Of a stretch of DNA of 64,000 nucleotides, positions 1 to 64,000 are shown piece after piece. Origin of the DNA: Caulochytrium protostelioides. Its lineage: Eukaryota; Chytridiomycota; Caulochytriomycetes; Caulochytriales; Caulochytriaceae. Within the stretch, counting starts at the first letter, position 1. Each line of letters begins with the position of its first letter. The notes under the pieces were generated by a model. That model was not told the DNA's origin and ran no database searches. It saw only the letters and a program-made list of their open reading frames with translations. Location: positions 62,001 through 126,000 of the forward strand of contig ML014152.1 in the NCBI GenBank assembly GCA_003615045.1, written 5' to 3'. Both the position numbers and the translations under genes were made by a program.

Positions 1-377
1 AGGTGCCCGTCGGGCATCAGCTGCACGCACGTGACATCCGTCTCGAGCGTCGTCGTCGCGATCGTGCGGCCCGTCGCGGCGTCCAGGGTGGCCACGTGCT
101 CCGCCACCGTGCTCACCAAGCGGTGGCCCATCGCGTCGCCCGAGACATTGCCGCCCGAGTAGACGGGGCCCTGCGTATGCACGGCTTTGAAGTGTGATTT
201 GAGCGCCGTCGGCGGCGGCACCGGCACGTCGACGTCAGCGTCGGCGCCATCTGCGGGCTCGTGCTCAGCGACGGCCGCTGCCGGGGCCGCTGTTGGAGTC
301 GTCACGGTCATCGGTCTGGGCATGGCCGCCGCCTGGGCGGAAGCGGCGCTCAGCGCCTCGTCCGAGACTGATGGCAT
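1..377 (-). CDS. UTP13: UTP13/TBL3 U3 snoRNP WD40 protein, 5' part only
   Basis: The minus strand is open from an ATG at 377 to the window edge, 125 complete codons, so the 3' end lies outside. After a variable Ala/Pro-rich leader of about 50 residues comes LKSHFKAVHTQGPVYSGGN, then an inexact WD-type blade ending in DVTCVQLMPDGHL. This matches the start of Utp13/TBL3, where the family has KTNYAV..EPIYKGGK followed by DVTxFxLSPD. Utp13 is a tandem beta-propeller subunit of the UtpB module of the small-subunit processome in the nucleolus and acts in early 18S rRNA processing. The identification rests on one blade only, but the order and spacing of the motifs are specific. No intron is visible in this part. 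Family knowledge gives the role; only the N-terminus is seen. Confidence 0.72.
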   Translation of the reverse strand, partial: MPSVSDEALSAASAQAAAMPRPMTVTTPTAAPAAAVAEHEPADGADADVDVPVPPPTALKSHFKAVHTQGPVYSGGNVSGDAMGHRLVSTVAEHVATLDAATGRTIATTTLETDVTCVQLMPDGH

Positions 378-1487
378 CCTATGAAGGGCTCCGACGACGG
401 ACGGGACGGGATCAACAACCCAGCCGGGGGAGGAGAGGGGGGCGCAGCGGCCGAAAAGGGACAAGCGACCACGGAGGCCAAAGAACCGAGAACCAGGCGT
501 CCGGCCGCTGAGCGAGAGAAGCGTCAGCTCGCGCAGCGGTGCGACGCTACGTGGGTCGTGTCCGATGCGTAATACAGGACGGGCGACGACGGCGACGGCG
601 ACGGCAATGACAACAACAACGGGGACGACAAGAACAACAATCGGTGCGCAGGAGCCCTGAAGGAGTGGGTGGTATGCAGCAGAGCGTTGGTGCGGTCAAG
701 AAGGAGAAGAAGCGTTCGGGTGCTATGGGTGGCGTGATGGCCAGTCGCAGCCACGCGATTGCAGACGTCGAGGTCCGGATGGCGATGTCAAGCGGCGATG
801 TCGGAGTTTGGCCTCCCCGGCAAGGACTAGCGTAGCCGCGCCCAGCATGAGTGGCAACAAGAACATCGCATGCAAGGGCGACGATGCCTGCGCGATACAT
901 GGGTCCGAGCAGCACAGCGTGGTCGGTGCCGGTGCCCACGCGACTCGCTCGCTCGCTGGCCCAGCCGCGGACGACCGCGGCGAGCGCTAGCTCGGCGAGT
1001 GGGATGGCGCTGGCCTTCGGGGTCCCTAGGCCGCTCGAGGCTTGACCCGCGACTCGCCGCCGGTGGCGTTGGGATCCAAACTCCGCGCGTCCAAGCCCCC
1101 GCTCGGCGTCGGGAGCGACGGCCGCCGAAAAGGCGAAAGGCCTCTCGACGGCCCGGCGTTCGCGTGGCGCAGTCACGAAGCCGCCGGCCCACCCCCTTCC
1201 GTCCTCCATGATCGGCCACGATTCGGCCTACTCAGCCCACCGGATGATCGGCCACGATCCAGGACGACTCGCCCATACGGCGACCTCGGGGTCGATCCAC
1301 ATGCCGATCCACACCGATCCACGCCGCTATCGCCATCGCACCATGGGTCTGGATGGGTCACCATCCAGCGCTTCGTCTGTTGCTTTGGTCTGTTGTTTCG
1401 CCTCGATCTGCCATGATCAGGTTACAAAGAAGGGGGGAAAAAAGAGGCCAGCGCGGATCCAGCGGCACTTCCGTCTACAGCGAGGGC
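378..1487. other. Intergenic: UTP13 promoter side and MCCC2 3' flank
   Basis: No recognisable gene. A minus-strand reading frame at 547-1209 (220 codons) has a stretch in the middle with reasonable codon choice and a hydrophobic segment (about 870-1040), but its ends are low-complexity Arg/Cys-rich translations and no family was recognised, so it is not called. The Arg/Cys-rich end comes from an ACG/GAC-rich stretch near 585-645. UTP13 transcription must start here, but no TATA box is seen. Confidence 0.5.
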
Positions 1488-3368
1488 TCACATGCGGAAC
1501 ACGCCGAACTTGGTCTCTGGGATAGGCTGGTTGGCGCTCGCTGCAAGCGCAAGACCGAGCACGGTGCGGGTGTCCTGGGGATCAATGACGCCGTCGTCCC
1601 AGAGCCGCGCTGACGCATAGTACGGGCTCGCCTCGGCGTCGTACTTGGCCCGCGTTTTTTCGTTCATCTCCGCCAACGCGGCTTCTTCGGCCGCCACCTC
1701 GGCATCCGTGGCGGCCGCGGCGCCGGCGGCCTGGCGCTTCTTGGACGCAGCGTCACGCCGGATCTCGGTCAGCACGCCCGCGGCCTGCTCGCCGCCCATG
1801 ACGCCGATGCGGGCGTTCGGCCACATCCACAGAAACCGCGGCGCGTACGCGCGGCCGCACATGCCGTAGTTGCCGGCGCCGAAGGACCCGCCGCAGAGCA
1901 CCGTGAACTTGGGGACCTTGACGCTCGCCACGGCCGTGACCATCTTGGCGCCGTGCTTGGCGATCCCGCCGGCCTCTGCCGTCGCGCCGACCATGAACCC
2001 CGTGATGTTCTGCAGAAAGACCAGGGGGATCCGACGCTGGCCGCAGAGCTCCACGAAGTGCGCGCCCTTCTGCGCCGCCTCCGCAAACAGAATGCCGTTG
2101 TTGCCAACGATCCCGACGGGGTATCCCTGGATGCGTGCAAAGCCCGTCACGAGCGTCGGGCCGAAGAGCGGCTTGAACTCGTGGAACCGCGAGCCGTCCA
2201 CGATGCGCGCAATGACCTGGCGCATATCAAACGGGTGCTTGTGCGTGCCACCCACGATCCCGCCGATCTGCTCGGGGGCATACAGCGGTTCCTCCACGGC
2301 GTGCGGGTCCGGGTGCTGGACGCCGTGGCCAGGCAGGCCGCGGTTCAGAGCGGACGCCGTGCGCGGCGTCTGCCAGTTGAGGTTCGCGACCACCTGGCGG
2401 CACAGCGACAGCGCGTGCGCATCATCGACGGCGTAGTGGTCCGTCACCCCGGAGGTGCGGCAGTGCAGGTCGGCGCCGCCGAGGTCTTCGGCCGTCACCA
2501 CTTCGCCTGTGGCGGCTTTCACGAGCGGCGGGCCGGCCAAAAAGATGGTGCCCTGCTGACGCACAATGATGGACTCATCGGCCATCGCGGGCACGTAGGC
2601 GCCGCCGGCCGTGCAGCTGCCCATGACGACCGCGATCTGCGGGATGCCCTCAGCGCTCATGTTGGCTTGGTTGAAGAAAATGCGGCCGAAGTGCTCCTTG
2701 TCGGGGAACACCTCCGCCTGCCGCGGCAAGTTGGCGCCACCACTGTCCACGAGGTAGACGCATGGCAGCCGATTCTCGCGCGCAATCTCCTGCGCCCGGA
2801 GATGCTTCTTAACGGTGATCGGGTAGTACGACCCGCCCTTGACCGTCGCGTCGTTCGCGACCACCATGCACTGGATCCCCGCAATATTGCCGATGCCGGC
2901 GATCAGGCCGCCGCCGGGCACGTGCTCGCTCCCATAGAGCGCGTGACCCGCGAGCGCGCCGATCTCTAGGAAGGGGCTCCCCGGGTCCAGCAGGGCGTCA
3001 ATGCGGTCCCGCGGGAGCAGCTTGCCGCGCGAGGTATGCCGCGCGCACGCCGCCGCGCCGCCGCCCGCCGCCGCCGCCGCCAACGTCGTTTTCAGCTCCG
3101 TCACGAGCGCCGCCATCGCCGCCGCTCGTTCGCGGAACGCCGCAGTGCCGGTTTCCGCCGTATCCGGCAACACCGGGCCGAGCGGCCACCCGGTGGTGCC
3201 CTCCTCGCGGTACGCGGTGCCGCCGGTCGCGGTGCCCGGGGTCGTGGCCGTCGACTGCCACGCGACGCGTGCCAGGCCGATGGGCCGGGGAAGCGTGATC
3301 CGAGGCCGCGACGCCGGCGACGGGCGGCGTGCGGCGGCGCCGCGGCACGCGCGGATCAGCCGATGCAT
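1488..3368 (-). CDS. MCCC2: 3-Methylcrotonyl-CoA carboxylase beta subunit, mitochondrial
   Basis: Complete single-exon gene of 626 codons with ATG at 3368 and TGA at 1488. It encodes the biotin-independent carboxyltransferase subunit that moves CO2 from carboxybiotin to 3-methylcrotonyl-CoA in leucine breakdown in the mitochondrial matrix. Residues 1-45 are Arg/Ser/Ala-rich without acids, a typical presequence. From about residue 105 the mature protein follows MCCC2 closely: [81 protein letters not shown], then in the C-terminal half [43 protein letters not shown] and [10 protein letters not shown], ending FGVFRM. These choices, including VDSGGA and FGVFRM, fit MCC rather than propionyl-CoA carboxylase beta. 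The alpha (biotin) subunit is not in this window. An Ala-rich insertion at about 565-580 is the only odd part. Confidence 0.96.
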
Positions 3369-5537
3369 GATCGTCGACCTGCAGGTCGTTGATGCGTTGA
3401 TGCGTTGATGTCAGGATGCGGACGGCGAGGCCGGAAGCCCTCGCGTCGAATCAGGAGCGTAGGAGAGGCGGCGTCGTCTCGAGGCGAAAAGAATCCTCCG
3501 AGCGATCGGCATGGGTTGGCCACGAGAAGCGCCCGGGTGATCGGTCCCGTCGTCGGCACCGTCGTCGGCACCGTCGTCCGGCACCGTCGTCCGGCACCGT
3601 CGTCCGGCACCGTCGTCCGGCACCGTCGTCGGCACCATCGCGAGCCAGGGACCGTCCTGATATCGGTAGGATCGGTGGCCTCCCATGAGATCGTGGGTCG
3701 CGTAGATCTCGATCGTCTCGATCTGGCGGCGCGTCGCACCCACCAATGGTGACAGCGGCGATCACGGCGGTCCCCTGTGGCGAGGACCCCCCACACACCC
3801 TCCCATGATGGCAGCGACCGCGGCCGTGTTCCCCGGAAACCCGATCTCGGCAAGGAGGGGGCGCCCAAACCAAGCGCGGGCTAGTGGGTCCCCGGGCCAC
3901 GCCGCTCGGGGCTTGGACCGGGCGCGGCGCCTCGTATGGCATGGTCTGCCCCATGCGGCGTCCGGTACGCCGGGCGGTCGCTCCGACCACGGCTGGCGCG
4001 GCTTCGGTATTCGGTATCTAGAACGCCCATCAAGGCCCATCCTGACCCCACACGCACACCATGCCCTCCTCGGTGCCGCCCAGGGGACCCCCGCAGAGAC
4101 AGGAGCGCATTGGAGTTGATTTCGTTGATTGCCGGAGCTTGCAAGCCCAGCGCCTTCAGTCTGACGGGTGCGGCCGTTCAATACGGCATGGAGATCGCGG
4201 TTCACCAGCTCGCGGTGGGTGGCATGACGCCACCCGACAAGACGCCTCGGACCACGGTCCCGTGGCGCCGGCGTGGCTCGGATGTCAGGACCGCCGGCGT
4301 CCTGGCATCCCCCGGGGTCCGCCGACCCGGGTCAGGCGGGCATCCGTCTCGGCATGCAGCTGCGTCGTCCGGAGCGCGTCGCGACCAGCGACAGGGCGGA
4401 ACCGCGGGGCACACGCCAGGTACGCCCGAGCCGTTGGACCGGCGATCTCGCCTCCAGGAGCCGCGAGAGAGGCGCCCTCGGCGAGCCACCACTTCAGGCG
4501 ACCACGGGCGGCTTCGCCGTGGCCGCCGCCTCGGCGACACGGTTCAAGAACGGGGCGTCCACGTGCTGCTTGCCCTTGTTCAGTCGGGCTCGGGCGACGG
4601 CACACCCGCGGGGCGGGGCAAGGCGGGCTGCACGAGAAGGTCGGCAAGCAGACCGGCTGCGGAGCATGGACCCACAGCCTGGATGGGGACTGTTTAGTCG
4701 ATGGGCCACGCTGAGCAGGGAGGGCGCGAGAACCAGGCACGGCGGTTCCGGCCCCTTGGGCGCTGTCGGCCAATGACCACGTCCCCGTCGTGGGACGCTG
4801 TGGCGTTGAAAGCGGCTCGATGGCAATCAGTATAAATCAAAGAAATGCAATATTAAAAGGTGTTAAACTTTCAAAAAGGGACGCGATCGGAAACCGAGAC
4901 AGACCCGACCAACCTAGTCATGCGAAGCGGACACCCAGTCGCCAGTCGGCAGACAGATGAACACCGCACACGAGTCCCACACATTCACTCGCGCAAGCAT
5001 GGCTTCGCCAGGCCCTGCGGCCCAGCCATCCTCACAAGACGCGAAGGCCCACGGGGGAGCACGGACCTTGCCATCCAGACAGACTCGTCAGCACCAGGCC
5101 ATGGCGTGAGCTCACGCGCAAGAACAGGGGGATCTCTTTGGAGAAGCGCGCACGACCATTCTCAACGCGAGAAGCACACCGCCGGGAGGGAAGGAGAAGA
5201 CAAAGTCAGCCAGAACGAGCAAGACGTGGTGCCCACCCCAAGACCGAGACGGCCTGTGCAGAAGCAAGACAGCGGGAACCAGGAGAGTCAGAACTTGAGG
5301 CGAGTGAACCGGGCGAGACGTCAACCCGCAAGGGCCCGAGGCGCGGCGAACACGGACCATGATCGACGACCAACGATGCGAACCCGCCAGGCAAAACACG
5401 GTCCGCCAAGACGACCCGTATTTGTCCGAGCGCTTTCATATCAACAAGCCAGAAGGGGAGAACGAAAAGGGGAAACAGGTAGGGAATGCACAGGGCGGAA
5501 CGAAAGCGGCGTCAGCGGGGAGAGGGGATGACTGGAT
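3369..5537. other. Intergenic between MCCC2 and HSP70
   Basis: About 2.2 kb without a recognisable gene. It contains the minisatellite at 3549-3636 and the MCCC2 promoter. The only low-GC patch is near 4820-4880, with tracts of A and T, which may be a transcript end. The stretch 4880-5537 is the immediate 3' flank of HSP70 and is probably its 3' UTR; the plus-strand reading frame across it (4860-5531) has no family resemblance and unselective codon use. Confidence 0.5.
3549..3636. repeat. Minisatellite, 7 copies of a 12-13 bp unit
   Basis: Seven head-to-tail copies of GTCGTC(C)GGCACC: three 12-bp and four 13-bp versions. The outer copies lack the extra C and the inner four have it. No coding function is apparent. 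Confidence 0.9.
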
Positions 5538-7463
5538 TTAGTCGACCTCCGAGATCTCGGGGCCGGTGCCGGCACCGGCGCCAGCGGGGGCACCCTGGCC
5601 GGGGAAGCCGCCAGCGGGCATGCCACCCTCGGCGCCGTAGAGGGCCGAAACGATGGGGTTGGCAACAGCCTCGAGCTCCTTCTGGCGGGACTCGTACTCC
5701 TCCTTGGAGGCCTCCTGGTTGGCGTCGAGCCACGAAATGGCGGAGTCGATGGCGGCGGTGAGCTTCTCCTTGTCGCCACCCTTGAGCTTGCCGGCAACCT
5801 TCTCGTCGTTCACGGTGTTGCGGAGGTTGTAGGCGTAGGACTCGAGGCCGTTCTTGGAGGCGATGCGCGAGGCGGCGGCCTCGTCCTCAGCCTTGTACTT
5901 CTCAGCGTCAGAGACCATGCGCTCGATCTCCTCCTGGGAGAGACGGCCCTTGTCGTTGGTGATGGTGACCTTGTTGGAGCGGCCGGTGGTCTTGTCGACG
6001 GCCGACACGTTGAGGATACCGTTGGCGTCAACATCGAAGGTGACCTCGATCTGGGGCACGCCGCGGGGCGCCGGGGGGATGCCCGAGAGCTCGAACTTGC
6101 CGAGGAGGTTGTTGTCCTTGGTGCGCATACGCTCACCCTCGAAGACCTGGATCAGGACACCGGGCTGGTTGTCGGCGTAGGTGGAGAAGATCTCGGACTT
6201 CTTGGTGGGGACGGTGGTGTTGCGCTTGATGAGGGCCGTGAACACACCGCCGGCGGTCTCGATACCGAGCGAGAGGGGAGCGACGTCAAGGAGGAGAAGG
6301 TCCTTGGTGTTCTCGGAGGTGTCACCGGTCAGGATGGCGGCCTGGACGGCGGCACCGTAGGCGACGGCCTCGTCCGGGTTGATGGACTTGTTGGGCTCCT
6401 TGCCGTTGAAGAGGTCCGAGACGAGCTTCTGGACCTTGGGGATACGGGTGGAACCACCGACCAGGACGATCTCGTGGACGTTGGACTTGTCGATCTTGGA
6501 GTCGCGGAGGACCTTCTCGACGGGCTCCATGGTGGCGCGGAAGAGGTCGGCGCAGAGCTCCTCGAAGCGGGCACGGGTGATGGAGGTGTAGAAGTCCACA
6601 CCCTCGAAGAGCGAGTCGATCTCGATGGAGGTCTGGGCGGTGGAAGACAGGGTGCGCTTAGCACGCTCGCACGCGGTGCGGAGACGGCGGAGGGCACGGG
6701 GGTTGCCGGTCAGGTCCTTCTTGTTCTTGCGCTTGAACTCATCCGAGAAGTGAGAGACGAGACGGTTGTCGAAGTCCTCACCACCCAGGTGGGTGTCACC
6801 CGCGGTGGCCTTGACCTCGAAGATGCCCTCGTCGATGGTGAGAAGGGACACGTCGAAGGTACCACCACCCAGGTCGAAGATGAGAACGTTGCGCTCACCG
6901 GCGACCTTCTTGTCGAGGCCGTAGGCGATGGCGGCGGCGGTCGGCTCGTTGATGATGCGGAGCACGTTGAGGCCGGCGATGGTACCGGCGTCGGTGGTGG
7001 CCTGACGCTGCGAGTCGTTGAAGTAGGCCGGGACCGTGACGACGGCGTCCTTGACGGCGGTGCCGAGGTAGGCCTCGGCGGTCTCGCGCATCTTGAGGAG
7101 AACCATGGACGAGATCTCCTCCGGGGTGAAGGTCTTGGTCTCGCCCTTGTACTCGACCTGGATGATGGGCTTGGAGTCCTTGTTGACGACCTTGAAGGGC
7201 CAGTGCTTCATGTCAGACTGGACCTCCTCGTCCGTGAAGCGGCGGCCGATCAGGCGCTTGGCGTCGAAGACGGTGTTGATGGGGTTCATGGCGACCTGGT
7301 TCTTGGCGGCGTCGCCGATGAGACGCTCCGAGTCGGTGAAACCGACGTACGACGGGGTCGTGCGGTTGCCCTGGTCATTGGCAATGATTTCCACACGGTC
7401 GTTCTGCCACACACCCACGCAGGAGTAGGTGGTGCCCAAGTCGATACCGACAGCCTTGGTCAT
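5538..7463 (-). CDS. HSP70: Cytosolic Hsp70 chaperone (SSA type)
   Basis: Complete gene of 641 residues, ATG at 7463 ([18 protein letters not shown]) and TAA at 5538. An open frame continues upstream of this ATG, but Hsp70 proteins begin here, so the upstream part is leader. Residues 1 to about 385 form the ATPase domain: [12 protein letters not shown] (phosphate 1), [12 protein letters not shown] (phosphate 2), [11 protein letters not shown] (adenosine). The linker [19 protein letters not shown] is intact, followed by the substrate-binding beta domain and alpha lid and a Gly/Pro/Ala tail. It refolds and escorts cytosolic proteins with J-domain and nucleotide-exchange partners. No signal peptide or HDEL/KDEL is present, excluding the ER paralogue. 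The last residues read ISEVD, so the canonical EEVD that binds TPR co-chaperones is SEVD. GC3 bias is extreme, consistent with high expression. A TATA box and a probable leader intron lie upstream. Confidence 0.97.
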
Positions 7464-7465
7464 TG

Positions 7466-7598
7466 CTAATGCAGCGAGCGAGAGAGACACAGAGAAGCCG
7501 GGGTGAGCCGAACGGTCGTAATAATGGGGGGCGAGACGTGGGTACGCCGAAGCGACGCAGGCAATGCTGCAAGGAGGAGTTGGATGGAACGAACTTAC
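7466..7598 (-). other. Probable 5'-UTR intron of HSP70
   Basis: On the minus strand the leader has TCA|GTAAGT with the donor at 7598, and TGCATTAG| ending at 7466, only two bases before the ATG. The 3' end is preceded by a long C/T tract (TTCTCTGTGTCTCTCTCGCTC). The intron would be 133 nt. Donor and pyrimidine tract are seen; splicing itself is inferred. If it is not spliced, the leader is about 330 nt long from the TATA box. Confidence 0.5.
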
Positions 7599-7829
7599 TG
7601 AGAGTTGAAACGCGTGAAAGTGGGGAGAAAGAAAGGAAAAGAGCGTGGTGGTATGGTTGATGCAATGAACGTGGAAATGCAATCAATCGCAGTGTGCTAG
7701 CGTGCGTGCCGTTTCTGGATCTCCCAAGACGTCCTGTTCCTTGCGCATGCCAGGCGTTCCGTCCGTCCGCTCCGGCCCGACCAGGGGCCTTCCCCCCGGA
7801 ACACCCGTCGGCCGGCCCGATGCCGGCGG

Positions 7830-7837
7830 TATATATA
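7830..7837 (-). promoter_or_regulatory. TATA box, probably of HSP70
   Basis: TATATATA-type element in a strongly GC-rich surround, about 370 bp upstream of the HSP70 ATG. With initiation about 30 bp downstream and the intron at 7466-7598 removed, the mature leader would be near 200 nt. The element is near-palindromic, so the direction is inferred from the only nearby gene. Confidence 0.5.
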
Positions 7838-8110
7838 CGGTTGGCCGACGCGGCGGCGGCCGCGGCCGCGCCGTCGGCGATGCGCACGGCCCGACGCGCG
7901 CCGAACGTGCTCGCACGCGGCCGAAGCCGTCGGCCGGCTTCCACACGCGCCGCGGCCGGTCGGCGGCGTTCTGCGCGCGGCGCTCGCCGGACCCTGCCGT
8001 GGTCGCGGCGCGGCCGTCGGCCCCCACGGGCCCCGGCCGTCTGCCGCGGAAGCGGGGGCGCGCATCGATGGAACCCGGTCGAGCCTGGTCGAAGCCTTCG
8101 GCGGCCGTAT

Positions 8111-8114
<4 letters not shown>

Positions 8115-8155
<41 letters not shown>
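8115..8155. repeat. (GGC)n microsatellite
   Basis: About 13-14 uninterrupted GGC triplets in the HSP70/CWC2 intergenic region. Confidence 0.95.
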
Positions 8156-8391
8156 GGCTGGCCGCCGTCGCGTCCCGGACGCCGTCGCTGGCGCCCGTGC
8201 GCCGCGGCCCATCGAATGCCGTCGAAGCCGCGCGCCGAACAAGCGCCGTGACCGGCTGCTGCCACGTCGCTCGCCCGGACCCGATGGCGCCGATGGCGAC
8301 GGCGACGACGACGGCGACGACGACCCCCGACGACCCCCGACGACCACCACGAACCACGACGGGCGCTGCAGGCTGCTTGGCGGCGGCGGCG

Positions 8392-8422
8392 TGGCCCTGG
8401 CCTTGGCCCTGGCCCTGGCCCT
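8392..8422. repeat. (TGGCCC)n hexanucleotide repeat
   Basis: Five consecutive TGGCCC-like units, one with a C to T change. Confidence 0.9.
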
Positions 8423-8655
8423 GATGGGGCGGTTCGGTACCCCGCGTCGTCCGTCGTCCCGATTGGACCGCTTCCCATCCCACCCCACCCCTGGCGGTCG
8501 GTGCATGCATCCAGCGAAGCCGCCACAGCTCGCTGGGTCCGCCTGAGAACGCCGGCGCTCGCGGTCCACGCCCGTGTCCCGGTCGCCGTCGTGGCCGCAA
8601 ATTCCCCGAGAAATCCCCGGGGGCAAGCAGGGCTGCCGGCGGTCGGCGCGCGTCC

Positions 8656-8697
8656 GCATGCCGCGTTCTGGCATGCCGCGTTCTGGCATGCCGCGTC
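8656..8697. repeat. Three copies of a 15-bp unit
   Basis: GCATGCCGCGTTCTG occurs twice in tandem, followed by a third copy that diverges at its end. Each unit carries the palindrome GCATGC. Confidence 0.9.
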
Positions 8698-9349
8698 GGG
8701 GCGCACCTGCACCCGTCGGCAGCAAGCACGCGCGATTGGGCGGGTCAACACGCATGAGGATGCGCGGCGACCAGGCGAGAAAGCTGGCTGGAGGAACCCC
8801 GAATGCTTGTGCGAGGCCGCGCAGGGCCTGATGGCTCCGGCGCGTGCCAGGGATCAGCCTTTCTCTTTCCTTGGTGGAGCGCTCAACGCCATGTCATCAC
8901 GGTCGCTCCCAGCGGGGTGAGGACCGCCGCAGCCGAGCAAAGGGCCATCCCCATCACGGCAACGAATTGCGAGCCGTGGGCGGGTGGCCGCGCCAAGGAG
9001 GCCAGGTGGATCCGCTCGTGCTCGGGCGCCTCCAGCGCGGATGCCCGCATGCCAACGGGCCCCCTGTCATCCCATCCATTCAATCCCATGAAGCATGCCA
9101 CGGAGGCATCGATGGCCCTCATTCGCCATGTGCATGGGCGATCCGTGGGAGCCGTCCGTCACAACGGTTCGAGCATTGGCACGCCTCTATCGCCGTCCGA
9201 GCGCAGGCTTGCGGGTGAGATCGACGCCAAGGGCTCGACCATCATGAGCGCGGTCGCTGACGAGAGCGCGCAGGCGATGCCGTGCTTCGCACCCTCTCCC
9301 ACCGCAGCAAAGCACGGGCGATCGCACGGGCGTTTCTGCTGATCGCTGT

Positions 9350-9408
9350 GCTCTGCGCTCTGCGCTCTGCGCTCTGCGCTCTGCGCTCTGCGCTCTGCGC
9401 TCTGCGCT
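9350..9408. repeat. (GCTCTGC)n heptanucleotide repeat
   Basis: About eight perfect 7-bp units in tandem, 490 bp upstream of the CWC2 start codon. Confidence 0.95.
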
Positions 9409-9694
9409 GGGATCGGTCTCCTCCGTATCTCAAAGGGCACCGCCGCGGCGAGCCTCAGCAGGTCGCCGCCGACGCTGGGCCCCCAGGGTCCTGCGCGTGG
9501 CTTAGCCTCGCGCGAACACCCCAGGCGGCGCACCCTCCCGGGCGGCGGCAAGCCCGGCCGCCACCACGCCGCGCAGCTATTCCCGCTCGCTCGGGACATT
9601 CGTCGCTCAAAGGCGTCGCTCGGCAAGGCGCTGCGGGCTCGATCGCCCGTCGCGCTCGCGGTTTCGCCTGCGACCCCACGCATGCGCCGTGTTG

Positions 9695-9733
9695 TGTCGT
9701 CTCGTCTCGTATCGTATCGTATCGTGTCGTCTC
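9695..9733. repeat. Pentanucleotide repeat (TMTCG)n
   Basis: Eight 5-bp units alternating TGTCG, TCTCG and TATCG, about 170 bp upstream of the CWC2 ATG; possibly inside its promoter or leader. Confidence 0.85.
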
Positions 9734-9897
9734 CCAGCCAGCCGCGTGCCGACGTCCTGTCGCGGGCAGGTCCGCTGCCGCCCCGTCGGCCTCGTGATCC
9801 TCCCTGAAGGCCGCCCCACGTGCTGCCCCACGTGCCGTCCACCTGTTTCGCCCCTGCCGCCTGTTTCGAAACCTGCCCGACGCCTGCCTCTCCGATC

Positions 9898-11274
9898 ATG
9901 GACGCCGTGTCGTCGGCGGCGTCGCCGACGACGGCGGCGTCGCCGTCGTTCGCGGTCGCCGTTCGGCCGCCGTCGACGTCGTCGTCAGGATCAGGGCTCC
10001 CGTCGTCCCCCGCCGTCGCGCCATGGGACGAGGCGTGGATGGCGCGGCCCGCACGGCAGCAGGTCAAGGCCTCGGCCAAAGGCAGCATCGACGCCGCGGC
10101 CTCCGGCACCTACAACATCTGGTACAACCGCGCGGCGAACACGCCCCGCGGCGCGCAGCGCGGACTGATGGATCCGGCGCCTCATACCTGCGTCCCCGCC
10201 CGCGATGCCGGGCAGACCCGCGCCCGGCCAGGCAGCCTGTTCTGCCTGTTCTTTGTGCGCGGCGCTTGCCCGCTCGGAGCGCGCTGCGCCTACTGGCACC
10301 GCATCCCGTACCCGCACGAGGACGCGCTCTCGGCCGCGTCGCACGACATCTTCGGCCGCCCGCGCCACCGCCACGAACGCGAGGACATGGGCGGCGTCGG
10401 GTCCTTCGAGCGCATCAACCGCATCCTCTATGTCGGCCACCTGCTGCATCCCGACGGCGCCGACGCGCCGCCCAAACTCCGCACCCAGGAACTGGACGCG
10501 CTCGTGCACCAGCGCTTCGGCGTCTGGGGGCCCATCGAGACCGTCCGCGTGCTGGCCGACAAGGACGTCGCGTTCGTGCGGTACCGCCACCGCTGCCACG
10601 CCGAGATCGCCAAGGAGGCCATGCACGGCCAGGCCCTCGTGCCCCTCGGCCCGGGCGGCCGCCAGCGCCGCGACGGCGACGTCCTCAACGTCCGCTGGGC
10701 CACCGAAGACCCCAACCCGCGCGCCCGCGCCTTCGAAATGGCCATCGCCGAGTCGATGGTCGCCGAGGCCGTCGCCCAGCGCGCGGCGCGCGAGCGCGAC
10801 GGCGCGTCCCCGGCCATGCTCGCCCCAGGCGCCGTCGGCCCCGCGGCGCCGCCGCCAGCCCTGCCCGCCCCGCCGGCGCCGGCGACGGCGACGGGCAAGC
10901 GTCAGGCGTTGATGGCGCCGTCGACATCCGGCGCGGCGCCGCCGCCGCCCGCGAAGCAGCCCCGCCCGGCGGCCGAGCCGGCGGCCGCCACCGCGACGGC
11001 GCCCGGCCACGCGGCGACGCCCGAGCCGCTGCCGCTGGACCGGCTGCTGCCCGCCGCCGTGTTTGCCGAACTGCGGCACGTGGCGGAGGTCGCGGCGGCT
11101 CAGGCGGCGTCGGTGGTCCCGACGACGGCAGCAGCGACGTCTGTGGCAGCGACGTCGGCAGCGGGCTTGTCCCCTCCCCCGCCACCCCCGGCGGCGCCCG
11201 GCGCGCTAGCGCTGGCTGCGGACTATGCGTCGTCGTCGGACGAGGAGGCGTCGGAGACTGAAGCGTCCTCGTGA
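9898..11274 (+). CDS. CWC2: Pre-mRNA splicing factor Cwc2 (CCCH zinc finger + RRM)
   Basis: 458 codons plus TGA. The frame is open from 9820, but only by a GTG; the first ATG is at 9898 (MDAVSS) and is chosen. Cwc2 is the NineTeen-related protein that touches the U6 internal stem-loop and links RNA to the spliceosome's active site. Residues about 52-90 carry the Cwc2-specific Torus region, with RPARQQVK and YNIWYNRAA. The zinc finger has C116, C124, C130 and H134 (C-X7-C-X5-C-X3-H) followed by RIPYPHED. The connector FGRPRHRHEREDMGGVGSF is nearly invariant in the family. The RRM spans about 174-265, starting RILYVGHL and ending with LNVRWATEDPNP. About 190 further residues are Ala/Pro-rich and end in a Ser/Asp/Glu cluster (SSSDEEASETEASS), longer and more repetitive than usual; the Ser/acidic end could be a CK2 target (inference). 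Single exon. Confidence 0.94.
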   Translation: MDAVSSAASPTTAASPSFAVAVRPPSTSSSGSGLPSSPAVAPWDEAWMARPARQQVKASAKGSIDAAASGTYNIWYNRAANTPRGAQRGLMDPAPHTCVPARDAGQTRARPGSLFCLFFVRGACPLGARCAYWHRIPYPHEDALSAASHDIFGRPRHRHEREDMGGVGSFERINRILYVGHLLHPDGADAPPKLRTQELDALVHQRFGVWGPIETVRVLADKDVAFVRYRHRCHAEIAKEAMHGQALVPLGPGGRQRRDGDVLNVRWATEDPNPRARAFEMAIAESMVAEAVAQRAARERDGASPAMLAPGAVGPAAPPPALPAPPAPATATGKRQALMAPSTSGAAPPPPAKQPRPAAEPAAATATAPGHAATPEPLPLDRLLPAAVFAELRHVAEVAAAQAASVVPTTAAATSVAATSAAGLSPPPPPPAAPGALALAADYASSSDEEASETEASS

Positions 11275-13178
11275 TCTGGAAGATCGGCCCGCTGTCCTGT
11301 TGAGAACGTATTCGCCATCTTCTTCTTGTTTTAACTTATTCATACTGGCTCGTTGGTGATGCCCCCATGATCGGCCTTGGCGGGGCCATCCGCAAAGAGA
11401 TGGCCTTCGATCGAGTGTTCGAGACGCCTGGGACGTGACGCGCGGGCGGTCAGCAGAAAGACCAGCCCGCTCACGGCGAGGTGGGCTCGCGCGATCAACG
11501 ACAAAGAAACCGCTTCCTTGGGCATGCGGCTTCGATGACAGCCTGGCGGACCATCGATTCGCCGCCCTCCCATCACGCGGCCTTGCACCCGTTGACGCCG
11601 TGGCCAGCTAACGGCGATCACCGTGGGTCTTCCATCTCCAGTCGAACGAAGGCGGATGGAACAGGCGTGTCCCAACGGATGTGATGCCGACCGGCGTTGA
11701 GGCGTATGCTGCACCACCGGGCCGCGGACCACTCGCAGCGTGTTGTCGCCATGACCGATGCTGTGCCTGTCGGAGTTCGGAGACCGCCAGGAGGGGCCCG
11801 CCCCGGTTTCCAATCCCCGCTGCGCTCTTCCTCATCCCCTTGTTAGCAAGGGCTCACCCCCGCATGCTTTCACATCAAGGACGGCTGACACCGACAGAAG
11901 CAGCGGCGGTGGCCGCAGCGGCGGCGGCGGCGACGGCGACGGCGATGTCACGCGGCCTCAGTCGCGACTTGTTCAACCATCTCGGTGGCGGCGACGTCCA
12001 TGCGCAGCAGTGATGGCCGTACACAAGGCACATGCCCACCCTGACATACCGATAGCGGTCGTCGGGCCATGGCATAACGCGGCAGGGTGCCCTTGTTGGA
12101 AGCGAGGTGACTCATTCCTCCAGGCCTGCCGGCTCTTGCTGAACGCGGTCGGGGCACAGGGGTCCCATCGCCCGACGTGCATCATCCCATCCAAGGACGC
12201 GGGCAACGTAGACGCCAATGATGGATGTTTCGTTGGGGTGTTGTCGTTGGTGGCGGTGGTGGTGGTGGATGTTGACGCGGCGCACGTGCCATCGCCGGCG
12301 CGCCATGCCTGCAGCCCACCGATCGCTGCTTTCAGGGGTCTTTGGTCGCCGTGACCCATCATACAGGCCCGACTGCCCCGCCCTTGGCGTCGCCTTGCCG
12401 TGGCCCTGCCGCGTCTCGCGTGGCCTTCAGTCCTCGAGCCAGGATGGCGACGGTGAGCCTCGATCCGGGGGAGCAGAACCCTCTAGAAACGGTGGATCCA
12501 TACTCCAGCCGTCTGCGGTAGTCGCTGATGCACGCCGACGCTTCTCCTCCGGTTGCTGCCGGCTCCTCGGTGCGCGCTCGCAGGGAAGCATGCTGGCAGT
12601 GCATGGCCTAACGCGACTGGTCCGCAAGCGCCCCACCCCTATTCTTCATCAAGACGGGATCTGATTGGGTCTTGCTGGATGCGGAGCGGAACGTCCTCTT
12701 CTGCACGTTGCGTAGCCTCGGATGGCGCATCGTCGAGCGCGGTTCTCGTTTCGATGGTCAAGACGACCAGCTTTCGACCCACATCGACGAACGATCAACG
12801 TTTGCGCTTTATCGACCGTCCGCTCCCGCGCTCGTCGTCCTCCGCATTCTTGGCCACCTGCGTGGTGGATCGCCTGACCTCTTGGCGCTCTGGCTCGATC
12901 CAACTCGATCTTGCTCAACCGTGCTCGATCTTACGCCTTCCTGCAAAACGAACACCCACGCCGTTGCGATTGAGACGGTGGGGCACGCTACGGTACACCT
13001 GGGGACTTTGCCTTTCCTGCCCCACGTGGCGCCGACACGCGCGCTTGCCCTCTTTTCGGCGCGATCTCGGCCTATTCTACGGTCATACCGACGGCCCCCC
13101 CACGACTGCCGATCCCCGACCGCCGATCCCCGCGAGGAACTCCGCCCCTTTTTTCCATCATTGTTATAGGTCATCGCC
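11275..13178. other. Intergenic 1.9 kb, no gene recognised
   Basis: Lies between two plus-strand genes and must contain the CWC2 terminator and the promoter of the next gene. A GCG/GCA-rich triplet stretch at about 11900-11945 and a GGT-rich stretch at 12245-12270 are the only structures seen. Open frames here have unselective third positions, unlike the flanking genes. Confidence 0.5.
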
Positions 13179-14459
13179 ATGCTGTATCCGACGCCGTATC
13201 CGACGTTCGCGTCGCAAGGAATCCTGACCGCGACAACGTCGATCATTGGTCCGTCGCAAGCGATCTGCACGGCCATCTTGGTGTACAACCTGCGATTTGT
13301 CACGACATGGATGTCGCGAATCAAGCATCCGAACCAGCGGATGCGCACGCTGTGGGCGCTGCTGGCCGCGAGCGAAACCGTCAACAACGTCGCCCACTGG
13401 CTCGTCGCCTACTACCTGGCCCCGGTGAACCCCGCGCTGATCTACATCGTCTTCTCGCAGCTGCACAACTTCGATACCCTCATGATGATCCCGCTGCGCA
13501 TGCGCATCGTCTCCTTTATCCTCCGCTGCACCAAGATGGACGGCCGAATCAACCGCTGGGTCATTATCTTTTGCCCCATTATTGTCCGCATGATCTTTCT
13601 CGTGGCCTGGCTCGGCGTCTACCTAGCCACTGGCAACGCTGTTCTCGGTCCCATTGCCCTCATCTGCAGCGAGGGGTTCAACGCCACCATGGATAGTATC
13701 ATGGCGCAATATGTCGCGCTCGGCGCGCGCACGGGGGAAGTCCCCTCGGCGGACGAGGCGCTCCGCGGCCTCTTTGTGGACGCGGATCTGCTGCTCCACC
13801 TCGGCGTCTCGGGCGCCCTCGGCATCGTGTTCGCCGTCACCGCCAACCTGCCCGACCAGAGCGGCGTCGCGGCCATCTGCGCGCTCGTCACTACCGCCAT
13901 GGGCTACCAGATGCGCGAGAACATCGTCGCCAACCTGGAGCGCTGGCTCGAGAACATCCACAAGCCCATCGCCAGCGTCATGAAGCTCCCCGGCGGCGGC
14001 AGCACGTCGGGGCACCACAACACGGGCATCGACAGCGGCCACCGTCCCAGCGCCGCGGGCGCCCACAGCGGCCTCGTCCCGCCGCACGCCACTAAGCGCG
14101 CCTCGTCCACCGTGAGCGCCCATCTGGGCGTCGCGGCCGTCGCGACCGCCGCGGCCGCGGGAGGCGAGAGCGCTGCGCCAGCGGCCGCCCACGGCGCGAG
14201 TCCCCTGTCGCCGCCGCCGCCGCCGGCGCCGCGCGTCCTCATCACGCGAACGATGAGCGCCGGGTCGGGCGGGGCGCCGCTGCCGCTGGTGCCGTCCGGG
14301 CAGGCCGCGGATGACACCGTGGCGCTCGAGCGTCCCCGCCAGACCGCCGGCGAAGGGCTCGCCGATCTGCCGCGCACGGCGCCGCCGCTCACGTCACCCG
14401 CGCCAGGCCCCTCCCGCCTCAATGCCGTCGGTACGCGGCATACCTCGCGCAACAAGTAA
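13179..14459 (+). CDS. Multi-pass membrane protein, function unknown
   Basis: 426 codons from ATG 13179 (preceded by a pyrimidine-rich leader) to TAA. I do not recognise the family. Residues 1 to about 250 contain six or seven hydrophobic segments, at roughly 15-37, 58-80, 84-105, 127-150, 154-170, 203-222 and 229-245. A basic loop (about 43-57, MSRIKHPNQRMRTLW) follows the first. A second basic loop (about 107-126) precedes the fourth segment. Conserved-looking polar residues inside the membrane region include the E66/N69/N70 cluster. The last 170 residues are a Ser/Pro/Ala/Gly-rich soluble tail without Cys. A serpentine receptor-like or transporter-like fold is possible, but nothing specific supports either. 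GC3 bias is strong and the frame is long, so coding is well supported. It runs toward CCP1, with which it shares a short convergent spacer. Confidence 0.8.
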   Translation: MLYPTPYPTFASQGILTATTSIIGPSQAICTAILVYNLRFVTTWMSRIKHPNQRMRTLWALLAASETVNNVAHWLVAYYLAPVNPALIYIVFSQLHNFDTLMMIPLRMRIVSFILRCTKMDGRINRWVIIFCPIIVRMIFLVAWLGVYLATGNAVLGPIALICSEGFNATMDSIMAQYVALGARTGEVPSADEALRGLFVDADLLLHLGVSGALGIVFAVTANLPDQSGVAAICALVTTAMGYQMRENIVANLERWLENIHKPIASVMKLPGGGSTSGHHNTGIDSGHRPSAAGAHSGLVPPHATKRASSTVSAHLGVAAVATAAAAGGESAAPAAAHGASPLSPPPPPAPRVLITRTMSAGSGGAPLPLVPSGQAADDTVALERPRQTAGEGLADLPRTAPPLTSPAPGPSRLNAVGTRHTSRNK

Positions 14460-14855
14460 CAGGACCGCCGGTGCTGCTGGCCGACCACAGCCTGCGCTTT
14501 CCCTCCGGCGCTCGCATCAGCCTCCCGTATGAATCGACGCGCGGCCCGAACGAACATCTCGCCCCCCGCACCCTCCCGTTGACTCCAAGGGGGCCCGCAC
14601 ACTGTATCAGCGCGTGTCTGGCCTTGGCTATACCACATGTCTTCGAGAAGTCTGCGCGCCCGCCCTCTTTCTTCGTTTCTCGATGCTCAATATCTCTTTA
14701 CTTCATCATTCTTCAGCAAGGGTCAACGTCCGCCCACGGGGTGATCCCGCGCGTGGACGATCTCAAAAATTAAACGGATAACGCTTGAGGCAGGCATCAC
14801 CCGGCTCATAGCGGATCTTTCTTGATGGTGGCTGGGGACGCATGCGTGATGCGGA
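14460..14855. other. Convergent 3' spacer
   Basis: Separates the 3' ends of the membrane-protein gene and CCP1. AT-richer tracts near 14680-14780 probably contain both polyadenylation regions. Nothing else is seen. Confidence 0.5.
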
Positions 14856-15770
14856 TTACTCGTCGGTCCGCTTGAAGGTAATGTACTCGGACGAGGCCGG
14901 GAATGCGACGCCGAGCTCGATGAGCTTGCTGTAGGCCTTGGCGAAGTCGGTATGGAAGCGCTGAGCGTCCTTCGCGTAGATCTCGACCCATTTGCGGAAG
15001 GCCGGGTCCTGCAGCAAACCCATGTCGGCGGGCAGCATCATGAGCTTGCCCTTGCCGCCTTCATCGGCATACTGCATCGGCCCCTTCCAGGCGGGGTCAG
15101 ACCGGGGCTTCCAGTCGCGGCTGAGCAGCAGGCGGTAATACGCGTTGTTGAGGGTGGTCTGGGTGTTGGTCCACGGCCCGTCGAAGCCGCTGCGGTCGGC
15201 GTGGCAGCGGCCCACCGCATGCGCGCCGGCGAGACAGACAATCTCGCGGTCGTCGAAGCCCATGCGGTGGAAGATGTCGCGGAGGTGGTTGCCGTCGGGC
15301 CGGGCGCCGTCGGGCAGGCGGCCGTCCGGCGGACACGCGTCCTGCGTCTTGTCGGCACGGCCGGGTCGCCACGGGATCGTGGGACCCTCCATTTCCTGGA
15401 TCGCGCAGACGCCCGCGAGGGTCCACAGATCGGCATACGAGATGGCGGGATGGGTCTGCTTGATGGGCTCGAGCACGGCGCGCGCGACGTCGAGACCGGC
15501 GTTGGCGCCGTGGCCGGACTCCGGCATATGGCGCATGGTGGCGCCATCGGAGCCGCCCGTGTTGGTCTTGACATCATACGTGCCGGACGCGTGCCAGGCG
15601 AGTCGCACCAGCACCGGGCCGTAGGAGTGCGCGTCGTCGGCGCTCGGGTTGGTGGGAATCGCGGCGGCGATCTGGTTGTAGATGGCCTGGTAGTCTAGGT
15701 CCTTGCTGCCGGGATGATTGGTGGCGCCCGCGAGGTGGCCTTCCACCAGCTTAACGCGCACCGATGCCAT
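14856..15770 (-). CDS. CCP1: Cytochrome c peroxidase, class I haem peroxidase
   Basis: 304 codons from ATG 15770 to TAA 14856, single exon. It reduces H2O2 using ferrocytochrome c. The distal pocket reads [10 protein letters not shown], giving R56, W59 and H60 (yeast CCP R48/W51/H52). The proximal side has [12 protein letters not shown] with H184 as haem ligand, and 16 residues on W200 in GFDGPW. That W is exactly at the spacing of the radical-bearing Trp191, which separates cytochrome c peroxidases from ascorbate peroxidases only together with other features, so an ascorbate or hybrid peroxidase is not fully excluded. [18 protein letters not shown] and [15 protein letters not shown] also follow the family. 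The protein starts directly with the catalytic domain: yeast CCP1 has a long bipartite mitochondrial presequence and a membrane segment, absent here, so a cytosolic location is inferred unless an upstream exon exists. Confidence 0.93.
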
Positions 15771-16803
15771 CGTGCTGGAGAAAGAGCAAGAGAGAGTGTG
15801 TGAAGAAGGGTATGAACCGCTGGATCAGTCGTCGGCGCACAAGCAACGGCAAGATTGCAGCCGAGAGGAGTCAACCCGACAACGGCGACGATCGTCGACA
15901 AGCGAGGGAGAACCACGGATCTCTGGGATCTCACGACGTGGCTCGATACCCTGGCGTCGGACCACCTGAATACCGGGGAGCCACGTAGGCTTTCCGGCGC
16001 GACATCCCTCACACCACGCCGCAACTTAGATACGGCGACGCGACGTCTCTCCTACGATCGCCGCGTCGCCGGTGTGACATCCACGAAGGTTTCACGTGCA
16101 CCCGCGGAAGCGTGAAGCCCCGCGGTGGCCCGGCCCGGCCCGGCCGTCTCCTATCGTCACCACCCCCTCAGACGGCCCCGGCGGTGGGCGGCCATGGCAG
16201 CGAGGCGATGCCGCGATCCGACGGCGCGACGGCACCTCCCATGTCAGCCGCGCGTCCGGCAACGCCTGCTGGCGCTCCGTCCTCCGCCACCGACGTCTCA
16301 CGCGACGCGCCGCTACGCGGCCTCCGAATTCGAGGTCCGACGGGGACGCCAACGAGCCGAGGTGAGGCGAGGGCGCGCAGGGCTCCGCAGGCGGCTGCGC
16401 CACATCTCACGTGGCCGCCCGAGGGGTCGCTTGGCACATGTCGGCCCGATGAGGCGGTCTCACGCCTTCACGCCTTCGCGACCGACCGGTGGTGGGGCGG
16501 GAAGCCCAAGAAAATTACAAGTCATTGGTATAAAGACATTAGAGAGATGAGATCCTCGGAGATCCACGCTGAGAGGCACGAGTCAAAAGAGGAATACACC
16601 ACATGAGGTAAGAACAGACGCCGCTGGCGCCAAAGTCACACACACACACAAAGGAAGCGAGCCCCAATGCAACGTCCACGAATGGACCACACATCCGCGG
16701 CTTGTCCCAGAGAGAATGAACAGAAAAGAAAACTAGAGGCGAACGCGCGCGCACAGGGACATCCGCCAAGGAGACGCCGACAACAAAGCCGCATCCAGCG
16801 GCT
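15771..16803. other. Intergenic: CCP1 promoter and GH26-gene 3' flank
   Basis: About 1 kb with no recognisable gene. The first 300 bp upstream of CCP1 are purine-rich on the plus strand. A lower-GC zone at 16500-16800, with a short CA run at 16637-16651, is the likely 3' UTR of the glycosidase gene. Confidence 0.5.
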
Positions 16804-18516
16804 TTAACGCGTCGGCGCTTCCGTCACCGTTTTCGACGAGACGAGGCTGGTGATGTAGTTGCTGAACGCGGTACGGACCGCGGCGGTGAGCGAGAACGTG
16901 CGGAACTGGCCCTCCTCGACCTTGTCGACCTCGAACCAACACGCGCCCTTGTAGAGCGGGAAGTCCGTAGCGAACGCGGGATCATTGGTGGCGGACGGCC
17001 AGACCTGCTGCCACCACGCCTGCTTCATCTGCAGCTCCGAGACGCCATTCGACGAGCCGCCGATGCTGGGCGCGGACGTCTCCGAGATGAGGAACGGCTT
17101 GTTGTACTTGGCCGAGAAGTCGTGGTACAGCGAGACGTTCGCGGAGCCCTGGATCCACTGCGACGCGCCGGTGGTGATGGCGTTGCGCAGGAACCCGGCC
17201 CTCGCGACGCCGTTCTGGTCGGGGTTCGTGCCGTTGTAACCGTAGATGGACGCGCCCACCCAGTCGACGTATGCCTCCGAGGGCCAGTAGGGCGTGAAGG
17301 GGTCGTCCAGCTCGTTGAAGACGCCGTCTTTGTTCGTGTCGAGCTCCGCAAAGCGCGCCGCGTCGTTGGCACTCGCGGCCTGCGCCTTCGTCGTGCCCGG
17401 CAGCATGTTCCACGACGGATTGCCCGACGACACGCCGTACGGGTAGCCCGAGGAGTAGTTGGGGCTCCACAGGAAGTAGGTCTGGCTCGTCACCTTGTTA
17501 ATCGCGTCATGGAGCGAGCGCCACGCTTTCTTGAACAGCGCCGGCTGGCCCGCGTACGGGTACCAGTTGCCGTTCATTTCGTGGCCGAAGCGGAACAAGA
17601 TCGGGATGCCCCACGAGTTGATCTGCAGGCATGTGTCCGCCAGGGACGTGACGATCTTGTCCTTGTCGTCGATGACGGCCTGCAGGCCGTAGCCGTCGAC
17701 GTCCGGCATCATCGTCAGTAGAAACACGCCGTTCACCTGGCGGATCATGTCGGCCTGGTAGCCAATCAGGTTGGTAGACGCCGTGCCGTTGACCTTGTAG
17801 ATCTTGTCGAACAACGTCTTGTCGAAGTGGTAGAACGAGTCAAAGTACCCAGCGCGGTGCTTGATGTTCGAATTGAACTGCGCGGGGGTCTGCCCCTTTG
17901 CCCAGTCGAGGGACCCGCCCACCGCTTGGCCAGGGAACAGTGAGTCGGGATTGACATCCAGCGTCGTCACAAGCTGCGAGCGGCTGCCCGTGCCCGTCGC
18001 GCCCGAGCGGACATACTTGCCCTTCGGATCGTTCTTGGATCGGAGCCCGAAAACTACGCCGAGCACAACACCGGCAATCACGAGCGGCACGAGGATGGCG
18101 AGCGCCCAGATGATGCGGCGGCGGCGGCGGCGGCGGCGGCGCGCCGGGTCGGCACTCGCGGCACGCTTGCCGCCCTCGGCGCCGCCGGCGCCGGCGCCAG
18201 CATACTGCGTCGCGCGGCTGTTGTCGGGATAGCCGGTGGCGTTGCTGACGGCGAACTTGGTCGGCGCGGCGTTGTGCGGCGTCGGCGTGCTCGCCATCGT
18301 CGGGTAGGCGGCCGTGGCGGTCGGCTGAGTCGGGTAGGAGGGAGAGTAGGCGGGTGCGGGCGGCGGGGAACGGACGCCAGCCATCGGCGAGCGAGGACTC
18401 GCGATACGCGGACCGCCGACGGCGGGACGGGCGTACTGCTCGTAGCCGGACATGGCGGGCTGAGGGCTGCCCTGATACTGGCCCTGGTAGGGCGAGCGCG
18501 GGACGTCACGCGACAT
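16804..18516 (-). CDS. Type II membrane-anchored GH26-like glycoside hydrolase
   Basis: 570 codons, ATG 18516 to TAA 16804. Residues 1-125 are a Pro/Ser/Tyr/Gln-rich cytoplasmic tail. A run of nine Arg at about 126-134 directly precedes a hydrophobic helix at about 135-158, IIWALAILVPLVIAGVVLG, giving a signal-anchor with the catalytic domain outside. The domain (about 180-555) has FRFGHEMNGNWYPYAG with the likely acid/base E313, and FLISETSAPS with the likely nucleophile E479, the clan GH-A arrangement used by GH26 beta-mannanases and relatives. ADMIRQVNGVFLLTMMPDVDG and YVDWVGASIYGYNG fit the barrel strands. A loop at about 395-407, DTNKDGVFNELDD, has the spacing of a calcium-binding EF-hand/dockerin-like loop. 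Substrate (mannan, beta-1,3/1,4-glucan or own cell wall) cannot be told from the sequence. Single exon. Confidence 0.85.
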   Translation of the reverse strand: MSRDVPRSPYQGQYQGSPQPAMSGYEQYARPAVGGPRIASPRSPMAGVRSPPPAPAYSPSYPTQPTATAAYPTMASTPTPHNAAPTKFAVSNATGYPDNSRATQYAGAGAGGAEGGKRAASADPARRRRRRRRRIIWALAILVPLVIAGVVLGVVFGLRSKNDPKGKYVRSGATGTGSRSQLVTTLDVNPDSLFPGQAVGGSLDWAKGQTPAQFNSNIKHRAGYFDSFYHFDKTLFDKIYKVNGTASTNLIGYQADMIRQVNGVFLLTMMPDVDGYGLQAVIDDKDKIVTSLADTCLQINSWGIPILFRFGHEMNGNWYPYAGQPALFKKAWRSLHDAINKVTSQTYFLWSPNYSSGYPYGVSSGNPSWNMLPGTTKAQAASANDAARFAELDTNKDGVFNELDDPFTPYWPSEAYVDWVGASIYGYNGTNPDQNGVARAGFLRNAITTGASQWIQGSANVSLYHDFSAKYNKPFLISETSAPSIGGSSNGVSELQMKQAWWQQVWPSATNDPAFATDFPLYKGACWFEVDKVEEGQFRTFSLTAAVRTAFSNYITSLVSSKTVTEAPTR

Positions 18517-19490
18517 GGTGACGGTGGAGGGTGAAGAGACGGGCGCAACCGATGTTTCTTGGGCGGATGCCGCGGCTCAAAGCACGTCTAGGAGCACGCA
18601 CGGGAGTCAGACATGGATCAGGGAGAGAAAGAGCCGCCGCGAGCGGGTGGGGGCACGCGATAGCGGGAGATCAGAAGGATGGACACATACGTCGTACCGT
18701 GATCGTACGCGACACAGCACCAGGGGAATCGGCGGGATGGACCAGAGAAAGAAAGGTGAGCACACCGGCGTTTCCTTATGAAGCGACGACGCTGCGCGCT
18801 CGGGTCGTGGGACTGCTCGAATGGTACAACCCGCTGAAACGAGAGAAGAGCGGCGGCGGAGGGCGGCGGAGGCGGGCGGCGAAGGCAGTTAGGATGAGCC
18901 GTGGGCGAACGGGCGGGTGGGCGTGTGGGGTCGAGCAAGAAAGGAGAGAAAGGAGGGAGCGGAACTTCAATGCTTCCTGTCGCGAGGAATGGGCTCGATG
19001 CCTAAATGCCCCTCAATTGTCAGGATGTCGAAGCGGAATGTTATGCAACCCAACGAGCTCTCAAACACATGCACAGCGATGGGCGGTGCGAAAGAACCCG
19101 GCGGAGCAAACGAACCGAGCGCAACCACCCACAGCATCCACAACAGATGAAGAACGACCGTGGCCGATCCCTGCTTGTGACCGTCCGTTGGCAGTCATGT
19201 ACGACCGTCCGCGCCGCGCAGCGTGTTATATACTTGGCTTACCTCGTGGTGGCCTGGCAGTGAAAGCAGCGCCAATAGCAAATGTTGATGCGGCTGTGGC
19301 GGTGTGACGTCGGCGGTGATCTCAGCAATAGGGGACTTTTGACAGTCCTCGCCCTGGTGTGTTCTGAATGCCGTCGGTGCCTATGACAGGTCTAAGTGGG
19401 GGATCGAGGATGGGGGCGACTTGGATGACGTCGAGCACACCACGTGATCGCTACCGAATCAGACCAGATGTCGTCGGCAGTATGAAAGAT

Positions 19491-19538
19491 GTCGTCGTCG
19501 TCGTCGTCAACGTCGTCGTCGTCAATGTCAACGTCGTC
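19491..19538. repeat. (GTC)n trinucleotide repeat
   Basis: GTC triplets in three runs interrupted by AAC and AAT. Read on the minus strand it gives an Asp-rich stretch, but the surrounding frame starts only with TTG and is not called. Confidence 0.85.
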
Positions 19539-19787
19539 ACTCGGTGAGCGGCGTTGAGCGTCACTCGTTCCTCGAATCAGCAACGATACAGAGCACAGAG
19601 CGTGGACAGGCGAGGGCAATGAGTTGAGGCAGGCAGCCACGAACCAACTCAAGATCAGCGAGCTGGCTCACTGGACCGCGTTGACCCAATGACGCGATGT
19701 CGCGTGTGAGAGGAGAATTGAGCGACTGCAGCACCAGGCGCGCGAGTCAACGACGAGATGTGGCGCTACCGGCAGACGCGGGTGGTC

Positions 19788-19795
19788 TATATATA
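19788..19795. promoter_or_regulatory. Orphan TATA-like box
   Basis: TATATATA in a GC-rich setting. A plus-strand ATG follows at 19816 (69 codons) but is too close for a normal TATA-to-start distance and encodes nothing recognisable. Either strand could be served. Confidence 0.3.
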
Positions 19796-20454
19796 GATGC
19801 TGCAGGGCCACAAAAATGGAAATGGCGCTTTTCGCTCAACCACCGATGAAGCGCACGCCGCTAGTGATGAAGGCGAAGGCAGCAGCGCTTGGAATCCGTC
19901 GGCGCCACGTGAATGGACGAGCGTGTTCGAGGGGCGACGGCGCCTTTAGTTCGTGGGTTCCGTGGATCGTGCCGCCCGCGCTCGGATCCTCGCTGGGGTC
20001 GATGTCCCGTACCGGCAGCGGATGACGATCCCGGTTGACGTGGGCGTAACCCTCGACAGCGCAGCGATGTTCGGCACCCACCAAGGCACGCACGGCGATA
20101 TGGATTCGCTGGTTCCCGTTCGCCGATGCCGATTCGCCGACGACCCTCCTGTCCCGCTCTCGGGCTCCAGGGCTCGGCCACCGAGCGCCAATCCCGCCGA
20201 ATGTCAATGACGTTAACTCGCCTCGGCCAGTTTCGTTTCGGTCGAAATTTTCCCGCTCGCTTGGCCTCACCCTTCCAGTAAAGCCGCGGATGCTGGACGG
20301 GCGACGCTTGGATGCGACGTGCGCACGGGGTCCCCCGCAGAGGCTGACCAGTGGACCTGGAATCCGCTCGGCACCGCGAGCCCAATTCGATCGGAGCGAT
20401 ATGGATGCGAAGGGCGCCGATGGATTCGATGGTGGACAGAAGCGTCGGTGGGAT

Positions 20455-20492
20455 GGCTGCAGCTGCGGCTGCGGCTGCGGCTGCGGTTGCGG
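20455..20492. repeat. (GGCTGC)n repeat
   Basis: About six hexanucleotide units with one C to T change in the last. Confidence 0.85.
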
Positions 20493-22792
20493 ATTCGGCG
20501 CCGCCCGTATCCTGGTCGCGGCGAGTTCCCTGCGGACCCGCCGCGGTCAGCACCGTGGAGAACGACCGACACGGGCGCCGGGGCCTCAGCCGACGTGCAC
20601 GCGTGCGATGGCAGACCAGGCAGCGGGGCGTGCACTGCGAGGCGGGGTTGAGGGGCGACGGAGCCAGCGATTGGGGGCGGCAACGCGGGGAAGGCCGCCG
20701 AAGGCGCGGTGGAAGGCGGCAGTGGCGGCGTGGGCAGCGGCAGCGGCAGCGGCGGTGCAGCACTCGGCCTCCGCGCTCCCGCTGCTTGCCTAAGGCAATG
20801 CCCTAACGCGATGGTGACAGTCCCGGTGATGTCAGCGCGACCGAAGCAGCGACGAGGCGCAGCTGCCGCAGCGCGGATCTCTCGCGGACAGGGGAAGCTC
20901 GCTGCGCGGCAGGACCCCGGGGTGGCGGGCCGCAGCGGCGAGGGTGTCCGAAGGCGCCAGGCGGGTGGGCTTGGAGGCGGTCGGATGGCCGATGAAACGG
21001 TCGCGGACGCGAACTGCAGGGCCGTGGCGTGCACGGGCCGTCCTCGACACGGCGCGATGGTCGTGTGGCGGTGAGGTGCCTGAGAGCGCTCGCGTCTGTG
21101 GCTTTTCCGGTCGCCGTCACCGCTGCCGCTGCCGTCGCTGACGCCGACGTGTCGTGGAGCGCTGCGGACACGCCTTCGCGGCCGGACGCGTCAGAAGCCC
21201 ACCGAGTGCCGCGTGATGCCTGACGCCGATGGTTGCTGCTGTGATGCTGCGCTGCCTTCGTTGCGAAAAGCCCACGCCGTCCCAGAACGGAAAGGGCGAC
21301 TGTCGGGATGGGTCGTTGACCGTGGAGTGGCGCGGACTAGGCAAGCATGCGTCAACGAAGGTCGTGCCTAGGTGGCGCAGGCATCTGCAGAGTGGGCGCG
21401 AGCGACCGTCGTACCGACGATTCGTACCGACGGCAATGCACCTTCCCTTTTTCATGCAGCGTCGCAAGCGTCGTAGCGCAACGCAACACGATATGACGAG
21501 CGGCGATGCCGACGTCACTCAAACTTTCGACGATGCCGACGATGCGAGAAGGCTCGTGACCTGTGAAAGCAGACAGAAGGAAAGCGCTTATGCAAGACTG
21601 CGCATCCAGTCCGAACGCACGATAATGTCGTCGCCGGCGTGGGCGATGCCCGTGGTTCCACACGCTGCCCCAGACCCTCTCAGTCTTCGTCTTCTTTGGC
21701 CGCCGTGTGCTACCGTCCGCCACGCCCCAGGGTCCGCTAAGGGGTCTCCGGAGGGCGGCCGGGGCCAACGCGATGCCGCAGGAACGCGGCTGAGGAAGGC
21801 GGCGCCCCGGGCACCCGGTGGAACGGGTCGTGCCGAGACCGCGCTCTCGCTCAATCTCCCGATCGGGATGGCCCCGCGCGGACGTCGCCTGCGGTGGCGG
21901 TGGGCCGCACAAGGAAGGCGTATCGACGTATTCCAAGGTGTTCTGGTGGGTTCCGATTGCGGAAACCGTCGTCGCGCGAGAAGGCGACGTGCCACACGTC
22001 CACACACGCGTCCGCAACGCGGCGTGCGCGCTGAGCCGACGGCGGTGGGCGATGACAACGCCGAGGCCAAGACCGGTGCTGGCGCGGCGCGGCGGGCTGA
22101 TGTTGACGCGCTCGCGTTCCAGGACGGCGGCAACTCGCACCGGCTACGCGAATGACGCGCGTCGGTCCCGGGATGGCGGCCTCGCCCGGCAAGATGTCGC
22201 GACGTGTGATTTGAATGAAGATGCCTGCGGCGGTGACGGCGGGTCGACGTCAGAGGAGGGGCAGGGCCGCGTGTCCCGCGCGAACACCGTCGAGCCGGAT
22301 GGCAAGCCGGATGCCGAGCAAGATCGAGGTGGCACGGCGAGTATGCGGAAGGAAGCGCCCGCCAGCGAGGTGGGACACCACGTCGAGACAACCTGCGCGC
22401 CACGGGTGACGTCGTCGCGAGAAGGGCTACGCGCAGACGTCTCCAAAAGCGTGTTGATCAGCAGCGTTCAGCCAATGGACGCCGTGTAAGAAGCACGCCA
22501 GGCAGTGCGCGTGGCGAGGCAGAGGCGGCTGTGATCACCGCGCGTAAACAAAATCAAAAATCAAAAAGAGAAACGAGGTGTCCTGATCGTGACGAAAGTG
22601 GTTCGGGGGGGTCGTGAGTTGGCCAATCGACCCGTGAGTTGGTCAGGCACTCCCAAAAACAAGCGTGCAAACAGGTGGGCAGCCTGAATACGACGCAATG
22701 TAGTAGAACGCGTATCTCTCTGCTTTTCGTGACGCACCGCTTTTTGCTGGTGCCGCAACTCATTTAATGAACCTGTCGGCGATCACGTCGCC

Positions 22793-22799
22793 ATATATA
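22793..22799 (+). promoter_or_regulatory. Orphan TATA-like box in a lower-GC island
   Basis: ATATATA lies 47 bp before a plus-strand ATG at 22846 that opens a 31-codon frame ending at 22941. The spacing suits a TATA promoter with a short leader, but the peptide matches nothing known and the frame could be chance. Confidence 0.3.
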
Positions 22800-25073
22800 C
22801 CTCCCCCCAATCGCATTCCATCGTTCGAGGTGGCAGGTCGACGTCATGGAAGCCGTCCTGATGCGCGGTATCGCGCATCCTGGCATGGTTGTGTGTACCT
22901 CAACTGCGGCGATTGAGGAGCAGAAGCCTGCCGAGCAATAATCCACCAAAATACCACCATCCGGTCTGGCGCTCTTAAGGGGTAGAGAAAAATCATACCA
23001 GATGGCGAAAAAGGAATATCCTCTATTTTTTTCTTGTCCATCGTGCCTGACCGCTGGTCAGGATGGTGGAATCCGATGAATTGTGGCGCGCTGAGGTCTT
23101 GACCTCGAAAGAGAAAAATACGAAAAAAATGTGGCGTTTTCCTTCCATCCATTTCAATGCTGCCGGCGGAAAGCCACGGCGCCCGTTGCGTTTTCTCCTT
23201 CTCGTTCATGATTGACGATGGTCGCCGCACCCACATCCACGACGCGAAGAAAAGCGGCCCTATGGTCAAGCCGACGATCGGCTATGAAAATTCGTTGTCA
23301 TAGAGCGTCGACCGGAGCGGAGTTATTCCGTTTCGCCTTGTGCAGATGCCAGGGTCGTGAGGGATACCATCGATATTCGAACCCATCGAAAAGGTATCAT
23401 CGCCCTTTCAATGCGTGAGAACTCACCCGTGGCCCGGCGGGGGCTTCCACACCAGCCGCGCCTCTCGTCTGCGATGAGTATGTCACTGGGCTGCCACATC
23501 CCGTGAGATTCTGATGCGTCGCGATGTCTTCCAGAGCAGGGCAAGGCATCAGCCGTCTGGCTGGTCCTGCTCATTTTTCACATACAAAAAGCTTCTTAAC
23601 CTGCTTAGACTGCTTTTTTTGTTTCGGTCGTCACGGCCGCCTTCCACACGGTCGATGCGCATGTCGCGACGCGCGGCCGTTCACGTCAGCGCATCGCGTG
23701 ACCCCTTCGTGAAAGCGCAGCCCAGACGTGGAGTGGATCCTTTTGACGGCCCTCAGGGCACGATGTCGCCGTCGTCTGGAAAGGGATGAACCACGCGGTT
23801 CATGGCGCGGCGCCGATACGTCGGCTGACGTGGGCTGTGCGCCGTGAAACGGCAGACCCACGCGGGCACGGAGGCAGCGGATCATCGTCGACAGCACGAC
23901 GAAGGCGGCGCCTTCCCCTTCCCGTGCGGGGCTTCATCCTGAAAAACGCAATGCGCTGCGACGGCGTTTCCATGGCGTCGACGACGGCCAACGGGGCCAA
24001 CGCCCCGCTCCGCTCTATGCACTTAACATAGCTTCCGAACCTGCTGGGGGGCGGCCACCATCGCGTGGGTCTGAATCATCGTCACGACGCTGGTGAACGG
24101 CGTCGGCGACGGTCGCGACGAAGCGTCTCATGTCTCAGATGCAGCCCGTCGCGACGCCGGCGGCAACGTGGGCTCGCCGCTGATGTCATCCGTCCAGTGC
24201 CTTCTGCCGAGCGGATACGAATACGGCCATACGCTCGCCCACGCGTGGGCATCCGCGACCGCCGCTCGTGGGGAAAGTCGCCAGCAGGCGCGCTGATGGC
24301 GGCGGCATCCGCAGCAGGTAAGGCGACATCGATGGCGCCATTTTCCATCCCCCTTCGCGCCGCATCGTGCTGAGTGGCCGCCACTTCGCCATCTTTTCTC
24401 TTGACGCATCGGACCGTGGGACCCACGACGGGTCGGGAAAGGGCGGGCTGGACGTCCATCACCACGCGTCTGGCGGCCTTCCGCTGGGGTTCGCCGCCGC
24501 CGCTGGATGTCCGCCGCTGGATGTCCGGGGCCTTCACTAGCGTGGCCCAGGCGGCCCGTCGTCGGCGCTATGGGTCTGGCAGCGACCGCTTCCCGAGTCC
24601 TGCACCGGTCACGACGGTCCAGCCTCCCGCGAGTCACGCAGCAGCCACGGCGACGCCGAGCCCATCGCGATCGCGGCGTTTGCGAGTGGGTCGACGGGCC
24701 GCGGCCGCGGCATGGCGTTTCAGCGTACGCGCCGCCGGGAACGCCCAAGCAGCGGCCCTGTGCCTGGCCAAGCCCTCTTCCGCTCCGTCGCAAGGCGGGC
24801 GGAGCGGCCGGCAAGGCGAGGCGAGCATCCCCCCGCGGCTGGCCGACCCGACAAGCGGTGGCGCGGGCCACACAGTTGCTGATGGCCCGCGGGCACGGAC
24901 GCCGGCCAAACAATAACACCATCGGTATAGCAGCCCGTCGCCATCGTCGTCGTCGCCATCGTCTGCACGAAAATCCCCCCCAAACGGTGGGTGCCCATGA
25001 AACAGGGCGACAGGGCGTGCAGCCGTCCAGAATGCGCAGCATGGCACGGCCGCCTACGGCGATGCGCGGCGAC

Positions 25074-25081
25074 TATATATA
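25074..25081. promoter_or_regulatory. Orphan TATA-like box
   Basis: TATATATA, with an ATG 32 bp away on the minus strand (25042) and one 28 bp away on the plus strand (25109, 14 codons). The minus frame runs 304 codons to 24128 but its third positions are rich in A and T, unlike all accepted genes here, so the box is kept and the frame is not. Confidence 0.3.
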
Positions 25082-27503
25082 CTGCAGACCGCCCCAGCAC
25101 CACGCGTGATGGACGATGGGAGGACACCGAAAAAAGGAAGAAGAACTGGCGGGTGACTGGAAACCGAGAATTCAGGCCTAACGCGCTCTTCATGGGACAG
25201 TTGGCCCGACCTGGACCATTCATACGACGAGAGTTCTAGACGCACGCCAACTAAAAAGCAAGGATCCGCTTCCGATAACGACGGGCAGCGCTTGTGCCCA
25301 TCAGCCATTGGCCCCATCCAATATCCGCTCGATCCCTGATCGCATCCATTTTCAGAGGGCCCAGACCATCGGCGCCCCCTCCTTTGAATTCACCTCGACA
25401 TCGATATCGGCATCGACGACGCACGTGATCTCGCCCACCTGTTGCTTCACCCCGGAACCCCTGATATCCCAGACATTGCCACATCTTCTGGCCGCTTCCT
25501 GCTAATCCTCGGAAAAGGCATCGAAGGATACACTGATATCGTTTTGCAGGGACCAGAGCGTCGCCCCGCCTAATCGGTCAGCGACCGATCCCACCGCGGT
25601 TCCATCCATTCGTACGGCAACATCGGGCAAGCAACAAACGAACACCATCAACAAGACCCGCTTCTTACTGCGATCTCCCGAACGCCGCTGCCGCTTGCTC
25701 GACCACGACCCCACGTGGACTAGACGTCGGCGACCTCATCCATCTTCGGCCGCTGCGTCGTCATTGACCCCACGCCGTGCGCCGCACAGTTCCCTTCCGG
25801 CCCCCCTTTTGTCGATCATACGCAACCGCTACCCGTAAGTCCCTTTCGTCGTCTTTCTGTCCGCCTGCACGCAGCCCCGCGCTGCCTCTCCTACGTCGCG
25901 CCGACCGGCATCAAGCCCTTCGGTGGCGACTCGCACCCCCGGTATCCCGCACCCGCCGCAGCTCCGCATTCACTTGCTGTGACTCCCGCCAGGGCTCCCG
26001 CTGCCGCTTCCGCCTCTGCCCAGACCCCTGGCCGGGGAAAGCACGCCATCGCGACTCGCGACGGACGTCACATCGCCATGTTGTCCGCGTCATGCTGCGA
26101 CGACGCCGTGCGGTGCTTCGGGTGCCATGGGTCGGCCCGTCCCGTCGCCCGTCGCCCCGTGACGCCGCTGTCTCTGGCCCGAGTCTGCGGGGAAGTCTGT
26201 CGCTGCCGTGACCCCAACTGCGGCACCCGCGGTGTCGCGCTCCGTGACCGGCAGCGGCTTCCCGTCGCGGCGGTCGCTATTGGGCACCGTCATGGATGCT
26301 TCCCGTCGCGTCATGGATGCTTCTGATGCACTCACGTCTCGCGCGTGGCGGGCATTGGCTCTCCTGGCAGGTGGCATGGCGGGCACGGCCCCATCTCGCC
26401 TCATTCGAATTTTCAGCCGAACGTGAAGGAGAAGGCCCCTGGTCCGTCATGCGCAGCGCTGCCGGCCTGTGTGCATGGAAGAAGCCATCCTCGGGCCGAC
26501 CACTCGGAAACGTCACTGACCCGCATTTTTTCCTTTTTTTTCGTTTCCTATTTTTTCTGACTGATGTAGGACTGGCTCCTTTTTGCCCTCGCGTCCCTGT
26601 GGTGAAGCGCCCGCTTGGGACTCGAACGTCTGCCTGGCGCTGCCGTCTTGGCTCGTCGGGCGTAGCGCCCGTGGCCGAGGCCAGCGGACGGTCGGCGGTG
26701 CGTGGGCCAGGCGCGGAAGGTCGGTGCTGAGCGCCGGCGCCCGGCGACCCCACTCGCCGCCGCCTCCGACGTCTCTTACGGGCCTGCCGAACGCGAGGCT
26801 CGCAGCCGCCCCAGGGTCGGCCGTCGTTGTCGTGTGATGCCGCGGGCGGCGCCGGCGGGGCACGGCGTCGTGTGAGCGCGCGCTTTGAAACCGGGCACGC
26901 CTTCCGTCGTCGCACAGAGCTGTGCGCCGGCCGGCCACGCGCCGTCTCTCGTCGCGGGGCGGCCGCTCGGTTCGCGGAGGCTCCGAACGCTCTCAGGCTG
27001 TGAGCGGCGTGCATCGGCGTATCAGCGCATCGGCTCGCTTGCAGGCACCTGGCTGCCCGCGTCTGGCTCGTCGCTGCGGCCGCGTATGAAATCGTGCGCA
27101 GGACCTCGTCCCAGGCATGGCATGAGACGCTCGTCACAGTCTGGAATCCTTTCTGCCAGTACGAGCGTGTGGGACGCCGTGGTGACCCACGGCGGAGACC
27201 GAGCACGGCGTGCCACGATAGCGCATCTGCCATAGCCATTCGCCACCCGCCTTGAAGCATCACCACCTGTCGCTGACACATCTGTCGCCTTGCACGCACC
27301 TGCGCTTGCTCCGACGCCTCATTCCTGGATCCCCGCTCCCAGCGTCCCACGTGGTACCGCGTCTCTGCTCGCCAACAAACGAAGCGAAAGCGACGACCGA
27401 CGGCGGAGTTCCCGGCCTCCTGCTGATCGCCACCGTCGCCCCCCTGGCCCCGGCCCTGCGCCGCCGCCGCGCCGCCCCTCTCTGACGGGCGGCAGGCCAC
27501 AGC

Positions 27504-29903
27504 ATGACGATGGCGTCCCCTGCGCCGCGCCCGCCGCGGGACCTGTCGCCGCTCGCGCCGATCGAGCGCACGGCGTCGCCGTCTGCCGCATCCACTCCGT
27601 CCGTGGCGGCCGCGGCCGTCTGCTCCCCGTGGCGGTCCAGCAGCGCCACGGTCGCCTCCGACGCGTATACCCTCGTCGACTCGGATATCGAGCTCCCGGC
27701 CGCCCATGACCACCCCGTTCACGCGCTGCCGTCGTCGTCGTCGTCGTCGCCACCGCCGCCGCTGCCTCACGCCGCGCTGAGGAAGGGCCGAGCTGCAGCC
27801 ATGGCGGCTTCTGCCGTGGCCTGCAAGCCGGTGCCGGACGCGACGGCCTCGCGGGATCTGGCGAGTCCGAACATCAAATCGCTGCCGGCGCTGCCATCGA
27901 AAGTCTCGGCGTTGACCGATGCCGAGGCCGAGCATGACGGCGCAGACGGCGGGCTCTCGGACACGAGCGCCGTAGACGCGGCGCCGTCGGCCGCGTCGGC
28001 GCCCGGTCGGCCGCCGTGCCCCACGCACGCCGCGCTGCGGCGGATCCGGCATTGGGTGTTCGGGTACGGCAGCTTGATCCATCCGCTGTCGCGCGAGTAC
28101 ACGCTGCGCACGCCGCCCCTGCCCGAAGCCGCCGGCGTCCCGCACCTGCCGTCTGTGCCGGCCACCGTCGCCTTGCCACACCCGGGCACCCCCGATCTCG
28201 ACGACGCAACGGTGACGACCACGAGCGTCACGACCCGCGAAATGACGACGACGGCGACGGCGACGGCGACGGCGCGGCCCGCGAGGGGCCACGGCGTCGC
28301 GGTGGCCACAGCGTCGCTGCGCACCGTCCAGACGACGACGCAGCAGATCATGGGCGGCATCGTCCGCCGCTGGAACTACAACTGCCGCAACCACTACACT
28401 GCCGTCGGCGTCACCGAAGCGCAGTCGAGTCTCGTGTCCACGTCCTCGATCGACGTCACGACCGAGACCGAGACCAAGACGACGACGCATGCGGCGCCGT
28501 CCGCGTCCTCGTCGGCGCCCGACTCGAATTTCTACCGCCACTCCCGCGGCGTCAGCGGCGTTCTCATTCCGCTCTGGGATGCCGATACTTTTGTGCCATC
28601 GTCGCCGTTGGCCGACGCGGCCGCGGGCCTCGACCTCGACGTCGCCGCCACCCGCGCCGCCGCTCAGGACGCAGCCGCTGCCGCTGCCCCCACGACGCTG
28701 ACGACCACCGCCGACAACGCGGCGTCAGCATCGATCCCGGCGCAGATGGCGCGGCTCGACGCCCGCGAAGCCGCATACTGCCGCCGCGCCGTCCGCCACG
28801 CGTGCATCGCGCCCATCCCCGTCACCGACTGCCCCGGGTTCGCGCGCGCCGCGCCGTCCCTCGATCTCCAGCACGTGCTCCATCCGGACGCCGTCGTTTG
28901 GACCTACGTGTGCAGCGCCGACGCCGGCCGCCGCGGCGCGGGCCGCGCCACCCTCAACGGCAGCACCGGCTGCGACGACGACGAGGCGCAGGGCATCTTT
29001 GTGCCCCAGCCGCTGCCGCCGCACCAGGACATCCCGCACCGCTTCTACCCCAACGTGACGCTGCCGCCGCCGCCGTCCGCCGCCGCCGCCGCGGCCGTCA
29101 CGGCCACGGCCACGGCCACGGCCACGGCCGCCGCCGCTGCGGCTGCGGCGGCTGCCACCGCGTCGCTGCCGAGCCCTGCCGCCTCGGCCCACGCGGCCAC
29201 GTACGCCGCCGATGCCGCGCGGTCGAGCGACGCTGTGTTGCAAACCCCACGGCCGTGCTATAGCCGCGGCGTGACGACGCCGCCGCCGCCGACGTCGGCG
29301 ACCTCACCGTCCATGAACGTCGCGGCGCTCCCGCCCGCGGTGCAGGCGGCGCTGGTGCCCGAGACGGGCGCGCACTCGCCGACGCCGCGCTGCCCGATCC
29401 CGCAGTCGTACATCGACGCGATCCTGATCGGATGCCTCGTCGGCGGCAACCGCCTACCCCTCGACAAGGACTCGCTGCCGCAGCGCGCGGCGTTCCCGAC
29501 GGCGGCGGCCTACACGGCGGCCGTCGGCGCTGCGCTGCGCCCGCGCCTCAACACGACCTTCGCGCGCCGCTTTATCCGCGAGACCTGCGGCTGGGTCGTC
29601 TCCTCGACCGAAGTCAACTGGATCGACGACCGCCTGGCGCCGCCAGGCGTCCGCCGCATGGCCTGCCTGCGGGTGCCCATCACGCGCTCGTGCGCCGCGG
29701 CGGCGTCGCCGTCCGCGCCGCCGTCCGACGCCGCCGCCGCCGAGATGGACGCCGAGAACGCGACCATCGAGACGGCGATGCGCATTATCATCGACGAGAT
29801 CCTGCGGCAGGAGCTGCCGTTCGCCTTCTCGCGCCGGCGGCCCTGGGACGCCGCGCACGACGCGCTCGCGCCGTCCGCGCCGTGCCCTGCGTCCACCGCC
29901 TAG
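27504..29903 (+). CDS. Gamma-glutamylcyclotransferase-like (GGCT/AIG2 fold) protein with long insertions
   Basis: 799 codons, ATG 27504 to TAG. Residues 1-180 are Ser/Ala/Pro-rich and look disordered. At 184 the fold starts with WVFGYGSLIHPLSREYT, the substrate-loop signature of the gamma-glutamylcyclotransferase-like family (FGYGSL). GGIVRRWNYNCRNHYTAVGV and RGVSGVLIPLWD follow, matching the family's later strands (GxxxR..N, GxLF.V). The C-terminal third has PQSYIDAILIGCLVGG, FARRFIRETCGWV and WIDDRLAPPG, typical of a ChaC/AIG2-like eukaryotic subgroup with a helical C-terminal part. Between these blocks are large Thr/Ala/Pro-rich insertions, partly encoded by GCC/ACG repeats (29085-29165), so the domain is spread over about 600 residues. 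It might release 5-oxoproline from gamma-glutamyl peptides; the catalytic Glu could not be placed with confidence, so enzyme activity is unproven. Confidence 0.8.
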   Translation: MTMASPAPRPPRDLSPLAPIERTASPSAASTPSVAAAAVCSPWRSSSATVASDAYTLVDSDIELPAAHDHPVHALPSSSSSSPPPPLPHAALRKGRAAAMAASAVACKPVPDATASRDLASPNIKSLPALPSKVSALTDAEAEHDGADGGLSDTSAVDAAPSAASAPGRPPCPTHAALRRIRHWVFGYGSLIHPLSREYTLRTPPLPEAAGVPHLPSVPATVALPHPGTPDLDDATVTTTSVTTREMTTTATATATARPARGHGVAVATASLRTVQTTTQQIMGGIVRRWNYNCRNHYTAVGVTEAQSSLVSTSSIDVTTETETKTTTHAAPSASSSAPDSNFYRHSRGVSGVLIPLWDADTFVPSSPLADAAAGLDLDVAATRAAAQDAAAAAAPTTLTTTADNAASASIPAQMARLDAREAAYCRRAVRHACIAPIPVTDCPGFARAAPSLDLQHVLHPDAVVWTYVCSADAGRRGAGRATLNGSTGCDDDEAQGIFVPQPLPPHQDIPHRFYPNVTLPPPPSAAAAAAVTATATATATAAAAAAAAAATASLPSPAASAHAATYAADAARSSDAVLQTPRPCYSRGVTTPPPPTSATSPSMNVAALPPAVQAALVPETGAHSPTPRCPIPQSYIDAILIGCLVGGNRLPLDKDSLPQRAAFPTAAAYTAAVGAALRPRLNTTFARRFIRETCGWVVSSTEVNWIDDRLAPPGVRRMACLRVPITRSCAAAASPSAPPSDAAAAEMDAENATIETAMRIIIDEILRQELPFAFSRRRPWDAAHDALAPSAPCPASTA

Positions 29904-30154
29904 TGGTTTGGCGCGGACGTCCCGTCGCCGCCACGCCCGTTTTCTGTCGGCGCGTCGCCGCCGCGACTGAAGCTCCCGGTCCCGCACACCCCGTGCTGGC
30001 TCTCTCCCGGTTGAGCTCTTCTGCCCCTCTTTTTTTGTTTTCACCCGTTTCTAACGTTTTTTTTATTATTATTGTTATTCGAGCTTCCTTGACGTGGTTT
30101 CGACGGTTCTTCGGATGAGCCCTCGGATCATCGCGCTGGACGTCGTCTTGGATG
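29904..30154. other. Convergent 3' spacer with T-rich tract
   Basis: Separates two converging genes. A T-rich run at about 30027-30080 is the probable transcript end of the plus-strand gene. Confidence 0.5.
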
Positions 30155-30744
30155 CTACATGGCATGGCTCGCCGGCGCGTCGCCCGCGGGCTCCGCCGAC
30201 GGCGGCGGGGCAGTCGTCCCGTCGGCGGGGCCTGCCGTCAGCAGCTGCAGCGCTTTCATGCGCGGCCGGGTGCGCGGCGACGGACGCCGCGCCGCGGCGG
30301 GCGCCGGGAACGGGAACGCGCGGCCCGACGGCCGGCGGTGGCGCGAGCCTGGAGCGGCGTCCGCGCCGGGCCGCATCCCGAACGCTTCGTCGAGCTCGTG
30401 GCCCCCCGCGTCCGCCGCCTCCGGCGCGAGCCCGGGCTCGGGGGCATGCAGCGCGGCGTCGATCGCGGCGTCGATTGCGGCGGCGTCGTCGACGGGACTG
30501 CCCGCGGCTTCGGCGGCGGCTTCGGCGGCGGCGTCCTCGGCCAGGGCGCGGGCGTCGTCGCTGTGGGCCGGGCGCAGCGAGGGCCGCCGCGAGAGCCGCA
30601 GCGAGTGGCGGTAGGCGCGGACCTGCGCGGGCGTCGGCACCACGACCGGCTCCTGCCGCGCTTGCGCGCGCTGTGCGAGCAACGTCCGGAGTTCGTTGAG
30701 GGATTCCTCGTCAACGTCCTGCTCGTCGTCATCGCCGTCGTCGC

Positions 30745-30779
<35 letters not shown>

Positions 30780-33700
30780 TCCGCTTCGGCGTCGTTCGCC
30801 TCGTCAAGGGTCAGCATGGCCGGCAGCTCGCCGTCGCGGCTGCCGCGCTGGTCGCCGTCCGAGGAGGCGCCCTCCGCCACGACGTCGAGGTGCACGCTCT
30901 CGACCCGCAGATCGGCCGTGCTCAGGCTCGACGGCGCGCTCAAGCGCCGGCCGCGGCCCGCGGAGAGGGGCGTCGTCGCCCCCGACGGCGAGCCGGACCC
31001 AGCGCTGGTGGACGGCGTCACGGACACGTCGTCGCTGTCGCTGACGTCGCTCGCATCCGACCCGAGCAGCCCGCGCTCCCGCGGCAGCATCTGGTCTTCC
31101 GCCAGAGCCTCGACCACTTCATCGAGCAGGCTCTCGGAGCTCAGCTGGATCTGGAGCCCCGCCAGGATGTGCCGAACGTCGTCGCGCGCCTGCCGCACCG
31201 TGTCGGCCATCGACAAGCGGTGGCCCGCGCCGGGCGGCAGCACGGCCGACGGAAGGGACGTGTGGGAAGCCTTGGCGCCGGCCGCTTTCGGCGGCGGCGG
31301 CGGCGGCGACGACGGCGGCCGCAGCGTCATCATCAGACGGGAATGGCGCTGGCCCGGTGGCGCCGACGACGCGCGGCGCGACGGCCCTGGCGCTGGCACG
31401 AACGGCGCCGGGGCTGTCGTCGCTGGCGCGGGGAGCCTCCCGAGCTCGATGTCGTCGCCGGCCGTGGCGAAGCGGCTGTGCGGGAGCCACGCCGTGGCGC
31501 GGGCGGCAGCGCGAGCGGCGGCCGCGGCGATCGTGGCGGACGGCGACGGCGGGGCGGCGGCCACCGCCGACGACGGCGCGCCGGACCCGGACGGCACCGG
31601 CGCATACGCGACGAGGCGCGGCGCGCCCGAGGCGGGATCGACGCCGCCGGCGACGGCGACGCCGGCGCCGAGGAAGCTCCAGCGGTGGCCGTGGGCGCCG
31701 CGGCCAATGAAGCGGGACGTGCGGTTGGCGACGGAGCGCGGGTCGGCGGCGGAGACGCGCGGCTCGGCGGCGGGCCCGAGGCCCGACGCGAACGCTTGGC
31801 GCAGCTCGGGCGAGGAGAGGTCGGCGCACGAGTCGTGGCGCCGGCCGGCCGGCGCCATGGCCGCCGCGCGGCTCGCGGACCGGAACCACGCCGGGACCGC
31901 CATCGTCCACCGCGCCAGCGCCGTCGGCGCCGCGGCCGCCGTCGGCGTCCCTGCCTGCAGCCGGTGCGCATAGTCGGAGCAGAGCCGCGCTTCGTCGAGG
32001 CCGTCGGACACGGACCCGTCCTGGTAATCCTCGCTGCGGTCGTCGCCGTCGCTGACATGAGCACTGAGCGAGCGTCGGCGGCGCCGCTGGTCGTCGTCGC
32101 GCGGCGTGGCGCGATGCGGCGCGGCGAGCGAGTCGAGGCTGCCCGAGCGCTGCCGTCCCGCCAAGAGCGCCGCATGCTCGGTTTGTTCCGCCGCATCGCC
32201 GGAGCGGCGCGTCGCGGACCGCCGGAAGCGGCGGCGCCGCGCCGTCCTGTCGCCGCCGCGGCGCCGGTGGTGAACCCAGCGGTGGTGCAGGTGGACGGCG
32301 AGCATGACGACGGCGCCGAGGGCAAAGAAGCCGCCGACAATCATGAGCACCAGATAGAGCACGCTGAAGTGGTGAACGCCGTTCGCGAGATACGCGGCGG
32401 TCTCGGGTGTGTCGCCGTAGAGGTGGTCGGCGCCGTGGTCGGCGCCGGGGACGGCGTGGTCGGTGGCGTCGTGCTCGCGGCGCACGTGGTGGCCACGACG
32501 GGCGGCGGCGGCCGTCGGGACCGCCGCCGGCGCCGCAGGGGCCGTGGTGTGGCGCAGCCGCCGGGTGGCCGACGCGTGCTGCTCGGCGGCGTGCTCGGCC
32601 CGCGCGCGCCGCGCGCCCGCGCGGGCGGCGGCGTGGAAGGCGGCGATGGCGGCGGACGCGGCGTCGTCGGCCGCGCCGAGCACGGGCCGGCAGAAGCCGT
32701 CGCGCGGCGCCATGCCCGGCGCACAGACGTCGCACGGCGCGTACGCGCGGCACGCGCCGCACCGGAGCGCGCAGTCGCGGCACGTCTGCTGCGCCGCGTC
32801 GAAGAACTGGCCGCGCGGGCAGAGGCCGGCGTCGGCGTCGGCGGCGGCGGCGTGGGGAGCGGCCGCCGCGGCCCACAGGGACGGCGGGAGGCACCGGCCC
32901 GCGGCGTCCGGACGGCGCCCGGCGTCGCGGCACGTGAGACAGACGTCGGGCCGGTCGGCGCTGGGACACGTGGCACAGTCGCCGCCGCACGGCTCGCAGG
33001 TCGCGGCGAACCCGAGCGGCGTCGCGGGGGCAAAGACGACGTGGGCGACGGTGCCGACGGGGCACACGCGCACGCACCGTCCGTGGTGCAGCAGCCAGCC
33101 CGGCGTGCACGCGTCGCACCACTCGCGCAGCACCATGCCGTGCGCCGAAAGCACGGACAGTAGCGGCGGCGGCGGCGGCGCGGCGTCGACCGCCTCGGCC
33201 GCGGCGCGCTCCTCGGGGGTGGTCGCGGCCTCGACCGCCGCTGTGCCGGCCGCATCAAAGGGCCGCGCCGTCGTCTGGTTGCGCACGGCGCAGGCCACGT
33301 CCCAGTACTGGACGGGCACGTGGCCGTGGTCGTGGCCATCGGCGGCGGCGGCGACGTTGGCGGCAGCGCCGTCGGCGTGCTGCATGGCGCGGCGGGCGAG
33401 GGTCGGGGCCGTGGGCGCGCAGAGGTACTCGCCGAGCTGGGCGTTGCCGCCGTAGCGGGCGCGGCTGCCCGGCGGCGTCTCGGCGTCGGCGGCGTCGGCC
33501 GCGGCGTCAGCGTCGGCCGCGGCGGGCGGAGGAGCGGTCGGGTCGATCGCCACGAGGGCCGTGCCGTCCGGACACGTCCAGCACGTGCCGTCGGCGTCGC
33601 GGCGGAACGGCGGGCGGCACACGCAGACGAGCCGCCGCGTCGCCGGGTCGAGCGCGGCGACGCCGGCGCCGCAGCTGCACGCGGCCGCCGCGGGCAGGCC

Positions 33701-34486
33701 GGCGCCGGCGCTCGCGGGCAGCACGGCGCCGAGCGCGCACGTCGGCGGCATGCGCGGCGCGAGGGCGTGCCGCGTGCGCAAGGGGTCGTCACACGCGCCG
33801 TCGCCGGCCATCCCGTCGCGGCACAGCGGCTGCGGCGTTGCGCCGCCGCCGCCGCCGCCGTCAGTGGCGCCCACGAGTCCGAGCGCGCGCGGGCCCGTGG
33901 CGGCGGCGCGGAGCGCGCGCAGGCGGCGCGTCGGGACGCCGCCCGTGAGTGGGCCTTCGCCCGGCGCGCCGCACGCGCACGGCCGGCACGCGGCGCCGTA
34001 GTGGCCCGGCGCGCACTGGTCGCAGGCGGCGCCGCGGAAGCCGGCGCGGCAGACGCACGCTCGCGTGCGCGCGTGGCAGTAGCCGCCGGGCCCACAGGCG
34101 ACATGGCCGCCGCCGCCATCGCCGCTGTGGCAGGGCCCCGCGGCGGCAACGACGGCGTCGGCGATCCCCGCGGTCGTGTCGAACGCCGCCGCCGCCGCCG
34201 CCAGCAGCGTCACCGGGAAGCCGCCCGCGAGCGTCTCGAACGGGAGGATCCACGTCGTCGTCGTCTCGGCGACGGCGCGCAGCTCGATCTGGTACGGGAC
34301 GGCGGCCGTCTCCGTCGCAGCCGGATCAGCCGGATCGGCGGCGGCGTCCGGACGGTCCAGCAGCATGGCGGTGCCCGTCCACGGCAGGGACGGCGCGAAC
34401 GGCGTGAGCGCCGCCGAGAGGTTGGCCACCAGCGTGCCGCCGCGGAGCACGGCTCCGAGCCGGCCCGCGGGCCCGGCGGCGAGCAT
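30155..34486 (-). CDS. Large cysteine-rich (EGF/furin-like) single-pass membrane protein, 5' end uncertain
   Basis: 1443 codons if started at the first in-frame ATG (34486); TAG at 30155. The frame stays open upstream to at least 34612 without an ATG, and no signal peptide is seen, so one or more upstream exons are likely missing. The extracellular part (to about residue 700) has EGF/laminin-type loops (GYCHARTRACVCRAGFRGAACDQCAPGHYG begins near 140) and furin/growth-factor-receptor-like cysteine repeats (CTPGWLLHHGRC, CPSADRPDVCLTC, CRDCALRCGACRAYAPCDVC). A hydrophobic helix at about 707-732 is followed by basic residues. The cytoplasmic part of about 700 residues is Ser/Ala/Pro-rich with an Asp/Gly-rich acidic run encoded by GTC repeats (30720-30785); no kinase or other enzyme domain is seen. 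The architecture recalls surface receptors or adhesins, but partner and pathway are unknown. Confidence 0.78.
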
Positions 34487-35424
34487 CGCTCGTTCGGCGC
34501 CGCGGGTGATGACACACCGGAAGCGGGAGGCGTACGGAGGCGTGCTGGAGGCTTGCTCAGGTCGCACAGATTGGATACGCTCGTGAGCCGGTTCACGCCG
34601 TGATCTCAGGACCAGAGCGCACCCGCGAGTTCATGGCGATGGTCGGCCGTCAGGCGCTTGGCGGCTGGCTGCATCCGCGATCGCATCCAGCGGGATCGCG
34701 TCTCGACGGCGGTTCCATGCTGATGCTCGTGCGACATGGAACGGGGCTGGCCTCGTTGGTTTTATGCTTGCATGCTACGCCGCGGTGGCCGTGGCCGTGG
34801 TCCAACTCCGCCGTTCGCCGTGGTCGCCACGATGGCGGCGGTCTTCACGACGGCCGCGGCCTTCGCAGCCGCCGCGGTCTTCGCCGCCGCCGCGGCCTTC
34901 GTGACGGCCGTCGTCGAGATGGCGCCATGGCATCATGTTCACTGCCGCGCCAGAGCGGCCCGCGTCTCGGGGTCGACGAGCCGATGCATGCGCATCCTGT
35001 CAGTCCCGGGCGTTTCCGCGCGGCGGCCGGCGGCGCCGCTTGAACAAGGGCCGTGGATCCAGCGAACGGGGCAGGGCCTTTGCTGCCGGAGCGGCGATCG
35101 CCGGCGCCGCCGATCCAGGACAACCCCCCGTCGCACCTCTGTCGGCCGCGGCGGCGGCGGCGGCGGCGTGGGCGGCGAAGCCTCCCGTGCACCAAGGGCC
35201 ACTTCAAGCGGGCGCAGGCCACCGGAACCGGCCTCCGTAGGGGCCATGGCATCGCACGCCGTACCACGCAGGCGGCCTCCGCCGGCCTCCCATACCGCGC
35301 CGCGCACCGCCCACCCGACCGCGCCGCTGATACCCTCTAGACCATGGGGTCGATGCATCCTGTCCTCAGGGATTCTATACAGACGTCTACAGAGCGAGGA
35401 GACGGCGGGGCCGGCCGCCGGGGG
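34487..35424. other. Upstream region of the cysteine-rich protein gene
   Basis: The first 130 bp continue the open frame of the gene to its left and may be coding. At 34830-34915 a GCC/GCG-rich run would encode Lys/Ala repeats on the minus strand, and a GGC run lies at 35148-35166. The missing first exon may lie here, but no convincing ATG-signal-peptide-donor combination was found by eye. Confidence 0.45.
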
Positions 35425-37182
35425 CTAGAAGGGCTCGGGCGCGCGGCGGCCGAACTGCGCTAGCCACTTCTCGTCGTCGAGCGCGCAGGCCTCGACGAGG
35501 GCGCCGTCGACGCCGACGCCGCGTGCGAGGCCGAGCCCGAGGCCCACATACGGCCGGTCCGTGCGGCCCGAGCGGTTGCGCCCGCGCGTCCCGGCGCGCC
35601 CCGGATACCGCGCGGCCAGCGGCGCGTCCTGCCACGTGTCCGTCCAGCACGCCTCCGAGAACGCGTATGCCTGCTGCCACGCGATGTCGGTGAGCCGGGT
35701 GCCCATGCGCAGATGGGAGAAGGTGTGCACCTGCTCGTGGTAGATCTCCAAGGCGACGCGCGATGTCGGCCCCGCGGCGGCGGCGGCGGCGGCGGCGGGG
35801 TCGGTCGCGGCGGCGGTCGCGGTGGGGGACGCCGCGGCGGCCTGCGCGCGCGCGGCCCGCGCCGCAAAGAGAATGTCCTCGTCGCGCAAGCACTCGCGGT
35901 CGCCGGTCTGGATCAGCATGGGCCCGAGCTGCGCGAGGTCGCTGTCCGGGCAGTAGTGCGGGCTGACGAGCGGGTTGTCGAGGTCGGCGTTGTCGGCGTA
36001 CATGTGGAAGTGGGGGCTGTAGGGGCGGTTGGGCAGCGGGGGCTTGCCGACGCGGCGCATGGTCTCGGTGATCTCGGGCAGCGTCGGCAGGATGTCGAAC
36101 GGCGCGTTGGTGGCGTGCGAGGCCGACGTGTGCATCAGGTCCAGCCACGGGCTGAAGAGCACGGCGCCGCCGGGCCGCGGCCAGCCGAGGTGGACGATGG
36201 CCTGCAGCAGCGCGAGGCTGAGGCCGCCGCCGGCCGAGTCGCCGCTCACGACGATCTGGTCGGGGCGGACGCCGCAGCTGTCGATGAGGTGGCGGTACGC
36301 GGCGAGCGCGTCGATGACGGCGCACGGGAACGGGTTCTGCGGCGCGAGGCGGTAGTCGACGGCAAAGACGGCGGCGCCCGTGGCGCGCGCCCAGTCGTGG
36401 GCCATGCGGCGGTAGACCTTCGGGCTCAGGAGGAAGTACGCGCCGCCGTGCAGATAGAGCACGACGCGGCCGGTGGGGCGGGCGCGGTTCGGGAGATGCG
36501 TGACCCACTCGGCGGCGCAGGGGCTGCGGTCATCCAGGCCCGGCGGCGGCGGCGCGTCCTGGCGCGTGAGGCGCGAGCGTGCGTACGCAATCACGTCGTC
36601 GCCGCGCGGCACCCAGCAGGGCTCGGTGAGCCCGTCGGGGCCCGTCGGGTTGATCATGTGGCGGGTCTGGAGCTGCAGCGCGGGCGGGTCGACGACGCGG
36701 GCCTCGTCCATGTGCAGCTCGGCGGCGGCGTGGCGCTGCGCGGCGTCGAGGCCGACGGCCGTCGCGCTCTGCTGGCGGAACGCCTGCTTGATGGCGAGGA
36801 TCTCGCCGGCGTGCATCTCGGCCATCTGCTCGCGGATGAACGACCACGTCAGGTGGAACGGCAGGTCCCAGGAGGGGCACGCGGGGCCGTGCACGAAGTA
36901 TGCCAGCGTGCGCGCGAGGCCCCAGCCCGCATACTGGGCGCCGAGCGCCGCCGCCTGCCGGTTGAACCACGCGGGGATGTGCAGCAGGCCCGGGCCGCGC
37001 TCGCCGCGCGCGATGGCCTCGCGGGTCTGCGCCGCGGTTTCGGGCATGACGACGCCACGGCGTCCCGCGCCCGTGGCGACGACGCCGGTGCCGGCGGCGG
37101 CGAGGGTGGCGACGGTCATAGCGGCACGGGGGTCCGCGTCACCGGTCGCCTGCGGCGGGGTCTGCGGCGGGGTCTGCGGCGC

Positions 37183-37213
<31 letters not shown>

Positions 37214-37368
37214 GGTGTCGTCGTCGTCGCGTGACCAGCACGTGGCGTGAGACCAACAGCCCAGCAGCGCGAGCGGAAGACAGGCGCGGCAGGAATCCAG
37301 GGCGTGGACGGCGTCCGCAGAAGCGCGCGAGTCGACTGAAGGCGCCAGCGTGCGGGTGCCCCCATCAT
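35425..37368 (-). CDS. HSL-family alpha/beta hydrolase (esterase/lipase-like), copy 1
   Basis: 647 codons from ATG 37368 (MMGAPARWRLQ) to TAG 35425. The frame is open further up to 37695, but that extension translates a TATA box and a nonanucleotide repeat, so it is promoter. The N-terminal 40 residues are Arg/Ser/Thr-rich with Trp and Cys and could be an organelle-targeting leader (inference). The hormone-sensitive-lipase signature is complete: oxyanion motif HGGAY at 307, VDYRLAPQNPFP, nucleophile elbow GDSAGGG with Ser378, acid in DRECLRDED and His in EQVHTFSHL. The family hydrolyses carboxyl esters of lipids, sterols or small molecules; substrate unknown. A large Ala/Thr insertion lies between the catalytic Asp and His. 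A clear paralogue lies on the other side of PRP8 (49866-51587) in the same orientation. Confidence 0.87.
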
Positions 37369-37407
37369 GCCCCTGCAGCGCGGCCGATCGCCGATCCCCG
37401 AGGCGTC

Positions 37408-37414
37408 TATATAG
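37408..37414 (-). promoter_or_regulatory. TATA box of the HSL-type hydrolase gene
   Basis: CTATATAG on the minus strand 40 bp upstream of the ATG at 37368. It decides the start: initiation about 30 bp downstream leaves room only for this ATG and not for the longer open frame. Confidence 0.6.
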
Positions 37415-37510
37415 GGTCGACTCGGCAGGATCGCCTTTCGCTTTCTGCCGATCGGAGGCCGCGGGATGAAGGCGGCGTGAAGGGGAGAGAAGCGCGCTGG
37501 CGTCGGTGTG

Positions 37511-37598
37511 GTGCTGCTCGTGCTGTTACGACTGCTCGTGCTGCTCGTGCTGCTCGTGCTGCTCGTGCTGCTTGTGCTGCTCGTGCTGCTCGTGCTGC
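37511..37598. repeat. (CTGCTCGTG)n nonanucleotide minisatellite
   Basis: About nine units of CTGCTCGTG with minor changes, 100-190 bp upstream of the TATA box of the hydrolase gene. On the minus strand it would encode a Ser/Thr repeat, but it lies upstream of the promoter. Confidence 0.9.
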
Positions 37599-37820
37599 GA
37601 CGGCTGCTAGGGCGGCGACGGCGGAAGCGTCGCGAGTGCGCGCGGCAGAACGACAGGACCCAAGCAGCGGCGGCGGCGGCAGGGCTTCCCCCCATGGGAT
37701 CGGCACGCGCGGCGCATGCGACTCGACCTTGCCCCCGGCGGCCGGGGCCCCGCGGGCGGCGGCGATCGGGCCGTCTGAAGTTGAATTACCCGCGATTCAG
37801 GTGCCGCTCTTCCTCGTCCT

Positions 37821-37821
<1 letters not shown>

Positions 37822-37866
<45 letters not shown>
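37822..37866. repeat. (GGCGAC)n hexanucleotide repeat
   Basis: Seven tandem units in the spacer between the hydrolase gene and PRP8. Confidence 0.9.
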
Positions 37867-38221
37867 ATCCACCGCGGCCGGCGCGGACCCCCGCGCGCGG
37901 TCGCCGGCCTGCGGTATCCCCGGTCACACGCGGCTCCAGCGCCCCCGGCGGCCCAGGCGACGCGCGGACGGCATCAGGCCATCGGCGGACCGCTGTCAAT
38001 CAACGCGCCGCCTGCGACCACGGCGGCGGCGGCCACGGCCACGGCCACGGCCACGGCGACAGCGCTGATGGCGACGGCGCTGATGGCGACGGCGGCGACG
38101 GCGACGGCGGCGGTGGGGAGGAGGCCGCCCACGCGCGGCGCCGCCGCCGTTGACGTCAGGCGCGGCTGGCGCGTGCCAGCCGGAAAGCGCGGCTGGCGCA
38201 GGTCGTGCCGGGGGCTCACGG

Positions 38222-38222
38222 C

Positions 38223-38253
<31 letters not shown>
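38222..38253. repeat. (GGC)n microsatellite
   Basis: About ten consecutive GGC triplets. Confidence 0.9.
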
Positions 38254-38254
<1 letters not shown>

Positions 38255-38638
38255 CCGTCGGCTGGCCCGAGGGAAACGCGTCATGCGCGGCGAGAAGGAA
38301 CGACGCCATGCGCATCGCCTCGCGTCGTCGCCACGCAACGGCGGCGGCGGCGGCGGCAGCGGCGGCAGCAACAGGCGTGCTTCGGCGTTGAGCCGCGGGC
38401 CCGTGGTCACGCCGGTCGGCCGCCCGCGGCGCCCTGCCACCGACCCCAAGCCGCAGACCGACGACGACGACGACGACGCGTCCATCAGAGCCGAGGCCCC
38501 GACGCTTCATCGACCCTGGGCTCGCAGGAGCAGGACCCCACAGGCCTTGCTTGATGCGCAAGGGATATCATTATGAACGGAGAAGCAAGACGAGGTCGCC
38601 GATGAGGCGAGCCTCGCGTGGGAGGAGAGAGGGTTTGT

Positions 38639-41600
38639 TTACTGGAACACGTCGTCGGCGTCGACCTCCCCTTCGCCGTCGGCCGGCACCGCCGCCGCGG
38701 AGGCCGCGGGCGTCGAAGCGCCCGCCGGCGCCGCGGCGGCCTGCTCGGCGCGGCTGAACTGCAGGAAATGGTTCGGCCGGTGGACCTCGTGGTAGAAATC
38801 CTTGGGCACGTCGGGCTCGACGGCGCACGCCACATCGCCGCGGAACCGGGTGCCCATGAAGTTGTAGTTCCAGCAGCCGTCGCCTTCGGGCACGTAGAAG
38901 CCGCCCGCGAAGCGGTCGCTGAGCAGCGTCTGGACACGCTCGTAGTAGCGCGTTGCGTAGCCTGGCGGCTGGACCGACAGGTCCTTGTTCGCGCGGCCCC
39001 ACTCGTACCCGGCCGGCGTCAGCTTGTACGAGGACAGCGTGACGCTGCCCGGCGTCAGCGAGACCGTCGTCACGATGCTGCGGTCGCCGTCCCAGACGCC
39101 CTTGTGCTGGTGGAGCAGCTTGGCGTGGCTCGTGACCGTGATGGCCGAGAGCTGCGGGAGCTCCTGCATCTGCGTATGGAGCCACCCGAGCGGCTCGAGG
39201 TCCTGCAGGCCCGGGTGCTGCGGCAGCGTCTGGGGCAGCTGCACGTGCTGGTGGGAGCCAAGCTGCGGCACCAGCACGATCGCGACGATCTCCTTGATGG
39301 TCGCGTGCGCCTCGCCCCCATCGGCATCGGCGTCGGCGGGGCGCCGGCCGTACATGAACGCGCCAATCTGGGTGCGCAGATCCGCGATCTGGACGAGTTT
39401 GACGACCAGATTCTTGGGCAGCACGTAGGTATACCCGTGCTCCGCCACATCATCCGAGACGATGTAGATGTGCTGGGTGCGCAGGTGGAGGTGCGCGGCG
39501 GCGAGGGCGCGGGCGCGCCAGTCGGTCTTGGACGCGAAGGTCTGCCGCTCGTAGCTGCTCGTTGTCGTCACGAGCATGTCCTCGCCGTGCACGTTGCGCA
39601 GCTGCGTCGTCGTCGCCGTGAGCTGCGCCCCGCCGCTCTGGCCGGCCTGCTCGCTCTGCTGCTTCTCGAGCTCCGCCATCTGCTGGCGCTGCAACGAGGG
39701 CGCCGAGATCTCCATGCCGAGGATGATGTCACGGATCTCGGACGTCGTCAGGCTCGCGACATTGACGTTGTTCTTCTTGCCGTAGTCCTCCAGGATCAGG
39801 TCCTTCAGCTGGACCTCGACCTGCACCCACTCCTCGTCCGTGAAGCTCGGCCAGATGTGGTGCGGCTCGGTCACGACGGACTTGTCGGGGCGCAGCACGA
39901 TCTTGGTCCGCTCGTTGTTCACGTGCAGCGCGCGCAGAATGAGGATGAGGCGCGAGAACGCGGTATAGGCGCTGATGGTCCCGAGCCAGTCGTCGTACAG
40001 GTTGTACAGCACCATCTGCGGCTCGTTGGCCTTCAGGATCATGTCGCCAAACTTCTCGATCTTCAAGCATGCCTGGAAGGGCAGCTGCAGCTCGGAGCCC
40101 TTGATCGAGATGTTGGGGAAGTCCAGGCAGTGCGTCTCCAGCGGGTCAAGCATGCCCTTGCGGGTCACAATGAGCTGCTTGGGCTGCTCTTCGACCGGCA
40201 GCGAGCGGATCAGCGCCGCGGTTTCCTCGGCCGTCTTCCACTTCGCGAGCTGGCCGAGGCGCTTCTGGCCCGACCAGACGCTGGTATGGATGATCTTGAG
40301 GAAGAGCTGACCGGAGCGCGGGTTGAAGATGAAGATGGCGCCGTTGATGGCCTTCGTGTTACCGACGATGAGCGGCCGCGACGCCTCGAGGACGGCGCCG
40401 TCGCCCGCACGGCGCTTGATGACGCGGCGGAACATGATGTTCTGCCCAGCCGTGGGCACGGTGACACACCACACGACGCCGCGGCGCGTCCCGCGCGTAC
40501 ACGCGTCGGCCACGCGGACCGTCGGCTCGGTCATCGCGCGGTCCAGCGCGTAGTGCACGTCCCATCCCGATGTCGACGGCGCGGTCGCCGGCACGAACGT
40601 CGTGCTGTACCCGGCATGGAGGCCGAGGCGCTGCACGTCGTCGCGGAAGCGCAGCGACGCCGTCGGGACCGCGCCGCTGGCGGCCGACGCGGGCTGCCCG
40701 CTGAGGCTGTGGAGCAGCAAGCGCAGGCGGCGGCCGTCGAGGTGGGTCCACACCCACGCGGGCAGCGGGCGGTCCTCGTCGGAGGCGCCGGACGCGAGCA
40801 GCGCCCACCACGCCGGATGCGTGATGGTCCACGTGCTGTCGGAGCGCACGAGCGACGGCGCCGGCAGCACGCGCACCAGTCGCGCGAACAACGGCGACAG
40901 CGCCGTATTCGTCGCCGCCGCCGGGAGGTGGATGCTCTGCGCGTCGACATCGAGGGTCGCGTGGCGCCGGACGAGACCATAGAGCATGAGGACCGCGTCG
41001 GCTTCGTCGTCGCTGGCGACGCCGAGCGCGCGGATCGCCGGCAGCTGGAGGATGGTCGCGGCGGGCGCGACGACGCCGTGCTCGAAGCGGGCCGTGAACT
41101 GCGCTGCCGTCGAGGGGTCCTGCTCGCCCGCCGCATACACGTCGCCTGCCGCGTGGTGCGTGAGCGGCGGCGGCGTCGATGTCGACGTCGACGTCGATGC
41201 GGCCGAAGCCCACGGCGCCTCGCGGGTGTGCGCGCCCAGCCGCAGCCACATGCGGTGGTTGGCGGTAGGCACGAGCGAGATGTCGGGCGGCGCCAACGGC
41301 AGACCATCGTTGTCACTGGCGGCGGCAGCAGCAGCGCCCGTCTTTTGGGTCGGCGCGGCCGTGTCAATAGCAATGACCTCGTGCTCCTGGTCGGCGCTGA
41401 TGGTGACGTCCGCGAGGCCGATCGGGTGGTATTCGAGGCGGCCGTGGACCCAGCACGCGACGGAGAGGGTCGCGTGGCCGGCGGCGAAGTGGGCCTGCAC
41501 AGCGGCGAGGTCCATGAACCCGTGCGCGGTGAGCAGCTCGTGGTCGTCGGCGGGGAAGCAAGTGAGGTTGCCCTCGAACGTCTTGTGGATGGTGACGCGG

Positions 41601-44600
41601 TAGACGTTCGTGTCGTCAATGAACCAGACCGTCCGGTTCGAAAAGAGCTCGCCGTAGTTCTGGCTATTCAGATAGGGCTCGGTAGGCTCGGAAGAGTAGA
41701 GCTGGAGCCCCTTGCGGATGCGCTCACGCAGCACGTAGAGCGCCGGGTTGGCCTTAATCATCTTGGCCATTGCCTGCTGCATGAGCGGCTTCAGCCCTGG
41801 GAACCAGTTGCCGTACGCCGCGTAGATGTTGTACGCGAGGTCAACGCCGACCATGAGGCCCGTCGGCGACGGGTAGATGGACAGCGCGTCCGTCGTGTAG
41901 TCGAGGAACTTCGAGCGCGTGTAGCGCTCGATGTCGTGGCTGTTGCCCATCCAGATGGGCCGGCTCGGTGCGACAGTGTCGCTCCCGCCGCGGCGCACCA
42001 GGATGGTGTGGTGCGGTGGGACCGTGACACACCACACGCGGCCTTCGTGGACGCTGGCATGCAGATGGGACCGCGGGACCTTGGCGGTGCCGCGGGTGAC
42101 TTTGAGCCAGACGTGCCAGGCTGCCGCACGCGCGTGCCCAGACGCGGAGGGCGATGCCGCGACGGGCGCGAAGCGGACACTGTAGCCGGCATGGAGACCG
42201 AGGTGGGCGAGGGCATCGCGGGCCACCGTCGAAGCCGCGACAAGGGGCTCCGTCTCGGGCGCGGTGCCCATGGCGGTCTGCATACCGGCGAGCACGGCGC
42301 GGCTCTCGTCGCGCTCGAGGCGGTCGAGGACCCACCGCGGGATGGGCTTCGCGAGGCCGCGGGCGCCCTCGACGGGCGTGGCGCTCGCAGGTGCGATGGC
42401 CGCGAGCGCGTGGCGCCACCGCGTCCACGTGGGGCCGCACAGCGCAAGTGCGTGGCCGTCCGGGTGGACGACCCAGTCGAGGCCCTGGAAGCCGTCGAGG
42501 ATCTGGAGGCGCCGCGTGAGCTCCTCGAGCGGCTGTGGCCCGCCGACCGTGAAGATGCACGCGCCGCGGCCGAAGCCGGGCGGCGCTCGATCGGTCTCAC
42601 CGGTCGCGTCGGCCGCGTCGCCGTCGTCCGACGCCACGTGGGAGGGACTTGCGAGCCAGTAGCCGAGGATCCAGAGGAACGTCGTGAGGCGGCGACCGCG
42701 GCGGGACTGCGGGGCTTGACGGCCGTCGTGCGCGGGCATGTAGTACGGCAGCTGCTGCAGGAAGGCGTCGTCGTGTAGGATGCGGTGTCGATCGGGCAAG
42801 AAGCCGTCGCCGGCGCGCGGCCCGAAGCAGACCGCATCGCTGGCGTCAACCGCCAGGAGCGCGCTTGCCGGCGACAGCGTGAATGGTTGCGCCTCCTGCG
42901 GGCCCGTGTCCCGCGTGTACAGCATGCGGTGGTTCTGTGTGACACGGAACGCGACCGCGTGCGGCTCATCGGTCGACGCGGGCGAGCGGTCCACGCAGTC
43001 GACCATCGGGAACGCGCCGTGGTGGACCAGCACCGTCTCGATCGGACGGTAGACCAGCCGCCCCGGCTGGTACGGATCCATCGTGGCCGCTTCCACCGGA
43101 TGCGGGTGGCCGCGGACGTCGTAGGCGTGCCGGTCGGGCGTGACGGCGAGGCCGTAGTGCGCGACCAGCTGCCGGAGGCTGCGCCACCCGTCGCGCGTGA
43201 GCAGCTCGTGGTCGTCGGTCACGCAGTCGTAGTCGCCCCAGCGCAGCTGGATGTCCAGCCAGAACTTCTGCGTCGTGAGGTCGTCGAAGCGGTCCTGCGT
43301 ATCCGCGAGCAGCGAGGGCCGGCTGACGTTCCACTTGTACGCGGCAAACAGCAGGATGTCTGACGCGCTCGAGTTCATCTTGTAGCTCTTGCGCGGGTGG
43401 ATCGTTTCCTTCTGGACTGTGTCGATCTCGAGCGCCTCGAGCTCCTGGTCCAGGATCTGGCACAGGTCCATCGTCAGCGACTCGTGGATCTTCTGCCACA
43501 AGTGCGCGCGGAAGATCTGGATCAGCGAGATCTTCAGCGTCGGAATCTTGCCGTGCATAAAGATGCCCGTCAGGTCGAGCTGCACCTGGAAGCCGACATA
43601 GACGTTCGACCGGTTGATCGTCGGCGACCACCACAGCGTGAACCGGCGGTTGGGGATCTGGTTCAGACCCGAGCGCTGCGCGTTCGTCAGCTTCTTGAAC
43701 TTCATGCTTTCCTCGAACCCGCTGTTGTGCAGCACGAGCCCGTCGTGTCGCAGGTACAGCTGGTCGACGTTCACGCGGAACCCAGCCCACGCCGTCTCGT
43801 GCGTCTCTTGGACGATCGCGCAGATCGCCACGTGACGCTGTGGCTTCGTGCCAGACGGCGACGCCGTGAACAGCCGGTATTGGCTCTGCGCGGCCCGGTC
43901 GAGCGCAGCAAAGGCGGCGGCCGTCATAAAGACTGCGCCGGCGGGCACGTTGCTGTTGACACTGCCGTCGCCATCGTGCCCAGGATCGCCGTCGACCACA
44001 CGCACCAGGGCGAGGATGTGGTTGCCGGTCACGACGAGCGCCTCGTCGGGGTCTGGCAGCGTCAGGCGGAAGAGGCGCTCGCGGCCGCGGACGAGGTTGA
44101 ACGCCACACGCGGCGCGCCGTCGGGCCCGAGCAGGCGTTCGCCCGCCACGACGTCCTCGACGCAGACCACGCTGCCGTCGTGGCGCAGCAGCCGCGTGCC
44201 GTACGCGAGACAGGCCTTCTCCCAGAAGAGACCCTGCCACGTGGGGAAGTAGGTACCGCGGAAGAGCGTGTGCTCCAGGATGACCTCGACACCGCCGAGT
44301 GCCTGAATGATGTCGGTGCGGTAGTTGTTGAGGTTCCAGAGCTTGCCGTCCATCTTCTGGTGGGTCCAGTAGAACGGGTTGACTTTCAGCAGCTGGTACT
44401 GCTTCCACTCGGTGCGGATGCGCCAGCCCTTGTCGTATGCGAGCGTGTGCCGGTCCTTCGAGAACAGGGTGTTGATGCGCGGCAGGCCGCGGTCCCAGGC
44501 GTCCTCGAGGTCCTCGAGCGTCAGGCGTCGGTTCTGGGCATTCGCTTCCTGACGCTTCTGCGCATACTCGGCCCACACGCGCTGCGAGTCGAGGAACTCC

Positions 44601-47600
44601 GACTCCCACGGCTGGATGTAGCGGTACAGGTTGGGGATCACCTGGTCGGCATCGTGGCTCATGCCTGAGCGGAAGTGCGAGATGCCCGTCTCGGTCTGCT
44701 GACTCCACCGCAGATCGCTCTGCGGGATGAGCACGTGGCCCATCGAGAGCATGCCCAGGCCGCCGAGCTCCTTGGGCGCATAGAACACGACCGGCGGGAA
44801 GCGCGACGGCATCTTACTGTTCAGCCCGATCTTGACGCGCGTCTGGATCTTGTTCTCCATCTTGACGAGCAGGTCCAGCAGCTCGCGGGTATGGATGACA
44901 GCCTCGCGGAAGTAAGTCATCAGCCCGATGAGGCACGTGTTCCACTTGTTGACAATCTTGGTGAATGTCGTCGCGCCGGAGGCCATCAGGATCTGCCGGA
45001 TGCGGTTATGGAACCGCTGCATGCTGTCGGCGTCGACGCGCAAGAAGGCCTGGGCGGTGCGCTCCTTGTTGCGCTGGTTAACGAGGTTCCAGACCCCGTC
45101 GTTGAGGGTGAACCCGCCGGGCTCGTGGCGGCACTTGGGCAGGATGCGGACCTCGAACCCGCACATGCTGAACAGCAGGTTGGGGTTGTCCGCCGAGTAG
45201 ACGGAGACCATCGTCTTGTCGGTCCACTCGATCGTGGTCAGAGACCGCGGCAGCCGGTTCTTGATGTCCCAGAACACGGCGCGGCCCAGGTTCACGTCGT
45301 GCTTCATGAGGCGCATGCGGCAGTCCCGCGGCCAGCACTTGCGGTTCGGGTAGCCCACCACGTTCGCGTGGTTCGGATCCGGATGCTCCGCCAGATAGCG
45401 ATGGGTCAGGTCGGCGACCTCGTCGGCATCGAGCCGCAGGAACATGTGGATGCGGTCGTTGTAGCGCTGGTACAACCGGATCGGGTGGCACGTCTCGGTG
45501 GCGACATCGGCGAACTGGAGGAAGTCGTTCGGGGCATCCGGAGGGCCTGCGAGCTCCGCGGCGCGCGGAAGCCCCAGCAAGAGCAGGTCAATGACCAGCC
45601 CGTAGTACTGGAAAAGGAACGAGCCGAACTGCAGACCGCGAATCAGACCATACGCGTTCACGTGGCTCATGTCCTTGTAGCTGAGCACGATGTTGTTCTT
45701 GGCGGTCATGTAGTCGGCGAGGTTGTGGTCCATCACGAGGCGCAGCAGGCGGTTAAGCAGCGTCAAGTCGATTTTGTCGTGGATGCGGGCGAGGTTGGTC
45801 TCCAGCATCACGTTGCACTCGCCGTGCGCGGTCGTCCACACGTCGTCGAGGTTGTTGATGCCCTGGCACCACTTGTAGACCAGCAAGGGCGCGGGCTCCT
45901 GGTCGCTCGGCTTGACCCACGACGGGAACAGTTGCCGCAAGTCCGCTTCATACCAGAGGTACTGGTCGAGATACGCGTCCGTCATCTTTTCGAGCGGCTC
46001 GATGTCGTAGACGGGGATAAGATGCGAGTACAGATCCATGAACTCGATCTGGACCTCTTTGAACGCGCGCTGCTTCAGCAGTGCCGTCTTGATGCGCGCA
46101 AGCGCCTCGTGCGGGTTGTCGTACGCCTGCTCGATCAGCGCCATCTCCTCGCGCTGGCTCTGGTTGAGGCGGCCCTGCACGCTGTAGGCCTCCTTGAGCC
46201 GCTCGAGCGTGAGGATCAGCAGCTTCGTGTCGTGCTTATACCCGAGCGGGGGGAACGGGATGGGTGCGAACCGGCGGCTCTCGAGCCAGTGCACCATCGT
46301 GCGGTACACGGCGATCGCCTCGTCCGGCGAGACGTACGGCCCGTCCTTCACGTAGTTCGCCTGCGCCTCCTGCTCGGCCTTCAGCCAGAGCCGCGTGAGG
46401 CGGCCGAGGTTCTTCTTGCAGACCGTCTTGTCGACCGTCGCGCCCTTCTGGATGCGCTCGCGGTTGTAGTGCGCGTCCTTGGCCCACCAGTCGGCCTTCG
46501 CCTTGATGTAGCGCAGAATGAGGTTCTCGATCGGCGCCGGCATGCCGTGGACCTTCCACGGCAGATTCGCGCGCCACGACCGCCACGCCTCCGACAGGTG
46601 CTGCAGGATTACGCGCGACTTGTTGGCGCGCATGCCTTCCGGCATCATGTCCAGGATGTCCATCATCACCGAGGCGCGAAGCTCGAGATCGTAGTGGGAT
46701 TCGACGCGCTGCTTGGTGACCGTTTTGGCGACGCTGCCCGCGTTGCGGGACGCGCCCTCGAACTGGCGCGAAAGCATGTTGCCCAGCCAGCGCTCGAGCA
46801 GCGGCAGGATGCCCCGCAAAAAGAAGAGCCAGACGCGCCACCCGGGGGCCCAGAACCCGACGCCCGGGCCTTTGCCGACGGCGCCCGTGTTAAACCGGTG
46901 GTAGATCACATGCTTGAGGTCCTTGCACATGCGGATCTGCCGCATGAGCTTGTACTTGTACCGGTACATGCCGGTGAGTTGCCCGACGTGCGCAAAGGTA
47001 TACTGGATGCCGTCTGCCAGCTGGAACGCGTCAATGTTGCCCAGACGGTACTGCACGTGGGTGTCCACAACGAGCTTCATCAGCCGCAGGATTTCGCGCT
47101 GCAGATGAAACGCGTTGCCAAACCGCGACTTTTTGCGCTCCTTCGTGGTCAGCGTGCGCGTCGGCTTCAGGTTGAAGTTGTAGTCGAGGTGCAGGTATGT
47201 GAGGTTCTTGCGGTGGATCAGCAGGTTCAGCATGTTGTGGCCCTGGCGGCAGAGCTGCAGCCCGGCCTCGACCCAGTCCAGTTCCGTCGACTGGAAGAAC
47301 TTGGTCGCGCGCAGCTGCGTCAGGAGTGATCGCTTACTCTGCGCCGCGGGGCGGCGCCGTGTGAGTTCGTTGTGGACCCAGCTCTTCAGCAGCTTCTGGT
47401 AGGACACGCGCACCTTGACGGGCAGGCCTTCCGGGGCGCGCTCGAGGTACCACTGGTGGATGAGGGGCACGTCCTGCGCACGCCGCGTATACCCGGTGCG
47501 AGTGTTGAACGGGTGCGGGGCCCAGTAGAGCTCGAGCCCACCGAGGGTGTTGGGTGTCGACAGCGGCGTCGCGCTGAGCATCGGCTTGACCACGGGCGGC

Positions 47601-48901
47601 AGTTCCATCAGGACGTCGTTCTCGTCGTTCTCGTCGTCGTTGAAAGCCGCGCCTTCGTGGTCAAAGGCGCCGGCATCGAGGTCGCGCGAGGAGATGGGAT
47701 GGATCGCCGGATCATACAGGAACGGCTCCGCGTCGGGATCGTCGTTGACGGCGAGCACGCTCGCCGGATAGCGGTAGGGCGCCACGTGGACCGCGCGCGG
47801 TCGCGCGTTGTAGAGGAACGGGTAGGCGACCTTGTACTCGGTCCGGAGCGGCTGACGGACAATGATCTTGCGGATATCGTTGAACTCGTTCCAGTCGTCG
47901 TCGACATCGACGTCGCGGTAGAGCGGCTCGAACCTCGGCCCGCCGGGCAGCGCCATGTTGAGCGCTTTGGCGGTAAAGAAGCTCTGCTTATCAAAGAGGT
48001 AGGTAAAGTTGGGGTCGCGCACCTCGCTCAACAAGGGCCGCGACAGCCGGTGGAGCGCGGCCATGACGGGCAGCTCGAGCTGCCACCGCCGGTACGACGA
48101 CCCGTTGACCTGGTCCGAATCGTCGAGTGCTTGGTGGTCATAGAACCACTCGTGGACCGCAGCGTCCTCCTCCTCGTCGAGCTCGAGCTGGATCGGCTCG
48201 AGCGGGTCGACATCGATGAGGTTGTCGCCGTAGTCGAGGGGCGGCTCCTCGTCGTCGAAAGGGGGGAAGCGCATCCGCTTAAAATGGCGGCGGTCGCGCT
48301 TCTCCTTGCGCATCATAATCCACATCGAGGCCCACTGGGCGATATAGTGGGGTTCGATCACGCGCGGCACGTTGTTGACGAACGTGATGGCGCCGGCCAC
48401 GTGGTACAGCACGGGCACGTCGCGCACCTGCTCCCACGGCATCGGCATGTTCTCCAGCAGCTTGAGCACCGCATGCGGCATGTACTTCAGCGCGCCCAGG
48501 TACACGCGCTTGTCGTGCGTGAACTTCTTGTTGCTCATGTCGCCGTGGTCCTTGATGATCTTGCGCAGGTGCTCCGGCGGGAGATCGACCTTCTCGGTCG
48601 CGACGAACCCGGCCTTCTTGCGGGTCGCATACCGCTTCGCGTTGAGGTTGCGCCACTTCTGGGACCGCGCGGCGAGCACGTCGGCTGGCAACAGCGCCGC
48701 GGCGGGCGGGGCCATCCCGGGCGGCGGCGCTGGCCGCTTGCCGAGGGCGCGCATGCCCGGCGGCGGCGGCGTCATGCCGGGCGGCGGTCCCGTGGCCGCG
48801 GCGGCGCGGTGGCGCGACGGGCGTCGCGTTGTGGAAGCGCCGTGGCCGCCGTCGGCATGGCGGCGGGGAGACCCGGCGCGGCCGCCCCGTGGGGCCACCA
48901 T
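38639..48901 (-). CDS. PRP8: Pre-mRNA-processing-splicing factor 8 with three inteins
   Basis: One uninterrupted exon of 3420 codons, ATG 48901 to TAA 38639 (an upstream TTG is ignored). Removing the inteins leaves 2428 residues, the usual Prp8 length. Prp8 is the U5 snRNP scaffold that cradles the spliceosome active site. Order: Pro/Met-rich N-tail ([12 protein letters not shown]), N-terminal domain ([15 protein letters not shown]), reverse-transcriptase-like core, linker, endonuclease-like, RNase H-like and C-terminal Jab1/MPN-like domain (EFYHEV-type stretch appears as [15 protein letters not shown]). Identity to the family is very high, for example [20 protein letters not shown]. The exteins join perfectly at each break: WEKA/SGFEES, WGDYD/SHDIERY and FEGNLT/TKAING. 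Inteins occupy precursor residues 1564-1726, 1893-2320 and 2448-2848. All three must splice for a working spliceosome. Flanked on both sides by HSL-type hydrolase genes. Confidence 0.98.
40358..41560 (-). mobile_element. Prp8 intein 3 (401 aa, decayed LAGLIDADG domain)
   Basis: Starts [15 protein letters not shown] after FEGNLT and ends LIVGN before Thr of TKAINGAIF, inside the RNase H-like domain. Blocks: Cys1, block B PTANH (98-102), block F VVWCVTVP (362-369) with FRR, block G GN|T with a Thr nucleophile at +1. The central region has [13 protein letters not shown] (about 191) and [13 protein letters not shown] (about 278) where LAGLIDADG helices would be, without the catalytic Asp. An Ala-rich and a Ser/Thr repeat inflate the loops. 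Shares DDHELLT, Tx[19 protein letters not shown] and ASRP with intein 2, so the two have a common origin. Confidence 0.93.
41942..43225 (-). mobile_element. Prp8 intein 2 (428 aa, decayed LAGLIDADG domain)
   Basis: Starts [14 protein letters not shown] after RWGDYD and ends WMGN before Ser of SHDIERY, inside the endonuclease-like domain. Splicing blocks are present: Cys1, block B VTQNH (residues 95-99), block [17 protein letters not shown] (397-412), and terminal GN|S in place of the more common HN|S. The central part (about 175-340) keeps the two-helix outline of a LAGLIDADG homing endonuclease, [12 protein letters not shown] at about 183 and [11 protein letters not shown] at about 310, but the Asp that closes each motif is not there. 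It is therefore probably a fixed, non-homing intein. Related in sequence to intein 3. Confidence 0.93.
43724..44212 (-). mobile_element. Prp8 intein 1 (a-site mini-intein, 163 aa)
   Basis: Begins with Cys ([14 protein letters not shown]) right after WEKA and ends LVLHN before Ser of SGFEES, the site occupied by the classic fungal Prp8 intein. Block A Cys1, block B VTGNH (residues 61-65), block F around YLRHDGLVL and block G HN|S are all intact, so it should be splicing-competent. At 163 residues it has no endonuclease domain, only a short acidic/Gly loop (about 72-92) where one sits in larger alleles. The sequence [23 protein letters not shown] follows the Aspergillus/Cryptococcus-type Prp8 intein closely. 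Confidence 0.95.
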
Positions 48902-49562
48902 GGGGGCGCTGTCGACAGCCGGAAGCCGCAAGCGACGACGCGCAGCCCGGGTCGCGGGTGGTCTGCGGAGCAGGTTCGCGGCCTGGCGCTATCGGCGATG
49001 CGCGATTCGGTGTGCGGAGTGTTCACTGAAGAAGGGGGCTTCAGGGACCGCGTTCGAGCAGATCACGGCCGATAAGACGCGCGTCCCGGCTCGGGACGGG
49101 ACGGTGGGAACGGTCGCGGGGAGCGGTATCCAAGCGCTTTCAACGCGAGAGCGGGGCCACGTGGGATGTGGAGGACAAGGAGGGATCGAGCGGCCTTCGG
49201 AGGCGTCAGCGTGGAGCGCGAGCGTTCGCCGCGACGATGCCTGCAGACGGCGAAACCGTCGGGCGGGGTCGATGCGACGCGATGGACAGCGGGGAAAACG
49301 GTGGCGGGGGTGTCACGCGACCCTGGCGCGTCGGCGGAAGGCCTCTCGCGGGGGGGTCATGGCCGTCTCATCATCCGACGAGTTCGGGTGAGACTCATCC
49401 GCGAGCCACGGCGGCCGCCACGGGGACATCGGACACCCGACGTCGGCGGTCGGCGGTCGGCGGTCGGCGACAGGATGCGGCCGCGCGCCGGTGCTGACGG
49501 GCGTCCACGTGTGCGGTGCGGCGGTGGCCACCTACCGCCGCGGCGGCCGACGCGATGAGGCG

Positions 49563-49605
<43 letters not shown>

Positions 49606-49865
49606 CCTTGGCCTCGGTCGGCGCGCGCGCCCGCGGCCCCGACATGGCCCTCCGACACAACAGGGTCCCTCGCCCCTTTTCAAGCGCCCGCGCCGTCCAT
49701 CGAGCCGCCGACGGCCCGCCGCTGCCGGGAACGCGGGAAGCTCCTGAGCGGCCGCGATCACGGCCGCCCACCCGGTGGCGCACGGGGCCTGATAGCCGCC
49801 ATCGCCGTCGGTCGAGCCGGCAACGTCGGCAACGTCGGCAACGCCAGCTCGCGCCAGCCAAGCGT
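48902..49865. other. Intergenic: PRP8 promoter and hydrolase copy 2 3' flank
   Basis: No TATA box near PRP8. A (GCC)n microsatellite lies at 49563-49601. No gene recognised; short frames here have random-looking translations. Confidence 0.5.
49563..49601. repeat. (GCC)n microsatellite
   Basis: Thirteen uninterrupted GCC triplets about 260 bp downstream of the stop codon side of the second hydrolase gene. Confidence 0.9.
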
Positions 49866-51587
49866 CTAGAGCTTGGCGGAGGGCCGTGGACGCCGCACCG
49901 CCGCGGCCTCGCGCTCGTCGGTGCGCGCGAGGTCCGCGGCCCAGCCGGCGTCGCGGAGCGACCACGCCGCAGCGACGGCACCTGCCGGCGTGAACCGTCG
50001 GGCCTCGCCCAGACCCAGCGCGTCGGCCCTGTCGACGGCGTCGGCGCGGGGGGCGCCGCTGTCCGCGGCCGCCGCCGCCGCCGCCGCCGCCGCCGCACAC
50101 GCGCGCACAAAGCGAGCGGCGTGCGCCCACGCGGTCCGGCCGGCGGGCACGAGCGCCGGCGGAAAGGCTTGGAACACGTGCACCTGCTGCTCATAGATCT
50201 CCAGCGCCACGGCCGCGGCGGCGCCGTCACTGTCCGACGACGACGCCGCGCGCGCCGCAAAGAGGCAGCCCTCGTCGCGCAGCACCTCGGCGCCGCCGAC
50301 CTGGACCAGCAGCGGTGCGAGGCGCCGCAGGTCGGGCTCGTACAGGGGGCTCACGCGCGGGTGCGCCAGATGCGCGTTCGCGGTATATGTATGCACGTTG
50401 GCATGCGCACGGGCCGGCGCATCGGACCCCTCTGCCTTCGCGGCACGGGCCCGCAGGACCGCCGGCGTGATTGGCCCCATCGGCGGTAGGTAGTCGGTCG
50501 CGCGGTTGAGCCGGATGGAGCCCGTGCGGTGGGTCAGATCGAGCCACGGGCTCATGAGCACGGCGCCCGCCGGCTGCCGGTCGCCGCGGTCGCGCAGGGT
50601 CAAGAGGAGCGCGGCGATCAAACCGCCGCCGGCCGAATCCCCAACGAGCACGATGGGCGTCCCAGCGTGGTGGCGCTGCAGCCATCGCAGCGCCGTCAGC
50701 ACGTCTGCGAGGGCGCAGGGGAACGCGTGCTGCGGCGCCAGGCGGTAGTCGACCGTCAGCACCGCGGCGCCCGTCGCTTTCGCCCACCGATACGCGGTCC
50801 GCCGGTACGCCTTGGGGCCAAAGAACGTATAGCCGCCGCCGTGAACCTGCAAAATCATGCAGGACGGTGGCGAGGGCGGCGGCGGCGGCGAGGATGCCGA
50901 CGGCATGAGCGAGGCCATCGCCACCGGACCGTGGGTGACCCATTCGGCGTTCACGGGCGCGGTGGACTCCAGCGCCAGCGGCGCGTTCGCCGCGCCGCCG
51001 GGCGCATAGCCCCGCACGGCGTGGACGGCGGCCGCATCGGACGGGAGGCGCACCGCCGCGACGGTCGCGTCCGCGGGCAGCGCCACGGCCATGCGCCGCG
51101 TCCAGGCCTGCCACGCCGGCACGGGCCGCACGTACTCGTCGGCGATGGCCCACGGCGACGTGTGCGGCGCGACGATCGGCGGTGGTGGTGGTGGCGGCGG
51201 CGGCGGCAAAAACGACGGCGGCGGCGCGGGCAGCGCTGGGGGCGCTACCGTCGGCGCGTCACGGCGGTCGTCGCGATCGGCGGGCGGCACGAGATCGGCG
51301 AGATCCAGGGGATCCGGCGGCGGCATGGCGGCCGTGGCGGCCGTGACCGCGGCGACCTGGGCGTCGGTATGCATCAGACGGCGCAGCAGCGCATGGACGA
51401 GCGTGAAGCGCAGGCCCCAGCTGGGCAGCGGCGGGCCCCACAGGACATAGCGAGCGGTGGCCGTGAGCAGCGCCGGCGCAGCCTGCAGGCCGATCCGAGC
51501 CACGTACCCCCGGCTGACGGGCAGGCGGTCGTCGGGGTCGGGCGCTTCACCAGGGGTGGCTGCGGCGGTGGCGGTAGGGGCCGCCAT
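49866..51587 (-). CDS. HSL-family alpha/beta hydrolase (esterase/lipase-like), copy 2
   Basis: 573 codons, ATG 51587 to TAG 49866, single exon. It shares the arrangement of copy 1: LLTATARYVLWGPPLPSW near the N-terminus (copy 1 has a similar TLAYFVHGPACPSW), HGGGY at 249, VDYRLAPQHAFPCALADVL, nucleophile elbow GDSAGGG with Ser318, MSPWLDLTH, acid in VLRDEG and His in QQVHVFQAF. The full catalytic triad predicts an active esterase; substrate unknown. Compared with copy 1 the N-terminus is shorter and there is a Pro-rich insertion at about 125-140. The two copies, both on the minus strand, bracket PRP8, suggesting an old tandem duplication with PRP8 between or inserted; this is inference. No TATA box is seen near the start. 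Confidence 0.88.
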   Translation of the reverse strand: MAAPTATAAATPGEAPDPDDRLPVSRGYVARIGLQAAPALLTATARYVLWGPPLPSWGLRFTLVHALLRRLMHTDAQVAAVTAATAAMPPPDPLDLADLVPPADRDDRRDAPTVAPPALPAPPPSFLPPPPPPPPPPIVAPHTSPWAIADEYVRPVPAWQAWTRRMAVALPADATVAAVRLPSDAAAVHAVRGYAPGGAANAPLALESTAPVNAEWVTHGPVAMASLMPSASSPPPPPSPPSCMILQVHGGGYTFFGPKAYRRTAYRWAKATGAAVLTVDYRLAPQHAFPCALADVLTALRWLQRHHAGTPIVLVGDSAGGGLIAALLLTLRDRGDRQPAGAVLMSPWLDLTHRTGSIRLNRATDYLPPMGPITPAVLRARAAKAEGSDAPARAHANVHTYTANAHLAHPRVSPLYEPDLRRLAPLLVQVGGAEVLRDEGCLFAARAASSSDSDGAAAAVALEIYEQQVHVFQAFPPALVPAGRTAWAHAARFVRACAAAAAAAAAAADSGAPRADAVDRADALGLGEARRFTPAGAVAAAWSLRDAGWAADLARTDEREAAAVRRPRPSAKL

Positions 51588-51998
51588 GGAGCGCGCAATG
51601 GCGGAAGGGTCGTTTGGGAGTCAAGCAACGCGTCGATCGCCACCGTGGTCGCAGCAACGCGCAGCAACGGCGCCTCTGGAGCGTGATCCAACGGATAAAG
51701 TTTCGCCCCCAACGTGCTGCCGCGGCGTCATTGCCGTCCAGCAGTCGCCCCGTTATCCATTCATCAACAGCGTGAGTCTTAATGGTCATCTGATGGCTAT
51801 GTACAGTTCATGATGCAGTGGCTCGGGTGTATCGATACGGAGCCAGATCTGCCGGTTCCGGAGAGAACACCCTTGCCGGGGCCCCGCAGCCGGGGCGCGG
51901 GGTGCAGGGCGGGGACGGCTCCGCCCGCCTCGTCGATCCTCATCCTCGAAGGCGCCTTTCCTTTCGCCCGCTTTCTCCGACATCGCGCGGGGTCGAGT
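51588..51998. other. Short intergenic region
   Basis: 411 bp upstream of hydrolase copy 2 and downstream of KTI12. Moderately AT-richer around 51740-51830. No gene or repeat seen. Confidence 0.5.
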
Positions 51999-52871
51999 TC
52001 AGTCGCGGTGCTGAATATTGAGGAACGCGACAAAGTCGGCGACGAGCTGGTGGCGGTCGGACTGGGTGAGGCGCTGGTTCATCTGGGTGAATTGCCGCTT
52101 CAGCCGGCGCAACTCCATCAGGGTGTACGGGCGACCGCGCGGGTGCACGGGCACGTCGGTGAGCGGCACCGGGATGGCCTCGGGCAGCACGCCGCCCAGC
52201 GACGCCGCGCCGCACGCCGCGGCGACGGCCTGCATCACGCTCAGCAGGTCGCGGTCGACCTGGCCGATGTAGTCCGACGGCGCTGCGGCCTTGACGACCG
52301 TCGACAGGTTGGGCTTCGGCGGCGCGCGGTCCAGCAGCGCGGCCACGAGCTCGGCCTCGGGCAGCGGGTCGTCCGGCAGCAGCATGAACAGCGGCGCGTC
52401 CCACCGGTTCATCCCGTTGGGCTCCTCGAAGCGGTTGACCAGGTCGTCGAGCACGGCGTCCGGCCACCGCTCGCTCGCGCGGTCGCGGGCGGCGTTCACG
52501 GCGCGGGCAGCGGCCGGCGGCGCGGCGCAGAAAACGGTCGCCGTCGTCGTGCCGAGGGCGCGCGCGACGCAGTACAGCTGGTAGCGGAACCCCTTGATGA
52601 AGTTGAGGCCGTCGCAGACCACAATCGTCTTGGGCTGCAGCGCGCGTTCCACGTGGCTCAGCAGCGCGCCGCGGACCCGCTTCTCGTCGGCGGCGTGCAC
52701 ATAGTCCTGGGCGCGCTGGCGGTCGTGCGTGATCTCGCCGACGAGGACGGTCGTCCACCCGGCATAGGCGTCCGCATGGGCCTGCAGGTACGCGTCGATC
52801 GCGGTCCGGATGGCGACCGCGCGGCGCGTCTTGCCGCTGCACGGCACGCCGCAGACCGTCACGAGGGGCAT
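51999..52871 (-). CDS. KTI12: Protein KTI12 (Elongator-associated P-loop ATPase)
   Basis: 290 codons, ATG 52871 (MPLVTVCGVPCSGKT) to TGA 51999. An open frame extends 60 codons further up but Kti12 proteins begin at this Met with the P-loop, so it is chosen. The Walker A motif GVPCSGKT lies at residues 8-15. The Walker B-like strand IVVCDGLNFIKGFRYQLYCVAR follows the family (DSxNYIKGFRYQLYCxA), then the NRFEEPNGMNRWDAPLF block that is diagnostic of KTI12, and a C-terminal half ending in LMELRRLKRQFTQMNQ near FVAFLN. Kti12 binds tRNA and the Elongator complex and is needed for wobble-uridine modification; it is related to the tRNA-Sec kinase PSTK. Length is slightly under the yeast protein. Single exon. 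Confidence 0.95.
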   Translation of the reverse strand: MPLVTVCGVPCSGKTRRAVAIRTAIDAYLQAHADAYAGWTTVLVGEITHDRQRAQDYVHAADEKRVRGALLSHVERALQPKTIVVCDGLNFIKGFRYQLYCVARALGTTTATVFCAAPPAAARAVNAARDRASERWPDAVLDDLVNRFEEPNGMNRWDAPLFMLLPDDPLPEAELVAALLDRAPPKPNLSTVVKAAAPSDYIGQVDRDLLSVMQAVAAACGAASLGGVLPEAIPVPLTDVPVHPRGRPYTLMELRRLKRQFTQMNQRLTQSDRHQLVADFVAFLNIQHRD

Positions 52872-54064
52872 CGCAGCGTCAGACTCGGAAGGACGCGGAA
52901 GCGGCGGGAAGGAGAAATCGAAGAGGCCGCGAGCCAGCAGAGCAGCGTCAGCGGTCCGTGGGCCGGGCACAGCGATCCTGATCGGCGACGTGCCGCGAGT
53001 GCCCGCGCAGACGCTCGATGAAGCGGGAGCTGGGTGGCGCACGGGGGGCAACTCCGCTCGACGCCGACGCGGAGCACCGCCGCTTCATGTGGAAAGAGAG
53101 AGTGACCCGCCACGGCTCCCGCGGTACGCCGTTGCGCGCGCCCGCAGCGAGGCGGGGGCCTCCCGATGGCGCACTGACTGAAACATATCGTCGACGGCGG
53201 ATGGAACGGGCCCGCGGATGATGATCCTAGGCTCGTGGCGTAGCCACGTGGGCCCGAAATGCTCGGATGATAGGGGAGGTATGCGCACGCCGCTATGGAT
53301 AACACGACGAGATGCTTTCACGAGCACCCGTACGGCACCGCTGGCCTTGTCGATAACGGTGCGTTGAGCATCAGCAAAGGTATAGAACGCCACGAAAACG
53401 GCGCGGTGAAATCCGTCGTCGGAGGCGTCCGTCTTGTGGGTCTAGCCCAGAGCGAGCATCAAAGATAGCCAAGATAGGGACACCGATCAGCCGCCAGCAG
53501 CGTGGCATCGCCCTCCTACTGGATTTTAGCTTGCATATGGTTGTAGCATGAGGAACAGTCGTCCGCCGCATCTGCTTCGCTGTGCTGATCCCTCGCCAAT
53601 GGGCTACAAAAAAAGTGCCATAGCCGCGATGAGTACAAGGTGTTCAGCTGAGATGGTGTCGAGCACGCGCGTCGGTGAAATGAAAGAAACTGGAGATGCG
53701 AGTAGGTAGACGTGCACATGGCTACCATCATGTACCGCGAGAGGCTGTCAACAGTGTCAATTGATGCATTTTCAAGCATTCCAGACGAACAACACCTAAC
53801 TTTCCTCGAGGGAACCACGATCATCCAAAAAAAAATAAACAGGTCCTAGAAATTCAGGAAAAGTCGGTTTCACAACTCGAACACGACTCACCACCAAACA
53901 CATGAGATCAACGTCAACACGTGTCTTGGTCATTTCCGTGCTTCTTCGCGGCGTCAGAAGCCCATCGCATCTCGGATAAACTGGGAAATGGCCAAAACGT
54001 GTCGCGACAACCCATAGATAGCTACAGCATTCGTAGAAGTGAGTATCCGAATTTCGATATAAAA
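52872..54064. other. Intergenic, entering a lower-GC pocket
   Basis: KTI12 promoter on the left; from about 53220 base composition becomes clearly more AT-rich than in the rest of the window, through to about 55430. No protein gene recognised; short frames (53516-53824 and 53796-54089 on the minus strand) lack any resemblance and one runs over the tRNA. Confidence 0.5.
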
Positions 54065-54146
54065 GCTGCGATGGTGGAGTGGTTAACACGACGCCCTGCT
54101 AAGGCGTTTCCCTTTGGGAGCGTAGGTTCGAATCCTGCTCGCAGCG
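54065..54146 (+). tRNA. tRNA-Ser (anticodon GCU)
   Basis: Acceptor stem GCTGCGA pairs with TCGCAGC, discriminator G. D arm GTG/CAC closes a loop with TGGTTAA. The anticodon arm ACGCC-CTGCTAA-GGCGT presents GCT, decoding AGC/AGU. A class II variable arm TCCC-TTT-GGGA and T arm GTAGG-TTCGAAT-CCTGC (with one G-T pair) follow. The long variable arm is expected for serine. A and B boxes are intact, no intron; the 3' CCA is not encoded, as in eukaryotes. The sequence TATAAAA directly abuts the 5' end. Confidence 0.95.
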
Positions 54147-54155
54147 CACACTCGC

Positions 54156-54159
54156 TTTT
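54156..54159 (+). terminator. RNA polymerase III terminator
   Basis: TTTT ten bases after the tRNA-Ser discriminator base, the normal Pol III stop signal. Confidence 0.7.
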
Positions 54160-54816
54160 GGCACGTCAGGCAGGACGCGATGTCCTGCCTGACGCGCTCG
54201 GCGTGAACGGAAACGCGTCCCTGCCGCGACCACGCGCGACCACGCGCGTCAGACGGTTGGGGGTCAAGAAGCCAGGTGGCTTGGGTCGCCTCCAAGCTGC
54301 CGGCACCTGCGCCACTTTTTTGTGCCTTTGCCGCGCACCGTGCTGGAGTGTGACAGTCGGGATCGCCATCATCGCGATTCCTGGCAGGACCCTTGTTCCC
54401 TGGAGGGGCGATTCCGGTTTGATGGTCGGCTGCTGATATTCAGATTTGAAAGGACGTACGGGCTGCGTGGTGAGACGATCTGGTGAGACTAGACGGCGGA
54501 CACCATGATTCCCGATCGTCGGGCCTCCCGGGGGTCCCTCGCGAAGGCGGCAGTTCACCACGGACGCGCTTGTCGACCACGGGTTACAACTGAGCTTCTC
54601 GAGGGATGCGGCACTCCGCCACAGTTCTGACCCGAATCATCAGGCAACGTCGGATGTTCGAAGAAGCATTATGGTCGCTGTTCACAAATGTGCTGATACT
54701 GGTGGAATCTAGAGCAAACCTCTGACTGTCTTGCGCGTGCGCCGGCTTGGCACGGTTTGGGAATCAGATTCGGCATGCCCTAGGGTCGTCCGGCACTCAT
54801 CGACTACGGCGGTGTA
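54160..54816. other. Intergenic, lower GC
   Basis: Between the tRNA and the small hypothetical gene. No features recognised. Confidence 0.5.
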
Positions 54817-55170
54817 TCAGCGCTGTGCGCCCCCCTTTAGGCCTAAGATGTTGAGAGAGACCTCCCCCGTGCTCACGGGGGCACACTTGGAGGCGTCATA
54901 GACGACCACGACGGATTGGCCCTCCGTAGTCGCCCTGTCGGCGACGCAGGTGAAGCCACTTGGCAAACACGCGCTGCTTGCCTCCGTATAGCCGTACAGG
55001 TGCCGGCGTGCCCGGCGCAGCTTCAGGTACTCGGCCCTCAGCAGTTCGTACATGGAGAGCCACGCCTCCAGGAATGCTTCGAGCGCCGTGTCTTTGATGC
55101 TGACCCCCGATAGCCGCTGCAGTCGCTGCTGGAGATCGCGCGGCCAAGTCTCTGTCGGCGTCAAAATCAT
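54817..55170 (-). CDS. Hypothetical protein, 117 aa, possibly a last exon
   Basis: ATG 55170 to TGA 54817. Not recognised. The first 70 residues look like a helical soluble protein (DLQQRLQRL, ALEAFLEAWLSMYELLRAEYLKLRRARRHLYGYTE), the rest beta-like with two Cys (CLPSGFTC) and VVVVYDASKCAPV. Residue composition is protein-like and free of low complexity, in contrast to chance frames in the region, but base composition is less GC-rich than in other genes. Just upstream the minus strand reads TTGACAG|CTGGAAGCTGATCC in frame, a possible splice acceptor, so this may be the last exon of a longer gene. It could also be a remnant of a transposon or recently acquired gene. Confidence 0.4.
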   Translation of the reverse strand: MILTPTETWPRDLQQRLQRLSGVSIKDTALEAFLEAWLSMYELLRAEYLKLRRARRHLYGYTEASSACLPSGFTCVADRATTEGQSVVVVYDASKCAPVSTGEVSLNILGLKGGAQR

Positions 55171-55657
55171 ATCGCTCGGATCAGCTTCCAGCTGTCAACT
55201 GGGCCGTCGGACCGCTCCATCACCATAATCAAGAAAATAAACATTCTGTCCGGGGTCGTTCCCCAACATGGAGCGCCCATGCAGGCTGCCTGCCAAATGG
55301 GTTCCTGTTTTGGGGGGCGATCTTTCGCATCGGCACGTCGGCAGACATGAACACGCCACCTCACTCAAACAAGCATCGTGCAAGGACGGATCCGGCAGTA
55401 TCGTTGAGCGCGTTGTACCTTGTTATGTCGATTAAAAAGAAGGAAGAACGCGCAACCCCGCAGGGTCGCGCCAAGCGCGCAGCGGCGTCGCAGGCGAGTT
55501 CGATCGTGCCCACGGGGCGCGGAGCGCCAGCGACCCGAACGACGGCAGCGGCCACGCCGTGGTACGCGACGGGACGCCGCCGAATGCAGCGACCGCAGCA
55601 CGCACCAGACGGCAGCCCGCACGGAAGGCCTGGGATGCCCACGCGTCCGCGAACCGC
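55171..55657. other. Intergenic, RPL15 3' flank
   Basis: No gene recognised. The stretch 55440-55657 returns to high GC and is probably the 3' UTR of RPL15. Confidence 0.5.
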
Positions 55658-56980
55658 TTAACGGTAGCGGCGGAGGGAGAGCTGGTTCTGGCGCTTCCAG
55701 GTGGCGTGGCGACCGGCACCCGAGGTGTTGTTGAAGCGGTGGCCCTTGCCCTGGTGACCGCGGGACTTCTTGCCGGCGGAGGTAAGGCCGCGGGCCTCGC
55801 GGCGCTTGTGGACCGGGTTGCAGATCCAGTTGAGGCGGGCGTCGCGGCGGATGGCCTTGTGCTGGGGGTCGACGAGGATGACCTCGAAGTACTTGTAGGT
55901 GGCGTCCTGGTTGACCCAGTAGGAGTTGAGGACGCGGAGGTTGGCGCACTTGCGGCCAACACGCTCCTCAGCGACGCAGCGGAGCGAGCGGGTGGGCTTG
56001 ATCTGGTTGATACCCTGGTTGACGGGCTTACCGCAGACCTGGCCCTTGGGCGTGGGGCGCTTGCGGTTACCGCGGCGGACACGGGTGCGGAAGATCACGA
56101 AGCCCTGCTTGGCCTTGTAGCCGAGACGGCGGGCCTTGTCGGGACGCGACGGGCGCGACGCGCGGTGGGTCACGTTCAGCTGACGGAACTCCCAGCAGCG
56201 GACGCGAAGAAGGAAGCGGAGCACATCGCTCTGCTTCTTCTTGTAGAGCTCCTCCATGTACTTGTAGGCTATCAGAGACAACAACAGAAAAAAAGGCGTG
56301 AGCACAGAATGCCAATCAGACTTTAGGGAAGACACGACATTGGGTTCATTCATTGAGTCATTCAGGCCGGTTTCTGCTTGCTCGCGCCCCCCGGGAAGGG
56401 GGCGAAGCCGCCAGCAAAAAGCACGAAGCTTTCGCGATGCCTGAACTGCTCTCACCCAGAAGCACATCACCTGTGGCAGCCGCTACCCACCCCGCGACTC
56501 ATCGAACATCGCACCTCTGCATAAGAGAGTGGTCGACGCTCGACAACACAGCGGGGGCTCGCAGACTCGCACGACAGGGATGTGTGTCTGCTCCTTAAAG
56601 CCGTCTCCACCTCCCCATCACCGCCGCCTTGGGCGGTTGGACCGGTGCCTGGGGGTAACGAGGAGAAGGCATCGATGCTCTTCCCGCAAGACGACCGTCT
56701 GCAGGATGGTGGGCACCGATGCGATGGTGGGAGAAATGCGCCATTGTGCAGGACGCTGCCATACCCTCGGAGCGAGGGCCGGCAGCCGTAGTGGGGGGCG
56801 GCAGAAACGGGCCGGGGATGAATGAATGAACCCGAGCGTCGGCGCGACACAGACAGCGACGAGCGCGACGGTGCGGTCGGGACCACGCACGGCGGGCGGG
56901 CGCCACCGCCTCGCTGATCAAGGCGGCAGCGCGTCGCCGCGGAATCCCGATTCACAGCGCTGGGGTAACATACCACCCAT
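55658..56980 (-). CDS. RPL15: 60S ribosomal protein eL15 (two exons)
   Basis: CDS is complement of join(55658-56268, 56974-56980), 205 residues, TAA at 55658. The main exon reads [18 protein letters not shown], then [74 protein letters not shown] and [12 protein letters not shown], ending LRRYR, the full eL15 sequence. The frame continues upstream of AYKY but with unrelated residues, and eL15 always begins MGAYKY. The minus strand has TGATAG|CC at 56269/56268, and at 56980-56974 ATGGGTG followed by GTATGT. Joining them gives ATG GGT GCC TAC, exactly M-G-A-Y. eL15 is a large-subunit core protein assembled in the nucleolus. Strong codon bias agrees with high expression. Confidence 0.93.
56269..56973 (-). 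other. RPL15 intron, 705 nt
   Basis: Donor GTATGT at 56973, acceptor TGATAG ending at 56269 preceded by a T-rich tract (about 56280-56300). Phase 1, splitting the third codon. It is the only intron interrupting a recognised coding sequence in this window. No snoRNA with paired C and D boxes was found in it by eye. Confidence 0.85.
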
Positions 56981-57423
56981 TGTGAATGATTTTCCAGCTG
57001 GTTGACGGACGGGGAAGCGGAAGAGAGGTCAAGGGATGCGGGGTTGGGGTTCTCGTTCTTCTTGGGCTTTCGACCACCCCACCTGCCGTGCACGTGTTCA
57101 TACCGCGTATCGCCATGTATGCGTCGATCCGCGGAGGTTCAACGGCTTCGCTCTATTATGTGCACATCAAAGGATGGATGGATGGATGGATGGATGGCAG
57201 GGACGGGGCCTTGGGGCCGGCCCGACGAGGCCCCCGCCGACCTTCGCCCTCCGCTGTGCTCGCCGCGGTCCCCCCGGGGACCCGTCCCACCCTCGCCTGA
57301 GACTCCGCATGCGCCCGTGGGCTCGCCGTCCGCAGGGGTCCCTCATCCAGGCCTGCGCCACGCGATGGCGGACCCGACCAGCGGCGATCGCCGCCGCCGT
57401 GATGGGCCGCACGCTCTCGAGGA
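56981..57423. other. Intergenic: RPL15 promoter and INTS3 3' flank
   Basis: Contains the RPL15 promoter (no TATA seen) and a GGAT repeat at 57172-57197. No gene recognised. Confidence 0.5.
57172..57197. repeat. (GGAT)n tetranucleotide repeat
   Basis: About six and a half GGAT units. Confidence 0.9.
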
Positions 57424-60400
57424 TCAGCACAGATGCGGGAAGTTCTCCCGAATAAACGCATACGCAGGCTTGTCGACGATGGCGCGGAGCTGCGCGCGCA
57501 AGCGGCGGGACTGCGGCCAGACCCAGGCGCGGCCGTCGCCGTCGCCGTCGCCGGCCTCCGGCCGGGGAACGCGCAGCTGCCGCGCCGCGTGCCGCGTCCA
57601 CGCGTCGAGCGAGCTCACGACCATCTCGAGCTGCAGACGGTCTGACAGCGCCAGCACGTCGGCGTCCGCCGCGTCCGTGTCCATGGCGTCGGGGTCGGCG
57701 GCGCGCTCCACACGCGCCGACGCCGACGCCGGCGCCGGCGCCGCGATCAGGGCGGCCCACGCCGTGTAGGGAATCGTGCCGCGGTCGGCATCGGCCGCGC
57801 GGCCGTCTTGGTCTTGATGACCATCGGCCATCTCGCCGCTTGTTGTCGCTTGGTCGCCGCTTGTCCCCGCCAGCACATCAGAAGGCGGCGGCACGCCAGT
57901 CAGGTCCTGGAGCACAAGCATCACACACTGCTCAAACCGGACGGGGCTCCGCAGCCACCAGGCCTGGAGGTAGGGCGTCATGTCCGGGACGACGATACTG
58001 GTGAGGACGTGGCGCAGCACGGTCGGGGTCGGGAAGAGCGCGAGGAGCCAGGCGTGGACGCCGGCGGCGGTGGCGGTCTGCTGGGCGGCGAGCTGGAGGC
58101 CGCTCGCGTGGTGCAGCTGCTCGTCGCTCGTGAGCCGCGTCGGCGCCGTGCCAGACAAGGCGGTGGGCAAGCCGGCATCGAGCGCGGACTGCTCGGCGAA
58201 CGCGAGCGTCGCCGCCATAAAGTCGGTTTCAAGGTCCTTCAGCAGATCCAGCAACCGCGGCAGCAGCAGCTCCACGACGGCCACATAGACCTGGAGATCC
58301 TCATCCAGCGCCAGCGACTGACCCACACTCGCCGCGATCGACGCCGATGCCGATGTCGACCCAGCCGCGGCGGCGGCGGCGGCCACGCCGTCCAGCTGCG
58401 CGAGACCCAGGTGGTACGCTGCCTGCATCTCGGCCGTCAGGGCGCTCCAGAACCGCGCTTGCTCCCACGCCGGCCAGCTGCCCACGCGCTGGATAAGGGT
58501 CCCCAGCCGGGCGGCCGCCGCCGTGGCGCGTTTCGTGACGCGCAGGAGGACCGCCGTCGCGGGCGATGCGCCCAGCGCCGCGGTCAGCTGCGTGGCGGTC
58601 GTCACGGCGGCCGCCGTCGCCGCGCCGCCCATCGATGGCGGCGCAGCGGCGCCGGCGGGACCGGCGGCGGCGCTGTTGCCGTCGGCATGGTCACTGGCGT
58701 GGGCGCCGCGATGGGCGGCGTCGCCCGGGGGACTCGTGGGCGCGCCGAGGGGCGGGATGCCCGCGGTCAGAAAGAGGCCGATGCGGCGCTCGGCGAGCAT
58801 CTGCTCAAATAGCACGCGCTGGGGCGGCGAGAGCAGCCGCAGGGTGGCGCGGATGAAGTCGGGCAGGCCGACGAGCCACCGCGGGAACCGCAGCAGCAAG
58901 GGGCCCAGCAGCACCTGGTACAGCGGCAGCGCGTGGACATACAGTACCGAGAAGAGGTCGTGCATCAAGCAGGCGCTGAAGCGCTCGCGCGGCGTCGTGG
59001 CCGTGGCGGCGACCGCGGCGGTGGTAGCCGTTGTCGCGCCCGCCTCGGGCTGCTCGGACGGGGCCATTCCGGCGGATGGAGCCGATGTCGCCGACTGCAG
59101 ATCAGTGCGTGGACGGTAGGGCCCCGTGTACTCGCAGAGCACGTGGTAGAGCGCCGAGGTCTCGGTTTCCGGGTGGCTGGTGCCGAAGCTGGTATAAATG
59201 GTGCCGGTGCCGGCGCTCGCGGCGGCCGCGGGGGCGGCGGCGGCGGCGGCAGCGGCGGCGCCGCGCGCGCCGGGCTTCAGGAAGGGCCGCGGGGCGCGCC
59301 CAAAGACGTGCGAGCGCAGGATGTGCACGAGCACGCAGGCGCGGACGTTGCCGATCGGGAGGAGTCCCCAGTCGTCGACGAGGCCGGCGAGCGGCGGCGC
59401 GGACGCCGCCGCGGACGCCATGACGGGCGAACCCATGGGCGAGGCAGGGTCGCTCCGTGCCGCGGCCGGGGCCGCTGACGATGCGGCCGCCGAGGCGGAT
59501 GGCGGCTGCGCGAGCGCAAAGAGGAGATCGGCGACGACGGCGCCGTGGGTCGCCGCCGGCTTGCCCTTGCTCTCGTGGCGCAGCAGCTTGTGGCACGAGA
59601 AGAGGAGCGCCCCCCACCCCGTGGCGCTGTAGGGGTCTTCGGGGTCCATCCAGAGCGAGGCGTCCCACTCCGTCAGGCCGGCGAGCCGCGTGGCCTGCGC
59701 ATGGACCTGCGCCACGATGGCGGCGATCGCCTGGGCGTACAGCGTCGGCTCGGCCGAGGACGCCGTCGACGCCGTGGAGTGCCGCGGCGCGGCTGCCGGC
59801 TCCTCGCCGCCGCTGGCCAGGCTCACCGGCGTCGCGGGCCCCGATGCCGCTGGCTGCGGGTTCTGCTCGTGCTGCTCGTGGTAGAAGTACACGAGCATGC
59901 GCAGCAGTTCATACCAGTCATGGAGCCGCGGGTGCGGGTTCGGCGCATTATCGCGTCGCGGGTTCGCCACGGCCTCAGCGAGCACCACGACGCGGTCGAG
60001 CGTATACGCATCGGAGGCCTCGCGGGCGCCGGCCGCGTGGGCGGCGCTGCTGCGGAGATCGTCGTGGCCATCGGCCGCGTGGCCGGGGTGATCGTCGTCG
60101 TCGTCGTCGTCGGGGTCGTTCTCGTCGTCGCTGAACTGCGGCATCGCCTCGAGCGACTCCTCGTCGGGACCGCCCTGCGCCGCGCGGTGGGCCTGTTGCT
60201 TGTCGGCGAGCAGACGCGCCGCCGAGGAGGCCGAGCGGGTGCGCGCCGAGACGGCGGCGGCCGGAGGCGGCGTGGGCGCGCCGGCGGCCGTCGGCGCCAG
60301 CAGCGCGTCCATCTGGGCCGCCGACGGCACCGTCTTGGCGGGCGCCGCGGGATCAAGCGCAAAGAAGGGCGCGAAGAGCCATTCCCACTGCGCGACGGTC

Positions 60401-61971
60401 GCGGGGCTCCAGGCGGTGAGGGTGAGCACGGGCCGCAGGGCGGGCAGGACGCCGCCGGCGATCACGGCGGCCATGGCGTCGTTCATGGCGCGGCGGCGGG
60501 CGGCGGCAGCGTCCGGGCCGATGGGCACGCCCTGCCGGACCAGGAAGACGGCAAAGTCGAGCAGGCTCGCGGACAAGGCGGGGGCGCGCTCGGCACTGCG
60601 GTAGAGCATCAGGAACGTGGGCTCGAGCCGCATGAGGGCGTCGCGGTCGGGCTGGAAGAAGAGCCAGTCCCAGAGCAGCGCCGTTTTCGCGCAGGCGACG
60701 GTCGTGAGCGAAGTCAGGTGGCTGCGCAGGATGCGCGAGAAGTACTGCCACCGCTGGAGCGTTTTGCTGGCGAGCACCTGGTTGGGCGGGAAGATACACG
60801 CCGAGACGAACCGGATGATGTCGACATAGAGGTGCTCGCTGACGGACTTGGCGGTCGGCGACCGCGCCGCGTCCTGGGGGTGCATGCCCATCGGCATGCC
60901 CATACTCGGTGCGGGCGCCGGGGCGCCGTGAATATAGCGCGCATGAAACCACGAGAGCAGCTTGTACTCGCCGCCCTTCGGTACCGCTTCGAGAAAGTAG
61001 CGCAGCTTGGACTCCATCGCATACGTGATGGGCATCGCGAGGATCTCGGGCGGCGTGGGCGTCGTCTGCATCAGCGCCATCGCGCGGCGCCACGGCCGCG
61101 ACGCGCCCGGGTGTCGGAGTTTCGACCAGACGGCGCCCATGGCCTCAGGGAACAGGTATGGCGTCGCCGCTAGCGCCGCCGTGGGCGTCGCGATCGCGGG
61201 CGGGTGGTCGGCGCCGTCGTCGGACGGCCCTGGCGGCGCTGCGTTCGGCAGCTGCATCGCATCGTACAGCAGCCGCAGCAGATCGCGGCCGACGCCCGCG
61301 GCCGCGTCGAGGGGCTGCGCCTCGATGAGACGGCATGCGATCGTGAGCCACGGCGCGCCGAGCGCGGGCTTGACGCGGGCGAGGTCGACGCCGAGCCGGA
61401 GGGCGCGGTAGATGAGGGCGTGGCGAGTCGTCGGGTGGGCCGCGTCGGCGAGCCAGGGCTGAACGGCGTGAAGCAGCTCGAGGGTGTCGTGGTGCTGGCG
61501 CAGCGCGTCGGGGCGGAGGTCGCCGCCCGGGCACTGGCGGAGCAGCGCGACGAGGACGGCGTTGATGGAGGGGTGCGCGCGCGGCGCGCGGGCCACGTCG
61601 ACGACGACGCCGAAGAGCCGCTGCCGGACCTGCGGACTGATCAGATGGAACCGGCGCGACGTGACGATCTGCAGCAGGCGGTGCAAGAGAAAGGCGTAGT
61701 CGTCCTTCGTGATGAGCACGACGAGCTGCCAGAACGTGTCGCGGAGACTCACGTGCTGCGTGAGCATGGCAAACAGCGCGCCGCAGCACACGGTCGCCTG
61801 GAGCGCGGGCGTCGTGGCCTTGCGCTGCACGACATAGTTGTACTCGGAAATCTCGACGCCCTGCAGCAGGTTGAAGAACGCCGTGTACTGGTCCTCCAGC
61901 TCGGTCTCGACGGGCTCCGGCTCGTCCAGCGACGGCTGGATCGAGAAGATCCGCTCGGCGAGCGGCTGCAT
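57424..61971 (-). CDS. INTS3: Integrator complex subunit 3-like protein
   Basis: 1515 codons, ATG 61971 to TGA 57424, single exon. The N-terminal third matches INTS3: EDQYTAFFNLLQGV, CCGALFAMLT followed by LVVLITKDDYAFLLHRLLQIV, LLRQCPGGDLRPD, GRDLLRLL, then PPNQVLASKTLQRW and, near residue 433, TALLWDWLFFQPDRDALMRL with ALSASLLDFAVFLVRQ, the most conserved INTS3 block (human: LALFYDWLFFSPDKDSIM). An acidic linker (FSDDENDPDDDDDDDH, about 610-630) stands where human INTS3 also has FSDDEED. The C-terminal half is helical-repeat-like with Ala-rich insertions, explaining the length compared with about 1040 residues in human. Integrator cleaves snRNA precursors and paused nascent transcripts on Pol II; in animals INTS3 also forms the SOSS single-strand-DNA repair complex. 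A TATATA element lies at 62441-62447, about 470 bp upstream. Confidence 0.88.
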   Translation of the reverse strand: MQPLAERIFSIQPSLDEPEPVETELEDQYTAFFNLLQGVEISEYNYVVQRKATTPALQATVCCGALFAMLTQHVSLRDTFWQLVVLITKDDYAFLLHRLLQIVTSRRFHLISPQVRQRLFGVVVDVARAPRAHPSINAVLVALLRQCPGGDLRPDALRQHHDTLELLHAVQPWLADAAHPTTRHALIYRALRLGVDLARVKPALGAPWLTIACRLIEAQPLDAAAGVGRDLLRLLYDAMQLPNAAPPGPSDDGADHPPAIATPTAALAATPYLFPEAMGAVWSKLRHPGASRPWRRAMALMQTTPTPPEILAMPITYAMESKLRYFLEAVPKGGEYKLLSWFHARYIHGAPAPAPSMGMPMGMHPQDAARSPTAKSVSEHLYVDIIRFVSACIFPPNQVLASKTLQRWQYFSRILRSHLTSLTTVACAKTALLWDWLFFQPDRDALMRLEPTFLMLYRSAERAPALSASLLDFAVFLVRQGVPIGPDAAAARRRAMNDAMAAVIAGGVLPALRPVLTLTAWSPATVAQWEWLFAPFFALDPAAPAKTVPSAAQMDALLAPTAAGAPTPPPAAAVSARTRSASSAARLLADKQQAHRAAQGGPDEESLEAMPQFSDDENDPDDDDDDDHPGHAADGHDDLRSSAAHAAGAREASDAYTLDRVVVLAEAVANPRRDNAPNPHPRLHDWYELLRMLVYFYHEQHEQNPQPAASGPATPVSLASGGEEPAAAPRHSTASTASSAEPTLYAQAIAAIVAQVHAQATRLAGLTEWDASLWMDPEDPYSATGWGALLFSCHKLLRHESKGKPAATHGAVVADLLFALAQPPSASAAASSAAPAAARSDPASPMGSPVMASAAASAPPLAGLVDDWGLLPIGNVRACVLVHILRSHVFGRAPRPFLKPGARGAAAAAAAAAPAAAASAGTGTIYTSFGTSHPETETSALYHVLCEYTGPYRPRTDLQSATSAPSAGMAPSEQPEAGATTATTAAVAATATTPRERFSACLMHDLFSVLYVHALPLYQVLLGPLLLRFPRWLVGLPDFIRATLRLLSPPQRVLFEQMLAERRIGLFLTAGIPPLGAPTSPPGDAAHRGAHASDHADGNSAAAGPAGAAAPPSMGGAATAAAVTTATQLTAALGASPATAVLLRVTKRATAAAARLGTLIQRVGSWPAWEQARFWSALTAEMQAAYHLGLAQLDGVAAAAAAAGSTSASASIAASVGQSLALDEDLQVYVAVVELLLPRLLDLLKDLETDFMAATLAFAEQSALDAGLPTALSGTAPTRLTSDEQLHHASGLQLAAQQTATAAGVHAWLLALFPTPTVLRHVLTSIVVPDMTPYLQAWWLRSPVRFEQCVMLVLQDLTGVPPPSDVLAGTSGDQATTSGEMADGHQDQDGRAADADRGTIPYTAWAALIAAPAPASASARVERAADPDAMDTDAADADVLALSDRLQLEMVVSSLDAWTRHAARQLRVPRPEAGDGDGDGRAWVWPQSRRLRAQLRAIVDKPAYAFIRENFPHLC

Positions 61972-62630
61972 GGTGGCGGGCCCCGCACGAACGCGGCGGC
62001 GGCGGCCTCGTCAGGAATGAAACACAGGGGCGGCGGCACAGGAGCCGTCGCGCGAGCGAGAACAAGGGGTCCAGTCCGCCGTGGCGACACGGTGCTGGGG
62101 TCGCGCGACGCGACGCGACGCCAGCCGTCTGATAACCGCTCGGTCATCACCGCCGCTGGACCGCGTCCTGGCGGGTCGTCCGCGCAGAGCCGGGCAAGGA
62201 CGCGTCGACCCAGCGATCGGATCATGATCCTGGCATGGCCGTTGTAACCGACGATGCCGCTGCCTGAGGCCGGTCGCTGCCGTCTCCGCCATCACCACCA
62301 CCACCACCACCACCACCGCTGCTGCTGCTACTGCTGCTCGAAGGGTCGGGACCCTGGCTGCGCGTGCGGCGTGCTGCGGCGGTGTCCGAGGCGTGCTGCG
62401 CGCCCACCGCGCCGCGCCCCGACCCGCCTGCCTCATCCGCTATATAGGGCGGGAACGCGGGCCGGCGGCGTCCGCCCCCAGGGGTCGCCGATCCTCCGCT
62501 TCCACTGGCTCGAGCGACCGCTGGCACGAGCGCGCCATGCGGACCGCGACGGCGGCCTCCCGGACGCGCTGGTCGGCCCATCGCTATCTATCGTGATAGA
62601 AGAACAAAGGCTCGACATTGGGGTTCAGAG
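61972..62630. other. Intergenic: INTS3 promoter and UNC50 3' flank
   Basis: Holds the mixed CAC/GCT microsatellite at 62289-62339 and a TATATAG element at 62441-62447 that could serve INTS3. No gene recognised. Confidence 0.5.
62289..62339. repeat. (CAC)n-(GCT)n compound microsatellite
   Basis: About nine CAC triplets followed by about seven GCT triplets with one A interruption. Confidence 0.9.
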
Positions 62631-63566
62631 TCAATAAGGAATGGCGTAGCCGCAGAGGGTCGCCAGCAGCCAGAGGACGCCGAAGGCGCCCATCGGGTAG
62701 ACGAGCAGGACGTGCGCGCGGCGCACAAACGGCAGGGTCGAGTAGCCGAGAAACGTCATGTAGACATAGTAGCTCGCGGCGACCAGCAGCAGCGTGTTGT
62801 TGCCGAGGAGGCACCACCAACGCGCGCACGCGAGCCACGAGGCCAGCAGCAGCCGGGTGGTGTCGAGCACGAGGAACACGGGCACCGCGGCGTTGCAGTG
62901 CACATCGAACGCATACGCCCACTCCACGGTCTGGTCGGTCGTGTGCAGCAGCGAGCTGGCGACGAGCCAGTGGTTGGCCATGGCCCACGTGGCCGTCGCC
63001 ATCACGACGCCCACGAGCAGGAAGTCCACAAGGACGTGCCTCACGGCGCCCTGGAGCGTCGCGACGAGCCCGACGCCGCCGAAGAGCCCGCGCAGCAGGC
63101 CCAGAACGGCGACGCCCGCCGTGGCCAGCACGACGAACGCGGGGTCGTCGCGCGCCCACTGGTTCTTGGTCTGCTTGTGGTGCGCGATCGTCCGGTACAC
63201 GCGCCGCGGCGCCACCAGCAGGCCGCGCAGGTGCCACCACGCGGCCTCGAAGTCCATCTGCGAGCGCCGCGTCAGCCGCCGCAGGTAGTGTGTGAGCGCG
63301 CGCACGTGCGCCCGGAACGTCGGCGGCGCGCCGGGGCCTGTGGTGCGGCGCGACGCCGCTGCCGCGGCCGCGGCCGGGCCCACGTGGTAGGGCGACCGCG
63401 ACGGCATCGGGCTCATCCCGAACGCCGCGATGGGGTGCGCGCCGCCGAGGCCTGCGGCGCCGGCGGCGGGCCCGGCGCCGGCGCCGGCGGGCCCGTGGGG
63501 CTCGTGGCCATGGGTGCTCACGGGCGTATAAGCGGCGCCGGCGGCCGAGCGATCAAAGAACGCCAT
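62631..63566 (-). CDS. UNC50: UNC-50/GMH1 family Golgi membrane protein
   Basis: 311 codons, ATG 63566 to TGA 62631, single exon. After a Gly/Ala/Pro-rich N-tail of about 85 residues the family core begins: LRRLTRRSQMDFEAAWWHLRGLL, PRRVYRTIAHHKQTKNQWARDDPAF, then hydrophobic helices (FVVLATAGVAVLGLLRGLF; LVDFLLVGVVMATATWAMA), the diagnostic VEWAYAFDVHCNAAVPVF, a further helix pair, LLVAASYYVYMTFLGYSTLPF and a final helix ending GYAIPY. Five to six membrane segments are expected. UNC-50 proteins sit in the Golgi/ER; yeast Gmh1 interacts with Arf-GEFs Gea1/Gea2, and animal UNC-50 is needed for trafficking of nicotinic receptors. The core is very well conserved, so identity is secure. Confidence 0.95.
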   Translation of the reverse strand: MAFFDRSAAGAAYTPVSTHGHEPHGPAGAGAGPAAGAAGLGGAHPIAAFGMSPMPSRSPYHVGPAAAAAAASRRTTGPGAPPTFRAHVRALTHYLRRLTRRSQMDFEAAWWHLRGLLVAPRRVYRTIAHHKQTKNQWARDDPAFVVLATAGVAVLGLLRGLFGGVGLVATLQGAVRHVLVDFLLVGVVMATATWAMANHWLVASSLLHTTDQTVEWAYAFDVHCNAAVPVFLVLDTTRLLLASWLACARWWCLLGNNTLLLVAASYYVYMTFLGYSTLPFVRRAHVLLVYPMGAFGVLWLLATLCGYAIPY

Positions 63567-63799
63567 CGGCGGTCACGTCTGCGGGTGCGGACGTGCACGA
63601 GAGGCGCGAAAGGCGAGGCGGTCAACAGGACGTCGAGCGGACACGAGCTTCAGCGGACGAGCATGCGCACCGATGGCCAGGATCACGCGGCGCGGGTCAG
63701 CAGCGCGGGAGAAGGACGGCGGTGGCGGTAGATGACCCCAGCGAAGCGGCGGCTGGCCCGAGCGGACGATCCCAGCGGCGGCGGCGGGCGGCGGCGGCG

Positions 63800-63840
<41 letters not shown>

Positions 63841-64000
63841 CGGCGGCGACGGCGGCCGCCAGATGTGACACGATCGCCTTTCAGGTTCACCGGCGCCTGT
63901 GAGGTTCACCGCGGCGCGGCGGCGTCCCGCCCTCGCCGCGGCCCGAGCGCCGCCCAGCCGTGCCGAAGATGTGGCGCAGCACGCGGCGTCGCGCCGGGCC
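63567..64000. other. Right end: UNC50 promoter and GGC repeat
   Basis: A long impure (GGC)n run occupies 63775-63856. In the last 125 bp the minus strand has an open frame from the edge to a TGA near 63887 that might be the end of the next gene, and the plus strand has an ATG at 63969 followed by an Arg-rich start; neither can be judged. Confidence 0.4.
63775..63856. repeat. Impure (GGC)n microsatellite
   Basis: About 80 bp of GGC triplets with a few G insertions and GAC changes, 210 bp upstream of the UNC50 ATG. Confidence 0.9.

Follow-up and report, generated by a model that had tools for sequence, protein, structure and literature searches.

Prp8 forms the core of the spliceosome. A PRP8 gene whose reading frame continues through three long additional segments therefore raises the question of what these segments are and how a mature protein is obtained in spite of them. 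Such a gene was found in the chytrid fungus Caulochytrium protostelioides, in a window of 64,000 nucleotides (the whole stretch of DNA analyzed), to which the positions of the gene features given below refer; all of these features are located on the minus strand.

The PRP8 gene and its three in-frame segments

The PRP8 gene was identified as a single open frame (38639-48901) comprising 3420 codons and no internal stops, in which seven Prp8 Pfam families were detected (PROCN, PRP8_domainIV, PRO8NT, U6-binding, U5-binding, RRM_4, and PROCT). A search of the assembly with a 230-aa extein piece returned one PRP8 locus. The three segments, referred to as intein 1 (43724..44212, 163 aa), intein 2 (41942..43225, 428 aa), and intein 3 (40358..41560, 401 aa), account for 992 residues of the 3420-aa precursor and leave a mature Prp8 of 2428 aa. 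The preliminary description of this locus had proposed three in-frame inteins with these dimensions, which was borne out by the open frame and the joints.

For comparison, the best 120 of 2877 Prp8 matches were used, with similarity to the extein that separates inteins 2 and 3 as the ranking criterion; one of them is the public model of the same C. protostelioides gene. Within this set, sites 2 and 3 (at yeast Prp8 Ser1745 and Thr1872, respectively) were uninterrupted in 119/119 other Prp8 proteins and site 1 in 118/119, the exception being Allomyces arbusculus, which has an intein there. The exteins are intact across 2428 residues, matching other Prp8 proteins, and rejoin precisely to conserved Prp8 at all three sites, as had been claimed beforehand. 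Because the sequence has a GC content of 69%, the stop-free frame is weak evidence when taken alone (chance of no stop under a mononucleotide model at 69% GC: 0.047, 0.0019, and 0.0029 for inteins 1, 2, and 3, respectively), and homology together with the exact joints is decisive.

All three segments show the features of class 1 inteins (Cys/Ser1, TxxH block B, Asn/Gln end, and Ser/Thr/Cys at +1). The earlier reading of Cys1, a TxNH block B, a C-terminal Asn, and Ser/Thr at +1 was likewise confirmed: block B is TGNH in intein 1 (44018..44029, residues 62-65), TQNH in intein 2 (42929..42940, residues 96-99), and TANH in intein 3 (41255..41266, residues 99-102), followed after the final Asn by Ser, Ser, and Thr, respectively. 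The penultimate residue is His in intein 1 only (HN|Ser); both intein 2 and intein 3 have Gly at this position (GN|Ser and GN|Thr). The in-frame inserts, splicing residues, exact joints, and kinship to other inteins suggest that all three are able to splice.

A PRP8-a mini-intein and a second intein family

Based on its insertion site and closest relatives, intein 1 is classified as a fungal PRP8-a mini-intein without an endonuclease domain. It matched PF05203 (E 7e-9) and, from end to end, the solved Cryptococcus Prp8 intein 6mwy (E 6.6e-30), a match from which a Hint fold is predicted; identity to the Sporothrix Prp8 intein amounts to 53%. The insertion joint is Ala|Ser in FWEKA|SGFE, and 65 of 68 fungal relatives have an intein at the same joint, the remaining three being Coemansia records. 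The joint of the Cryptococcus intein is presumably the same residue as FWEKA|S of Caulochytrium. The Cryptococcus neoformans PRP8-a intein (6mwy) has the same mini-intein architecture, but intein 1 features Val where the former has the block B cysteine C61, and shares its protein with two more inteins. According to the available text of Green et al. 2019 (PMC6805012), site a is the common Prp8 intein site of fungi, Val is the commonest residue at the C61 position, and C61 is dispensable for copper inhibition. In a tree of 65 site-a inteins, intein 1 was placed on a long branch at an unresolved fork with Pezizomycotina, and horizontal transfer from ascomycetes is not claimed.

Inteins 2 and 3 were assigned, on sequence grounds, to a second intein family common to ThrRS, RPB1, and Coemansia Prp8, with phage inteins being more distant. 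This phage-type family, for which the label 'GN' was coined here, is defined by Cys1, a VWCVTVP block F, and a Gly-Asn end. The C-terminal splicing blocks F and G were located by alignments at 41942..42073 in intein 2 (VWCVTVP ... WMGN) and at 40358..40480 in intein 3 (VWCVTVP ... LIVGN). The ThrRS intein and the first RPB1 intein (RPB1-1) of the same genome are also members (E 2e-36 to each other; ThrRS intein versus PRP8 intein 3, E 2e-24), the RPB1-1 intein ending in Gln, whereas the PRP8 inteins end in Asn. Furthermore, phage-type inteins from IMG/VR contigs (L025 and L026/L030) and from mycobacteriophage and other records were found to be relatives of the GN family (hhalign, 99.6%). Like this family, they have a Cys in block F and a Gly-Asn end, and their Cys1 is part of an (E)-x-LT block A. 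They form a clade apart from the six fungal inteins (split support 100/99). A phage tblastn search with the ThrRS intein yielded no matches at E 0.01, and neither the RPB1-1 nor the RPC1 intein recovered a relative in viral scans.

An intein-family search of all three segments, suggested as a check in the preliminary description, succeeded for intein 1 (PF05203, 6mwy) but not for inteins 2 and 3, for which neither Pfam nor NCBIfam gave a match with an E-value of 1 or lower. A protein-database search with intein 2 returned 7866 candidates, none of them at E 0.001 or better, and no PDB sequence was matched by the GN-family profile at E 10 or better. Comparisons with the canonical inteins of the Caulochytrium genome fell short of confidence, both for the GN-family profile (34% over 17 columns only) and for the profile of the viral-contig set (42%). 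The AlphaFold model of intein 2 (pLDDT 41.6) was too poor to use, and Foldseek returned nothing useful for it; for intein 3, a Hint fold is predicted from a model with a mean pLDDT of 53.8, the best Foldseek match reaching only E 0.009.

None of the three PRP8 inteins has an intact LAGLIDADG pair. Intein 1 lacks such a domain, and the endonuclease region of inteins 2 and 3 is no more than a degenerate remnant. The first motif of intein 2 (ILGYWLASP, 42644..42670, residues 186-194) has lost its catalytic Asp, and the second is degenerate as well (LAGMQTAMG, 42266..42292, residues 312-320), as are both motifs of intein 3 (LYGLVRRHA, 40958..40984, residues 193-201; LHSLSGQPA, 40688..40714, residues 283-291). 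Where a homing endonuclease has two LAGLIDADG motifs with catalytic Asp, S and M are found in intein 2, and H and P in intein 3. In contrast, Asp is kept in both motifs of the ThrRS and first RPB1 inteins. The eroded endonuclease regions of inteins 2 and 3 also feature alanine- and serine-rich stretches.

Inteins elsewhere in the genome and in other Prp8 proteins

The Caulochytrium genome was found to contain no fewer than 13 inteins, distributed over 10 genes, with 10 of the 13 residing outside PRP8. The nine other genes, tentatively named on the basis of Pfam domains as RPB1, RPC1, RPB2, TrpRS, IleRS, ThrRS, VMA1, eIF5B, and a glycosyltransferase, have extein boundaries judged by visual comparison with known homologues. 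Nine of the 13 inteins (8 of 12 scanned, and mini-intein 1) have no intact endonuclease Asp pair. PF14528 gave no matches in this genome at E 0.001, although weak matches occur in single ORFs, and the region C45:116695-116946 was not counted as an intein (E 0.011, one stop). For comparison, a 2018 survey (PMC5784728) cites a fungus with three inteins by way of example.

The view that three inteins in one Prp8 are exceptional was weakened by the Coemansia Prp8 records P0186, P0187, and P0188 (4787, 5001, and 4155 aa, respectively), in which, as in Caulochytrium, several inteins reside within one Prp8; three is not a record, because these proteins have five or six each. The Coemansia sites are located at 600, 671, 774, 932, 1374, and 1601, none of the six coinciding with Caulochytrium sites 2 or 3. 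Of the inteins compared, that of P0187 at mature position 671 is most closely related to intein 3 (35% over 417 aa), and P0186 has an intein near site a, its downstream sequence being divergent. Stacks of inteins in Prp8 are thus no isolated case, since Coemansia relatives have them too. The single paper found to mention both inteins and Coemansia, a plant MutS study (PMC12292046), does so in unrelated places. Like sites b-g in the accessible part of Green et al. 2019 (PMC6805012), the sites described here point to independent invasions at different conserved points. By count, and not by residue position, nine distinct Prp8 sites (three in Caulochytrium and six in Coemansia) compare with seven published letters in that text.

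Origin of the inteins and Prp8 maturation

It is highly probable that the three cis-splicing inteins are excised from the 3420-aa precursor to give a 2428-aa Prp8, and that they persist by entrapment. Excision would follow the standard route via Cys1, the block B His, the C-terminal Asn, and the +1 Ser or Thr. Inteins 2 and 3 most likely arrived as mobile homing inteins, their PRP8 copies would then have lost endonuclease activity, and the inteins would persist because imprecise loss of any of them would damage Prp8. We regard them as selfish elements trapped at strongly conserved positions, so that Prp8 maturation would have to pass three protein-splicing events, and we consider the dependence of the spliceosome on these events soundly inferred from the insertion sites. 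Against this reading stand the Gly in place of His before the last Asn of inteins 2 and 3, the failure of both to match Pfam or NCBIfam intein models, the GN profile falling short of confidence against canonical inteins and matching no PDB sequence, the unusable model of intein 2 and the weak one of intein 3 (pLDDT 53.8, Foldseek E 0.009), the public gene model, in which the segments are introns, and the origin of the assembly from amplified single cells, as stated in the accessible text of PMC6784888.

A doubtful alternative holds that the inteins jointly act as a stress gate, with oxidation or metals stalling protein splicing and pre-mRNA splicing being switched off until recovery. Copper and zinc inhibit the Cryptococcus PRP8-a intein, mainly via Cys1, and copper does so in vivo too (PMC6805012, available text); Cys1 starts all three PRP8 inteins, multi-intein Prp8 occurs in at least one other lineage, and the preservation of splicing motifs next to degenerate endonuclease motifs would fit retention for function. 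However, entrapment predicts the same features, and nothing singles out PRP8, because 10 of the 13 inteins are in other genes and an intact Asp pair is missing from 9 of the 13. Regulation is possible, but unneeded to explain the three-intein dependence, for which entrapment suffices. It also seems improbable that Prp8 intein stacking is recurrent and selected, one dedicated family moving between Prp8 sites (Caulochytrium 2 and 3; Coemansia 671) and its endonuclease-dead members being retained because together they provide a post-translational checkpoint for the maturing spliceosome; in such a fungus, transcription (RPB1, RPB2, and Pol III), pre-mRNA splicing, tRNA charging, and initiation would all wait on protein splicing.

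It is very unlikely that one or two of the inteins have lost splicing and remain part of Prp8, or that the locus is a pseudogene or an assembly chimera. The eroded, Ala/Ser-rich endonuclease regions and the penultimate Gly of inteins 2 and 3 speak for this reading, as do the amplified single cells behind the assembly (PMC6784888, accessible text), but all 2428 extein residues are preserved and agree with other Prp8 proteins, a single PRP8 locus was found, and Cys1, TxNH, Asn, and +1 Ser/Thr survive in all three inteins. Moreover, the joints are located in conserved Prp8 segments, where an unspliced insert of 160 to 430 aa should be harmful.

The public model CXG81DRAFT_11192 (P0002) lacks residues 1567-1727, 1906-2321, and 2468-2850 of the precursor, and is exactly reproduced by GT...AG cuts at 43722-44204 (483 nt), 41940-43187 (1248 nt), and 40352-41500 (1149 nt). 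Removal as introns, which the preliminary description had named as grounds for rejecting the inteins, is what this model assumes, but its joints are ragged. Cutting out the first of these false introns leaves CLA of the intein in the protein and takes away the conserved Ser, the second leaves about 13 intein residues (12-13) and takes away the conserved Ser, and the third leaves 20 and takes away the conserved Thr-Lys; at site 2, the gap count of the model is 0 through its alignment, despite the leftover intein residues. That the segments are spliceosomal introns is extremely unlikely, as they are all multiples of three in length and stop-free in the gene frame, the retained pieces correspond to block A of inteins, no GT/GC-AG cut gave the exact conserved joint at any of the three sites (among all cut pairs up to 30 nt away by which the extein is restored), and the main text of the genome paper, in its accessible part, makes no mention of RNA-seq, transcriptome, cDNA, or EST data (PMC6784888).

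The treatment of all three inteins as introns represents an annotation blind spot, and fungal intein counts may be underestimates because the public model removed every one of them. On the evidence, Prp8 of Caulochytrium would mature only via three protein-splicing reactions, two of them performed by a barely described intein type that escapes Pfam and NCBIfam models. The inteins of this nuclear genome, at least 13 in number, together with the five or six in Coemansia Prp8, provide a dataset for studying the spread of inteins between sites within a gene, which also suits questions of movement between phages and fungi and of inteins as parasites versus regulators.

Three inteins in PRP8 and the public gene model

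The PRP8 open frame (38639–48901, minus strand) comprises 3420 codons in a single frame, within which seven Prp8 domain families were found, and was the one PRP8 locus found in the 20.9-Mb assembly. The three interruptions reported in the preliminary description were recovered at identical coordinates, namely, intein 1 (43724–44212), intein 2 (41942–43225), and intein 3 (40358–41560), all on the minus strand and featuring lengths of 163, 428, and 401 residues, respectively. The splicing residues listed there were likewise confirmed for all three, since each insert starts with Cys and ends with Asn, while block B reads TGNH, TQNH, and TANH and the +1 residue is Ser, Ser, and Thr in inteins 1, 2, and 3, respectively. 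Altogether, 992 residues were assigned to inteins, with 2428 residues remaining without them.

The public gene model CXG81DRAFT_11192 of Caulochytrium protostelioides, whose extein is 100% identical to that of the window, represents a protein of 2398 aa starting at window residue 63. Protein comparison revealed that residues 1567–1727, 1906–2321, and 2468–2850 are absent from it, indicating that the three inteins were modelled as introns. Removal as introns, which the preliminary description named, if seen in transcripts, as evidence against inteins, is thus asserted by this model, but with ragged joints. The exact public protein was regenerated by GT...AG cuts at 43722–44204, 41940–43187, and 40352–41500 (minus strand), which leave 3, 13, and 20 intein residues behind and delete a conserved Ser, a conserved Ser, and a conserved Thr-Lys, respectively. 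A GT-AG or GC-AG pair giving the exact extein protein was found at none of the three sites when every restoring cut pair within 30 nt was checked. All three model introns are divisible by three in length and open in the frame of the gene. Among the 120 Prp8 proteins listed out of 2877 matches, a list that is ranked by resemblance to the extein separating sites 2 and 3 and does not sample all eukaryotes, these two sites were uninterrupted in all 119 other than the public model, and site 1 carried an intein in one (Allomyces arbusculus). The main text of the genome paper uses none of the terms ‘intein’, ‘RNA-seq’, ‘RNAseq’, ‘transcriptom’, ‘cDNA’, and ‘ESTs’ (PMC6784888). We conclude that the public PRP8 gene model, taking the inteins as introns, is wrong.

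Insertion sites and endonuclease state

Alignment to yeast chains placed the +1 residues of inteins 1, 2, and 3 at yeast positions 1579, 1745, and 1872 (the last number being obtained by extending the alignment by one residue), corresponding to human 1507, 1673, and 1800. Yeast 1872 (site 3) presumably lies within the beta-finger of the RNase H-like domain. Intein 1, located at site a, is devoid of an endonuclease domain, and the catalytic Asp is missing from both LAGLIDADG motifs of intein 2 as well as of intein 3, with motif positions chosen by eye from the alignment. In order, the motifs read ILGYWLASP and LAGMQTAMG in intein 2 and LYGLVRRHA and LHSLSGQPA in intein 3. Asp was present in both motifs in 4 out of the 12 larger Caulochytrium inteins (ThrRS, first RPB1 intein, TrpRS, and VMA1). 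The first RPB1 intein (residues 477–921 of the L017 ORF), in which both aspartates are kept, belongs to the GN family, our label for inteins with a Gly-Asn end, and itself terminates with Gln (VGQ/S).

Inteins elsewhere in Caulochytrium and in Coemansia Prp8

Genome searches, providing lower bounds, detected at least 13 inteins across 10 Caulochytrium genes: PRP8 (three), RPB1 (two), the Pol III-like largest subunit, RPB2, TrpRS, IleRS, ThrRS, VMA1, eIF5B, and a large membrane glycosyltransferase. Three inteins served as the example for one fungal genome in a 2018 survey (PMC5784728). The second RPB1 intein (L017 ORF residues 1263–1678) and the Pol III-like intein (L016 ORF residues 916–1334) occupy a homologous site and share 86% protein and 92% DNA identity (dN/dS 0.28), whereas identity between the exteins is about 37% over 913 aa and 32% over 408 aa, which indicates a recent movement between these paralogous genes. 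Both inteins feature non-canonical termini, beginning with Ser and finishing in Asp (VVKD/T). The IleRS and TrpRS inteins have a relative in the 484-aa intein at G000:C4:67029–68480 (L043 6030–7481), whose host, a very large membrane protein, contains a glycosyltransferase domain.

The description of three inteins in PRP8 held as to their reality and location, and its scope proved larger than reported; the arrangement is not unique, however, as multi-intein Prp8 also occurs in Coemansia. Searching with intein 1 yielded 68 proteins, including three Coemansia records of 4155–5001 aa. The complete inteins number 5 in P0186 (2404 residues), 6 in P0187 (2680 residues), and 5 in P0188 (2335 residues). 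Their six sites (mature positions 600, 671, 774, 932, 1374, and 1601) all differ from Caulochytrium sites 2 and 3; P0186 also carries an intein near 1562, and the start of P0188 weakly resembles, below the cut-off, the C-terminal end of a further intein. Inside a GN-family intein of P0188, a homeodomain-like stretch (residues 374–419; PF00046, E 0.0046, below the cut-off) is perhaps a DNA-binding part of its endonuclease.

The Coemansia position-671 inteins are GN family members, as are PRP8 inteins 2 and 3, and of all the inteins compared, that of P0187 came closest to intein 3 (35% over 417 residues). A tree of ten members separated six fungal from four viral-contig inteins (support 100/99). 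Within it, the Prp8 inteins of both fungi grouped together with moderate support (85/89), the placement of the long-branched intein 2 being unsure, and movement of the family from one Prp8 site to another is therefore probable. One protein on viral contig L025 (2887–5697), which we take to be ThyX-like, carries two GN family inteins.

Probable invasion, endonuclease loss, and entrapment

It is possible that the PRP8 inteins act as a stress gate, as proposed in the preliminary description. In line with this, the Cryptococcus Prp8 intein at site a is inhibited by copper, mainly through Cys1, and by zinc (PMC6805012). Our open-access literature search found no paper on Caulochytrium or Coemansia inteins and, as far as that literature tells, intein stacking is new, as is the presence of the GN family in nuclear genes. 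The best-supported reading of the PRP8 inteins is invasion followed by endonuclease loss and entrapment: homing inteins would have invaded PRP8, then lost their endonuclease, and become trapped at highly conserved Prp8 residues, leaving Prp8 with what would be three obligatory protein-splicing events.
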